A DNA stretch of 46,536 nucleotides from the NCBI GenBank assembly GCA_949295035.1, contig CASFJO010000061.1:1-46536 (forward strand), written 5' to 3'. This document shows positions 1 to 46,536 of this stretch, piece after piece (within the stretch, counting starts at the first letter, position 1; each line of letters opens with the position of its first letter). The notes below the pieces were generated by a model. It was not told the origin of the DNA, searched no databases, and saw nothing but the letters and a program-made list of their open reading frames with translations. This DNA comes from an uncultured Gemmiger sp. Its GTDB lineage: Bacteria > Bacillota > Clostridia > Oscillospirales > Ruminococcaceae. The position numbers and the translations under genes are program-made.

Positions 1-434
1 ACTCCATGGCCGAGGCCTTCAAGGACGCCGACATCGTGTATCCCAAGAGCTGGGCTCCCTTCGCCGCTATGGAGGAGCGCACCGACCTGTACGCCAAGGG
101 CGACAGCGACGGCATCAAGGCTCTGGAGAAGCGCCTGCTGGCCCAGAACGCCGAGCACAAGGATTGGTGCTGCACCGAGGAGCTGATGAAGACCACCAAG
201 GACGGCAAGGCTCTGTACCTGCACTGCCTGCCCGCCGACATCAACGGCGTCTCCTGCGTGGACGGCGAGGTCGAGGCCACCGTGTTCGACCGCTACCGTG
301 ACCCCCTGTACAAGGAGGCTTCCTACAAGCCCTACATCATCGCCGCCATGATCTTCCTGGCCAAGTGCAAGGATCCCCAGGCTGTCCTGAAGGCCCTGGA
401 GGAGCGCGGCACCAAGCGTCAGTTCAGCCTGTAA
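1..434 (+). CDS. Knotted carbamoyltransferase (YgeW-like), 3' part
   Basis: This is the C-terminal part of an aspartate/ornithine carbamoyltransferase-fold enzyme; the reading frame is open at the window edge, so the ATG at base 6 is internal and the real start lies upstream. The HCLPAD motif typical of carbamoyltransferases is encoded near bases 222-240, followed by the usual C-terminal helices (DRYRDPLYKEASYKPYIIAAM). The wording and the neighbour resemble YgeW, a knotted carbamoyltransferase of unclear substrate found in purine/allantoin-type catabolic loci, more than ArgF. The carbamate kinase gene directly downstream suggests that a carbamoyl compound is phosphorolysed and the carbamoyl phosphate used to make ATP; this is inference. 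An ordinary catabolic ornithine carbamoyltransferase cannot be ruled out without the N-terminal half. Confidence 0.8.
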   Translation, partial: SMAEAFKDADIVYPKSWAPFAAMEERTDLYAKGDSDGIKALEKRLLAQNAEHKDWCCTEELMKTTKDGKALYLHCLPADINGVSCVDGEVEATVFDRYRDPLYKEASYKPYIIAAMIFLAKCKDPQAVLKALEERGTKRQFSL

Positions 435-452
435 GCAATCCGACCATGTAAC

Positions 453-486
453 CCGGGGCGGGGAGGCACCCTCTCCCCCGCCCCGG
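453..486 (+). other. GC-rich stem-loop after the carbamoyltransferase
   Basis: An 11-bp GC stem (453-463 pairing with 476-486) follows the stop codon. There is no T-run behind it, so it is more likely an mRNA 3'-end stabiliser or part of a compound terminator with the next stem-loop. Confidence 0.5.
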
Positions 487-491
487 TCCGA

Positions 492-550
492 CCCGGCCCG
501 TCCGCAGATACGGCACTCCCGGTATGTGCGGCCGGGCCGGGGTTTTCTTT
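492..550 (+). terminator. Terminator or attenuator between carbamoyltransferase and arcC
   Basis: A long interrupted stem pairs 492-506 plus 508-511 with 522-525 plus 527-541 and runs straight into a T-rich stretch (543-550). It lies only 20 bp before the arcC ribosome binding site, so partial read-through would let both genes share a transcript at different levels. Confidence 0.65.
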
Positions 551-568
551 CACAGGAGGTAATATTTT

Positions 569-1513
569 ATGGATAAAAAACGCATTGTTATCGCACTGGG
601 CGGCAACGCCCTGGGCAACAACCTGCCTGAGCAGATGATCGCCGTCAAGCAGACCTCCAAGGCCATCGCCGACCTCATCGAGGAAGGCCACGAGGTGGTC
701 ATCGCCCACGGCAACGGCCCCCAGGTGGGTATGATCCAGGCCGCTATGACCGAGCTGACCCGCTCCAACCCGGAGAAGTACATTCCCTGCCCCCTGTCCG
801 TATGCGTGGCCATGAGCCAGGGCTACATCGGCTATGACCTCCAGAACGCCCTCCGTGAGGAGCTGCTGGACCGGGGCATCAACAAGGGTGTGGCCACCGT
901 GCTGACCCAGGTGGAGGTGGACCCCGCTGACCCCGCCTTCAAGAATCCCACCAAGCCCATCGGCTCCTTTATGACCAAGGAGGAGGCCGACAAGATGGTG
1001 GCCGAGCGCGGCTACGACATCATCGAGGACGCCGGCCGCGGCTACCGCCGTGTGGTGGCCTCCCCCAAGCCCCAGGGCATCGTGGAGATTGACACCATCC
1101 AGGCCCTGGTGGAGTCCGACCATGTGGTTGTGGCCTGCGGCGGCGGCGGCATCCCCGTCTTCACCACCGAGGGCCACCACCTGAAGGGCGCCGCTGCGGT
1201 TATCGACAAGGACTTCGCCTCCTGCGTTCTGGCCCAGCAGCTGGATGCTGACTGCCTCATCATCCTCACCGCCGTGGAGAAGGTGGCCGTCAACTTCGGC
1301 AAGCCCGACCAGAAGTGGCTGGACTCCCTCACCCCCGACGAGGCCCGCAAGTACATGGACGAGGGCCACTTTGCCCCCGGCTCCATGCTGCCCAAGGTCC
1401 AGGCGGCGGTCCAGTTCGCCGAGTCCAAGGAGGGCCGCACCGCTCTCATCACCCTGCTGGAGAAGGCCAAGGACGGCATTGCCGGCCGTACCGGTACCCG
1501 CATCCAGGCCTGA
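569..1513 (+). CDS. arcC: Carbamate kinase
   Basis: Carbamate kinase transfers phosphate between carbamoyl phosphate and ADP, giving ATP, CO2 and ammonia; it is cytoplasmic and is the last, energy-yielding step of arginine, agmatine or allantoin/purine-type fermentations. The 314-residue length is normal for the family. The N-terminal phosphate-binding motif ALGGNALG is present, as is the glycine-rich VVACGGGGIPV stretch near residue 190, and the protein ends with EKAKDGIAGRTGTRI, like other ArcC proteins. The ATG at 569 has AGGAGGT eight bases upstream. It follows the carbamoyltransferase gene with a strong stem-loop between them. Assignment to arginine versus purine catabolism depends on the upstream enzyme's substrate. 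Confidence 0.95.
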   Translation: MDKKRIVIALGGNALGNNLPEQMIAVKQTSKAIADLIEEGHEVVIAHGNGPQVGMIQAAMTELTRSNPEKYIPCPLSVCVAMSQGYIGYDLQNALREELLDRGINKGVATVLTQVEVDPADPAFKNPTKPIGSFMTKEEADKMVAERGYDIIEDAGRGYRRVVASPKPQGIVEIDTIQALVESDHVVVACGGGGIPVFTTEGHHLKGAAAVIDKDFASCVLAQQLDADCLIILTAVEKVAVNFGKPDQKWLDSLTPDEARKYMDEGHFAPGSMLPKVQAAVQFAESKEGRTALITLLEKAKDGIAGRTGTRIQA

Positions 1514-1532
1514 GCAGAGTTTTCCGGAACAT

Positions 1533-1569
1533 AAAAATGCCCCCGCTGCATCAGCAGCGGGGGCATTTT
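1533..1569. terminator. Bidirectional terminator, arcC / flavoprotein
   Basis: A perfect 12-bp stem (1537-1548 with 1555-1566) has a 6-nt loop and is flanked by A4 and T4. It serves arcC from the left and the convergent flavoprotein gene from the right. Confidence 0.9.
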
Positions 1570-1586
1570 CTGTTTCTGGCGGGAAT

Positions 1587-3737
1587 TTACTGAATCTCGG
1601 CAGCCATCACGTCGCCGCAGATGGCACCGAAGGACACGGCGGCGTCAAAGCCGTTGCCGTAGTTCTGGCCGTCGCGCTCCTCGTAGGCGCCGATGACATC
1701 GCCGGCGGCGTACAGGCCGGGGATGATCTCGTTGTCGGCGTTGAGAACGTGGGACTGCATGTCAACCCGGATGCCGGCGGTGGTCAGGTAGACGTTGGGG
1801 TCAACGCGGATGGCCCACACGCCCTCGCGGGTGTCGATGTAGGGCAGCTTGGTGCGGCCCCACTCGTCGGCGGCCTCGGGACCCTGGATAGCCAGGGCGT
1901 TGTTGGTGTCGATGGTGGCCTGGAGGTTGGGCAGGTTCAGGGCGGCGGAAGCCTCGGCCACGGAGTCATAGTGGACGGCCTCGCCCTTCTCAAAGATGCC
2001 CTCGTAGGTGTTGAAGCCGTAGGCGGCGTTGTTGCGGGTGGAAGCGGCGGCGTCGTCGTCAAAGATGAAGTAGAAGGTGTCGCCGTTGGCGGGGTCGGCC
2101 TTGGCAGCGGACATGACGGCGTGGTTGCTCTTCATGATGTTGCCGAACTGGTCGCCGTTGACATTGACGATGATGCCGGGGGTGGTGTAGTGCATGAAGG
2201 CCAGCTCAAAGTGGCTGTCGTAGGAGGCCAGGAAGCCGGGCAGGTAGGCCTGCTGATAGTCCATTACGCCGCCGTACTTGAGGGCCAGCTGAATGCCGTC
2301 GCCGGTCAGGCTCTCGGGGCAGCTGAAGTAGGAGTCGGCCCACTCGGTGTGGTACTGCTCCAGCATCTCCTTGTTCTTGGCGAAGGAGCCGGAAGCCAGC
2401 ATGACCGCGTCGGCGGTGACAGTCCAGCTCTTGCCGTCCTCACCCTGGGCCTTCACGCCCACGATGCGGCCGGTCTCGTCCTGGATGAGGTCGGTGACGG
2501 GGGTGTTGTAGATGATGCGGGCGCCCTGGTGGGTGATGCGGTCCACAAAGAACTGCATGGCGTAGCCTGCGCCGCCCTCATAGCAGCCGGGGGAGAAATA
2601 GGGGCTGGTGTAGGCGTCCTTCACACCCAGGGTGTAGAAGCCCACGCCGATGTTGACCATCCAGTCATAGAGCTTGCCGGAGTTCTGGTACATCTGCTTG
2701 AGCCAGGGCAGCTCGGTACGGGCATTACCGTTCTCGTCGGGCTTGACGATCTTCAGCAGCATGGACTCGGCCACTTCCCAGGGGCCGCACATGGTGGTGG
2801 CCTCACGGCCCAGACCCCAGTTGGCCCAGGTCTGGGAGTCGGTGCAGACGAAGCCGCCGAAAGCCATGGCCATGGAGCCGCCGGGAATATCGGTCTTCTC
2901 AAAGAGGATGACGTTCTCCACGCCGGCTTCCATCAGACGGGCAGCGGCCAGCAGACCGGCAGTGCCGGCGCCCATGATGACCACATCCACATCCTCCGTG
3001 ACCTCTTCGGGCACCACTTCGGGGGCCTCAGGAGCGGCGGAGAAATCGGCCAGGTTGCCGCCGGCCAGCTTGATGGCCTCGGACACGCCCTGCTTGATGG
3101 CGGTGGAAGTGATGGTGGCGCCGGAGACCTCGTCCACATTCACGCTCTGGGCCTCCACGATGCGGCCGGGGATGCGCTCCACGGCGTAGGTGCCCACGCC
3201 CACGGTCTCGTTGTTGGAAGGCACGGTGACGGAGGTGATCTTGCCGTCCACGAACATGGTGGTGACCACGATGGTGCCCTCGTGGCCGATGACCTCCACA
3301 GTGTATTTGCCGTCGGCCACGGTGCCGGCGGCGGTGGCCTCACCCTTGGCCTGGGCCAGAGCGTCGGTGACGGCGGAGCGGACGGCATCGGAAGTATAGG
3401 TGGCGCCGGAGATGGAGTCGAACTCGGCGCCCTTTTCCTGGACGGAGGCGGTCAGCTTCTCCAGAGCCTTGCCGCCGATGTCGGGGGTCTCATCAGCGCC
3501 GGTGAGGGTGACAGCAGTGATGGCGTTTGCATCCACGGTGATTTCGGCGCTCACAAGGCCGCCGAAACCCTGGGCGCTGCCGGTATAGGTGCCGGGAGTG
3601 TAGATACCGGCCTCGGCAGTGGGAGCGGGAGTGCCGGTGGGTGTGGTGCTGGGCTGGGTCTCATTGGTACAGGCGGTGACGGCTGTGAGCAGGGAGCCGG
3701 CCAGTACCAGAGAGACGGCGCGAGAGAGCTTCTTCAT
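1587..3737 (-). CDS. Exported FMN/FAD lipoprotein reductase (fumarate reductase-like)
   Basis: A 716-residue extracellular lipoprotein: the signal peptide ends in a lipobox-like LLTAVTAC around residue 23. Two FMN_bind domains follow (about residues 45-135 and 145-225), each with an SGAT-type flavinylation motif (SGATYTS, SGATITS), the kind modified by ApbE transferases. From about residue 250 a fumarate reductase/succinate dehydrogenase flavoprotein domain begins, with the FAD-binding DVVIMGAGTAGLLAAARL. This architecture is known from flavin-based extracellular electron transfer reductases such as urocanate or fumarate reductases, which pass electrons from the membrane to an outside acceptor. 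The acceptor cannot be read from sequence. Two FMN domains rather than one is less usual. It has its own promoter and converges on arcC. No ApbE gene lies in the window. Confidence 0.9.
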   Translation of the reverse strand: MKKLSRAVSLVLAGSLLTAVTACTNETQPSTTPTGTPAPTAEAGIYTPGTYTGSAQGFGGLVSAEITVDANAITAVTLTGADETPDIGGKALEKLTASVQEKGAEFDSISGATYTSDAVRSAVTDALAQAKGEATAAGTVADGKYTVEVIGHEGTIVVTTMFVDGKITSVTVPSNNETVGVGTYAVERIPGRIVEAQSVNVDEVSGATITSTAIKQGVSEAIKLAGGNLADFSAAPEAPEVVPEEVTEDVDVVIMGAGTAGLLAAARLMEAGVENVILFEKTDIPGGSMAMAFGGFVCTDSQTWANWGLGREATTMCGPWEVAESMLLKIVKPDENGNARTELPWLKQMYQNSGKLYDWMVNIGVGFYTLGVKDAYTSPYFSPGCYEGGAGYAMQFFVDRITHQGARIIYNTPVTDLIQDETGRIVGVKAQGEDGKSWTVTADAVMLASGSFAKNKEMLEQYHTEWADSYFSCPESLTGDGIQLALKYGGVMDYQQAYLPGFLASYDSHFELAFMHYTTPGIIVNVNGDQFGNIMKSNHAVMSAAKADPANGDTFYFIFDDDAAASTRNNAAYGFNTYEGIFEKGEAVHYDSVAEASAALNLPNLQATIDTNNALAIQGPEAADEWGRTKLPYIDTREGVWAIRVDPNVYLTTAGIRVDMQSHVLNADNEIIPGLYAAGDVIGAYEERDGQNYGNGFDAAVSFGAICGDVMAAEIQ

Positions 3738-3830
3738 AGAGATTCTCCTTTCCTTTTGCCGGAATATAAAAAACTATTTTGGAATTTTTTGACGAAATCG
3801 TTAGTTTCAATATCCCGGTCATCAAAAATG

Positions 3831-3859
3831 ATTATATCGGAAGGCGAAAGCTGAATCAA
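3831..3859 (-). promoter_or_regulatory. Promoter of the flavoprotein gene
   Basis: On the minus strand TTGATT (3859-3854) and a perfect TATAAT (3836-3831) are 17 bp apart. The predicted transcript start near 3824 gives a leader of about 87 nt ending in a good AAAGGAG site before the start at 3737. Confidence 0.75.
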
Positions 3860-4070
3860 CGTTACCGAAGATTTTAAATATATTTTTAACAATCACACAA
3901 AAAGCTTGTGATTTCTTTGGCTATTATCCCTTTTCTCTGAGGATGAAGAGCAAAAAAATGACAAAAAAAGGAGGCGCATCCCTTCTGATAGTTCCCACAG
4001 GTACACTTTTTGAACCCACTGAATTGTCAGGCACACAGGCGGACAGCGGAAGCTGTCCGCCTGTTGTGTT
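3860..4070. other. AT-rich gap at the left edge of the mosaic region
   Basis: This stretch is AT-rich compared with both sides and carries no convincing gene. It holds a loose inverted repeat (about 3889-3911) and then a strong stem-loop beyond the recombinase stop. Large serine recombinase genes commonly sit next to the end of their element, so an old attachment-site junction may lie here; no core duplication could be identified by eye. Confidence 0.4.
4035..4064. terminator. Stem-loop after the recombinase fragment
   Basis: A perfect 13-bp stem (4035-4047 with 4052-4064) with a GGAA loop lies just past the recombinase stop codon. Toward the left no T-run follows; in the plus direction TTGTGTTTT follows. 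It is probably a weak or bidirectional terminator. Confidence 0.55.
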
Positions 4071-6179
4071 TTATGCCAGCAATCGCTTGATTTCTTCAAT
4101 ATCTGTGATCTGCTTTGTGATGTGCGGTGCGTGCTCTCCCTCCTGCATAGGGCTGTCCACTCTGCCGATGTCCCTGTACACGATCTTGACACTCTGTCCC
4201 GCAGAGCGGGAATACTTTTGGCTCCGTTCTCCCACCTCAATCCGCTGGATGAAGAGCCGCAGCAGTTCCGGGGTCAGTTCGTCGATGGTGGTGTACCGCT
4301 TGGCCTTCTCAATGAAGGCGTCCACATTGGCGGCTGAGGCTTTCAGTTTCTCCAACTGTTCCTCCTTGGCTGGAATGTCGGCAGACAGATTTTTTTGCTC
4401 GGCGTTGTAGTCTGCGGAGAGCATGCGGAACTGTTCATCGCTCACCCGCCCCAGGACATTGTCCTCATAGAGTCGCTTGAACAGTGCGGACAACTCATCG
4501 TACCTCCGATGCATGGAATCCAGATCCTTCTGCAGACGGTTGATTTCCCGGCGCAGTTCTGCGGTGTTCCGTTGGTTGATATACTGGGCGAACTGCCGCT
4601 CTTTCATCCGTGCGAAGTGTGTGACCCTGCGCAGGTCATCCAGCACAATGGCTTTCAGATCCGCCTCCCGGATCTGATGGGGTGAGCAGGCGGTTTTCCC
4701 GCGCTTGCTGTAAGTAGAGCATCGAAAATAATACTGATCTTCCCGCATCTTCTCGGTCCGGCAGAGCACCATGTATTTTCCGCAGTCGGCACAGTAGACC
4801 AATCCAGAGAACAGATTCGGTTCCTCCATGTGCTTGGGCGGTCGCCGCTTGTGCGCCCGTACATCCTGCACGATCTCCCAGACCTCCATGGAGATGAGCG
4901 GCTCATGAGTGTTCTCCACGAGGATCTGCTCGCTCTCCGGTTTCTGGATCTGCTTTTTGTTTTTGTAGGAGAGCGTTGTTTTCTTCATGTTGAGCGTATG
5001 CCCGATGTAAACCTTGTTTTCCAGGATCTTATGGGTGACGGTTTGTCCCCCAAAGAATGGGTCCGCTTTAGAGAGGGAAGGGAGGTGCGAGGTGTCCTGA
5101 ACACATGGTATAACGCCGATCTCGTCGATCAGAGAGTTCCAGAGGGCGGTGTTTTCGGAGGAAAAACTCGCCACCATGAATTTTGTGGCCTCCGGCGCGC
5201 TGCCGGCGTTTTTCAAGATGTACCAGGAGCTGCCGCCGATATTGGAACGGGCGGTGCTCTCGGGCAGATCGGCGAAGGTTGGAATTGGCGCCATCCGCCA
5301 TGTGCCGCCCTGCTCCGGGGCGGCTTTTATGCTGGATATGATCCATCCGCCGCTGATTACTGCAGCGGTTTCTCCGCGTTGAAAGGCGGAAATAAATTCA
5401 TTCCAGCCAAGGGCACTTTTGGCTACATTGTTTTCCAACAATTGCTGGTACAGGGGCAATGCCCGCAGCAGGGGAAGATTGCTTTCCACGGTGACCTGTC
5501 CGTCGTTGTCGCAAAACCAGGTGCCGCAGCTTTGCATGATCATCCGCAGCAGTGGCAAGTCGGTGGGATCTACGGTCAGCATGGGCTTTCCGGTTTTGGC
5601 AAATACATCGCGGCCGATTTCTATAAAGCGATCCCATGTCAGGTTTTGCATGTCGCACTCACTGTATCCGGCCTGCTGCAGGATATCCAGACGGTAGAAA
5701 AGCGCTGTGACACCACTGTCGAATGGAATGCCGTACAATCTTCCGTTATGGGAACAGAGCCGGATTTTGTACTCGAAAAAGGTGGAGGGATCAATAGAGT
5801 TTGTGAGGTCTACAAACTCACCGGGACATTTGGCCAGCATTTCCTGAGCGTCATAGTCTTCGATCATAATGATCTCCGGCAGGCGGTCATAAAGCTTGGC
5901 CGAGAGAAGGTTTTTTACATCAGCCAGAATTTGCTCCCGCTCGCGGGTCTCTACCCGAATGTCGCTCTGGGGATGGTCAGCCTGATACCATTGGGCTGCC
6001 ATCTTGGCGGCTTTTACATTAAAGGTCTCGTCCCAAACCCATATATCAATGGTTTGGGAGGAAACATTCTGCGATTTGTGGTCGGCAGAGGCGCAGCCTG
6101 TTGTGAGCAGCACCAGTGCTGTCGCCATACATACCGTTTGGATAAGCCTGCGGGAAAAGTAAACCATAATAAACTCCAT
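4071..6179 (-). CDS. In-frame chimera: sugar-binding lipoprotein N-part + serine recombinase C-part
   Basis: One 702-residue frame made of two unrelated pieces. Residues 1 to about 379 are an extracellular solute-binding lipoprotein (ABC sugar importer type): hydrophobic signal and LLTTGC lipobox, then IDIWVWDETFNVKAAK and the LTWDRFIEIGRDVFAKTGKP block shared with the binding protein at 8244. It stops at DPFFGGQ, where the paralogue continues for about 70 more residues. From about residue 380 (base 5042 down) it is the C-terminal part of a large serine recombinase from conjugative elements: recombinase-domain end (VTHKILENKVYIGHT), a Cys4 zinc ribbon (YCADCGK ... FRCS ... ACS), a long coiled coil and a DUF4368-like tail. 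The catalytic serine domain is absent, so recombinase activity is not expected. The start overlaps the kinase stop (TAATG), which supports 6179. Real fusion or assembly chimera cannot be told apart here. Confidence 0.85.
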   Translation of the reverse strand: MEFIMVYFSRRLIQTVCMATALVLLTTGCASADHKSQNVSSQTIDIWVWDETFNVKAAKMAAQWYQADHPQSDIRVETREREQILADVKNLLSAKLYDRLPEIIMIEDYDAQEMLAKCPGEFVDLTNSIDPSTFFEYKIRLCSHNGRLYGIPFDSGVTALFYRLDILQQAGYSECDMQNLTWDRFIEIGRDVFAKTGKPMLTVDPTDLPLLRMIMQSCGTWFCDNDGQVTVESNLPLLRALPLYQQLLENNVAKSALGWNEFISAFQRGETAAVISGGWIISSIKAAPEQGGTWRMAPIPTFADLPESTARSNIGGSSWYILKNAGSAPEATKFMVASFSSENTALWNSLIDEIGVIPCVQDTSHLPSLSKADPFFGGQTVTHKILENKVYIGHTLNMKKTTLSYKNKKQIQKPESEQILVENTHEPLISMEVWEIVQDVRAHKRRPPKHMEEPNLFSGLVYCADCGKYMVLCRTEKMREDQYYFRCSTYSKRGKTACSPHQIREADLKAIVLDDLRRVTHFARMKERQFAQYINQRNTAELRREINRLQKDLDSMHRRYDELSALFKRLYEDNVLGRVSDEQFRMLSADYNAEQKNLSADIPAKEEQLEKLKASAANVDAFIEKAKRYTTIDELTPELLRLFIQRIEVGERSQKYSRSAGQSVKIVYRDIGRVDSPMQEGEHAPHITKQITDIEEIKRLLA
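5036..5048 (-). other. Junction A: binding protein / recombinase
   Basis: Homology changes abruptly between the codons for GGQ (binding protein) and TVTHK (recombinase). The frame stays open across the join. Confidence 0.75.
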
Positions 6180-8242
6180 TAGCCGTCGTTCAGAGGAAGG
6201 GTAATGATGATGGTGGTGCCTTCTTCCGGTTGGCTTTCAATGCGTACACCGTACTGTTCACCAAACAGAAGTTTCAGCCGATCGTCTACGTTGTGGATGC
6301 CGATGCCTGAAAAGTATTCCTTTTTGACGGATCGTTCCACCAATTGATCGGCTTTCTGTTGCTGCATACCAACACCGTCATCCTGTATGCGAATGATCAG
6401 TTGTTGCTTGCTGCGCCGTATCACTACCTGGATGGTTCCCTTTCTTCCGTCAGGGAAAACATGGAACACGGCGTTTTCCAAAAAAGGCTGCAGGATCATT
6501 TTTGGTCCCCGGCAATGATAGCAATTGCCGGAAACATAGTATTCTGCGTGAATCCGATCTCCATAACGGGTGCGGATGATCAGCATATAGTTTTTAAGAT
6601 TTTCAATCTCTTGTTGAATCGTGACAAGTTCGTCTGTGTTGGAAATGGTACTGCGCAGAAGGGCGATAAAGGCATCCAGGGTTTCCACCGCCTGCTGGCG
6701 GGCGTTTTGAAATACCAGCATCTTGATACTGGCCAGAGTATTGTAAATATAGTGGGGGTTGATCTGCATCTGCAAGGCTTTGATTTCATACCGCAGCTGC
6801 TTTTCCCGGGTGTTTACCAGTTGCCGGATGTAGTCCTGCAGAGCGTCAACCATCCGGTTGTAGGTTGCCGCCAGTTCGCGGATTTCCGTGGTGCCGGTTA
6901 CCGGCACATGTTCGGTAAGCACGCCGTCCCGTACCTGGGACATCGTCCGAACCATCTGAGACAGTGGTGCCAGAGTTCTGCGAGTATAAAAAAGTACCAT
7001 CAGAATCAGTGCGGTGCTGATGCCGATGCAGATACAGATCAGCCAAGGAAGATCATACAGCTGATAGATGGCCAGCTGGTCGTCCACCACACCATAGATT
7101 ACCAGGTTCTGGAAAGGCAATTTACGGGACAGGACGGTGGAACCGTTCAGCAGATCAATACCGGAAACAGAAGTCACCCGGGATTTAGGCAACTCCATAG
7201 GAGTTCCTACAGCGTCCCGGTGGTTGGAGGAAACGGTAATTCCGGTATCATCCACCAGAAACAAAGAGGTGTTGTCCGTGACAAAATAATCATAGAACTG
7301 ATACAGGTCATCCTGCGTGAAGGTAAAAAAGACAACGCCGTAAATGTTCCGGCTATCCTCGATCTTCTGCGTGGGCATCCCCGGCGCAAAAAACCGGCTG
7401 ATTTTTTCCTTTGGGATTTTGAACTGTTCTTTTTGATTGGGCTTTTCCTCTTTCATAATGAAAACAAGAGCGTCTTTGGCCAGCCGTTCATCGCCGGTCT
7501 TGGCTTCGGACATCTGGCGCATTTTGATAGCCTGGGCGTGGGACGGGGTGCAGTCCATCTCGTCCATGATAGCGAATAAGTCGGCCTGTTCTTCTTTTCG
7601 CAGGTAGGACAACTCCACCGCAGGGCGCAGGGCAATCTGGAGCATATCCGGGTCTTTAAGGACTGAATTATCTACCAGCTCCAGAATTTCCGGGATAAGA
7701 TGGGTAAGGCGGATATACCGCTGAACCTGCGTTTTGCTGTCAGGTGTTTCATGTGCCACCATTTCAACAGAATACACCCCTTTTAACTTCTGACCCAGTG
7801 GGTCAGAAGTTAAATCTGTCCGCTGGCCCTGTCGTTTTAATGCGTCCAGCTTCATTTTGTAGGCAAATGCCTTCTCCGATGGCAAAATCTGCTCACGCTG
7901 CAAGTTGGAGTCCACCATGATAATCGTGGCTTCATCATCGGTGAGCTGTCGCACAATACAGGGGATTTCCGCAAGCCCCGCCAAATCCGCCGCCTTTTTT
8001 CTGCGGTGTCCGGCTACCATTTCATAGCCGCCCTCTGGCTTGGGGCGCACCAGGGCAGGGACCAAAACGCCGTACTGCTTCACGCTTTCCGTCATTTCCC
8101 GCATGGCTGCGTCCATGCGAACCTTAAAGGGATGATTCGGGAAGTCGCTGATCTCCGAAAATGAAAGGTTGATGACTTTTTCAAGCCTTGCCTCGGCCCG
8201 TTCTTCTTCCGTGGAAAACAAATCATCGACTGAGGGAAGATT
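6179..8242 (-). CDS. In-frame chimera: ParB body + YesM-like sensor histidine kinase
   Basis: Bases 8242 to about 7355 encode an element-type ParB (LPSVDDLFST, then the ParB/Spo0J nuclease-like core EMVAGHRRKKAADL, NLQREQILPSEKA and an HTH region, ending APGMPTQKIED). Its own start codon is missing: upstream of 8242 the frame is merely antisense to the next gene. From about 7354 to 6179 the frame becomes the end of an extracellular Cache sensor domain, a membrane helix (LICICIGISTALILMVLFY), HAMP, and a His-kinase domain with the H-box QMQINPHYIYNTL, N-box LQPFLENAVFH and G-box GIGIHNVDDRLK. The kinase has lost its N-terminal helix and most of its sensor domain, so signalling is doubtful. It overlaps the next gene by one base (TAATG), indicating an original kinase and binding-protein operon. 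No response regulator gene is present. Confidence 0.8.
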   Translation of the reverse strand, partial: NLPSVDDLFSTEEERAEARLEKVINLSFSEISDFPNHPFKVRMDAAMREMTESVKQYGVLVPALVRPKPEGGYEMVAGHRRKKAADLAGLAEIPCIVRQLTDDEATIIMVDSNLQREQILPSEKAFAYKMKLDALKRQGQRTDLTSDPLGQKLKGVYSVEMVAHETPDSKTQVQRYIRLTHLIPEILELVDNSVLKDPDMLQIALRPAVELSYLRKEEQADLFAIMDEMDCTPSHAQAIKMRQMSEAKTGDERLAKDALVFIMKEEKPNQKEQFKIPKEKISRFFAPGMPTQKIEDSRNIYGVVFFTFTQDDLYQFYDYFVTDNTSLFLVDDTGITVSSNHRDAVGTPMELPKSRVTSVSGIDLLNGSTVLSRKLPFQNLVIYGVVDDQLAIYQLYDLPWLICICIGISTALILMVLFYTRRTLAPLSQMVRTMSQVRDGVLTEHVPVTGTTEIRELAATYNRMVDALQDYIRQLVNTREKQLRYEIKALQMQINPHYIYNTLASIKMLVFQNARQQAVETLDAFIALLRSTISNTDELVTIQQEIENLKNYMLIIRTRYGDRIHAEYYVSGNCYHCRGPKMILQPFLENAVFHVFPDGRKGTIQVVIRRSKQQLIIRIQDDGVGMQQQKADQLVERSVKKEYFSGIGIHNVDDRLKLLFGEQYGVRIESQPEEGTTIIITLPLNDG
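7350..7358 (-). other. Junction B: ParB / sensor kinase
   Basis: ParB similarity ends at KIED and kinase sensor-domain similarity starts at RNIYGVVFF, with no linker and the frame kept. Confidence 0.75.
7782..7814. repeat. Perfect 15-bp inverted repeat inside the parB segment
   Basis: TTTAACTTCTGACCC (7782-7796), loop AGT, then its exact reverse complement (7800-7814). The site lies within coding sequence (protein TSDPLGQKL). It could be a partition or regulatory site bound by the ParB itself or form an mRNA hairpin; it does not match the chromosomal parS consensus. Confidence 0.85.
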
Positions 8243-8246
8243 GATG
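8240..8246. other. Junction C: start of ParB against start of the binding-protein gene
   Basis: The ParB N-terminus on the minus strand and the plus-strand binding-protein start codon meet head to head with no intergenic DNA, so both genes lack their own upstream region. Confidence 0.7.
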
Positions 8247-9566
8247 AAAAAGAAAATTGCAGCAATCTTTCTGTCGGCCGTTATGGCGGTAAGCCTGGCT
8301 GCCTGTGGCTCCGGAGCCTCGGAGTCTGCAGCACCCGCCGCTTCCGGGAATACAGCCGCAGCTGGCGAAACGCTGACCGTCTGGTGCTGGGATGCCTTCA
8401 ACATTGATGCGATGAAAAAGGCGGCGGAAATCTATAACCGCGAACACCCCGAGGTTACCATCGACATCCAGGAAACGCTGGCCAAAGATATCCGTACGCT
8501 GGTGCAGACCTATGCCGTCGGTGGTGAACTAGACGCCCTGCCGGATATTTTCCTGATGGATGACCAGGTCATTGCCAAGTACATTCAGAACTATCCCGAA
8601 GTTTTTGCGGACCTGACCGATTCCGGCATTGACTTCAGCCAGTTCGCTTCTTCCAAAGTGGCCAACTCGGTCAGCAATGGCAAAAATTACGGAGTGCCCT
8701 ATGACAGTAATACTGTTGTGGCAGCCTACCGTACCGACTATCTGGCGCAGGCGGGCTACACGGTGGAGGATATGACGGATATCACCTGGGACCGTTTTAT
8801 CGAGATTGGCAAGGATGTCAAGGCGAAAACCGGCATGCCGATGCTGACCAATGTACAGGGTGAACCGGATCTTTTGAATATGATCCTGCAGTCCGCGGGG
8901 ATCTCGGTGTTTGACGAGAACGGCAACATCACCCCGATCGACAATGAAGGCCTGAAAGAAGCGGCTAATGTGTATCTGGAACTGGTGAAGAATGGTATCC
9001 TGCAGGAACAGACCGACTGGTCCGGCTACCAGGGATCCATTAACAACGGAACCGTGGTGGGCACCATCAATGGCTCCTGGATTTGCGCTACCATCATGTC
9101 CACCGACCAGCAGGAACAGAGTGGCAATTGGGCTGTTACCAATATGCCCAAGCTCAACGACTATCCCGGCGCCACCAACTATTCCGCGCAGGGCGGTTCC
9201 ACTTGGTCGATCTCTTCCTCCTGCAAGAATTTCGATCTGGCAGTGGATTTCATGAAAACTACCTGGGCCGGCAGCACGGAATTTTATGACAGCATTCTGA
9301 AAGAGCTGGGCGCCATCAGCACCTGGATGCCCGCAGCTGGCAGCGATGCCTACAACGAAACTTCGGACTTCTTTGGCGGCAAGCCTATTTATGCCCAGAT
9401 TGTTTCCTACGGGGAAAAAATCCCGGTCGTTAACAAGGGGCTGTACTGGGCGGAGGAAAAGGAAGCCATGGGCATTGCACTGGCGAAAGTCTTGGAAGGC
9501 TCGGCGGGCTTGGACAGCGCCATTACCGAGGCACAGGCAACGGTGGAATTTAACATCGGTCAATAA
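8244..9566 (+). CDS. Sugar ABC transporter substrate-binding lipoprotein
   Basis: A 440-residue extracellular sugar-binding lipoprotein of the CUT1 importer type. The signal peptide MKKKIAAIFLSAVMAVSLAAC has a clear lipobox cysteine at residue 21, followed by a Ser/Ala-rich linker and TLTVWCWDAFNIDAMKKAAE. It is a paralogue of the truncated binding protein at 5043-6179 (shared ITWDRFIEIGKDVKAKTGMPML and DFFGGK blocks) but is complete. Two permease genes follow on the same strand and no ATPase, which is common where a shared MsmK/MsmX-type ATPase serves several importers. The ATG at 8244 is the only start that gives a signal peptide; the GAGGGA upstream of it belongs to antisense parB sequence, so the native promoter and leader appear to be lost. 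Confidence 0.9.
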   Translation: MKKKIAAIFLSAVMAVSLAACGSGASESAAPAASGNTAAAGETLTVWCWDAFNIDAMKKAAEIYNREHPEVTIDIQETLAKDIRTLVQTYAVGGELDALPDIFLMDDQVIAKYIQNYPEVFADLTDSGIDFSQFASSKVANSVSNGKNYGVPYDSNTVVAAYRTDYLAQAGYTVEDMTDITWDRFIEIGKDVKAKTGMPMLTNVQGEPDLLNMILQSAGISVFDENGNITPIDNEGLKEAANVYLELVKNGILQEQTDWSGYQGSINNGTVVGTINGSWICATIMSTDQQEQSGNWAVTNMPKLNDYPGATNYSAQGGSTWSISSSCKNFDLAVDFMKTTWAGSTEFYDSILKELGAISTWMPAAGSDAYNETSDFFGGKPIYAQIVSYGEKIPVVNKGLYWAEEKEAMGIALAKVLEGSAGLDSAITEAQATVEFNIGQ

Positions 9567-9577
9567 TCTGCACCGCA

Positions 9578-9616
9578 GCATCCGGCACGCCGAAAACCGC
9601 CGCCGGATGCTTTTTT
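9578..9616 (+). terminator. Attenuator between binding protein and permease
   Basis: A 9-bp stem (9578-9586 with 9602-9610) is followed by T6. Such partial terminators after binding-protein genes are a usual way to make far more binding protein than permease. Confidence 0.75.
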
Positions 9617-9637
9617 GTAAGAAAGGAGGTACAGTTC

Positions 9638-10521
9638 GTGGCACAAAATGCTGTATCACTACAAAAAAGCAAAGCCTGACCGGCTGGGCTTTTCTGATGC
9701 CTGCTACGGTCCTGATCTTTGCCATGAATTTTATCCCGATGCTGCAAGCGCTGGTCCTTTCCTTCCAGTCGGGCATCGGCAACAACCTGACCTGGTCCGG
9801 CATTTCCAATTATATCCGGCTGGCCGGGGACTCCACCTTCCGCACCGCTCTGGTCAATAACTTTGTCTATCTGATCATTCAGGTGCCCGTCATGCTGATT
9901 CTGGCCATTCTGCTGGCCAGCCTGCTCAACATCAAGGATCTTAGATGGAAGGGACTCTGGCGCACCGCCATCTTTCTGCCCTGCTGTACGGCACTGGTGT
10001 CTTATTCCATCATCTTCAAAACGCTCTTTGCCTATGACGGATATATCAACACGATCCTGCTCAATCTGGGCCTGCTCAGCGAGCGAATCAACTGGCTTGG
10101 CAACACCGCAACGGCCAAGATCATTCTGATCTTGGCACTGATTTGGAGATGGACCGGGTACAATATGGTATTCTTCCTGGCAGGTCTGCAAAATATCGAT
10201 GAATCGCTCTATGAGGCCGCCAGAATAGACGGTGCCGGACCGATCAAACGCTTTTTTGCCATCACGTTGCCGTTGCTGCGCCCCACACTGCTGCTGACGA
10301 CCATTATGTCCATCAATGGTACCTTGCAGCTTTTCGACGAGTCGGTGAATCTGACCGCAGGCGGTCCCGCCAATTCAACGCTTACCATGTCCCACTATAT
10401 TTACAAAGCAACCTTTGAGTACAATCCGCAGTTCGGATATGCAGCAGCTATGTCCTATGTGATTTTTATCCTTGTGGCACTGCTCTCCTTCATTCAGATG
10501 AAAGTGGGTGACAAGCGATGA
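9638..10521 (+). pseudogene. Sugar ABC permease (MalF/UgpA type), frameshifted near the N-terminus
   Basis: A membrane permease of a CUT1 importer with six predicted helices and the cytoplasmic loop EAARIDGAGPIKRFFAITLPLL that docks the ATPase. AAAGGAGGT precedes a GTG at 9638, which reads MAQNAVSLQKSKA and stops at 9677; the permease body (SLTGWAFLMPATVLIF) is one frame over. One extra A in the A-rich run at 9663-9673 would restore a normal protein, so a one-base deletion, or a sequencing error, is likely. Without the shift the body could only start at an ATG at 9607, inside the attenuator stem and before the ribosome site. The end overlaps the next permease (ATGA-type) by 4 bases. Function is doubtful if the base call is right. 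Confidence 0.75.
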
Positions 10522-10640
10522 AAAAGCTCCAGCGTGTTGCCCTATATCTTGTGCTCTCGATCGTGTCCTTCCTTTCGGTTTTTCCGCTGTACTGGATGAT
10601 TGCGGCCTCTACCAACAACAGCACTGACGTGCTGGCTGGT
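10518..10640 (+). pseudogene. Sugar ABC permease (MalG type), truncated after about 41 codons
   Basis: MKKLQRVALYLVLSIV and SVFPLYWMIAASTNN are the first helix and entry of a MalG-type permease, translationally coupled to the permease before it. Similarity ends at about DVLAGT; from there the DNA is the minus-strand start of pgmB and the antisense of the GH31 gene. The frame runs on to 10940 but the added part is meaningless antisense sequence. The remaining ~85% of the permease is absent from the window, so this importer cannot work as drawn. Confidence 0.8.
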
Positions 10641-10678
10641 ACTCCGTCCAGATCAAAGATAACACCGTTTATCTCCAT
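10640..10678 (-). pseudogene. pgmB: beta-Phosphoglucomutase, first 13 codons only
   Basis: MEINGVIFDLDGV is the typical N-terminus of beta-phosphoglucomutase, with the HAD-family nucleophile motif DLDGV. The start codon overlaps the GH31 stop by 10 bases, the coupling expected of an operon member. After codon 13 the sequence becomes the reverse of the truncated permease gene. The normal enzyme (about 215 residues) would convert beta-glucose 1-phosphate, the product of GH65 phosphorylases, to glucose 6-phosphate, so its loss leaves a gap in the pathway encoded next door unless another copy exists. Confidence 0.75.
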
Positions 10679-12636
10679 CGTACCACCTCGGCGTTTTCCA
10701 GGCCTGCGGGCAGCCGCACCCGATCACCGTCCCACCGGAGGCAAAGCGGCGGATCGCCCGGAGCAGTGTGCCAGGCGTATTCGCCCGTGTCGCCCGCCAG
10801 AATCAGCTGCATTCCCGTCCCGCCAGCCAGGGTGCCCAGGGGTGCGCCGGCGGGCAGGTCCAGAACCAGGGCGCTGCCCTCCCGCACAAACACCGGGAAG
10901 GTCAGTTCCGGCCCCGCGGTCACTGTCTGCCCGCCCCTAAACATCTGCCCGGTAAAGAGGGCGTACCAGCCGCCCTCCGGCAGCCAGAGGGTGCGGCCGG
11001 TCTGGTTTTCCTCCAGCAGGGGCGCCACCAGCAGGCTTTCTCCCAGCAAAAACTCGTCCCAGCAGGTGCGGGCCTCCTCGCGGCCGGGCCAGTGGTAGAC
11101 CAGCGGCCGCATCAAGGGGCGGCTCTGTGCCACGGCCCGGATGGCCTCGCTGTAGAGATAAGGCAGCAGATTCATCCGCAGCCGGTGCCAGAAGGCCATC
11201 TCCCCGGCAAAGCCCGGCACGGCCCAGGCTCGCTCCATGTTCCAGGGGCTGCGTTCGTTGTTGCCCTCGCCACCGGGCATCAGTTCCCGGAACTGGCCCC
11301 CGTCCGGCTCGGAGTGCCATTGCATGATGGGGCAAAAACAGGCCAGCATGGTGGCCCGGCGGTACAGGCCAGGCGTAGGCAACGGCCCGGCAAAACCGGC
11401 AATGTCAAAGCCCCAGAAGGGGATGCCGGTCAACGCCGCCGACAGTCCCGCCCGCAGGGCGCTGACCAGCTCACTGTTTTGGGACTGTTGATCCCCGGCC
11501 CAGTGGCAGGGAACGGTGTGCTGCCCGGCCCAGCCCGCCCGGCTGAAAAGTACCCGGTCCGGCCCGATGAAATCGGAATAGGCTTCCGTGTACTGCCGGG
11601 CGTAGCGGTTGCGGCCCTCCAGCCCGGTGGAGCCGTCGGCAAAACACGCATCGTCGTCGCAGATAAACTCGCCCCCGTCGGTCTTGAACCCGTCCACACC
11701 CCAGTCCAGAAGATACCGCCGCCGGTCAAACCAGCGCTTCACCGTCTCAGGATTGGTGAAATCCGGCACCATCGACCCGGCGAACCAGTGCCCTTCCGGG
11801 ATGATGTAGGGGGTACCGTCGGCGTTGCGCACGCACAGGCCCAGCCGCATCGCCTCTTCCCGGTCCCGGTCGTTCTGGGGGCAGGGCGGTTCCGCCGGAG
11901 ACTGCTTTTTGTATACCGGAACCTGCCAGAGCACAAAATGTACGCCGGCCTCCTGCAGCCGCCGAATCATGCCCTTCGGATCGGGCCAGGGGCTTTGGGA
12001 AAAGTCGAATTCCTCCCCGGTGGGCCCTTGCGGAGGCAGAGGAGCATACCGGGCGCCGTTGAATATTGAGAAGGTGGCCTCATCGCTCCAGGCCTCCACC
12101 ACCAGTACCGTGGCGGGGCAGTTATGGCGGTGCAACGCCTCCAGCGCCTGTTCTACCGCCGCCTGGCTGTTCCAGTGGTTGGCCGAGACCCAGGGGCCGA
12201 AGGCCCATTTCGGCGGCAGCTTGGCCGGGCCGAACCAGGCCATGTATTCCCGGATCATGGTTTCCGGCGTGCCGGAAAACAGCACCACCGTACCGTTTGA
12301 GGGCAGCAGCACCCGGATGCGATCTTCCTCAAAGGCAAATTCAGTCACCCGGTCGGTGGCCGCGTACAGGCCGAATCCGCTGTCGGTCCAGAAGAAGGGG
12401 GCGGGGCAGTAGGTGTGCTCGCCCTGAAAGCAGAACTTTTCCTCTACCTGGTTGCGCACCGCGCGGCCTTTATGGTTCAGCGGGTCGTATTTTTCGCCCA
12501 GCCCCCAGACGCCCCGATAGGGCAGGCGAACGGTCAGTTCGGTGCCGTTCGCGAGGGGCTGCCAGTTCAGCCGGGCTTCGGTTTCCGGCAGCGGCCAGAC
12601 CAGACGGCCGGTGCCGGTACAAGCAAGTCGTTTCAT
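10669..12636 (-). CDS. GH31 family alpha-glucosidase-like glycoside hydrolase
   Basis: A 655-residue cytoplasmic (no signal peptide) GH31 enzyme. The N-terminal beta-sandwich includes YRGVWGLGEKYDPLNHKG; the (beta/alpha)8 barrel begins around residue 160 (WAFGPWVSANHWNS). The catalytic nucleophile is predicted as D320 in WGVDGFKTDGGEF and the acid/base as D382 in CHWAGDQQ. GH31 members cleave alpha-glucosides, alpha-xylosides or related bonds from the non-reducing end; the neighbours (a phosphorylase and a phosphoglucomutase stub) favour an alpha-glucoside. It lies fifth in a minus-strand region encoding binding protein, two permeases, this enzyme and pgmB, with a 5-bp gap to the permease before it. 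The exact substrate cannot be assigned. Confidence 0.9.
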   Translation of the reverse strand: MKRLACTGTGRLVWPLPETEARLNWQPLANGTELTVRLPYRGVWGLGEKYDPLNHKGRAVRNQVEEKFCFQGEHTYCPAPFFWTDSGFGLYAATDRVTEFAFEEDRIRVLLPSNGTVVLFSGTPETMIREYMAWFGPAKLPPKWAFGPWVSANHWNSQAAVEQALEALHRHNCPATVLVVEAWSDEATFSIFNGARYAPLPPQGPTGEEFDFSQSPWPDPKGMIRRLQEAGVHFVLWQVPVYKKQSPAEPPCPQNDRDREEAMRLGLCVRNADGTPYIIPEGHWFAGSMVPDFTNPETVKRWFDRRRYLLDWGVDGFKTDGGEFICDDDACFADGSTGLEGRNRYARQYTEAYSDFIGPDRVLFSRAGWAGQHTVPCHWAGDQQSQNSELVSALRAGLSAALTGIPFWGFDIAGFAGPLPTPGLYRRATMLACFCPIMQWHSEPDGGQFRELMPGGEGNNERSPWNMERAWAVPGFAGEMAFWHRLRMNLLPYLYSEAIRAVAQSRPLMRPLVYHWPGREEARTCWDEFLLGESLLVAPLLEENQTGRTLWLPEGGWYALFTGQMFRGGQTVTAGPELTFPVFVREGSALVLDLPAGAPLGTLAGGTGMQLILAGDTGEYAWHTAPGDPPLCLRWDGDRVRLPAGLENAEVVRWR

Positions 12637-12640
12637 CCGG

Positions 12641-13465
12641 TTATCCCTTGACTCCTCCGGCCATCAGGCCGTTCTTAAAATATTTCTGGGCGGCAATGTA
12701 GATCAGGATGATGGGGATCATGGAGATCAGGCTGCCCCCCATCAGCACATTGTATTCGGTGTCGTACTGGCCGTTCAGGGTGGACAGGGCAATGGGCAGG
12801 GTCATTTTTGCCTTGTCGGTGAGCATCAGCAGCGGCCAGAGATAGTCGTTCCAGGAATCCATGAAATTGGTGATCGCCAGGGTGGCCAGCGCCGGCGCGC
12901 ACAAGGGCAGCATGACCTGCCGGTAGATCCGGAAGGTGGAGGCCCCGTCGATGCGGGCGGCGTCCATATAATCGCCCGGGATGGTACGCATCTGCTGCAC
13001 AAGCATAAAAACGGCGAAGGGCCGGAAGATGGCCGGCAGGATCACGCTGCCGTAGTGATTGATGAGCCCGATCTGGTTCATTACCACGAACAGCGGGATC
13101 ATGGTCACCTGGGTGGGGATCATCATGGTGGCCAGATACACCCCCAGCAGCAGGCCGGAACCCCGGAACCGGATCTTGGTAAAGGCAAAGGCCGCCATCG
13201 AGGCGCTGGCCAGGGTCAGCAGGGCATAGCATACCGCGATCAGAAGGCTGTTGCCGATGGTGCGCAGGAAGGGGAATCGCTGGAATACCGTCACATAGGC
13301 GTCCAGGGTGGGCTTGGCGGGGATCCACTCGATGGGAATAGACATGAGCGCCCCGCGGCTTTTGAAGGAGGTGGAGATCATCCAGACAAAGGGAACCAGG
13401 GCGATCACCGCCACCAGCACCGCGACCGCATAGTAGGCGGCAGCGGCCACACGTTTACGAGTCAT
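12641..13465 (-). CDS. Carbohydrate ABC transporter permease (MalG type)
   Basis: A 274-residue inner-membrane permease with six predicted helices. The cytoplasmic coupling loop MDAARIDGASTFRIYRQVMLP is the EAA motif of CUT1 importers, and the protein ends in the typical KYFKNGLMAGGVKG. The ATG lies within the end of the preceding permease gene (11-base overlap), showing translational coupling. With the partner permease and binding protein it forms a complete sugar importer except for the ATPase, which must come from elsewhere in the genome, as in many Firmicutes. Confidence 0.93.
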   Translation of the reverse strand: MTRKRVAAAAYYAVAVLVAVIALVPFVWMISTSFKSRGALMSIPIEWIPAKPTLDAYVTVFQRFPFLRTIGNSLLIAVCYALLTLASASMAAFAFTKIRFRGSGLLLGVYLATMMIPTQVTMIPLFVVMNQIGLINHYGSVILPAIFRPFAVFMLVQQMRTIPGDYMDAARIDGASTFRIYRQVMLPLCAPALATLAITNFMDSWNDYLWPLLMLTDKAKMTLPIALSTLNGQYDTEYNVLMGGSLISMIPIILIYIAAQKYFKNGLMAGGVKG

Positions 13466-14384
13466 AGTTCACCCACCTTTCCTGGCCTTTCATCTGGATC
13501 CAGGTGCAGACCATAATGATGACGAACAAAATCCAGGAAAAGGCCGCCGCGTATCCCATCCGGTAGTACCGGAACCCATATTTGTAGATGCGTTCCACCA
13601 TCACCTGGGTAGCACCGTTGGGGCCGCCGTCGGTCATGATCATGATCTGGGGGAACAGCTGGAAGGCGTTGATCAGGCTCACGATCAGCACGTAAAAGAT
13701 GGCCGGGGTCATGAGCGGCAGGGTGATGCGCCAGAACCGGGCCCAAGGGCCCGCCCCGTCCAGGGCGGCGGCCTCGTAATACCCCTTGTCGATGCCGATC
13801 ATGCCGGAGAGCAGGATCAGTCCGAAAAATCCCATGTCCTTCCATACCGACACCAGTACAATGGCGGGCATGGCCCAGGCCTCGTCCAGCAGCCAGCCGG
13901 GGCCCTGGATGCCCACCAGCGCCAGCAGGTTGTTCAACGCCCCATACTGGGGAGAGAGTACCGATTTCCAGATCAGCGACGCCGCCACCCAGGAGGTGAG
14001 CACCGGGATGTAGTAGATCACCCGGAAGGCGGTCACGCCGCGGCGGGTCTGGCTGAGCAGGCAGGCCACCGCCAGCGAGGCGGCCAGCATGCAGGGAATA
14101 TACAATATGATATACCGGCAGGTGTTGCCCAGCACCTGCCAGAACTCCTTGCCGGACAGGATGGCCTGAAAGTTGCCCAGCCCGACAAAATGCTCCGCGA
14201 ACATTCCGGGAGCCAGCAGCTGGTCCAGGCCGTTCCAGTCGGTCAGGCTGATACAGGCGGAAATGAGCAGCGGCAGCAGGGAAAACACCAGCATGCCGGC
14301 CAGGCTGGGCAGCAGAAAGGGCAGCGCCGTGCGCAGCCCGCCCTGCACCAGCCGCCCGGGACGCGGTTTGCGCGGGTCAGACAT
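13455..14384 (-). CDS. Carbohydrate ABC transporter permease (MalF/UgpA type)
   Basis: A 309-residue inner-membrane permease partner of the MalG-type protein. Residues from about 15 form the first helix (FLLPSLAGMLVFSLLPLLI), and the EAA loop appears as YYEAAALDGAGPWARFWRITLP. The start MSDPRKPRP at 14384 is chosen because AAAGGAGG lies 8 bases upstream; a longer reading from 14408 would place that site inside the gene. A stem-loop lies between this gene and the binding-protein gene before it, probably lowering permease expression relative to the binding protein. Confidence 0.93.
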   Translation of the reverse strand: MSDPRKPRPGRLVQGGLRTALPFLLPSLAGMLVFSLLPLLISACISLTDWNGLDQLLAPGMFAEHFVGLGNFQAILSGKEFWQVLGNTCRYIILYIPCMLAASLAVACLLSQTRRGVTAFRVIYYIPVLTSWVAASLIWKSVLSPQYGALNNLLALVGIQGPGWLLDEAWAMPAIVLVSVWKDMGFFGLILLSGMIGIDKGYYEAAALDGAGPWARFWRITLPLMTPAIFYVLIVSLINAFQLFPQIMIMTDGGPNGATQVMVERIYKYGFRYYRMGYAAAFSWILFVIIMVCTWIQMKGQERWVNYDS

Positions 14385-14414
14385 TTCCAGGACCTCCTTT
14401 GGGACCATACAGTA

Positions 14415-14447
14415 GGGGCGGGAGGGCGCCAGCGTCCCTCCCGCCCG
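14415..14447 (-). other. Stem-loop between binding protein and permease genes
   Basis: A GC-rich stem (GGGCGGGAGGG type, about 14415-14426 with 14436-14447) lies in the gap between binding-protein and permease genes. No T-run follows, so it fits an mRNA-stabilising or partial attenuating element. Confidence 0.55.
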
Positions 14448-14455
14448 GATTGGTC

Positions 14456-15754
14456 TTATTGCAGGGTGATCTGCGCTTCACATTCGCTCTGGGCCTCGTC
14501 CAGTGCTTGTTGCACGGTCATGGACCCGGCGGCGGCCGCGGCCAGCTTCTGGCCGATGATATCGCTCATGAGGGCGTAGTCCTCGATGGTGGGAGGCAGC
14601 ACCAGATACTTCAGGGAATCAAACACCGCCTGCCGGTTGTCCGGCGGGGTCTGCTCCAGATAGGGGGCCAGGGCGGCCTCATCGTTGATGGCGGGCAGGT
14701 CCCAGCCCGCGTCGATGCGCAGCTGGGCGGCCGCGTCGCTGGAGCACAGCCAGGTGATCCAGGTGGCGGCGGCCTCTTTGTTGGGGCTGTCGGCGTTGAT
14801 CACGCAGGCGTTGGAGAAGAAGGCGGTGGCTTTCTGATCGGCGCCCGGCTCCACAGTGATGTCCCAGGCGAAGTCACAGCCCTCAGCAAAGCTGCCGAAC
14901 GCCCAGATGCCGGTGGGGATCATGCCCAGCCGTCCGCTCATGAACAGGTCCCAGTCGCCCATGCCGCCCATCTGTACCTCGGTGGGCTGTACGTTGCTCA
15001 CCAGTACCCGGTCCACCATCATCTGGGCCGCCTTGACGTTGGCATCGGAGTTGATGGTGAAGGCGGTGCCGTCCTCATTGAGCAGGCTGCCGCCGTACTG
15101 GGCCGCCACCTTGTAGAATTCGTTGTAGGTGACCGGCTGGTAGATGCCGAAGATATCGTCGCCCAGCGCCCGGATGGCCTCGGCCGCGGCCTGTACATCG
15201 TCCTGGGTCCAGTCGGCGGTGGGGTAGTCGATGTTGGCCTGATCAAACAGATCCTTGTTGTAGATCAGCACCACATTGGAAAAGTTGCCCGGCAGACCGT
15301 ACTGCTTGCCGTCCACGTTGAAGGCGTTCAGCGCAGTCTCGTCAATGCGGCTCAGATCCACACCGGTGATCTCGGCCAGCACCCCTTTGTTGGCGTAGGC
15401 GGCAAAGTTCTCAATGTTCAGCTCGTAGCAGTCGGGAGCGGTGCCGCCGGCCACCCGGGTCTGCATCTGGGTGAAGTAGTCGTCAAAGCCGATGGTCTCG
15501 ATCTCCACCGTGATGTTGGGATATTCCTCGTGGAACGCCTCGTACATCTTTTGGAGGGTCTCCTCATTGCCGCCGGACGAGTTGAAGTTGCAGTAGGTAA
15601 TGGTGACCGGTTCCGCGGCGGCTTCGCTGCCGCCGGAGACCGGGGCGGCCGATGAGCCGCCGGACGCGCTCTGGGGCGAGCCGCAGGCCGAGAAAGCCAG
15701 CGCGATCGTAAGCAGACCGGCTGTCAGCGCGAAAAGCTTTTTCTGTTTTTTCAT
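14456..15754 (-). CDS. Sugar ABC transporter substrate-binding lipoprotein
   Basis: A 432-residue extracellular binding lipoprotein of a CUT1 importer. The start MKKQKKLFALTAGLL at 15754 has GGAGGAG just upstream; the signal peptide ends in the lipobox LAFSACGS, then a Ser/Gly/Ala linker. Extracellular binding-protein family 1 sequence follows (ITYCNFNSSGGNEETLQKMYEAFHEEYPNITVEIE). It is not close to the two binding proteins at 5043-6179 and 8244-9566. It heads the minus-strand importer and glycosidase operon and delivers the sugar that the cytoplasmic GH31, GH125-like and GH65 enzymes would process. The ligand is unknown; an oligosaccharide of glucose is an inference from the neighbours. Confidence 0.93.
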   Translation of the reverse strand: MKKQKKLFALTAGLLTIALAFSACGSPQSASGGSSAAPVSGGSEAAAEPVTITYCNFNSSGGNEETLQKMYEAFHEEYPNITVEIETIGFDDYFTQMQTRVAGGTAPDCYELNIENFAAYANKGVLAEITGVDLSRIDETALNAFNVDGKQYGLPGNFSNVVLIYNKDLFDQANIDYPTADWTQDDVQAAAEAIRALGDDIFGIYQPVTYNEFYKVAAQYGGSLLNEDGTAFTINSDANVKAAQMMVDRVLVSNVQPTEVQMGGMGDWDLFMSGRLGMIPTGIWAFGSFAEGCDFAWDITVEPGADQKATAFFSNACVINADSPNKEAAATWITWLCSSDAAAQLRIDAGWDLPAINDEAALAPYLEQTPPDNRQAVFDSLKYLVLPPTIEDYALMSDIIGQKLAAAAAGSMTVQQALDEAQSECEAQITLQ

Positions 15755-15839
15755 CGTTTCTCCTCCTTGCCTTGGTTGCTTTTTCGGCCCTTTTCGCGTA
15801 CAATGAATATGCGGAAAGAGCCTTGCACGGTTTCTTGTC

Positions 15840-15853
15840 TGCAATGGTTTGCA
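15840..15853. promoter_or_regulatory. Possible operator TGCAATGGTTTGCA
   Basis: TGCAA and TTGCA flank a 4-base centre upstream of the binding-protein gene, in a 179-bp gap that also holds related GCACGG/CCGTGC repeats. It differs from the TTAANCGNTTAA sites near lacI, so a different regulator would be needed. No promoter in this gap was convincing. Confidence 0.3.
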
Positions 15854-15933
15854 CGTGTTTTTGACGGGACCCGTGCAGACCATTTTATTTTTTCGCCGGG
15901 ACGGCCCCGGCGGCAAACCCTGTCTGCGGCCGG

Positions 15934-16950
15934 TCAGCCCAGCCGGCGCACCGAGCCGCGCTCGACCAGCTGCAGCGGGAGAATCTCCTCCTGCTTGGTC
16001 AGGTCGGGCTGCGCGATGTGCTTGAGCAGCAATTCCACCGCCTTCTGCCCCTTGAGCGAGATCTGCTGGCGCACGGTGGTCAGCCCCGGGGTCAGATACT
16101 GGGAGATCTCCAGATCGTCAAATCCCACGATGGAGATATCGTCCGGCACCCGGCGCCCGGCCTCGTAAAATCCCTTCATGGCCCCAATAGCCAGAATGTC
16201 TGCCGCAGCCACCACAGCGGTGGCCGGCAGCCCGCAGGCCAGCAGCTGCCTGGCCAGTTCCACGCCGCTGGCGTAGTCGATCTGCCCTTCAAACACAGAT
16301 TCCTTCCGATAAGGCACGCCGAATTCCGCCAGCGCCTGCTGGTAACCGGTCAGGCGTTTTTTCATCACGCCGTTCTCCTGGATGCGCCCCACAAAGAAGG
16401 CAAGTTCCCGATGGCCGCACTGCAGCAGATACTGGGTGGCCAGATAGCTGCCGTAGGCGTCGTCGATCCGGATGTTGTGATAGTAGTAGTCGTTGCAGTA
16501 GCTGTCGATCAGCACAATGGGGATCTGGGACTTCTTCATCTGCTGGTAGAACTCGCTGGGGTACATCCCGATCACGATGATGCCGTCCAGATTCCGCTGC
16601 TTGGCCAGGGTCAGATAGCTTTCGTTGGCATCGGTGGCCGAGATCAGGATGTGGTATCCCTGCTGGCGGGCACAGTATTCGATGCTGCCCAGCACCTCGC
16701 TGTAAAAGCTGTTCTGGAACATCAGCCGGTCGCCCGGTTCGGTCTGGGGCACCACCACCCCGATCAGCTTGGAGTCCCGCATGCTCAGGCCCCGGGCGTT
16801 CAGGTCGGGCACATAGTCCAGTTTGCGTACCGCATCCAGTACGCGGCGGCGGGTCTCCTCCGAGATGGAACGCTTGCCGTTCAGCACATAGGACACCGTG
16901 GCCGCAGAGACCCCCGCCAGTTGTGCCACATCCTTCAAGGTTGCCCGCAT
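15934..16950 (-). CDS. LacI family transcriptional regulator
   Basis: A 338-residue LacI/GalR repressor. The N-terminal HTH and hinge read MRATLKDVAQLAGVSAATVSYVLNG, and the rest is a periplasmic-binding-protein-like sugar-sensing domain (GVVVPQTEPGDRL onward). It sits between the transporter operon and the divergent GH125-like/GH65 operon. Two near-identical operator-like sites, one in its own leader and one in the leader of the divergent operon, suggest that it represses both itself and the enzymes, with the imported sugar or a breakdown product as inducer. The transporter operon lies downstream of it on the same strand and may be partly read from the lacI promoter. Confidence 0.93.
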   Translation of the reverse strand: MRATLKDVAQLAGVSAATVSYVLNGKRSISEETRRRVLDAVRKLDYVPDLNARGLSMRDSKLIGVVVPQTEPGDRLMFQNSFYSEVLGSIEYCARQQGYHILISATDANESYLTLAKQRNLDGIIVIGMYPSEFYQQMKKSQIPIVLIDSYCNDYYYHNIRIDDAYGSYLATQYLLQCGHRELAFFVGRIQENGVMKKRLTGYQQALAEFGVPYRKESVFEGQIDYASGVELARQLLACGLPATAVVAAADILAIGAMKGFYEAGRRVPDDISIVGFDDLEISQYLTPGLTTVRQQISLKGQKAVELLLKHIAQPDLTKQEEILPLQLVERGSVRRLG

Positions 16951-16976
16951 CTTCCTGCCCCCTCGCGTTTGCTTGA

Positions 16977-16988
16977 TTAAGCGTTTAA
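16977..16988. promoter_or_regulatory. LacI-type operator in the lacI leader
   Basis: TTAAGCGTTTAA fits TTAANCGNTTAA, with the central CG usual for LacI-family sites. It starts about 10 bases downstream of the predicted lacI transcript start, a position for autorepression. Confidence 0.7.
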
Positions 16989-17004
16989 CTTGGTTTTCGC
17001 CTTA

Positions 17005-17033
17005 ATCATACCGAACTGTGCGGGTAAAGTCAA
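17005..17033 (-). promoter_or_regulatory. lacI promoter
   Basis: Minus strand TTGACT (17033-17028), 17-bp spacer, TATGAT (17010-17005), close to consensus. Confidence 0.75.
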
Positions 17034-17062
17034 TAGGAATTTCATATTTTTTCTAAAATAAC

Positions 17063-17090
17063 TTGACAAAACATCGGAATATGCTACACT
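17063..17090 (+). promoter_or_regulatory. Promoter of the GH125-like/GH65 operon
   Basis: TTGACA (17063-17068), 16-bp spacer, and an extended -10 TGCTACACT (hexamer 17085-17090). It is divergent from the lacI promoter. Confidence 0.8.
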
Positions 17091-17107
17091 TTTCTCATAA
17101 AACAAAT

Positions 17108-17119
17108 TTAACCGATTAA
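17108..17119. promoter_or_regulatory. LacI-type operator in the GH125-like gene leader
   Basis: TTAACCGATTAA fits the same TTAANCGNTTAA pattern as the site at 16977 and again lies about 10 bases after the predicted transcript start. Confidence 0.7.
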
Positions 17120-17140
17120 GTATATGCGGAGGTGCTTGCG

Positions 17141-18934
17141 GTGGAATCCTACCTGCCAACCGGCAATGAAACGATCTCTCTCCCCCGGCTGAACCAGGAA
17201 AACGGCGCGGTGGAGGATATCACGTTTCTTTATATGGCCTGCAAGGGGCTGATCGACCTGCGGGGCGGGGAAGATCCCCTGCTGGCTCCGTTTGTGGAGA
17301 CGGACGGCCGCCCTGCCCCGCTGAAGAGCCTCCAATGGGAGCGCCTGGGATGGTGGGTGCCGCGGTTTTGCGGCGCCGCCGGGCCGCTGACGGTGGAGGG
17401 GGTCCTGCTGGCGCCCACAGGGGAACGGGGGTTCGGCTATCGGCTGGCGCTGTACAACCCGGGTCCGCAGGCCCATACGGTACGGTTCGGGCTGGCGGGA
17501 TGTTGGGCCTCGGCCTGGCACTGTGTTAATGAGGAAAAGGAGATCGAGGGCACCCGCCACGTCTATTCCAGCGGCTGGAACGGCGGCCCGGTCTTTGATC
17601 TGCGCTGCGGGGTACCGCTGTTCGCTTTTGCCCCGCTCTGCGATACCGATTGCGCCGCGGAGTTTTCCCGAGACGGGGCGTCGATCCGCTGGAGGCTGAC
17701 CAGTGAAGCGACTCTGGCGCCGGGGGAGAGCCGGGCAGCGGTATTTTGGTGGGGATTCGGTTATGAAGAAGTGGCTGCCGCCACCAGCGCGAAAGAGATG
17801 CTGCGCCAGGGCTGGGACAACGAACTTCGCCAAACCCTGGCCTGGCTGGATGCCCGCAGCACCGACCTGGGGGACCCGGCCCTCACCGCCCTGTACAATA
17901 CGAACCTGTTTTTCTGCATCCACTTTTCCACCGGCGTCACCCTGGATACCGAGGAACTGGTACTGGTCACCAGCCGCAGCCCTCGTTACTATGTGAGCGC
18001 CGCTTACTGGGACCGGGACAGTCTGCTCTGGAGTTTTCCGGCCATCCTTGGGGCCGACCCGGCGCTGGCAAAGCGGATGCTGGGATATGTGTTTGGCCGC
18101 CAGCGGCGCAATCTGGGGGTACACTCCCGATTCATCGACGGAACTGTGCTGGAACCGGGTTTTGAGTTGGACGAACTGATGGCCCCGGTGCTGGCGCTGG
18201 AGCGGTATGTGGACGCCACCGGCGACCGGGCGGTGCTGCAACAGGAGAATGTGCGCCAGGGCGTGGGGGAGATCCTGGAAAAGCTGGCCGCCCGCCGGCA
18301 CCCGGAGACAGCTTTGTACGAGACCTTTCTCCAGCCCACCGACGATGAGCGGGTCTATCCTTATTTGACCTACAACAACGCCCTGGTCTGGCGGGCACTG
18401 AGCGCGCTGGCCCGGCTGTATCCGGAGCGGGCCGCCCTGGCCGAAGAGGCCGAAGCGGTGCGGCGGGCGGTGCGGGAACACTGCGTGAAAATGGGAGAGG
18501 ACGGCGCGCCCTACTTTGCCTGGAGTGTGGACCTGGCCGGTGGAAGCGACGTCTACGACGAGCCGCCGGGCAGCTTGCAGCTGTTGGCGAAACTGGGATT
18601 TTGCGAGCCGGAGGATCCGGTCTGGCGCAACACGGTGGCGATGATCCGCTCGCCGGCCTACCGGTACAGCTTCGCGGGGCTGCCTTTTGCCGAGATCGGT
18701 TGCCCCCACGCGCCCCATCCCTGGCTGCTCAGCGTGGCAAACAGTCTGCTCTGCGGCCGGGTGGGACCCAGCCTGGCTATCCTGCACGCCGCCCCCATGG
18801 ACAACGGTATCGCCTGCGAGAGCATCGACGAATATACCGGGGTATGCACCACCGGCGAGGCCTTCGCCACCTGCGCGGGCTTTGTTTGCTACGCGCTGCG
18901 CCAGGCGTTGAAGGGAGAGAAAGAGAATGCGTGA
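17141..18934 (+). CDS. GH125-like (alpha/alpha)6-barrel glycoside hydrolase
   Basis: A 597-residue cytoplasmic protein with an N-terminal beta-rich part (about 1-230) and a C-terminal alpha-barrel. By eye the C-terminal half parallels GH125 exo-alpha-mannosidases block by block: AYWDRDSLLW like their WLRDS, TDDERVYPYLTYNNA like SDDACEYGYLIPANM, EIGCPHAPHPW like GIGSPHTPD, and ACESIDEYTG like MHEGFHVDD. That puts the predicted acid in D401/D402 and the predicted base at E560. Family membership is inferred from recalled sequences, not a search; GH63 or GH37-type barrels are the alternative. The substrate may be glucosidic, because it is coupled to a GH65 phosphorylase (8-base overlap, ATGCGTGA). 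The GTG at 17141 is preferred, with GCGGAGG 8 bases upstream. Confidence 0.65.
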   Translation: MESYLPTGNETISLPRLNQENGAVEDITFLYMACKGLIDLRGGEDPLLAPFVETDGRPAPLKSLQWERLGWWVPRFCGAAGPLTVEGVLLAPTGERGFGYRLALYNPGPQAHTVRFGLAGCWASAWHCVNEEKEIEGTRHVYSSGWNGGPVFDLRCGVPLFAFAPLCDTDCAAEFSRDGASIRWRLTSEATLAPGESRAAVFWWGFGYEEVAAATSAKEMLRQGWDNELRQTLAWLDARSTDLGDPALTALYNTNLFFCIHFSTGVTLDTEELVLVTSRSPRYYVSAAYWDRDSLLWSFPAILGADPALAKRMLGYVFGRQRRNLGVHSRFIDGTVLEPGFELDELMAPVLALERYVDATGDRAVLQQENVRQGVGEILEKLAARRHPETALYETFLQPTDDERVYPYLTYNNALVWRALSALARLYPERAALAEEAEAVRRAVREHCVKMGEDGAPYFAWSVDLAGGSDVYDEPPGSLQLLAKLGFCEPEDPVWRNTVAMIRSPAYRYSFAGLPFAEIGCPHAPHPWLLSVANSLLCGRVGPSLAILHAAPMDNGIACESIDEYTGVCTTGEAFATCAGFVCYALRQALKGEKENA

Positions 18935-21092
18935 GGATATCCGGCTGGAGGGCTGGCGCATTTGGGCGGATGGCCCTTTTCAGGATGACTTTTTGGAGAG
19001 CGTGTTTTTTTGCGGCAACGGCCGGATGGGGGTCCGGGGCTATGCCGCCGGCGACCCATGCTCCCGCCCGGCGCGGCAGGGGCTGTTTGCGGCCGGGATG
19101 TTCGACGAGATCAAGCCCGGCATTACCGACATCCTCCACCTGCCCACGCCGGTGTGGCATCGCCTGACGGTGGAGGGGAAAGAGCCCGCGCTCAGCGGCC
19201 GTGTGCGGCGCACACTGGAGCTGGACAAAGGTCTGCTGCGGCTGGAATACCGGCTGGCGGCCCTGCGGGTGACGGAGGAACGTCTGTTTGACCCTGAACG
19301 CCCGGCGCTGCTGGGCCAGCGGCTTACGGTGGAGAGTGATGAGCCGGTGCGGGTGCGGCTGGAGAGCGGGGTCTATACCGCCAGCTGCAACTGCCCGGTG
19401 CCGGACGACCAGGTGAAGGAGAACACCGAGACGGTGCAGCTGATGCAGGAACTGCCGCCCCGGTTTGGCGAAAATACGGCCGCCGGTTTCTGGCGCAGCC
19501 GCACCACCGGGCTGGAACTGTGCCAGCAGCTGACCTTTCGGGTAAGAGGAGGCGTTGTCAGCGGAAGATTCCATCGACCGGGACAGGCATTGGGCCTTGT
19601 TTTTGAGGGAGAGGCCGCACCCGGCGCGCCGCTGGTGGCAGAAAAGGCCGCCTCCGTATTTACCAGCCGGGACAGGGACGGGCGCATTGCCCCGCCGCCC
19701 GATTCCGGATGGGAGGGCCTGTTGGCGGATGCGTGCCGGCATTGGGCCCGCCGGTGGCGGACGATGGACATCCGGGTGGAAGGGGACGAAACCGCCCAAA
19801 CCGCCCTGCGTTATCTGGCGTTTCAGCTCACAGCCAGTTGCAGCGGCCGGGACGACACGGTGAGCATCGGGGCGCGTGGGCTTACCCACGCCCGGTATAA
19901 GGGCTGCTATTTCTGGGATACCGATCTGTTTATGATGCCCTTTTTTCTCTATACAGACCCACCGTCTGCCCGCAGCCTGGAAGGGTATCGGGTAAACTGC
20001 CTGCCCCAGGCCCGCGCCTATGCGAAGAAGATGAACGGGGCGGGGGCCCGCTATCCCTGGATGGCCTCCTACGACGGATCGGAACAGTGTGAAAGCTGGG
20101 ACATCGGCGCCAGTGAACTGCACATCACTGCCGATGTGGTCTATGCGCTGGACCAATACCTGCAGGCCACCGGTGACAAGGCCCTGGCCCGCCAGGCCCG
20201 GGAGGTATATGTGGAGACCGCCCGCTTCTGGCGCAGCCGCTATACCACCGCGCCGGGTAGCGGGCAGGAGAATCTGCTGTTCTGCAAAGGGCCGGACGAA
20301 TACTGCGGCATCACCAGCAACAACCTGTTCACCGGCGAGATGGCGCGGCATAACCTGAACCTGGCGCTGACCGCGGCGGAAGAACTGCGCCGGGAGGACC
20401 CGGCCCGCTACGCGGCGCTGGGGCTTACCAAGGAGGAGACCGACGGCTGGCGGCGGCTGCGGGACGCGATCCCGGTCCCCCGGGATCCGGCCACCGGCCG
20501 TCTGCGGCCGGACGATACCTTCCACCTGCTGGAACCGGTGGACCTGTCGGATCTGAAACAAGGGGACGAGGCCAGCTACCACCGGATCTGCTTTGACCGG
20601 CTGCAGCGGTGCCAGGTCATCAAACAGGCGGATACGCTGCTGCTGATGACCCGCCTGCCGGACCGCTTCACTGAAGCGGAAAAGAAGGACGCCTGGGAGG
20701 ATTTTGAGCCCCGATGCCTGCACGACTCTACCCTGAGTTTTGCCAGCCATGCCCTTTTTGCCGCCCAAAACGGGTTTGACGCGGCCGCCCGGCGCTATTT
20801 TGAAAAAGCGCTCTACCTCGATCTGCGGGAGATCATGGGCAACACAGGCAAGGAAGGGCTGCACCTGGCCGGCATGGGGGAGACCTGGCAGGCGGCGGTA
20901 TTCGGGTTTGCCGGTCTGCGTTTCACCACCGATGGGCCGGCCCTTTCCCCCCGGCTGCCTGCCGGATGGCGATCCATGCGCTTTTGCTTTTACTGGCACG
21001 GCGGGCTCTATGAGGCCCGGGCGGACAGAGGCGGCGGTAGCGTTTCGCGCTGCCGGGAGGACGCCGGATATGGCGTTTCTGCCGAGACATAA
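18927..21092 (+). CDS. GH65 disaccharide phosphorylase (trehalose/kojibiose/nigerose type)
   Basis: A 721-residue cytoplasmic enzyme of the family that splits alpha-glucosidic disaccharides with phosphate, inverting to beta-glucose 1-phosphate. Domains run as expected: N-terminal beta-sandwich (SVFFCGNGRMGVRGY), helical linker, (alpha/alpha)6 barrel (GCYFWDTDLFMMPFFL), and C-terminal cap. The catalytic acid is predicted at E458 in KGPDEYCG, and the phosphate-site region reads NTGKEGLHLAGMGETW. Which disaccharide is used cannot be told. Its product needs beta-phosphoglucomutase; the only pgmB in the window is the broken stub at 10640-10678. It ends in a strong hairpin. Translation is coupled to the GH125-like gene. 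Confidence 0.9.
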   Translation: MREDIRLEGWRIWADGPFQDDFLESVFFCGNGRMGVRGYAAGDPCSRPARQGLFAAGMFDEIKPGITDILHLPTPVWHRLTVEGKEPALSGRVRRTLELDKGLLRLEYRLAALRVTEERLFDPERPALLGQRLTVESDEPVRVRLESGVYTASCNCPVPDDQVKENTETVQLMQELPPRFGENTAAGFWRSRTTGLELCQQLTFRVRGGVVSGRFHRPGQALGLVFEGEAAPGAPLVAEKAASVFTSRDRDGRIAPPPDSGWEGLLADACRHWARRWRTMDIRVEGDETAQTALRYLAFQLTASCSGRDDTVSIGARGLTHARYKGCYFWDTDLFMMPFFLYTDPPSARSLEGYRVNCLPQARAYAKKMNGAGARYPWMASYDGSEQCESWDIGASELHITADVVYALDQYLQATGDKALARQAREVYVETARFWRSRYTTAPGSGQENLLFCKGPDEYCGITSNNLFTGEMARHNLNLALTAAEELRREDPARYAALGLTKEETDGWRRLRDAIPVPRDPATGRLRPDDTFHLLEPVDLSDLKQGDEASYHRICFDRLQRCQVIKQADTLLLMTRLPDRFTEAEKKDAWEDFEPRCLHDSTLSFASHALFAAQNGFDAAARRYFEKALYLDLREIMGNTGKEGLHLAGMGETWQAAVFGFAGLRFTTDGPALSPRLPAGWRSMRFCFYWHGGLYEARADRGGGSVSRCREDAGYGVSAET

Positions 21093-21116
21093 CAGAAAAA
21101 TAAGCGGGAAAGGGAA

Positions 21117-21172
21117 GCACCCCACCCGTCAGGCGGTACCGCAGTACTGCCTGACGGGTGGGGTGCCGTTTT
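21117..21172 (+). terminator. Terminator after the GH65 gene
   Basis: An 18-bp stem (21117-21134 with 21149-21166), extended inward by further pairing, is followed by CGTTTT. Confidence 0.8.
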
Positions 21173-21260
21173 GGCTCAGAAAACTTTTTTGAAAAATTGT
21201 AATCGAATTGAAATAAAACGCCGAAACGCTTCGTATTAAAGACAGAAAGCAAACAAAACA

Positions 21261-21291
21261 CGCTTCGGGCCATGCAAGCCGACCCGAAGCG
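21261..21291 (+). other. Leader stem-loop before the 51-residue protein
   Basis: CGCTTCGGG pairs exactly with CCCGAAGCG across a 13-base loop in the leader of the small gene. No T-run follows. Its role is unknown. Confidence 0.5.
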
Positions 21292-21340
21292 GGGCGTTTG
21301 GCTCTCTATATATAAAACATCACAGAAAGGGGAAGGCAGT

Positions 21341-21496
21341 ATGTTGAAACAGTTTTGGGCTTCGATTCGGGAGGCCATGGCGCTGGACGAGTGCCGTTAT
21401 GTCGGCGAAGAGTACGACGACGCAAGCGATGAGTTTGAAGACCTCCCCCTGCAGCGGCGTGTGCAGCTGTGCGGGGAAGATTCCCTCATAGCCTGA
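21341..21496 (+). CDS. Small acidic protein of unknown function, 51 residues
   Basis: Not recognised. The ATG at 21341 has a purine-rich GAAAGGGGAAGG site upstream and the gene ends 60 bp before a strong bidirectional terminator. The peptide begins with an amphipathic stretch (MLKQFWASIREAMAL), then a strongly acidic middle (GEEYDDASDEFEDLP), and has two cysteines. There is no membrane segment or clear signal peptide. It stands alone between the GH65 gene and a convergent AraC regulator, with its own leader stem-loop. It could be a small regulatory or adaptor protein; no function can be claimed. Confidence 0.6.
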   Translation: MLKQFWASIREAMALDECRYVGEEYDDASDEFEDLPLQRRVQLCGEDSLIA

Positions 21497-21557
21497 CCCC
21501 CCTTGCGGCAGTCGGCCGCTTGTATGATTTCACGATCCCCGTACTATTCGGTCCACA

Positions 21558-21600
21558 GAAAACAGGCGCAGCCCTTGTTTGAAGGGCTGCGCCTGTTTTC
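21558..21600. terminator. Bidirectional terminator, small gene / araC-type gene
   Basis: GAAAACAGGCGCAGCCCTT pairs with its reverse complement across a 5-base loop, giving T-runs in both directions. Confidence 0.9.
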
Positions 21601-21612
21601 CTGTTGCGCCGC

Positions 21613-22479
21613 TCAACGGCTGTGCTTCCGATATGCGGCGGGGGAGATGCCATACCGGTTGCGGAACATGCGGCTGAAGGCGCTGACCGAAGAAAAACCG
21701 TTCTGTTCGGCGATCTGTTGGATACTCAGCGTGTTCTGCCGCAGCTGCATTTTGATCTGCGGCATGCGGTATTGCCGGATAAATTCCCGGGTGGACAGAC
21801 CGGTCATCCGCTCAAAGCATTTATAGAGATAACTTTGCGACACGTGGGCGGCAAGGCAAAGATCCTGTACCTGCACGTTTTCCCGGAGATGTTCGTCCAG
21901 ATATTCCACACATTCCCGCACGACCCGTTCGCAGTGGGTGGGGCGGGTGGTCCGCTGATGCGCGGGCGGATCGTCGCTGTACCGGCCAAGGGTCAGCAAC
22001 AGCCTTGTCAACAAAAGCTGCAGGGATAAAAACTGGCCGGGCGCCCCCTTTTGGTACAGGTCCAGCTCCCGCTCCAGCATCATCTGCAGCGCCGGGTCCA
22101 CCACCCCGGGGTACAGTGCGGCGTCGGCACAAGGAAACAACTGATGGAAGGCGGGCAGGCTGGTTGCCGGAACAACTTCAAAATACAGATAAAACAGATC
22201 CGGCGCGTCTTCCGGGTCCAGCTGTATCTCGTAGGGGGTGAAAGGCGCCATCAGAACCGCGTCGCCCCCGTGTATGACACGGGTATGCGCCTGGCAGGTG
22301 AACCGCACCGTTCCCTGCACCACGATCGTGAGTTTGTAGTGGCTGGTCAGGCTGCGGCGAAAGTTTGGGATGCCGGGCCCCTGTTTCCACTGGCCGAAGG
22401 CCAGCGGGCAGACGCGAAATTGCCCGATGGCCAGGCTCAGGCTGTCTTTTTGGATCGACGCAAACTGTGAAACGTCCAT
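21613..22479 (-). CDS. AraC family transcriptional regulator
   Basis: A 288-residue regulator with an N-terminal cupin-like ligand domain (about 1-150; HYKLTIVVQGTVRF) and a C-terminal AraC-type double HTH (about 190-285; VQDLCLAAHVSQSYLYKCFERM and the SVSAFSRMFRNRYGISPAAYR signature). The start MDVSQFASIQ at 22479 has AAAGGA upstream; a longer in-frame reading exists but would cover the promoter. AraC proteins of this shape usually activate sugar genes, but here the divergent neighbour is a redox gene, and a symmetrical site lies between them. The signal sensed is unknown. Confidence 0.9.
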   Translation of the reverse strand: MDVSQFASIQKDSLSLAIGQFRVCPLAFGQWKQGPGIPNFRRSLTSHYKLTIVVQGTVRFTCQAHTRVIHGGDAVLMAPFTPYEIQLDPEDAPDLFYLYFEVVPATSLPAFHQLFPCADAALYPGVVDPALQMMLERELDLYQKGAPGQFLSLQLLLTRLLLTLGRYSDDPPAHQRTTRPTHCERVVRECVEYLDEHLRENVQVQDLCLAAHVSQSYLYKCFERMTGLSTREFIRQYRMPQIKMQLRQNTLSIQQIAEQNGFSSVSAFSRMFRNRYGISPAAYRKHSR

Positions 22480-22525
22480 GACAAGTCCTTTCTCCGGCGG
22501 GGCGTGCCGGCCTTTTCCTGGTTCC

Positions 22526-22554
22526 ATTGTACACGTGCCGGCCCGGGAATGCAA
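22526..22554 (-). promoter_or_regulatory. Promoter of the araC-type gene
   Basis: Minus strand TTGCAT (22554-22549), 17-bp spacer, TACAAT (22531-22526). Confidence 0.7.
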
Positions 22555-22559
22555 ACAGG

Positions 22560-22576
22560 GTGTGACCCGGTCACAC
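22560..22576. promoter_or_regulatory. Perfect palindromic operator between araC-type gene and ccdA-tlpA
   Basis: GTGTGACC-C-GGTCACAC, 8-bp arms around one base. TGTGA and TCACA half-sites look like CRP/FNR-family sites, but the spacing is 5 bases rather than 6. It covers the -35 region of the ccdA-tlpA promoter and lies just upstream of the araC-type promoter. Confidence 0.65.
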
Positions 22577-22593
22577 ACAGACGTCGGGAAGTA

Positions 22594-22602
22594 TGCTATA
22601 CT
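22594..22602 (+). promoter_or_regulatory. Extended -10 for ccdA-tlpA
   Basis: TGCTATACT with no good -35; the palindrome at 22560 lies where the -35 should be, which suggests activator dependence. Confidence 0.5.
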
Positions 22603-22673
22603 GATACACAATATCCACCCGATCGGCAGGGTGGAACACTTCTCCGGGCTGCGGCCCGCCGAAAGGAGTCTTT

Positions 22674-23978
22674 ATGGGATTTGATCTGCAAACGAGCGTT
22701 TCCGCGCTGACGGTATTTTTCCAAGGATTGTTGAGTTTCTTTTCGCCCTGTGTGCTGCCTCTGGTGCCGCTTTACCTGAGTTATCTGGCCGGCGGTGCGC
22801 CGGAAGCCGCGCTGGACCCGGCGGCGCGGCGGCGCACACTGCTCAATACCTTCTTCTTTGTGCTGGGGATCAGTTTTGCCTTTTTCCTGCTGGGCATGGG
22901 ATTCACCGCGCTGGGCCAGTTTTTTGGCAAGTACCGAACCGCCTTTACGGTGGCAGGCGGCGTGGTGGTGCTGCTGATGGGTGTCTGGCAGCTGTTTTTG
23001 GGCGGGGTCTCCAGCAAGGAACTGCGCCTGCCCTTCCAGCTGGACCGCTGGGCCATGGGGCCCGTTCCGGCGCTGGTCATGGGTTTTACCTTCAGCTTTG
23101 CCTGGACCCCTTGCGTGGGCCCCACCCTCACCAGCGTGCTGCTGCTGGCCGGCTCGTCTGACAGCCGGGCGCTGGGCTTTGTGCTGATCGGGGTGTATAC
23201 GCTGGGCTTTGTACTGCCGTTCCTGCTGGTGGGGCTGTTTACCGGGCAGATGCTTCGCTTCTTCCGCAAACACATGAACTGGCTGGCCTATACCGCCAAG
23301 GCCGGCGGCGCGCTGCTGATCTTACTGGGCGTGCTGATGATCTCTGGCCGGATGAGCAGCCTGACCGGCTATCTGGCCGGGCTGGGAAGCGGTTCCGCAA
23401 GCCCCGCCTCATCTGCCTCACAGCAGGCGGACAGCGCGCCGGAGATGGTCCCTGATACGGTGGATGAGGAGACCGCCTCCTCGGAAAATTCCGGCGCTGA
23501 GGAGCAGGACGACATCCCGGCTCTGGATTTTACCCTGACCGATCAGTTCGGCAATACCCATACGCTGGCGGACTACGAGGGCAAGACCATCCTGCTGAAC
23601 TTCTGGGCCACCTGGTGCGGCCCCTGCCAGATGGAGATGCCGGACCTGCAGGCCTTGTATGAGGAATGGGGGGAAAACGAGGGCGATCTGGTGGTTCTGG
23701 GGATCGCCAGCCCGGTGGCGGACGGCAGCCTGTATCCGGTGGACGACAAGTCGGCCGAGGAGATCGGCGCCTGGCTCGATGAGCAGGGCTATACCTACCC
23801 GGTGCTCATGGACACGACCGGGGAGCTGTTCCTGGGATACGGGGTGTATTCCTTCCCCACGACCTTTATGATCGACAAAGAGGGCAACGTGTTCGGCTAC
23901 CTGAACGGCAGTATGTCCCGGGAAATCATGGACAGTATCGTGGAACAGACTATGACGGGCCAGCGGGTCAACGGCTGA
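22674..23978 (+). CDS. CcdA-type membrane electron carrier fused to TlpA/ResA-like thioredoxin
   Basis: A 434-residue fusion. Residues about 1-225 are the six-helix CcdA/DsbD transmembrane domain with its two redox cysteines in SPCVLPLVPLYLSYL and WTPCVGP; it carries electrons from cytoplasmic thioredoxin across the membrane. After a Ser/Glu-rich linker (about 240-280) comes an extracellular thioredoxin-like domain with the WATWCGPC active site (about residue 315). Together they form a self-contained system to reduce disulfides outside the cell. Known partners of such proteins are cytochrome c maturation, methionine sulfoxide reductases or peroxide defence; no cytochrome or Msr gene is adjacent. 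It stands alone between its promoter and a terminator, divergent from the AraC-type regulator. Confidence 0.92.
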   Translation: MGFDLQTSVSALTVFFQGLLSFFSPCVLPLVPLYLSYLAGGAPEAALDPAARRRTLLNTFFFVLGISFAFFLLGMGFTALGQFFGKYRTAFTVAGGVVVLLMGVWQLFLGGVSSKELRLPFQLDRWAMGPVPALVMGFTFSFAWTPCVGPTLTSVLLLAGSSDSRALGFVLIGVYTLGFVLPFLLVGLFTGQMLRFFRKHMNWLAYTAKAGGALLILLGVLMISGRMSSLTGYLAGLGSGSASPASSASQQADSAPEMVPDTVDEETASSENSGAEEQDDIPALDFTLTDQFGNTHTLADYEGKTILLNFWATWCGPCQMEMPDLQALYEEWGENEGDLVVLGIASPVADGSLYPVDDKSAEEIGAWLDEQGYTYPVLMDTTGELFLGYGVYSFPTTFMIDKEGNVFGYLNGSMSREIMDSIVEQTMTGQRVNG

Positions 23979-23981
23979 AAC

Positions 23982-24015
23982 AAAAAAGGCGCTGCATAGG
24001 TGCAGCGCCTTTTTT
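23982..24015. terminator. Bidirectional terminator, ccdA-tlpA / DUF3592-like gene
   Basis: AAAAAAGGCGCTGCA and its exact reverse complement are separated by TAGG. Confidence 0.92.
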
Positions 24016-24021
24016 CTGTGG

Positions 24022-24516
24022 TCACAGCTCCACTACCGGGCGGCAGCTTCCTTCCACGTCCACATAGTAGCACTTTGGATCGGCGGGGTCGCGGTAGACC
24101 GCCACATATTCGTTGTTCAGGGCCGGGTACTCCCAAAGCCGTTCGCTGCGGAAACGGTACACTGTGCCGCCCTCCTCCCATTCGCAGACAACTCGCCAGG
24201 CACACCGGCCGTTCACCCGCACCGACCAGTCCTGCTCCACATCCACAACACGAGCCAGTACCGGGGTGCCTTCCGCCAACAGGCGGGCTTTGCGCCGGGC
24301 GGCATGGGCGCGGGCAAGCAGAATGCTCAGCCCCGCGCCGCCTAAAATGCCGCCGTGAAGCAGGACGAACAGAAATACCGGCCAGGGCGGAAAGTCAGCT
24401 GCACGGACGAGGCTGACTGCGCAGGCGATCAGCAGTGCCAGAAATTCCAGCACGCCGATCGTAAAAAACACGATCCCCAGAATCCGAATGATCAGATCCC
24501 CTCGAGAGCGACTCAT
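24022..24516 (-). CDS. DUF3592-like membrane protein
   Basis: A 164-residue protein with two hydrophobic helices (about residues 9-34 and 45-65) followed by a soluble beta-rich domain containing GTPVLARVVDVEQDW and YVAVYRDPADPKCYYVD, features seen in DUF3592 proteins. Function is unknown for the family; membrane location is clear. The ATG at 24516 is chosen for the GGGAGG site 7 bases upstream. It is the last gene of the FkbH operon strand, starting 14 bp after the GNAT stop, so it is probably co-transcribed, but nothing ties it to acyl chemistry. Confidence 0.75.
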   Translation of the reverse strand: MSRSRGDLIIRILGIVFFTIGVLEFLALLIACAVSLVRAADFPPWPVFLFVLLHGGILGGAGLSILLARAHAARRKARLLAEGTPVLARVVDVEQDWSVRVNGRCAWRVVCEWEEGGTVYRFRSERLWEYPALNNEYVAVYRDPADPKCYYVDVEGSCRPVVEL

Positions 24517-24529
24517 GGTGCAGGCCTCC

Positions 24530-25543
24530 CTATATTGATTCGGCGGGCAGATTCGGCCGGTCCTGGTCACCGTCCGCCCGGAACAGCACAAAATCTTTCG
24601 GCTGACTGGTAAAGTAATAATATTCTGTGTTCTCCCGCACCGGCGGGTCCAGGTAGTTGGGGATGGTGGTCCCGTCGCCTTCCCGCCGCTCGCTCAGGCC
24701 GGCTCGGGCCATCGTTCCGGCCGGGATGCCGGCGCAGTAGCAGTCCAGATATTCCGCGCCGCTCTCCGTCAGAAGCCGGTCCAGCGCGGTGCCCAGCCGG
24801 GCAAGCACTGCGTCTTCTCCGACAAAGTCCACAACGCGCAGGACCCGTACCGACGAGCCGTCCTGCAGACGCACATCCGCCAAGCGGGTCACCAGATAGG
24901 CCAGCAGCTTGCCTCGTTCGGTGGCGCACCATACTTCGTAGCGGTAGTGGTCGAAATTGAAATACCGCCGGGTCATGTACCAGATATCTTTGCGGGGCGT
25001 GTGAGAACTGGGCGGCATGCCCATTCCCTGCAGCCGCGTCACGCTGTGCACCGGGTCCAGAGTCAGATCGCCTTCCGCGGGCAGCCGCGCGGCGTCCGGC
25101 CCGGGCGAGGCCAGACGGTATTCCTTCCGGTCCGCCAACCGGAAAAAGTGCCCGACCCTTCCGGCTTCCCAGCCAAGAAACCGATAAAAGGCCATGGTCT
25201 TGGGCCGGATGTTATTGCAGGCCACCACCCGGGCGCCGGTCAGCTGCGGCAGAGCGTCCATAAGCTCCAGCCCCACGCCGTTGTGGCCCTTGCGGGCCAC
25301 CCACACCGACACCCAGATATCCGGGGAAGGGGAGCGGTTGGCCCGTATGTAGCCGGCCACTGCCAGCCATTCGTCGCCCTCCTGAGCCACCGCGAACTGC
25401 AGCCCGTCGCCGCTTTCGTAATAAAAGCGGAACCATTCCGGCCGGTTCACCAGCGGAAGGCGCCAGTCAAAGTTGGCGTTGACAAAATCCAGTACGCGCT
25501 GCTGTTCTTCCGGACGCGCCAGCCGGAACACCACCCCGCTCAA
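24530..25543 (-). CDS. GNAT family acyltransferase
   Basis: A 337-residue protein whose first half has GNAT features: VVFRLARPEEQQRVLDFVN, then ISVWVARKGHNGVGLELMDAL-like cofactor loop and NNIRPKTMAFYRFLGWE. The second half is not recognised and may be a second, degenerate GNAT domain. The TTG at 25543 overlaps the SDR stop (TTGA) and has GGAGGA at proper distance, so translation is coupled. Because an acyl carrier protein and acyl-processing enzymes precede it, it may move an acyl group from carrier to an amine, for example on an amino sugar; this is inference. No sugar-nucleotide or polysaccharide genes are adjacent. Confidence 0.75.
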   Translation of the reverse strand: MSGVVFRLARPEEQQRVLDFVNANFDWRLPLVNRPEWFRFYYESGDGLQFAVAQEGDEWLAVAGYIRANRSPSPDIWVSVWVARKGHNGVGLELMDALPQLTGARVVACNNIRPKTMAFYRFLGWEAGRVGHFFRLADRKEYRLASPGPDAARLPAEGDLTLDPVHSVTRLQGMGMPPSSHTPRKDIWYMTRRYFNFDHYRYEVWCATERGKLLAYLVTRLADVRLQDGSSVRVLRVVDFVGEDAVLARLGTALDRLLTESGAEYLDCYCAGIPAGTMARAGLSERREGDGTTIPNYLDPPVRENTEYYYFTSQPKDFVLFRADGDQDRPNLPAESI

Positions 25544-26277
25544 AACGCGCTTCCTCCGGTGATGGGCAGGGTGACACCGGTGATAAAGCCGGCCTCGTCG
25601 CCCAGAAGAAACGCCATTGCCGGCACCACATCCTCCACACGGGCGTTTCGGCCCATCGGGTTGGCCTCGGCGCTGGCCTGTACGATCAGATCGCTGGTGT
25701 CCGCCAAGAACCGCGTCTCCATCATGCTGGGGGCCACGCAGTTGACCGTCACGCCAAAGGGCGCGTAGTCGGCGGCCAGGCTTTTGGCCAGCCCGCCCAG
25801 GGCGCTTTTGGCCATGATGTAGGCGGCGGTGTTTTTGGGCGGCACACCGATCAGATAGCTGGTCAGCATGAACAGCACCCGGCCCCGTTTGGCCTTGGCC
25901 ATGGCCGGCAGAAAGGTCTTGCACAGCTTTACCGCACTGCGTACCTGGACCGACAGATCCAGTTCAAAGCGATCCTCGTCAAACTTCTTGAATTTGGTGT
26001 TGATCACCCGCAAAGCGGGCAGGTGCACCAGATGGGTGGGGGCGGAACAATAAGCCTGTACGTCGGCGATAAAGGCGCCCAGCGCGTGCGGATCGGTCAG
26101 GTCCACATCGTAGGTGCGGATCCGGCCGGGGAACTCCCGGCACAACTCGGCCAACCGGTTCAGGTCCCCGGCGCCCTGGGCGATAAACATCGACTCGCCG
26201 TCCTGGCCCGCCAGGCGGCGGATCAGCGCACAGCCCACATCGCTGGAAGCGCCGGTAATGAGATAGATGTCCTGCAT
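25540..26277 (-). CDS. SDR family oxidoreductase (3-ketoacyl-ACP reductase-like)
   Basis: A 245-residue short-chain dehydrogenase. The nucleotide-binding motif TGASSDVG is near residue 7, and the catalytic Ser-Tyr-Lys set appears as MLTSYLIG then AAYIMAKSALGGLA. The tail GDEAGFITGVTLPITGGSAF is typical of FabG-like reductases. With the adjacent acyl carrier protein and MaoC hydratase it would reduce a beta-keto or related group on a carrier-bound acyl chain, but free-substrate SDRs look the same. It overlaps the GNAT gene at its end and begins 20 bp after MaoC, with AAAGGAG before its ATG. Confidence 0.88.
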   Translation of the reverse strand: MQDIYLITGASSDVGCALIRRLAGQDGESMFIAQGAGDLNRLAELCREFPGRIRTYDVDLTDPHALGAFIADVQAYCSAPTHLVHLPALRVINTKFKKFDEDRFELDLSVQVRSAVKLCKTFLPAMAKAKRGRVLFMLTSYLIGVPPKNTAAYIMAKSALGGLAKSLAADYAPFGVTVNCVAPSMMETRFLADTSDLIVQASAEANPMGRNARVEDVVPAMAFLLGDEAGFITGVTLPITGGSAF

Positions 26278-26296
26278 GGGTCGCTCCTTTCGGTAT

Positions 26297-26713
26297 TCAA
26301 CGGGCCACCCCGGCCTTGATCAGGCCACGGGTGACCTTTTTGCCGTCCTGGTTTACCAGGCTGGCCCGGATGGTGATCTCTCCAAATACCGGGTTCACCT
26401 CGGTCACTTCGCCCCGGACCGTCAGGGTATCGCCGATAAAGACGGGCTTGGCGAACTTGACCTCCACACCGTGCAGCAGGCAATGTTCACCCGGCAGATA
26501 GACCCCCGCCAGTGTGGAGAAGAAGCTGGCGCCCAGCATGCCGTAGACCACACGTCCGGGGTACCCGCGCCCGGCAGCATAGTCAGGGTCGATATGGATG
26601 GGGCTCACATCGCCGGTAATGGCGCGGAACCGGTCCATCATCTCCTCGGTGACCGTCACGGTAAATTCCTCGGCCATACCGGGCTGCAGCTGTTCCATGG
26701 TATAGTGGTTCAT
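26297..26713 (-). CDS. MaoC-like (R)-specific enoyl hydratase, hot-dog fold
   Basis: A 138-residue single hot-dog domain. The hydratase signature ITGDVSPIHIDPDYA gives the catalytic pair D35 and H40. Single-domain MaoC proteins add or remove water on (R)-3-hydroxyacyl thioesters, either CoA or ACP. Its place between an acyl carrier protein and an SDR points to carrier-bound chemistry in this operon. Length is normal. Confidence 0.88.
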   Translation of the reverse strand: MNHYTMEQLQPGMAEEFTVTVTEEMMDRFRAITGDVSPIHIDPDYAAGRGYPGRVVYGMLGASFFSTLAGVYLPGEHCLLHGVEVKFAKPVFIGDTLTVRGEVTEVNPVFGEITIRASLVNQDGKKVTRGLIKAGVAR

Positions 26714-26793
26714 AGTTTGCCCTCCAGCAGCAAAAAGAGCCGGGCGCGTATACCGGGCACAAAGCCCGGCCGGCGTCCGGCCCGGGGATGGAT

Positions 26794-27036
26794 TCAGGCG
26801 GTCAGCCGCTGCACAAGATCCAGCAGGTCGCCCACGTGCTGCAGCCCGCGCACATCCTCCAGTTTGAACTTGATGCCGAACCGGCGTTCAATGGCGGTGA
26901 GCAGGTTGATCTGCTCCAGGCTGTCCCAGTCCTCGATATCGTCGGCGCAGGTGGCCGGCCCGATCACCAGGCTGTCATCGTCAAAATTATCCCGGAAGAT
27001 CTCCTGCACTTCAGCCAGGATCGCGTCACGCTCCAT
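26794..27036 (-). CDS. Acyl carrier protein, stand-alone
   Basis: An 80-residue carrier protein. The phosphopantetheine attachment site is S39 in IEDWDSLEQINLL (DSL motif). It is acidic and ends in helix IV (DVRGLQHVGDLLDLVQRL). It differs from housekeeping AcpP: it lies in an operon directly after FkbH, as in loci where FkbH loads a glyceryl unit onto a dedicated carrier. The ATG at 27036 has GGAGAGG upstream. No phosphopantetheinyl transferase is nearby. Confidence 0.9.
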   Translation of the reverse strand: MERDAILAEVQEIFRDNFDDDSLVIGPATCADDIEDWDSLEQINLLTAIERRFGIKFKLEDVRGLQHVGDLLDLVQRLTA

Positions 27037-27050
27037 CTTCGTACCTCTCC

Positions 27051-28829
27051 TTATACCCGTTTGATTTCCATTACGCCGCATTGAGGCTGGTATCCTTCCA
27101 GCGCCGTAAACACAAAGGTGCGGTTGCCGGCCTCGTCCTCGGCGGTTTGTTCAAAGCCGATTGTAGCATAAAAGTCCCGTACAAGCAAGTTTTTTGCGGT
27201 AGGGTAGTAGTGCCCCACGATCCTCTTCACGCCCTTGTCCCGCGCCAGCCGTACCAGTTCGTCAAACATGGCGTGTTCCAGCCGCCGCTTGAAGGTGCGG
27301 CAACTCATGATCCACAGTTCGATATCCAGCGTTTCCCCCTCCAGCCGGCCGATCAGGGCGGTCACGATGCCGTTGTCCCCGAACTTGTCCACCAGCCGGC
27401 CGTAAAGGGTGATGTGACCGGGATCACCGATCAGCCCTTCCACCTCGGCAGGGGTGTAGCGGCGTGTGGTCAGATTGAACTGGTTTGTCTTGTTGATCAG
27501 CTGGCAGATGCGCTCGGCGTGCTCGTTGTCAAAAACGCCAAACTCGCCGGTCATCTCCAGGCTGCGCAGATAGTCGTTGTAGTCGGTGAAACTCTGTTGA
27601 GCCGCCTCCCGCTGCGCGTTCTGCTTATACATTTCCACCCGTTTTCGGTCGTCCGCCGACAGGGTGGTCACTTCAAAATAGCCACTGCGGTCGATGGCGG
27701 CGATATATTCCTCCGGGCTGGTGAGTTCCGGTACCGCCACCCCCGGCAGCTGGGTGCGCACGATCTCCCGCTCGGCCGGGTTGTCGTCCACAAATACGAA
27801 ACTTTCCGGCAGCAGATTCAATTCCTTGGCCATTGCCGCCAGATTTTCATGCTTGGACTCCCAGTTGGCCTTGAAGCTGACGAAATCCTCCCGGCGCAGT
27901 ACGCTGTCCGCCCGGGCCAGCCCGGCCAGCGCGTTGGCCTCCTCGTTTTTGCTGCATACATTCAGCAGCACGCCGGTCTGGGCCAGTTCCTTCAGATACC
28001 CCTGAAATTCGCTGTAGGCCATGCCAGCGGGGCTTTCGCTGCCCAGCGCCAGCCCTTCGGGCCCATCGTCCCCTACGATACCGCCCCACAGGGTATTGTC
28101 CAGATCCAGCGCCAGCGCCTTTTTGTTCCGGCCCAGCAGGCTCTTGATGATGTTTGCCACGCTTTGGCACAGATAGGGGATGCAGGCGATGGCGCAGCAA
28201 TATTTGTAGGCGTACCAGGCGGTCTGATCGCTGAAACGATCCATGCCCAGCTGCGCCTGCAGATAGGCCAGGTCGTTCAGGTAAAGATTGGGGGTGGCGT
28301 CGGCAAGAGCGGCCAGCTTTTCGTTCAGCCGGCGCACAAAACGCACCCGGCCCCGGGCGTCGCTGCCTTCCCGGTTGCCCATCACACGATAGACCGGCAG
28401 TTCAAAGTTGTTCAGGATCACCGGACAGCCCAGCCCCAGCGCCGCTTTTGCGGCCGCCTCAAACCGGGCGTATTCCGCCGCCAGCAGTTCCTCGGCCCGC
28501 TGTGCGGTATCGGCCGGGCAGGGCCAGCCGCGGACATTGCGGCTGCTGGTGTGGATATAGACAAAGTCCGGGGAAAAGGCCGCGAGGCTCCCGTCGTCAA
28601 ACACCAGATTCTCATAGAACAATCCGTACCCGCCCTGCCAGAATACCGGCCGGATGCCCTGCGCCAGCAAAAACAGTTCCAGAATATTCTGTATCTCCCC
28701 GATGGTGCTGCCGCTGAGAATGGCAACACGCTTTTCCACAAGCCCTTCCCGGGCGCTGAGCTCCCGTTTCAGGGCCCGCTTTTTCTGCAGGATAAGGGCG
28801 GCGTCGATGGGATGATCCAGAATGTTCAT
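27051..28829 (-). CDS. FkbH-like HAD-IIIC phosphatase, predicted glyceryl-ACP synthase
   Basis: A 592-residue protein with three parts: an SGNH-hydrolase-like N-domain (about 1-235), a HAD-IIIC domain (about 236-390) and a GNAT-like C-domain (about 410-592). HAD motif I is LDLDNTLWGG with D242 and D244, motif II CSKNEE, motif III in SKHENLAAM, and motif IV VFVDDNPAERE. FkbH-type enzymes are known to take a three-carbon phosphoglycerate unit from 1,3-bisphosphoglycerate and place it, dephosphorylated, on an acyl carrier protein. The following carrier-protein gene is 15 bp away, supporting that role. The ATG at 28829 has GGAGG upstream. It heads the operon; no strong promoter was seen in the 78-bp gap, so it may be read from the BofC-like gene. 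Confidence 0.88.
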   Translation of the reverse strand: MNILDHPIDAALILQKKRALKRELSAREGLVEKRVAILSGSTIGEIQNILELFLLAQGIRPVFWQGGYGLFYENLVFDDGSLAAFSPDFVYIHTSSRNVRGWPCPADTAQRAEELLAAEYARFEAAAKAALGLGCPVILNNFELPVYRVMGNREGSDARGRVRFVRRLNEKLAALADATPNLYLNDLAYLQAQLGMDRFSDQTAWYAYKYCCAIACIPYLCQSVANIIKSLLGRNKKALALDLDNTLWGGIVGDDGPEGLALGSESPAGMAYSEFQGYLKELAQTGVLLNVCSKNEEANALAGLARADSVLRREDFVSFKANWESKHENLAAMAKELNLLPESFVFVDDNPAEREIVRTQLPGVAVPELTSPEEYIAAIDRSGYFEVTTLSADDRKRVEMYKQNAQREAAQQSFTDYNDYLRSLEMTGEFGVFDNEHAERICQLINKTNQFNLTTRRYTPAEVEGLIGDPGHITLYGRLVDKFGDNGIVTALIGRLEGETLDIELWIMSCRTFKRRLEHAMFDELVRLARDKGVKRIVGHYYPTAKNLLVRDFYATIGFEQTAEDEAGNRTFVFTALEGYQPQCGVMEIKRV

Positions 28830-28907
28830 GGCAGCCTCCGTTCCGGGGATGGCCCCGGGAAAAATTTCATCCTTATCTTATCATGTTCTTGCCCGGATTT
28901 CCAGCCC

Positions 28908-29216
28908 TTACCAGCCAAAGTCCTCCAGCAATCGCTGCAGTTCCTCCTCGCTGTATACCGGGATGCCCTCCCGCAGCGCCAGCACATCCTGTTCCGGCAG
29001 CAGGTTGGTGTACACCCCCGCGTAGACCTCGTCGGGCGGCTGCGCGGTATCCTGGCCGGGCTCGTACCGGGCCACCCGTCCATTCAGATCCCGCAGCACG
29101 TACAGGGGCTGCCGGGGAGCGGGTTCTACCCGGCGGGGCGCCAGCATCCACAAAAGCGCCAGCGCCAGCGCCAGCACGCACAGCGCCGCCAGCGCCCAAA
29201 ACCATCGTTTGCTCAT
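28908..29216 (-). CDS. Small membrane-anchored protein with BofC C-terminal-like domain
   Basis: A 102-residue protein with one N-terminal membrane helix (MSKRWFWALAALCVLALALALLW, helix from about 5 to 24) and an outside domain of the pattern YVLRDLNGRVARYEPG, YTNLLPEQDVLALREGIPVYSEEELQRLLEDF. That pattern resembles the BofC C-terminal domain found in sporulation regulators and in short Clostridia lipoproteins. Function is unknown; no sporulation gene is in the window. The ATG at 29216 has AAAGGAGG upstream. It is divergent from the penicillin-binding protein and lies upstream of the FkbH operon on the same strand. Confidence 0.7.
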   Translation of the reverse strand: MSKRWFWALAALCVLALALALLWMLAPRRVEPAPRQPLYVLRDLNGRVARYEPGQDTAQPPDEVYAGVYTNLLPEQDVLALREGIPVYSEEELQRLLEDFGW

Positions 29217-29349
29217 CTTGCAATCCTCCTTTTGCGCGTAGCACCGATGCCGCAAAAGCGGTATCGGATTTAGTTTGGCCGGATTTCCGCGATTCAACCG
29301 TCCCGCGGCAATTTTCACCGGCGCTCTCTATACTTTTGCCCGGCAGTTA

Positions 29350-29358
29350 TGGTATAAT
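29350..29358 (+). promoter_or_regulatory. Extended -10 promoter of the penicillin-binding protein gene
   Basis: TGGTATAAT with a perfect hexamer at 29353-29358; the -35 (ATACTT at 29330) is weak, offset by the TG extension. Confidence 0.65.
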
Positions 29359-29460
29359 ATCACTACATGCAGCAAAATGCGGCATGTGCATCCCCTTGCA
29401 TGCCGGCCGCGGACGCGGCCGCATTCCCTGAACGAGAGGTTTACAAGGAGGTCCCCTTTC

Positions 29461-31905
29461 ATGGCAACCAGCAACCATCCTTCCTCCCAGCCGTCCTCCG
29501 GGCGGCGGGTGATTTCCCCCACGGGCCAGACCCACCGCAGCGCCGACGCCCGGCCAGCGGGTCAGGGGTCCGGCGACGGTGGGCGGCCGCCCCGCAAAAG
29601 CGGCAAAAAGAAAAAGAAGTGGCGGGTACTGCGCTTTTTGGTCCGGCTGTTCTGCATCTGCTTCTGCCTGGGCGTCATGGTGGCCTCGGTGTTGGCCGTG
29701 CTGTTGAGCATGTATGTGGTCAAGGTCACCGAGGACGACGCCACCCTGCTGGATCTGGACAATATGAAGCTGTCCTATACCACTCAGCTGCTGGCATATA
29801 ACGAGGACACCGGCAACTGGGAGGTCACCGCGGAGCTCAGCCGCAACAACGACCGCAAATGGGTCGATCACAATGAGGTGCCGGACAACCTGAAATGGGC
29901 GTTTGTCTGCACCGAAGACAAGACTTTCTATGAGCATAGCGGCGTCAACTGGAAGCGCACCATCTCCGCCACCATCAACCTGGTTCTCGACAAGTTGACC
30001 GGTGGCCGCGTCACCCTGTATTCTTCCCAGCAGGGCGCCTCCACCATCGACCAGCAACTCATCAAAAACATCACCGGCGATGACGACACCGACCCGATGC
30101 GCAAGATCCGCGAGATCTTCCGCGCCATCTGGCTGGATGACAAGTACGGCAAGGACACCATTCTGGAAGCCTACATGAACACCATCAGCCTGACCGGCAC
30201 CATCGCCGGCGTGCAGGCGGGCGCGCAGGCCTATTTCGACAAGGACGTGGGGGACTTGACCCTGGCCGAGTGCGCTTCCATCGCCGCCATCACCAAGAGC
30301 CCCACCCGGTTCAGCCCCATCGTTAACCCGGAGAATCACATCACCCGCCGCAACCACATTCTGGGCCTGATGCTGGAGCAGGGCAAGATCACCAAGGCGG
30401 AATACGACCAGGCGACGGCCGCGCCGCTGGTGCTGGCCGACAGCGCCGACGATACCATCTCCAGCACCAATTCCTCGGTCAACTCCTACTTTACCGACGC
30501 GGTCATCAAAGCCGCGGTGCAGGATATCATGAGAGAGGAGGGGCTGAGTTCCGGCGAGGAGAGCGCCGCCTATGACATTCTGTACAACAGCGGTCTGAAG
30601 ATCTACACCACCATGGACGTTGACATGCAGCGCACCATGGAGGAATTTATGTACAACAAGGATCACCAGTATTTCCCGGACATGACCTATGAGCAGGAAG
30701 TGGACGCTTTGGGAGAGGATGATATCCCTGTTTACAATGAAGACGGTACCCTGAAACAGAGCAGCGAAGGCAAGTATTACCGTTATGTGGACGCCCAGGC
30801 CGCCATGGTCACCATCGACTACAACGGCGAGGTCAAAGCCCTGGTGGGCGGCCTCGGAGAAAAGACCGGCAACCTGACCTACAACCGTGTCACCGAGGGC
30901 TACCGGCCCAACGGCTCTTCCATGAAGCCGCTGACCGCCTACGCCCTGGCCATTCAGGACGGCGCCATCCACTACTCCATGCCTTTTATGGATATCCCGT
31001 TCTATTCCCAGGAGGATAAAAAGGTCCTGAATGTGGACTACTGCAACCGGATGGGCTATCCGCTGAACATCAACGATCCCCGCGTGCAGGCGGACATCAA
31101 CGCCTTCAAGTCCTGGCCTGCCAACGTGGATTCGATCACCAATCTGCCGATCCTGGCCTGTGACGCGCTGTCCAAGTCCAAAAACACCATTGCGGTATGG
31201 GTGGGCAGCCGGGTGGGGGTCAACCGGATGTTTGACTTTGCCCATACCACGCTGCATCTGAGCCAGCTGTCCGCTGAGACGGATATGGACTATGGTCCGC
31301 TGGTGCTGGGCAGCCAGACCATCGGTATCAGCCCGCTGGAACTGGCCTCTGCCTACCAGATCTTCAACAGCGGCACCTATGTGACCCCGCACCTGTACAC
31401 CGCCATCACCTATGCCAACGGCGATGTGTATATCGACAAGACCAGCGACATCACCGTGACCCAGGCGCTGGATGAGGGCGCGGCAATGGTCATGAACCGG
31501 ATGCTGCAGAACGTGCTGATCAACGGTACCGCGGCGGGCATGGCGCCCACCGGCGGCAATATGGCCGCCGCCGCCAAAACGGGTACCACCAACGACTGGA
31601 AGGACTATACTTTTGTGGGCATGACCCCCTACTATGTCACCAGTATGTGGTGGGGATACGATCAGCCCAAGAGCATGCGGGATATCCGCAACCAGAGCAA
31701 CGATCCCATGAAAAAGGTCTGGCGCGATTATATGAACATCGTGCAGGAAGGCCTGGAGAAAAAGGAGTTCAACTCCTCGCCCGACGTGCTGCAGTTGACC
31801 TTCTGCGCCGACAGCGGCGATATCGCAGGCCCCAATTGCCCCAACACCCGTGTGGGCTATTATCTCAGCACCAACGTGCCGGACACCTGTATTCTGCATC
31901 CGTAA
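29461..31905 (+). CDS. Class A penicillin-binding protein (transglycosylase/transpeptidase)
   Basis: An 814-residue bifunctional cell-wall synthase. A basic, disordered cytoplasmic tail (1 to about 50) leads to one membrane helix (about 55-82). The GT51 domain carries EDKTFYEHSG with catalytic E152 and the STIDQQLIKN motif. The transpeptidase has S486xxK489 (GSSMKP), an SKN-type second motif and K706-T707-G708 (KTGTTND). It polymerises lipid II and cross-links the chains. The ATG at 29461 follows AAGGAGG; an earlier in-frame start would add sequence with no homology. The leader is about 95 nt. It is followed by a terminator and is not in an operon. Confidence 0.95.
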   Translation: MATSNHPSSQPSSGRRVISPTGQTHRSADARPAGQGSGDGGRPPRKSGKKKKKWRVLRFLVRLFCICFCLGVMVASVLAVLLSMYVVKVTEDDATLLDLDNMKLSYTTQLLAYNEDTGNWEVTAELSRNNDRKWVDHNEVPDNLKWAFVCTEDKTFYEHSGVNWKRTISATINLVLDKLTGGRVTLYSSQQGASTIDQQLIKNITGDDDTDPMRKIREIFRAIWLDDKYGKDTILEAYMNTISLTGTIAGVQAGAQAYFDKDVGDLTLAECASIAAITKSPTRFSPIVNPENHITRRNHILGLMLEQGKITKAEYDQATAAPLVLADSADDTISSTNSSVNSYFTDAVIKAAVQDIMREEGLSSGEESAAYDILYNSGLKIYTTMDVDMQRTMEEFMYNKDHQYFPDMTYEQEVDALGEDDIPVYNEDGTLKQSSEGKYYRYVDAQAAMVTIDYNGEVKALVGGLGEKTGNLTYNRVTEGYRPNGSSMKPLTAYALAIQDGAIHYSMPFMDIPFYSQEDKKVLNVDYCNRMGYPLNINDPRVQADINAFKSWPANVDSITNLPILACDALSKSKNTIAVWVGSRVGVNRMFDFAHTTLHLSQLSAETDMDYGPLVLGSQTIGISPLELASAYQIFNSGTYVTPHLYTAITYANGDVYIDKTSDITVTQALDEGAAMVMNRMLQNVLINGTAAGMAPTGGNMAAAAKTGTTNDWKDYTFVGMTPYYVTSMWWGYDQPKSMRDIRNQSNDPMKKVWRDYMNIVQEGLEKKEFNSSPDVLQLTFCADSGDIAGPNCPNTRVGYYLSTNVPDTCILHP

Positions 31906-31926
31906 ACCGGCAGCCACGGCTGTCAG

Positions 31927-31972
31927 ACCCCGGTCTGTGTATGCGAACAGCGCACAGGCCGGGGTTTGTGTA
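31927..31972 (+). terminator. Terminator after the penicillin-binding protein gene
   Basis: A 13-bp stem (31927-31939 with 31953-31965, one G-U pair) is followed by TTGTGTATT. Confidence 0.65.
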
Positions 31973-32061
31973 TTGTGTGCGGGTGGCGGTGCGGATTGTT
32001 TACAATTGTGTGGCATATCGCCAAAAACCGCCCAAAATCCGCTTTGCGCCCGGATTTACTC

Positions 32062-32091
32062 TTGCACTCTACCAGAAGAAAGTGGTATAGT
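32062..32091 (+). promoter_or_regulatory. Promoter of the ACT/hom/thrB/lysC operon
   Basis: TTGCAC (32062-32067), 18-bp spacer, TATAGT (32086-32091). Confidence 0.7.
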
Positions 32092-32136
32092 AGGCTTAGT
32101 CTCGAAAACAGTTGTTCGCGCATGGAGGACATATTG

Positions 32137-32562
32137 ATGCAGCGAAAGTTCTTGCTGGTGGACGTTCAGGTCCTGCCGGAAGTATTTATCAAGGTGGTTC
32201 GCGCCAAGGAACTGCTGGCATCCGGCGCTGCCGGCAACATCTCCGGCGCCGCCCGGCAGGTGGGATTGTCCCGCAGTGCTTTCTACAAGTACAAAGACTG
32301 CGTTTTTGACGCGGAGAACAGCCGGGAGGTGGTCACCGTGCTGGCCACCCTGCTGGACGAGACAGGGGCGCTTCAGGCGCTGCTGGCGGGCATTTCCGAC
32401 GCAGGGGCCAGCATCGTTACCATCAATCAGTCCACGCCGGAAAATGGCGCCGCCCAGGTGGCGGTGTCCATCCGTACCAACACCATGCAGATGTCGGTGG
32501 AGGAGATGCTGCTGCGTCTGGGCCGTCAGCGCACGGTGGTAGAGGTGCGGCAAGGGGTATGA
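32137..32562 (+). CDS. UPF0735-like ACT domain protein with N-terminal HTH
   Basis: A 141-residue protein. Residues about 25-60 form a Fis-like helix-turn-helix (AARQVGLSRSAFYKYKDCVF) and residues about 68-140 an ACT amino-acid-binding domain (TLLDETGALQALLAGISDAGASIVTINQS). It was once called PheB but is not a chorismate mutase. It sits 30 bp before hom, thrB and lysC, so a role as an amino-acid-sensing regulator of aspartate-family synthesis is plausible. The ATG at 32137 uses GGAGGA at 32124-32129; an upstream ATG at 32122 overlaps that site. Confidence 0.85.
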   Translation: MQRKFLLVDVQVLPEVFIKVVRAKELLASGAAGNISGAARQVGLSRSAFYKYKDCVFDAENSREVVTVLATLLDETGALQALLAGISDAGASIVTINQSTPENGAAQVAVSIRTNTMQMSVEEMLLRLGRQRTVVEVRQGV

Positions 32563-32592
32563 CATTTGTCAAGAGGGGAGAGGAAACGCCTT

Positions 32593-33819
32593 ATGGCTAA
32601 GATCGCAATACTCGGGTTCGGTACAGTGGGCAGCGGCGTGCTGGAGGTGGTGCGCCGCAACGCCGCGGGGATCAGCCGACGCGCCGGTGAGCCGGTGGAT
32701 GTCAAGTACATTCTGGACATCCGGGACTTTTCCGGCCATCCGGACGCCGCGCTGTTCGTCAACAACATCGACGTGATTTTGTCCGATCCGGAGGTGCGGG
32801 TCGTGGTGGAGACCATTGGCGGGGTGCGGTTCGCCTATCCCTACGTGAAGGCGGTGCTGGAGAGCGGCCGCAGTGTCTGCACCAGCAACAAGGAACTGGT
32901 GGCCACCCACGGCGCGGAGCTGCTGGCGCTCGCCCGTTCCCATGGCGCGGCGTTTTTGTTTGAAGCCAGCGTGGGCGGCGGCACCCCCATCATCACCCCC
33001 ATGCACCAGTGCCTGGCCGCCAACGTCATCACCCAGGTGCAGGGGATCGTGAACGGCACCACCAACTTTATGCTCACCAAGATGGCCCGGGAAGGCATGG
33101 ATTTTGCCGAGGCCCTGAAGCTGGCCCAGCAGCTGGGCTATGCCGAGACCCGCGACCCGGGCGACGATGTGGACGGCCCGGATGCCTGCCGCAAGATCAG
33201 CATTCTGTCAAGTTTGGCTTTCGGCCATCATATTTATCCACAGAACGTGCCCACCCGCGGGATCCGCGATGTGACCATCGCGGATGTGCAGGCGGCGGCC
33301 CGTCTGGACGGGGTGGTGCGGCTGATCGCCCACTCCCGCCGGGACGAAAACGGGCAGGTGTGGGCCGGCGTGGAACCGATGCTGGTGCCCCAGACCAATC
33401 AGTTGGCCGGCGTGGAGGATGTGTTCAACGCGGTGCTTGTCAAGGGCGATATGCTGGGGGATGTGATCTTTTACGGCAAGGGCGCCGGCAAGCTGCCCAC
33501 CGCCAGCGCGGTGGTGGCCGATGTGATCGATGCGCTGAAGAACGGTTCCTGCGTTCACGACAGCCTGTTCTGGCAGGAGGCCACCCCGGCGGAGGGCCTG
33601 CTGCAGGACCCGGCGCCCGCCGTTTGTCTGGTGCGGGTGTCCGGCGTGAGCGAGGGGGATATGGCCGATTTCTGCGGCGGCGAACCGGTGCTTCAGCAAC
33701 AGGGCCAACTCTGCTGGCTGACCCCGGCGCTTACTCCTGACGGCCTGGAAAAACTCGCCCGGGATGTATCGGTCGCCGGCGGTACGGTGCATCAGGTGCT
33801 GCGCCGTCTGGAAGAGTGA
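32593..33819 (+). CDS. hom: Homoserine dehydrogenase
   Basis: A 408-residue enzyme reducing aspartate semialdehyde to homoserine, the branch point to threonine and methionine. The Rossmann motif GFGTVGSGV is at residues 7-15, and the family signature runs through ASVGGGTPIITPMHQCL and IVNGTTNFML. The domain order is nucleotide binding, then catalytic; the C-terminal stretch (about 345-408) is short for a full ACT domain but may be a reduced one. The ATG at 32593 lies after AGAGGGGAGAGG. It is followed 13 bp later by thrB. Confidence 0.95.
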   Translation: MAKIAILGFGTVGSGVLEVVRRNAAGISRRAGEPVDVKYILDIRDFSGHPDAALFVNNIDVILSDPEVRVVVETIGGVRFAYPYVKAVLESGRSVCTSNKELVATHGAELLALARSHGAAFLFEASVGGGTPIITPMHQCLAANVITQVQGIVNGTTNFMLTKMAREGMDFAEALKLAQQLGYAETRDPGDDVDGPDACRKISILSSLAFGHHIYPQNVPTRGIRDVTIADVQAAARLDGVVRLIAHSRRDENGQVWAGVEPMLVPQTNQLAGVEDVFNAVLVKGDMLGDVIFYGKGAGKLPTASAVVADVIDALKNGSCVHDSLFWQEATPAEGLLQDPAPAVCLVRVSGVSEGDMADFCGGEPVLQQQGQLCWLTPALTPDGLEKLARDVSVAGGTVHQVLRRLEE

Positions 33820-33832
33820 GGAGGGCTTGCCG

Positions 33833-34723
33833 ATGATCCGAGTTCGCGTACCCGCCACCAGCGCCAATGTAGGCGCCGGTTTTGACGCTTTGGGCCTGGC
33901 GGTGAGCATGTACAATGTGGTGGAATTTTCTCCCAGTGACCGGCTGGAGATCTCTACTTCCGACGGGACAAAGGTCCCCACCGGCTCCTCCAATCTGGTC
34001 TATCGGGCCGCCAAGGCGGTCTATGACCAGGTGGACCGCCCGTTTACCGGCCTGCGCATGGTGCAGACCAACACCATCCCCATGGCCCGCGGGCTGGGTT
34101 CCAGTTCGGCCTGCATCGTGGCGGGCATCCTGGGGGCCAACGCCCTGCTGGGCGGGCCTCTTACCCGGCGGCAGATGCTTACCTTGGCAACTGCCATTGA
34201 GGGCCACCCGGACAATGTGGCCCCCGCCATGCTCGGCGGTTTTGTCACCAGCGCTTTCGACGAAGGCCAGGTATACAGCGTGAAAAAGGATATCCGGGAG
34301 GACCTGGTATTCGGCGCTTTTGTGCCGGACTTCAAGCTGCTCACCGAGCAGGCCCGCCAGGCGCTGCCGGGTGCCGTCTCCCACAAGGACGCGGTCTACA
34401 ACCTGAGCCGGGCTGCCCTGGCCACCGCCGCCTTTTGCGACGGGGAATACGACCTGCTGCATGTGGCCACCAAGGATGCGCTGCACCAGAAATACCGCCT
34501 GCCGCTGATCCCTGGCGGCGCGGAGGTGTTTGAACTGGCGCTGGACCTGGGAGCCTACGCGGTTTATCTGTCCGGCGCGGGCCCCACCATCATGGCGGTG
34601 CTGCACCGCAGCGACGAGCGCTTTTTTGCCTGGGCAGCGGAATGCCTGGCCCAGGATGACGCGCTGAAAGCCTTTACCCTGCATCGCCTGCTGCCGGACA
34701 ATACCGGCGCTGTGATCGAATAA
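33833..34723 (+). CDS. thrB: Homoserine kinase
   Basis: A 296-residue GHMP-family kinase phosphorylating homoserine for threonine synthesis. The N-terminal VRVPATSANVGAGFDALG and the ATP-binding PMARGLGSSSACIVAG are diagnostic, and the GHMP C-terminal motif appears as YLSGAGPTIMAVL. The ATG at 33833 follows GAGGAGGG. Length is normal. No thrC or asd gene is present in the window. Confidence 0.95.
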   Translation: MIRVRVPATSANVGAGFDALGLAVSMYNVVEFSPSDRLEISTSDGTKVPTGSSNLVYRAAKAVYDQVDRPFTGLRMVQTNTIPMARGLGSSSACIVAGILGANALLGGPLTRRQMLTLATAIEGHPDNVAPAMLGGFVTSAFDEGQVYSVKKDIREDLVFGAFVPDFKLLTEQARQALPGAVSHKDAVYNLSRAALATAAFCDGEYDLLHVATKDALHQKYRLPLIPGGAEVFELALDLGAYAVYLSGAGPTIMAVLHRSDERFFAWAAECLAQDDALKAFTLHRLLPDNTGAVIE

Positions 34724-34757
34724 CGGCGCAAGCCGAATCGTATGAAGGAGTGATGAT

Positions 34758-35963
34758 ATGGCGTTGATCGTGCAGAAGTTCGGCGGCAGCTCCGTGGCCG
34801 ACCGTGAACGGATCTTCAACGTGGCCCGGATCGTGGCCAACACCCGCAATGCGGGCAACGACGTGGTGGTGGTGGTGTCCGCCCAGGGCGATACCACCGA
34901 TGACCTGATCGAAAAGGCGGCGGAGATCACCCACGACCCCTCTCAGCGGGAGATGGATATGCTGTTGAGCACCGGCGAGCAGATCTCGATCGCGCTGCTG
35001 GCCATGGCGCTGGATTCCATCGGCACCCCGGCCATCAGCCTGACCGGCTGGCAGGCGGGTTTTCGTACCAACCGGGCCTATACCAAGGCCCGTATCACCA
35101 AGCTGGACACCGAGCGCATCGAGAGTGAACTGGCCCGCAACCGGGTGGTCGTGGTGGCCGGGTTCCAGGGCCTGAACCGGATGGATGACATCACCACGCT
35201 GGGCCGCGGCGGTTCCGACACCAGCGCGGTAGCCATTGCGGCCGCCCTCCACGCCGATCGCTGCCAGATCTTTACCGATGTGGAAGGTGTGTATACCGCG
35301 GATCCCCGCCATATCAAAAACGCCCGCAAGCTGCCGGAGATCAGCTTTGACGAGATGCTGGAACTGGCAAGTCTGGGCGCGCAGGTGCTGAACAATCGAA
35401 GCGTGGAGCTGGCCAAGAAATACGGGGTGGAACTGGAGGTGCTGTCCTCTTTGAATCCGGTCCCCGGCACCATAGTGAAGGAGGTAGCAGACGTGGAAGG
35501 TATGCTGATCAAAGGGGTGGCCAAAGACGACAATGTGGCCGTCATCTCGATCCTGGAGGTGCCGGACGTGCCGGGCATCTCCTTTAAGGTATTTGGGGCG
35601 CTGGCCCAGAAAAAGATCAATGTGGACATCATCCTGCAGAGCGTAGGGCGGGACGGCAGCAAAGACCTGACCTTCACCGTGCCCCGCTCTGACGCGGAAC
35701 TGGCGCTGGCCGTTCTGCGGGAGAATTTGAGCCGGATCGGCGGCAGCGATATCAAGGTGGATACCGGCGTGGCCAAGGTCTCCATCGTGGGCGCCGGTAT
35801 GCAGAGCCATGCGGGGGTGGCCAGCAGCATGTTCGAGGCCTTGTATGAGGCCAATGTGAACATCCGCATGATCTCCACCAGCGAGATCAAGATCAGCGTG
35901 ATCATCGACGCGGCCGAGGCGGACCGGGCGGTGACCGCCATCCACAACGCGTTTATTCACTGA
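34758..35963 (+). CDS. lysC: Aspartate kinase
   Basis: A 401-residue monofunctional aspartokinase making aspartyl phosphate, the entry step to lysine, threonine and methionine. The N-terminal VQKFGGSSVAD and the GRGGSDTSAVAIAA substrate motif are intact. Two C-terminal ACT domains (about 265-400; VPDVPGISFKVFGAL and SIVGAGMQSHAGVASSMF) give feedback control by lysine and/or threonine. It is the last gene of the operon, 34 bp after thrB, and is followed by a terminator. The ATG has AAGGAG upstream. Confidence 0.96.
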   Translation: MALIVQKFGGSSVADRERIFNVARIVANTRNAGNDVVVVVSAQGDTTDDLIEKAAEITHDPSQREMDMLLSTGEQISIALLAMALDSIGTPAISLTGWQAGFRTNRAYTKARITKLDTERIESELARNRVVVVAGFQGLNRMDDITTLGRGGSDTSAVAIAAALHADRCQIFTDVEGVYTADPRHIKNARKLPEISFDEMLELASLGAQVLNNRSVELAKKYGVELEVLSSLNPVPGTIVKEVADVEGMLIKGVAKDDNVAVISILEVPDVPGISFKVFGALAQKKINVDIILQSVGRDGSKDLTFTVPRSDAELALAVLRENLSRIGGSDIKVDTGVAKVSIVGAGMQSHAGVASSMFEALYEANVNIRMISTSEIKISVIIDAAEADRAVTAIHNAFIH

Positions 35964-35987
35964 CAGCCGGCCGCAAGCTGCGGCAAG

Positions 35988-36021
35988 GACCATTGCCCCC
36001 TGCCGGGCATGGTCTTTTTTT
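35988..36021 (+). terminator. Terminator after lysC
   Basis: The GACCATTGCCC / GGGCATGGTC stem, with one bulged base, is followed by T7. Confidence 0.85.
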
Positions 36022-36053
36022 GCGCCCTGATGGAACAGGATAAAACGGAACTA

Positions 36054-36082
36054 TTGCCCTTGACGTCGCTTTTCGCTACAAT
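36054..36082 (+). promoter_or_regulatory. Promoter of the lipid kinase gene
   Basis: TTGCCC (36054-36059), 17-bp spacer, TACAAT (36077-36082). A TTGACG at 36060 lies too close to serve as the -35. Confidence 0.55.
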
Positions 36083-36136
36083 AAAAGCGGGAGCAAAACA
36101 CACCGGCGGTCCTTCCGCCGTGGAAAGGGTGATCCG

Positions 36137-37063
36137 ATGGAACACATCTTCATCATCAATCCGGTAGCCGGCAGGACCAATGCCGCCGGAGAACTGGAAC
36201 CCCGCATTCGGCAGGCCTGCCGCGAACTGGACGTGAGCGCCCGGGTGGAGGTCACACAGGCGGCAGGGGATGCGGCCGCCACCGCCCGGGAGATGGCGGC
36301 ACGCGGGCGCCCGGTACGGTTGTACGCATGCGGAGGCGACGGCACTCTGAATGAGGTCCTGCAGGGTGCGGCCAGTCACCCCTGGGTGGAGGTGGCCTGC
36401 CTGCCGCTGGGCAGCGGCAACGATTTTGTGCGCAACTTTCCCCGCACGATGGACCAGTTCCTGGATGTGAAAGCCCAGATACGCGGCAGGGCCCGCGCCA
36501 TGGATGTGATCCGCACCGACCGGGGCTACTGCGCCGCGATCTGTTCGGCGGGCCTGGACGCGCAGGTGGCTTACGGCATTCCCAAGTTCCGCCGCCTTCC
36601 GCTGTGCGGCGGAACGATGGCCTACAAGCTGTCCATTCTGCAGCAGGTGATGGGGCCGCTGGGCCGTCGCCTGGTACTGGAGATCGACGGCAAGCGGATC
36701 GAGCAGGAGTGCCTGATGGCGGCGGTCTGCAACGGAAGCACATACGGCGGTGGCTTTTACGCCGCGCCCCAGGCCAGCCTGACCGACGGCCTGCTGGATG
36801 TGGTGGTGGTGCGGCGCATCGGCCGGCTGCGCATTGCCCGGGTGCTGGGCCTGTATAAAGAGGGCAAACATGTGCGAAACGGGCAGATCATTCCGGAGTT
36901 GCGGGATGTGATCTGGACCGTCCGGGCCAGGCGCGTTGCCATCCATCCGGCCGACGGCGGCAATATCGTGGTCAATCGGGATGGGGAATGCGTGCCCCTG
37001 CCCGGCCTGGAGGCGCAGGTGGTGCCCGGCGCGGTGCGGTTTGTCCTTCCTGCCGAAACATGA
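36137..37063 (+). CDS. Diacylglycerol kinase family lipid kinase (DgkB/YegS type)
   Basis: A 308-residue soluble lipid kinase. The catalytic-domain motif YACGGDGTLNEVLQGA and the LPLGSGNDFVRNF motif are those of the DAGK family; the N-terminus IFIINPVAGRTNA is also typical. Such proteins phosphorylate diacylglycerol released by lipoteichoic acid synthesis so that it re-enters phospholipid synthesis. It has its own promoter and a large terminator, so it appears monocistronic. Related sphingosine or undecaprenol kinases cannot be excluded. Confidence 0.9.
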   Translation: MEHIFIINPVAGRTNAAGELEPRIRQACRELDVSARVEVTQAAGDAAATAREMAARGRPVRLYACGGDGTLNEVLQGAASHPWVEVACLPLGSGNDFVRNFPRTMDQFLDVKAQIRGRARAMDVIRTDRGYCAAICSAGLDAQVAYGIPKFRRLPLCGGTMAYKLSILQQVMGPLGRRLVLEIDGKRIEQECLMAAVCNGSTYGGGFYAAPQASLTDGLLDVVVVRRIGRLRIARVLGLYKEGKHVRNGQIIPELRDVIWTVRARRVAIHPADGGNIVVNRDGECVPLPGLEAQVVPGAVRFVLPAET

Positions 37064-37092
37064 GCGCTTCACGCGCGAACTGAACCGATCGC

Positions 37093-37145
37093 AAGCGGTC
37101 CCGGCGGCCCGCCTTTTGGCGGGTTGGCAGTCCGGGACCGCTTTT
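37093..37145 (+). terminator. Terminator after the lipid kinase gene
   Basis: A 12-bp outer stem (37093-37104 with 37132-37143) encloses a second small hairpin and ends in CTTTT. Confidence 0.8.
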
Positions 37146-37180
37146 GCAAACTGTTCACAAAAAATTTTTATTTTACCCCC

Positions 37181-37209
37181 TTGATTTTTGCGGTAAAACT
37201 GCGTAAAAT
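37181..37209 (+). promoter_or_regulatory. groES-groEL promoter
   Basis: TTGATT (37181-37186), 17-bp spacer, TAAAAT (37204-37209), immediately followed by the CIRCE element. Confidence 0.85.
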
Positions 37210-37214
37210 ATGTA

Positions 37215-37241
37215 TTAGCACTCAAGGATAATGAGTGCTAA
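37215..37241. promoter_or_regulatory. CIRCE element (HrcA operator)
   Basis: TTAGCACTC, nine bases, GAGTGCTAA: an exact match to the CIRCE consensus. HrcA binding here represses groES-groEL until heat shock. Confidence 0.97.
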
Positions 37242-37574
<333 letters not shown>

Positions 37575-37630
37575 CCGGCCGGGCGCATCGTTCCTGAAAT
37601 TTCCACAATATTGACAACGGCCCGCCTTGA

Positions 37631-39298
<1,668 letters not shown>

Positions 39299-39305
39299 GC
39301 AACAC

Positions 39306-39332
39306 AAAAAAAGCCTGTAAATAGGCCATTTT
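39306..39332. terminator. Weak terminator after groEL
   Basis: A short GCCT/AGGC stem lies between A-rich and T-rich stretches; the T-run is longer in the minus direction. Confidence 0.4.
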
Positions 39333-39351
39333 TCAGGGTTGGATAGTCTAA

Positions 39352-39384
39352 CTTACGCCACACTTACGCCAATCTTACGCCAAA
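39352..39384 (+). repeat. Three 11-bp iterons CTTACGCCANN
   Basis: CTTACGCCA occurs at 39352, 39363 and 39374, exactly 11 bases apart. Such arrays at element ends are bound by integrase arm domains or excision factors. Confidence 0.85.
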
Positions 39385-39413
39385 GAGAAGCGCCGAATAG
39401 GTAAATCAAAAGG

Positions 39414-39450
39414 CCGCTATTCACATTTGTGAGTAGCGGTCTTTGTTGTT
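39414..39450 (+). terminator. Terminator at the element's left end, first
   Basis: CCGCTATTCA pairs with TGAGTAGCGG (39430-39439) and is followed by TCTTTGTTGTT. Confidence 0.7.
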
Positions 39451-39487
39451 AAAAAGCACACTGGGTATCTTTCCAGTGTGCTTTTTT
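39451..39487. terminator. Terminator at the element's left end, second
   Basis: AAAAAGCACACTGG and its reverse complement (39473-39486) are separated by 8 bases, giving T-runs both ways. It insulates the element from groEL read-through. Confidence 0.88.
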
Positions 39488-39510
39488 CAACGAGAGGAAA
39501 GGAGAACCTT

Positions 39511-39723
39511 ATGAAAAGCGGAGTTTTAGTTTATGATCGCGAGAATGAGCGCATGGATATTCGCTTCGGATTGGAGAACTATTATGGGGGCCTGCACTGC
39601 GGTACGACTTTCGACGTTCTGATTGGTCGCCGGTGGATACCCACCCGAATTGAACTGGGGAGAGCCTGGTATCTGGTCGGCATAAAAACAAGTAACCTGG
39701 AGGGGTTAAGAGTCCGCATCTAA
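39511..39723 (+). CDS. DUF5348-like small protein
   Basis: A 70-residue protein (MKSGVLVYDRENERMDIRFG ... TTFDVLIGRRWIPTRIEL) of the type often found among the first genes of Clostridia conjugative elements. Function is unknown. The ATG at 39511 follows AGGAAAGGAG, directly after the second terminator. It is followed 54 bp later by the next element gene. Confidence 0.75.
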   Translation: MKSGVLVYDRENERMDIRFGLENYYGGLHCGTTFDVLIGRRWIPTRIELGRAWYLVGIKTSNLEGLRVRI

Positions 39724-39777
39724 ACACACCGTTCCAAAGATCATCACACCAAACCTGCAATCAGGAGGAACCATGAC

Positions 39778-41217
39778 ATGAAGTGCCTGCTCAAATATCG
39801 TTGGGTCAAGCTTCCCAGAGCCCAACTTCCTCAGGGCAAGGGCGTATTGGGTTATTGGAGCAGACTCGCGGCTCGGGCAGCATTCAGAAAAGGCACGGCA
39901 TGTTATTGTGGCTATCACAATGAAGTTGTGCCCGGAATGTGGTCTGGTGGAATCGTCGGTCTAAAAAGCATCCTCGGAGTTCGCCGACGTGCTCAGGCGC
40001 TTCAGATTATGGATCAGCTACAATCGCTCGGTTATATAAGGTATAGCCTGGATCAGAAGACCAAACGATTGGATTACCAGATCTGCGATTGGGTCATCAG
40101 CTGCTCCGGCCAGGGATGCTCAGCCGGAACAGTATATGCCACAGATGGGTATGGTTTCCTCTGCCTCCCGCGCAATATCACACAGAGGCTTGTCAAGCAT
40201 AACTACAAATTTGAAGAAGCAGACGCATTGCTGGATCTATGGTGCCACACAACATGGCAGGATTCACGCAATGCGTTTTCTTTTTTAGCGCCGGCAGTCC
40301 AGTTTGGTGAATACGGAGCAGTTCTGACACTTGAATACCTCGGTCAACGCTGGGGCTGGGAACGGACTAAGGTCTGGAGGTTTTTCAGAAAACATGAGGG
40401 TGCCTTTCCTCTTTACCGTCTCCCCGGCGCCTTTGGGTGCCTGGTATTCAATTCCCTGTATCCGACCGAACCCTATTCTGAATTGCCGAAACAGGCCGAT
40501 GTTGAACGCATTTTGACCAAAATACGCATTATGGGGCAGAATACGCACATTTCTGGCACAGACCATGCCCGTCTTTGCAAGATGGTTTTGTGGTATAGCA
40601 GACAACTAAGCGGTGAACCGAGCTGCGTCCCAGCACAGGATGAAATTGCTCGCGTTGCAGTTTCGCACTCTATTAAATACGCGTATTTTTCTCTGTGTTG
40701 GAATTGCAAGAATTGTATATTTGACTGCAGTGAGTGTGAAGTTTTATCGAAAGCACCTGAATCGTTTTTCAACGATCGACAAGATAAGGAGGATTATCAT
40801 GGCCAAGCAACCGATTGCCGAAAAGGCATTATACGAACAAGAAGAACAGCAGATACAAGAAAAGTCCGATGCTTTCATCCGGATTTTGACGCAGCGAGGA
40901 ATTCTGGGAAACGATCAGATCAAGGACGAACGGATTCGACAAGCCCAGCAGGAAAAGCAGCGCCGTATGTATCACAACACAAGGCTGCTCCTGGAACAAT
41001 ACCGGAATATCGCATGGGCGCTGGAATGTTTCCCCGATACGATTGCTGCGGAACTGGATCACCCGCTGGGGGATCTGGACTCTCTGCTCGGCAAGATGGA
41101 TCTGGAAATGGGTCTTGGGAACCGCAAACTGGAGAGTCGTCTGGAAAGCGTAAAAAAGTCCCGTTTGTTGCTGGATCGGGTCAACGAGGCTCTGACTGTT
41201 CTGAAACGAAAGCCTGA
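39778..41217 (+). CDS. Element-borne putative DNA-binding protein, over-extended at the C-terminus
   Basis: A 479-codon frame. Residues 1 to about 335 look like real protein: a winged-helix-like stretch (VVPGMWSGGIVGLKSILGVRRRAQALQIMDQLQSLGYIRY), a second helical block (TLEYLGQRWGWERTKVWRFFRKHEGAF), and a cysteine cluster CWNCKNCIFDCSECE resembling a zinc site. From about residue 340 the frame runs through the ribosome site, start and most of the next gene (40799-41434) with Ser/Gly/Arg-rich sequence typical of an out-of-frame reading. A lost stop codon or a frameshift near 40750-40790 is the likely reason. The ATG at 39778 follows TCAGGAGG; an ATGACATGA start-stop lies five bases before it. 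Homologues are hypothetical proteins of conjugative elements; function is unproven. Confidence 0.6.
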   Translation: MKCLLKYRWVKLPRAQLPQGKGVLGYWSRLAARAAFRKGTACYCGYHNEVVPGMWSGGIVGLKSILGVRRRAQALQIMDQLQSLGYIRYSLDQKTKRLDYQICDWVISCSGQGCSAGTVYATDGYGFLCLPRNITQRLVKHNYKFEEADALLDLWCHTTWQDSRNAFSFLAPAVQFGEYGAVLTLEYLGQRWGWERTKVWRFFRKHEGAFPLYRLPGAFGCLVFNSLYPTEPYSELPKQADVERILTKIRIMGQNTHISGTDHARLCKMVLWYSRQLSGEPSCVPAQDEIARVAVSHSIKYAYFSLCWNCKNCIFDCSECEVLSKAPESFFNDRQDKEDYHGQATDCRKGIIRTRRTADTRKVRCFHPDFDAARNSGKRSDQGRTDSTSPAGKAAPYVSQHKAAPGTIPEYRMGAGMFPRYDCCGTGSPAGGSGLSARQDGSGNGSWEPQTGESSGKRKKVPFVAGSGQRGSDCSETKA

Positions 41218-41434
41218 CAATGGCCCCAAAATGTATGAACTCATCTACCAAACCTACCTGGCCCCCGAAAAACTGAGCCATGCTGACCTGCTGTACCGGC
41301 TTGACATCTCCTCACGTCACTATTACCGGCTTCGTCAGCAGGCCATCACCATTCTGTCAATTCGTTTGTGGTCCGCTCCTTCCAACGAGGTTGATTCCTG
41401 GCTTGAAATTCTCACATTGCTTGAAAGCCTTTGA
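40799..41434 (+). CDS. Putative element transcription factor (ArpU/RinA- or sigma-like)
   Basis: A 211-residue protein. The start MAKQPIAEKALYEQ at 40799 has AAGGAGG upstream. The middle is helical and coiled, and the last 60 residues (YLAPEKLSHADLLYRLDISSRHYYRLRQQAITILSIRLW) look like a sigma-region-4-type helix-turn-helix seen in ArpU/RinA regulators that switch on late mobile-element genes. It lies just before the promoter and attenuator that front the secretion genes, which suits such a role. Assignment is by pattern only. Confidence 0.6.
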   Translation: MAKQPIAEKALYEQEEQQIQEKSDAFIRILTQRGILGNDQIKDERIRQAQQEKQRRMYHNTRLLLEQYRNIAWALECFPDTIAAELDHPLGDLDSLLGKMDLEMGLGNRKLESRLESVKKSRLLLDRVNEALTVLKRKPDNGPKMYELIYQTYLAPEKLSHADLLYRLDISSRHYYRLRQQAITILSIRLWSAPSNEVDSWLEILTLLESL

Positions 41435-41485
41435 TGAAAATGTGATGGCAAAGAAAAAGGCACAAAATTGGCAAGGTGGGCGCCG

Positions 41486-41514
41486 ATGACATGTAAAAGC
41501 GAAAAAGGTATACT
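41486..41514 (+). promoter_or_regulatory. Promoter before the secretion genes
   Basis: ATGACA (41486-41491), 17-bp spacer, TATACT (41509-41514). Confidence 0.65.
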
Positions 41515-41518
41515 GATA

Positions 41519-41537
41519 TTGTCCCAAAGTAGGACAA
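41519..41537. promoter_or_regulatory. Operator-like inverted repeat at the transcript start
   Basis: TTGTCC, seven bases, GGACAA, covering about +1 of the promoter above. A repressor bound here would block it. Confidence 0.6.
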
Positions 41538-41546
41538 AACGAAAAC

Positions 41547-41587
41547 GCCGCTTTTGAAGCACAAAGCTTTGGAAGCGGCATTTTTTA
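41547..41587 (+). terminator. Attenuator before the pilin gene
   Basis: GCCGCTT (41547-41553) pairs with AAGCGGC (41573-41579), with further pairing inside, followed by ATTTTTT. It lies between the promoter and the first secretion gene. Confidence 0.75.
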
Positions 41588-41610
41588 TCGAAAAACAGGA
41601 GGACAAATCA

Positions 41611-41991
41611 ATGCAAAAACTCTATTCACTGTGCAAAAAGCGCTTGCAGCCGCTTTTTTGCGCCACTGCTGGCATCCTCTACATGACGATGCTTACCGCA
41701 CAGCCGGTATTCGCGGAAGATGTTGCGACCGGTGGTGAGAATATCTGGAGCCGCTTCTCCACGATCATGCAAGATGTCTATGGCGAGCTGGTAGCCATCA
41801 GCACAATCGTAGCCGTTACAGTGGCATCTATCGCACTGATTATCCGTATGGTTTCGCGAAATCAGCGGGCTGTTGACGAAGCCACGGGTTGGCTCAAGCG
41901 CATTGTTATCACCTGGATCGTACTGAACTCGCTGGGCTTCATCGTTGCTTACCTGCAGCCGCTGATCTCTGGCGGCCAGTATACGCCCTGA
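41611..41991 (+). CDS. VirB2/TrbC-like pilin subunit
   Basis: A 126-residue membrane protein. A long signal sequence ends at PVFAED (cleavage after Ala, about residue 31), followed by two hydrophobic helices (IVAVTVASIALIIRM and IVITWIVLNSLGFIVAYL) joined by a short polar loop. This is the layout of VirB2/TrbC pilins of type IV secretion systems in Gram-positive elements. AGGAGG precedes the ATG. It begins the secretion operon, 38 bp before the VirB6-like gene. Confidence 0.75.
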   Translation: MQKLYSLCKKRLQPLFCATAGILYMTMLTAQPVFAEDVATGGENIWSRFSTIMQDVYGELVAISTIVAVTVASIALIIRMVSRNQRAVDEATGWLKRIVITWIVLNSLGFIVAYLQPLISGGQYTP

Positions 41992-42029
41992 CGGAGAGCC
42001 ATGGAAGAGAAAGCAAGGAGTGAACCAGC

Positions 42030-44114
42030 ATGTTAGACTGGATTTTTGAAGGGATCATCACCTGGATCTCCAGCATTGCCTCTTCGCTGATGGACGCTGT
42101 ATCTGGGCTGTTCCTGAACGCTTTAGGTGCCGATATGACCGTTATGGAGGAATACTTCCCCTTCATCACGGTGGCATACACGGTCATGCAGTATATGGCG
42201 TGGGCGATTCTTTTTCTGATTACAGTCTGGCAGCTGTTTCGGACGTTTGGAGGCCCCATCACCGAGGCGGAACACCCGCTGCATCTCATCGCACGCAGCT
42301 CTATTTTTGCCCTGCTTATCGGGTATGCAAGACCGATATTTATGGTGGCATTGGACATTGCGCGCGCTCCATATACAGCGCTCTTGGATCTCAGCATGAC
42401 CAGCGAGAATTTTACTTTTGCAGGCCTTGAGGAGACGCTCAGCAATGGTTTGCTGACAATCGCATCGACAGTAACCGTTATTGCTCCAATTCTGTTGCTG
42501 ATTCTGCTTATTTCGATTGGCTGGAACTATTTCAAACTGCTGCTTGAAACCGTAGAACGGTATATCGTGGTCGGTGTGCTTTGCTACACCAGCCCTCTTG
42601 CCTTTGCCATGGGCGGCTCCAAAGAAACCAACCAGGTATTCAAGAGCTGGTGCCGTATGGTCGGCTCGCAGCTCCTGTTACTTGTCATGAATGTATGGTT
42701 TCTGCGAGCCTTCAGCTCGTCTGTGGGCCAGTACATTGGAAACGGCGGTGCGGTTTCGACCGGACATGGTTCGATCTTTCTCTGGTTCTTCTGCGCATTG
42801 GCGTTTTTGAAGACGGCGCAAAGATTTGACAGCTACTTGGCCTCCATTGGCCTGAACGTAGCACAGACCGGTTCCAGCATGGGCATGGAAATGCTGATGG
42901 CCGCCCGGGTGCTTACCGGATTCGCCGGTAGCGCCAGCAGCGCAGGCAGTGTTTTCCGGAATACCTCTGCAGCCGGAACGGCTACAGCTACCGGTTTTGC
43001 AGCTGGGTTCGCTAACCGTTTCAAGCCGAACAGCTATGTGCGCGATGCGGTAGTGGAAGGCGGCAGTCGAATGGGGTTGGGCGGCAGTGTTGGCTTTGTC
43101 GGACGTGCATTTGGCGGTATTGCTGCGCGCAACGGCGCCACCTTGACCGGCGATTCCATCTCCTCTGTAGCTACACGCCCTGACAGTGTGTCGGGCAGCA
43201 TTGGCGGCGATATTGCGAACCGCAGTCTCGGTAACTATATGCCGCAGTTGGGACGGCATACTCTGAGCAACACGCAGATCACCGGCGGCCATATCAGCAC
43301 GACGGCAACCGATGCTGCCGGTAAAACCAGCAATGTTGAACTGTTCAACGCTGCACAGTTTGAGGCCCCGACGGCGCCTCACTCACTGGTCAATGCCGCA
43401 GACGGAAGCTCGTGGTATCAGGTCGCAACCGGTGAAGGAAGAGGCGCCTTCTATGACGCACCCAACTTCACAGGAAGTGCTTCGGAAGCTGCCCGGGTGG
43501 CAGAAACATTCCCTGGCGCTGCCGAGGGGACGATGTTGCGCACGGTTGGAGAAGGTGTGCTTGAGGCAACCACGGATAACGGAAGTTCGCTCTGGTACAA
43601 CAGTGCGTTCTTTGCCGAGCCAGATGCTCCACACAGCGTCATGCAGTCGGACAATGGCGTGGAATGGTATGCTATGCAGCCTAAAGCAGATGCGCCTCGA
43701 TTTGAACAGGGTGATGCAGCAATCGCGTATAATCAGGCTGAATTCCGGCAGTTCATGCCTGGCTTTGAGGAGCAGATTGTTGCGGTTGATTCCAGACATC
43801 GTGATGACGGGCATTTCGAAGTTCGTCACGAAGATGGTTCCGGTACAGCATTCTATGATACCGCACAATTTGATACGCCCAGGGGCGACTACCAGGTCTA
43901 TGAGGACGCTCATGGGAAGCAGTGGATTGCAATTCACGGAGACGCGGCTGTGGAACGCCGTCCTGTTTACGAGAACGGTCAGGCCGTTTATGATGGCGAA
44001 AACGTCAAAACGGTCTCGGTGGAAACCGTCCGTTACAAGAACACTCCCAGTCGCTTCAAAGAACCTGAGCGGCGCGAAAGCTATGATTTCCAGCCACCGC
44101 GCCGGAAACGATAA
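42030..44114 (+). CDS. VirB6/TrbL-like conjugation channel protein with repeat-bearing tail
   Basis: A 694-residue protein in three parts. Residues 1 to about 285 hold multiple membrane helices (MAWAILFLITVWQLF, VIAPILLLILLISIGWNYF, FLWFFCALAFLKTA), as in VirB6/TrbL channel proteins. Residues about 285-430 are rich in Gly/Ala/Ser. The tail (about 435-660) carries degenerate repeats of the type FYDxAxFxxP ... DGxxWY: examples start near residues 437 (FNAAQFEAP), 476 (FYDAPNF), 521 (WYNSAFF), and 608 (FYDTAQF). The tail probably lies at the membrane surface and may bind a partner or cell wall. AAGGAG precedes the ATG. It is followed by an attenuating hairpin. Confidence 0.8.
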   Translation: MLDWIFEGIITWISSIASSLMDAVSGLFLNALGADMTVMEEYFPFITVAYTVMQYMAWAILFLITVWQLFRTFGGPITEAEHPLHLIARSSIFALLIGYARPIFMVALDIARAPYTALLDLSMTSENFTFAGLEETLSNGLLTIASTVTVIAPILLLILLISIGWNYFKLLLETVERYIVVGVLCYTSPLAFAMGGSKETNQVFKSWCRMVGSQLLLLVMNVWFLRAFSSSVGQYIGNGGAVSTGHGSIFLWFFCALAFLKTAQRFDSYLASIGLNVAQTGSSMGMEMLMAARVLTGFAGSASSAGSVFRNTSAAGTATATGFAAGFANRFKPNSYVRDAVVEGGSRMGLGGSVGFVGRAFGGIAARNGATLTGDSISSVATRPDSVSGSIGGDIANRSLGNYMPQLGRHTLSNTQITGGHISTTATDAAGKTSNVELFNAAQFEAPTAPHSLVNAADGSSWYQVATGEGRGAFYDAPNFTGSASEAARVAETFPGAAEGTMLRTVGEGVLEATTDNGSSLWYNSAFFAEPDAPHSVMQSDNGVEWYAMQPKADAPRFEQGDAAIAYNQAEFRQFMPGFEEQIVAVDSRHRDDGHFEVRHEDGSGTAFYDTAQFDTPRGDYQVYEDAHGKQWIAIHGDAAVERRPVYENGQAVYDGENVKTVSVETVRYKNTPSRFKEPERRESYDFQPPRRKR

Positions 44115-44121
44115 ATATATT

Positions 44122-44166
44122 CAAGACGGGCCTTCGGTGACATTCCGCTGGCCCGTCTTGTTTTTC
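44122..44166 (+). terminator. Attenuator between the VirB6-like and NlpC/P60 genes
   Basis: CAAGACGGGCC (44122-44132) pairs with GGCCCGTCTTG (44150-44160), followed by T5. Confidence 0.8.
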
Positions 44167-44179
44167 AGGAGGATAACAG

Positions 44180-45922
44180 ATGGCAGAACCGGAAAAACAG
44201 CAATTCGGAGACGGCAGAGACAACTATGCCGGTGCTGCCCGTCAATTAAGCGATGCTCTCCAGCAATCTGGGCAAACCGGAACCCGACAAGCTGTGTCAA
44301 ACGGAGCAGCCGTCCTGGTACAATCCGGCATCAAGAGCGGGAAAGCTGTATCAGAGATTGCAGCCGGAACCGCAGCGGGTGGCCCGTGGGGGGCAATCCT
44401 TTCAGCAGCGTGGTCGTTACGGCACACCCTGTTTAAGATACTCGCATGTCTTTGTGTGCTTCTTCTCATATTTGTAATTCTGATCGTATCCATTCCCTCA
44501 GTCGTGCTCAACGGCGTATTTGGCCTGAACGGGTCGATTGTTGACATGGACAACCCCATGTCTATGATGCAGTCGTATGAAGAAATGTCCGCTGAAGTTT
44601 CCGCAGCCGTAGACCGGGGATACCAGGTAGCGCTCGAATGCGTGGATCAACTTATCCAGGACGGTGGATATGACTATGAATTATCCATAGAGTCATTGAT
44701 CGACGAAGCGAAAAGTGCCTCCGGTTTCAATGCCGCGTATGTATTGGCTGCGTATTCCGCATCCATGCTGCAGCAAGGCACAAGCGCGGATGATATGACT
44801 GCGAAACTTGACGCTGTGGCAGAGCAAATGTTTCCCATTTCCAGCGAAGAGAAAGAGAAGGAACGGGTCATTCCCCTGACCTACACCACATACCGGGAAG
44901 TTACCGTTACTGTGGTATATGGTCAAACCTTTATCGGTATCGTGAATGGCCAGATGCAATTCCGGTATGATGTAGCCGTCAGAGGGGGCTACTATGAACC
45001 CGACGGAAGCGTCACAACCTTGGAGCCTGTAACCACCACTGCATACCGTGCCGAAGATGTCACGGTTCCCGTTTACACCGATGGACGTATCTCCGGCACG
45101 ACCAGCGCCACATACTATGTGCCGGATGGGACTGAAACTCTCACCCCCAGCACAGAAACGGTTGTGTATCTGGAATGTACCATCCATCCGTTTGATCAGG
45201 ATGTCGTTCTGGATGCGTTTGGAATCGATCCTGACGCGCCGTATGACAACTTTGGAATCACCTATGGTGAAGCTATCAGTAATATGGCGACAGCCTTACA
45301 GAAGACGCTGTACGGTGCCCAGGGCGGCAGTCAAGGCGGAGAATCGGTTCCGCTCACAGATGAAGAGCTCATCGCATTTGTCGAGCGGCAGAACTGCAAC
45401 GAAACGCGCAAGCACATTCTGTCAACAGCACTGTCACTCGTTGGCAAGGTCCCATATTTCTGGGGCGGAAAATCCGATGCCGGATGGAACGATGAATGGA
45501 ACACCCCCAAAGTGGTCACGGCTACCGGCTCCAGCGCAACCGGCACGATCCTTCCTTACGGCCTGGATTGCAGCGGGTTCACGGACTGGGTGTTTAAATC
45601 GGCAATGGGCGTAAGCATCAAAGCTGGAAGCTGGAACCAATGGGATAACAGCTATGCCATCACGGAGGCGGAACTGCTTCCGGGCGATCTTGGATTTATG
45701 GCTGTGCCCGGCACTGTACCCGTCAACCATGTTTTGATATACGCAGGCGAGAATGAGGATGGTGCGCACATGTGGGTTCATTGCACAAGTGGTTCAGGTG
45801 TTGTCCTCAACTCCCCGGACTATGTGTCGTATTATCGCCGTCCCATCAACGTCGATTATGATGCGCCCGTTTTATCCGGGACCGGGCTCCAGACGACGGA
45901 GCCATCACAGAACAGTGAATGA
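44180..45922 (+). CDS. NlpC/P60 cell-wall hydrolase of the conjugation system
   Basis: A 580-residue protein. A basic and polar cytoplasmic segment (1 to about 85) leads to one membrane helix (about 88-112, ILACLCVLLLIFVILIVSI), then an extracellular helical and beta-rich linker, and a C-terminal NlpC/P60 domain from about residue 420. The predicted catalytic cysteine is in LDCSGFTDW, the histidine in VNHVLIYAG, with a third polar residue in WVHCTSGSG. It would open peptidoglycan locally for the transfer channel. AGGAGGA precedes the ATG. Unlike many such proteins it has no lytic transglycosylase domain that I can recognise. Confidence 0.82.
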   Translation: MAEPEKQQFGDGRDNYAGAARQLSDALQQSGQTGTRQAVSNGAAVLVQSGIKSGKAVSEIAAGTAAGGPWGAILSAAWSLRHTLFKILACLCVLLLIFVILIVSIPSVVLNGVFGLNGSIVDMDNPMSMMQSYEEMSAEVSAAVDRGYQVALECVDQLIQDGGYDYELSIESLIDEAKSASGFNAAYVLAAYSASMLQQGTSADDMTAKLDAVAEQMFPISSEEKEKERVIPLTYTTYREVTVTVVYGQTFIGIVNGQMQFRYDVAVRGGYYEPDGSVTTLEPVTTTAYRAEDVTVPVYTDGRISGTTSATYYVPDGTETLTPSTETVVYLECTIHPFDQDVVLDAFGIDPDAPYDNFGITYGEAISNMATALQKTLYGAQGGSQGGESVPLTDEELIAFVERQNCNETRKHILSTALSLVGKVPYFWGGKSDAGWNDEWNTPKVVTATGSSATGTILPYGLDCSGFTDWVFKSAMGVSIKAGSWNQWDNSYAITEAELLPGDLGFMAVPGTVPVNHVLIYAGENEDGAHMWVHCTSGSGVVLNSPDYVSYYRRPINVDYDAPVLSGTGLQTTEPSQNSE

Positions 45923-45938
45923 GCCAGGAGTTCAGACA

Positions 45939-46316
45939 ATGGAAGAAAAAGAATACAGCAATATCTATGCGATCCCCGCAAACTACACAGATTCCGGCAA
46001 GCTGATGGGAGGGATGGTTGAAACCCGATGTGCAGTGGAAGCAATCTTTCTAGTGGGGCTGGTTGGGTATCCGGAGCTGTTTTGGATACCCATGCCCACC
46101 ACGATCCGCATCGTGGTCATGACGGTGACCCTGCTGCCGCTTGGAGTAGTCGCCCTCATGGGAGCTGATGGAGGCTCTCTCTTACAGTACCTCTGGAATA
46201 TCATCTATTTTTTCACGCATCGCCGTAAGCTTCATTGCAGGAGGGTTGGTTACAAATATGCGCAGCAAACAGGAAAAAAACGCAAAAACGCCAAAGGCAA
46301 AAAGGCAAAAGCTTGA
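45939..46316 (+). CDS. PrgI-like membrane protein of the type IV secretion system
   Basis: A 125-residue protein with two central membrane helices (CAVEAIFLVGLVGYPELFWI and IRIVVMTVTLLPLGVVALMGA) and a very basic tail (GKKRKNAKGKKAKA). The size, topology and position right before VirB4 match PrgI/VirB3-like subunits. CAGGAG precedes the ATG. Its last 59 bases overlap the VirB4 start in another frame, so the two are translationally coupled. Confidence 0.75.
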   Translation: MEEKEYSNIYAIPANYTDSGKLMGGMVETRCAVEAIFLVGLVGYPELFWIPMPTTIRIVVMTVTLLPLGVVALMGADGGSLLQYLWNIIYFFTHRRKLHCRRVGYKYAQQTGKKRKNAKGKKAKA

Positions 46317-46536
46317 TTTTGTCCAGGACTATCTCGGAATCCGGGATTTGAGGAATGGCATCCTTGAAATGTCCGATGGCCGATACATCAAGATTCTGGA
46401 GATCGAGCCCATCAATTTCACACTGAGGTCCGATGAGGAACAGTACAACATTATTTCCAGTTTTGCGAGCTGGCTGAAAATCTCCCCTATGCGCCTGCAA
46501 TTCAAGTCCATAACGCGAAAGGCTGATTCTGACAAA
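46258..46536 (+). CDS. VirB4-like conjugation ATPase, 5' part
   Basis: The first 93 codons of a VirB4/TrbE-type ATPase, cut by the window edge. It begins MRSKQEKNAKTPKAKRQKL, then QDYLGIRDLRNGILEMSDGRYIKILEIEPINF, the typical N-terminal domain that precedes the Walker motifs. The frame is open to the last base. GCAGGAGG lies 14-19 bases before the ATG. Walker A and B would lie outside the window, so the call rests on the N-terminus and gene order. Confidence 0.82.
   Translation, partial: MRSKQEKNAKTPKAKRQKLDFVQDYLGIRDLRNGILEMSDGRYIKILEIEPINFTLRSDEEQYNIISSFASWLKISPMRLQFKSITRKADSDK

Follow-up and report, generated by a model that had tools for sequence, protein, structure and literature searches.

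A Conserved FkbH-ACP-MaoC-SDR Operon in Gemmiger with a Proposed Role in the N-Acylation of Legionaminic Acid

What is made by an operon that combines a proposed glyceryl loader with its own carrier protein, a hydratase, a reductase and a GNAT-like protein, and where does the product go? Such an operon lies in the window, the whole 46,536-nucleotide stretch of an uncultured Gemmiger sp. that was analysed here. The original prediction held that a C3-type acyl group is built on the carrier and handed to an amine. Our results fit this outline, and the amine is probably that of an amino sugar, while we infer the identity of the acyl group and every enzymatic step. We consider it rather probable that this set of genes provides a C3 acyl group on the carrier and passes it on during legionaminic acid (Leg) biosynthesis, with the GNAT-like enzyme replacing LegH.

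Organization of the Operon

The genes of the operon and its two neighbours are as follows.

28908..29216, minus strand, small BofC_C-like protein, hydrophobic stretch near the N terminus (PF08955 at E 0.006, under cut-off)
27051..28829, minus strand, FkbH-type HAD-IIIC protein, 592 aa, proposed glyceryl loader onto the ACP
26794..27036, minus strand, dedicated acyl carrier protein (ACP), 80 aa, Ser39 (PF00550 over cut-off)
26297..26713, minus strand, MaoC-type (R)-hydratase/dehydratase, 138 aa, Asp35/His40 (PF01575, MaoC_dehydratas, 3.1e-20, over cut-off)
25540..26277, minus strand, FabG-like SDR reductase, 245 aa, YxxxK (PF13561, adh_short_C2, 7e-36, over cut-off)
24530..25543, minus strand, GNAT-like acyltransferase, 337 aa, C-terminal ADGDQDRPN, proposed LegH substitute from genomic context
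24022..24516, minus strand, DUF3592-like protein (PF12158, E 0.056; PF10745, E 0.008; neither reaches its cut-off)

The ORF coordinates confirmed the predicted order of five genes on one strand, FkbH-ACP-MaoC-SDR-GNAT-like, all minus, at 24530-28829. The intergenic gaps calculated from these coordinates were 14, 80 and 19 bp with a 4-bp overlap, within one base of the earlier 15, 80 and 20 bp and one overlap. The GNAT-like gene starts with TTG, inside the SDR stop (TTGA). The catalytic residues described as intact were present in the translations, namely D242/D244 of FkbH (DLDNTLWGG), S39 of the ACP, D35/H40 of MaoC and the YxxxK motif of the SDR.

A scan in which the peptide [KR]ADGDQDR was obligatory gave 181 loci, and we describe conservation for the best 80 of these, all named and all found through the GNAT-like gene. 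Among these best 80 of 181, the five-gene order was observed without large insertions in 37 and with one large insertion in 3, and a further 25 carried the last four genes only (ACP-MaoC-SDR-GNAT-like). FkbH was then encoded elsewhere, exactly once in 24/24 four-gene genomes tested (of 25), and in one case split. The remaining 15 of the best 80 showed neither arrangement. They include L094 and L095, with the GNAT-like gene at a Leg operon; L107 and L113, without MaoC and SDR; L098, which lacks all four companion genes; and L119, L122 and L125, with MaoC-SDR-GNAT-like only. L068, L100, L104, L106, L111, L117 and L124 may be cut, because they start about 450 bases or less from the first gene seen. 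The order and strand were kept in many species, such as Subdoligranulum variabile (OY725877.1), indicating that the gene set is not a product of chance. The conservation in relatives on which the original prediction depended was thus observed, and with the residues present the set looks intact.

The GNAT-like gene set was found in Gemmiger, Subdoligranulum, Fournierella, Ruthenibacterium and their kin; a class-level search gave 4 of 391 genomes, the window genome included, and a plasmid search returned one record. Three genomes (G559, G560 and G017) encoded FkbH and the GNAT-like protein with no MaoC homologue, and at L107 (G559) no ACP was nearby either; remodelling is therefore not universal. 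The BofC_C-like gene lies 78 bp upstream of FkbH. In 44 of the best 80 of 181 loci, such a gene stands on the same strand no more than 800 bp before FkbH or the ACP gene, which makes the protein a possible operon member. The DUF3592-like gene, 13 bp downstream, is probably a local addition, since of the same best 80 of 181 only L047 and L048 have it at the operon.

Family Evidence for the Encoded Proteins

The FkbH protein scored 296.1 bits against TIGR01686 (cut-off 146.65) and was also over the cut-off of FkbH_N; it matched the solved structure 3slr (BF1531) with an E value of 1e-46. The HAD DxD residues D242 and D244 and C510 of the C-terminal domain (MSCR) were invariant in 14/14 aligned FkbH proteins. 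A HAD DxD motif together with such a cysteine is expected of FkbH domain proteins (glyceryl transferase/phosphatase). The ACP was one of three PP-binding places found in the window genome. The nearest solved relatives were (R)-specific enoyl-CoA hydratases for the MaoC protein and 3-oxoacyl-ACP reductases for the SDR.

The GNAT label of the last protein found no confirmation in any family model, and no fold was recognised. Neither Pfam nor NCBIfam gave a match at E<=0.1, the PDB search gave nothing better than E 1.4, and "GNAT-like" therefore rests on appearance. Comparison of the two halves of the protein with four small GNATs by hhalign profiles was not significant, and the GNAT-like proteins of L041, L269 and L095 had no GNAT or hexapeptide Pfam match. 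The alignment contained 19 GNAT-like sequences; the tree was built from 105 rows, reduced to 91 after removal of identical ones, with rows of fewer than 250 aligned residues excluded. The protein is proposed to work like LegH and is not filed as a member of the LegH family.

Association with Legionaminic Acid Genes

The original prediction described the locus as free of sugar genes. This did not hold for the genome, which encodes a Leg cluster away from the operon. Three further loci carry the last gene within a Leg cluster. In the window genome, LegB (TIGR04180), LegC (TIGR04181), LegI (TIGR03569) and LegG (TIGR03568) were over cut-off and were encoded together with a PtmE-like protein and a weak LegF-like protein (65.8 bits against the PseF model, cut-off 205.7). 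No acyltransferase for the 4-amine, the LegH step, was found in this cluster, where the family models covered the Leg proteins and the additional genes called between LegB and LegF. At other Leg loci, family models covered ten odd genes of seven loci, and the rest were assigned by BLAST grouping only. The Leg cluster of G001 contained a second acyltransferase (NAT_N/GNAT_C).

In L041, L094/L269 and L095, the GNAT-like gene was found inside the Leg cluster, twice as its first gene, in or linked to the cluster at the missing LegH step; in the window genome it is not adjacent. In L041 it lies directly downstream of LegB. In L094/L269 and L095 it opens the run GNAT-amidotransferase-LegB-LegC-PtmE-LegI-LegG-Gfo-Gfo-LegF, and in L095 ACP-MaoC-SDR lies 2.6 kb upstream of it. 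None of these runs contained unassigned genes between the Leg genes. LegB, LegC and LegI of L269, LegB and LegC of L095, and LegC and LegI of L041 passed their NCBIfam cut-offs, and an N-acetyl sugar amidotransferase that exceeds the TIGR03573 cut-off is present in each of the L041, L269 and L095 clusters.

Among 149 relatives, NeuB was detected in 23/23 genomes with the GNAT-like gene vs. 11/126 without it (Fisher 4.6e-19, uncorrected for kinship); these counts overstate independence, because relatives share ancestry. NeuB was counted at E<=5e-65, a threshold chosen once the E values were seen to jump from 4.8e-65 to 3.4e-13. The 11 exceptions comprised nine distant NeuBs and two Leg clusters in genomes 73-75% complete. 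FkbH was likewise present in all 23 relatives with the GNAT-like gene. In a second genome set, NeuB exceeded 300 bits in 34 of 37; in G149 and G158, which have the gene set, no NeuB scored more than 25 bits, and G563 reached 187 bits only. One of two NeuB places was inspected in each of G058 and G017. In the fetched stretches of L257, L258 and L260, which carry the GNAT-like gene, a LegI-like gene at 58-60% was observed with no contiguous Leg cluster.

These exceptions, like the second acyltransferase of G001, count against a role in Leg biosynthesis. A rival view holds that the acceptor is another amine, of a peptide, a lipid or another amino sugar, and that the link to Leg reflects shared ancestry or chance clustering. 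The separation of the window operon from the Leg cluster, the sets without NeuB in G149 and G158, and the distant GNAT-like relatives beside polysaccharide deacetylases in L045 and L236 are consistent with it. However, the three linkages inside Leg clusters and the lack of a LegH in the window genome's Leg cluster are hard to explain in this way, and we regard such an acceptor as very improbable.

Proposed Pathway and Comparison with Known Systems

In the pathway that we favour, in which the operon serves legionaminic acid biosynthesis, FkbH would take glycerate from 1,3-bisphosphoglycerate and load it onto the dedicated ACP, as expected from its family. MaoC and the SDR would remodel the glyceryl-ACP, most simply by removal of water to pyruvyl-ACP and reduction to lactyl-ACP. 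The GNAT-like enzyme would then acylate the 4-amine of the LegC product, at the step where LegH adds an acetyl group elsewhere. LegG, LegI and LegF, encoded at the other place, could lead on to CMP-Leg with acetyl at N5 and lactoyl or glyceroyl at N7.

In bryostatin synthase, the lactyl loading module of BryA probably uses FkbH as well, with the glycerate then dehydrated and reduced. The window operon differs in having discrete enzymes and a product that would pass to an amine. The literature search returned no paper on the BryA lactyl module; PMC10143770, returned for a lactyl route from FkbH, deals with glycerate in the passages available.

A quite unlikely alternative is that the set acts on Leg with an acyl group that is not C3-derived, either another phospho-acyl or a hydroxybutyryl-type chain handled by MaoC and the SDR, giving for example N7-hydroxybutyryl Leg. 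Both enzymes do resemble the fatty-acid type hydratase and reductase, N-hydroxybutyryl appears among the nonulosonic acid substituents in the relevant part of PMC6388019, and in L235 a distant GNAT-like relative occurs with genes for KAS III, an AMP-binding enzyme and ACP-like proteins. However, the Pfam and NCBIfam scan of the five genes revealed no condensing enzyme (KAS), and the FkbH protein exceeds the cut-off of a family for which a passage of PMC7489565 proposes the use of 1,3-bisphosphoglycerate.

The C3 route in Leg biosynthesis can be set beside several described systems. LegH and PseH catalyze the N-acylation step of the Leg and Pse pathways (parts of PMC13317340, PMC6137143 and PMC6388019). 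Parts of further sources describe GDP and UDP routes to Leg in C. jejuni and L. pneumophila, respectively (PMC6137143), the putative acetyltransferase SpsD of the B. subtilis sps route (PMC7439481), and the LegH of P. shigelloides, a 217-aa NeuD relative (PMC4481668). The window genome shares the other Leg functions, but a GNAT-like protein with a carrier-protein acyl supply is proposed in place of LegH. In Tannerella forsythia, an N7-glyceroyl group occurs on a nonulosonic acid (Pse5Am7Gra), and its gene "remains elusive" as of 2018 (PMC6120980, in part). The likeness would lie in the glyceroyl group at N7 and, beside it, in the amidotransferase of L041, L269 and L095; the difference is that the sugar is Pse, not Leg. 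The T. forsythia cluster ORFs Tanf_01195 to Tanf_01275 have been regarded as having no part in carbohydrate metabolism. Unusual N-acyl groups on sialic acid look-alikes are already known, and the gene set offers a testable answer for the N-glyceroyl gene. It also suggests that carrier proteins, and not only acetyl-CoA, may feed an N-acylation step. In the terms searched, the available parts of PMC7371886 and PMC13130089 did not mention a carrier protein. Some carrier genomes come from gut samples according to their record titles, so the host immune system may meet the sugar daily.

FkbH and an ACP are also proposed to form glyceryl-ACP for tetronates (PMC7489565, in part), and the window operon shares FkbH and a standalone ACP with the tetronate and methoxymalonate modules. 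It differs in having MaoC, SDR and GNAT-like genes and no FabH-like ring former, methyltransferase or PKS. The family scan around the operon took in eight proteins (22674-29318); among them there was one SDR only and no acyl dehydrogenase or methyltransferase, as would mark a methoxymalonyl-ACP operon, and no FabH-like protein, as would mark tetronate glycerate utilisation.

A Possible Second Use of Glyceryl-ACP

In 11 of 13 fetched Gemmiger-type loci, the genes that come directly after FkbH encode SGNH-like and MBOAT proteins, which suggests another use of the FkbH product. The Dlt system likewise works with a carrier-bound small acyl group and with MBOAT and SGNH-type partners. The loader differs, being FkbH and not the adenylating DltA, and the window operon does not combine an MBOAT (DltB) and an SGNH protein (DltD) with its carrier and loader. 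The Pfam check covered one MBOAT and three SGNH-like proteins, the latter all below the GDSL cut-off.

It is unlikely that the acyl-ACP mainly feeds O-acylation, in which the MBOAT and SGNH-like proteins would attach glycerate or lactate to a surface polymer as esters, in the way DltB and DltD do with D-alanine, and the GNAT-like protein would be a side branch. Besides the Gemmiger-type loci, this is suggested by FkbH preceding an MBOAT gene in L262, by an MBOAT among the opposite-strand genes between ACP and MaoC in L123, and by the 3 to 8 MBOAT places in each of 22/22 genomes tested. However, several MBOAT places in all 22 genomes weaken a simple link, since MBOATs are common there whether linked or not. 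The MBOAT and SGNH genes neither belong to nor adjoin the window operon, and the usual companion of ACP-MaoC-SDR is the GNAT-like gene, not an MBOAT, in the best 80 of 181 loci, which were found through the GNAT-like gene.

Tentatively, glyceryl-ACP from one FkbH per genome may be a shared currency for two surface decorations, drawing on a glycolytic intermediate. The MaoC/SDR/GNAT-like branch would link a lactoyl or glyceroyl group to legionaminic acid as an amide, and the SGNH-like and MBOAT proteins beside FkbH in Gemmiger would give a Dlt-like ester on a surface polymer. Within the loci examined, no MBOAT gene adjoined FkbH outside the Gemmiger-type loci and L262. Of 22 genomes, three, all Gemmiger, gave a strong match to the SGNH profile A2, and a further six gave a weak one (E 1e-9 or worse).

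A published pairing of FkbH and MBOAT, in two studies of cyanobacterial peptides, was set aside, as the MBOAT there has a sugar as its acyl acceptor and shows no tie to FkbH. The range Cj1296-Cj1310 (PMC13317340, in part) was counted among the points against a Leg reading. Among the flagellin-glycan records listed (20 of 42), the search led to one mention of FkbH, for cj1302.

Five-Gene Operon and Its Fifth Protein

The original prediction, that an FkbH-ACP-MaoC-SDR-GNAT operon makes a carrier-bound C3 (or related) acyl group for an amine, began with a five-gene set on one strand. This set proved to be real, and its order was kept in many loci.

24530-28829, minus strand: FkbH, ACP, MaoC, SDR and a 337-aa fifth protein, all head to tail

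A BofC_C-like gene lay 78 bp before FkbH. Pfam and NCBIfam upheld the families of FkbH, ACP, MaoC and SDR. The GNAT label of the fifth protein was only partly retained: the protein is GNAT-like by appearance only, but no Pfam or NCBIfam model matched it at E ≤ 0.1, and alignments of its halves with four small GNATs were not significant. A search of solved structures with the protein gave nothing better than E 1.4. It may not be a GNAT.

The fifth protein was present in 23 genomes, the window genome included, among the 149 relatives. Of 181 loci, the best 80 are named, and gene order was counted in these. The five-gene order with gaps below 500 bp was observed in 37 of these 80, and three more carried an insertion of 0.8-6.8 kb after ACP. 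ACP-MaoC-SDR-GNAT without FkbH was found in 25, of which 23 were labelled Gemmiger or Subdoligranulum, and the remaining 15 were truncated or differently arranged. FkbH was located elsewhere in all 24 genomes examined of the 25 with the four-gene operon (23 above the cut-off, one in two pieces below it), indicating that FkbH relocates yet is not lost. The operon also occurred on a 267-kb record filed as a Subdoligranulum variabile plasmid (OY725877.1, L274), near a GHMP kinase resembling homoserine kinase; this record may be a mis-circularised piece of chromosome.

Association with Legionaminic Acid Clusters

The first clue to the acceptor came from distant homologues of the fifth protein. At locus L041, a homologue lay directly downstream of LegB within a complete nonulosonic acid cluster. 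At L094/L269 and L095, the fifth gene headed the run GNAT-amidotransferase-LegB-LegC-PtmE-LegI-LegG-Gfo-Gfo-LegF, and the key legionaminic acid (Leg) enzymes scanned at all these loci were above their cut-offs. ACP-MaoC-SDR lay 2.6 kb upstream at L095 and about 11 kb away on the same contig in G561 (L234/L269). In a tree of 91 fifth-protein sequences, L269 and L095 fell inside the operon copies, surrounded by several supported branches; L041 sat on a long branch, and its placement was unsure. Other distant homologues adjoined a polysaccharide deacetylase (PF01522; L045 and L236), L045 also having an ACP-like gene, enzymes resembling TPP-dependent ones and a NeuB. Another (L235) occurred with ACP-like genes, KAS III, an AMP-binding enzyme and an Antibiotic_NAT protein.

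NeuB presence was scored as PF03102 at E ≤ 5e-65. NeuB was found in 23/23 relatives with the fifth gene versus 11/126 without it (Fisher 4.6e-19), and within the family in 23/23 versus 10/67, neither comparison being corrected for kinship. Nine of the 11 NeuBs in genomes lacking the fifth gene were 31-39% identical to the window-genome LegI; they had no LegG match beside them, and the other Leg genes were either missing or at 25-39%. The other two genomes (G002 and G049, 75% and 73% complete) had Leg clusters. Among genomes with the fifth gene, G017 had no Leg-type cluster within the stretch examined, but a NeuB at 35% was accompanied there by an ACP-like gene. One NeuB cluster (L290, G067) included a small GNAT of its own, of a conventional Pfam type. 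In a second genome set, NeuB exceeded 300 bits in 34 of 37, a count not corrected for kinship; G149 and G158 had none above 25 bits, and the best in G563 reached 187 bits.

The Leg cluster of the window genome sits on another contig (C51), apart from the operon.

C51: LegB (TIGR04180, 500 bits, cut-off 475)
C51, listed between LegB and LegC: DUF2142 and further membrane proteins
C51: LegC (TIGR04181, 456, cut-off 420)
C51: PtmE-like protein
C51: LegI (TIGR03569, 461, cut-off 400)
C51: LegG (TIGR03568, 386, cut-off 236)
C51: two Gfo/Idh oxidoreductases
C51: LegF-like protein

No acyltransferase was found in this cluster. By BLAST, the Leg set was present in 16 of the 19 NeuB places fetched, the window genome's included, some being clipped by contig ends; the other three (L257, L258 and L260) had a LegI-like gene at 58-60% without the set. 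In one of the 16 (L246, 10941-11783, G001), a NAT_N/GNAT_C acyltransferase was inserted between PtmE and LegI; it was not seen in three congeneric loci (L245, L247 and L263). By eye, a second NeuB of the window genome (L266, contig C49) lay in a sugar cluster with a TPP-enzyme-like protein and a small GNAT-like protein.

Proposed Chemistry and Acceptor

The MaoC-type enzyme might remove the 3-hydroxyl of glyceryl-ACP to give pyruvyl-ACP, which the FabG-like SDR might reduce to lactyl-ACP. Bryostatin may be a precedent for a lactyl-type route from glycerate; our literature search found no paper on it. G559 and G560 had FkbH, the GNAT-like gene and a strong NeuB. Since no MaoC homologue was found in either genome, their acyl donor may be unmodified glyceryl.

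The original idea of acyl transfer to an amine was right in outline. Legionaminic acid is the acceptor that the evidence favours, with the fifth protein predicted to stand in for LegH. LegH and PseH are the enzymes that N-acylate the 4-amine (PMC13317340, PMC6137143 and PMC6388019). For T. forsythia, PMC6120980 describes an N-glyceroyl group at C7 of a nonulosonic acid, the candidate gene being elusive. No tie of FkbH to Leg or pseudaminic acid acylation was found among the open-licence PMC papers listed (20 of 42 and 40 of 130).

Relocated FkbH Genes

In 11 of 13 loci fetched from Gemmiger-type genomes (L157-L169), SGNH-like and MBOAT genes came after the relocated FkbH, possibly a Dlt-like esterification set; no ACP was seen beside the single FkbH in the 13. 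The adjoining MBOAT genes hint at a second use of the FkbH product. In G081 the operon was in three parts: FkbH, followed by MBOAT and a 327-aa protein without a Pfam family (L262, 8336-12676); ACP-MaoC-SDR, close to a sugar epimerase on a different contig (L233); and, within the Leg cluster of L041, the GNAT-like gene. In G026 (L039, 12753-18159), LegF, two Gfo/Idh genes, a DUF1574 protein and an MBOAT gene adjoined one another about 11 kb from the operon.
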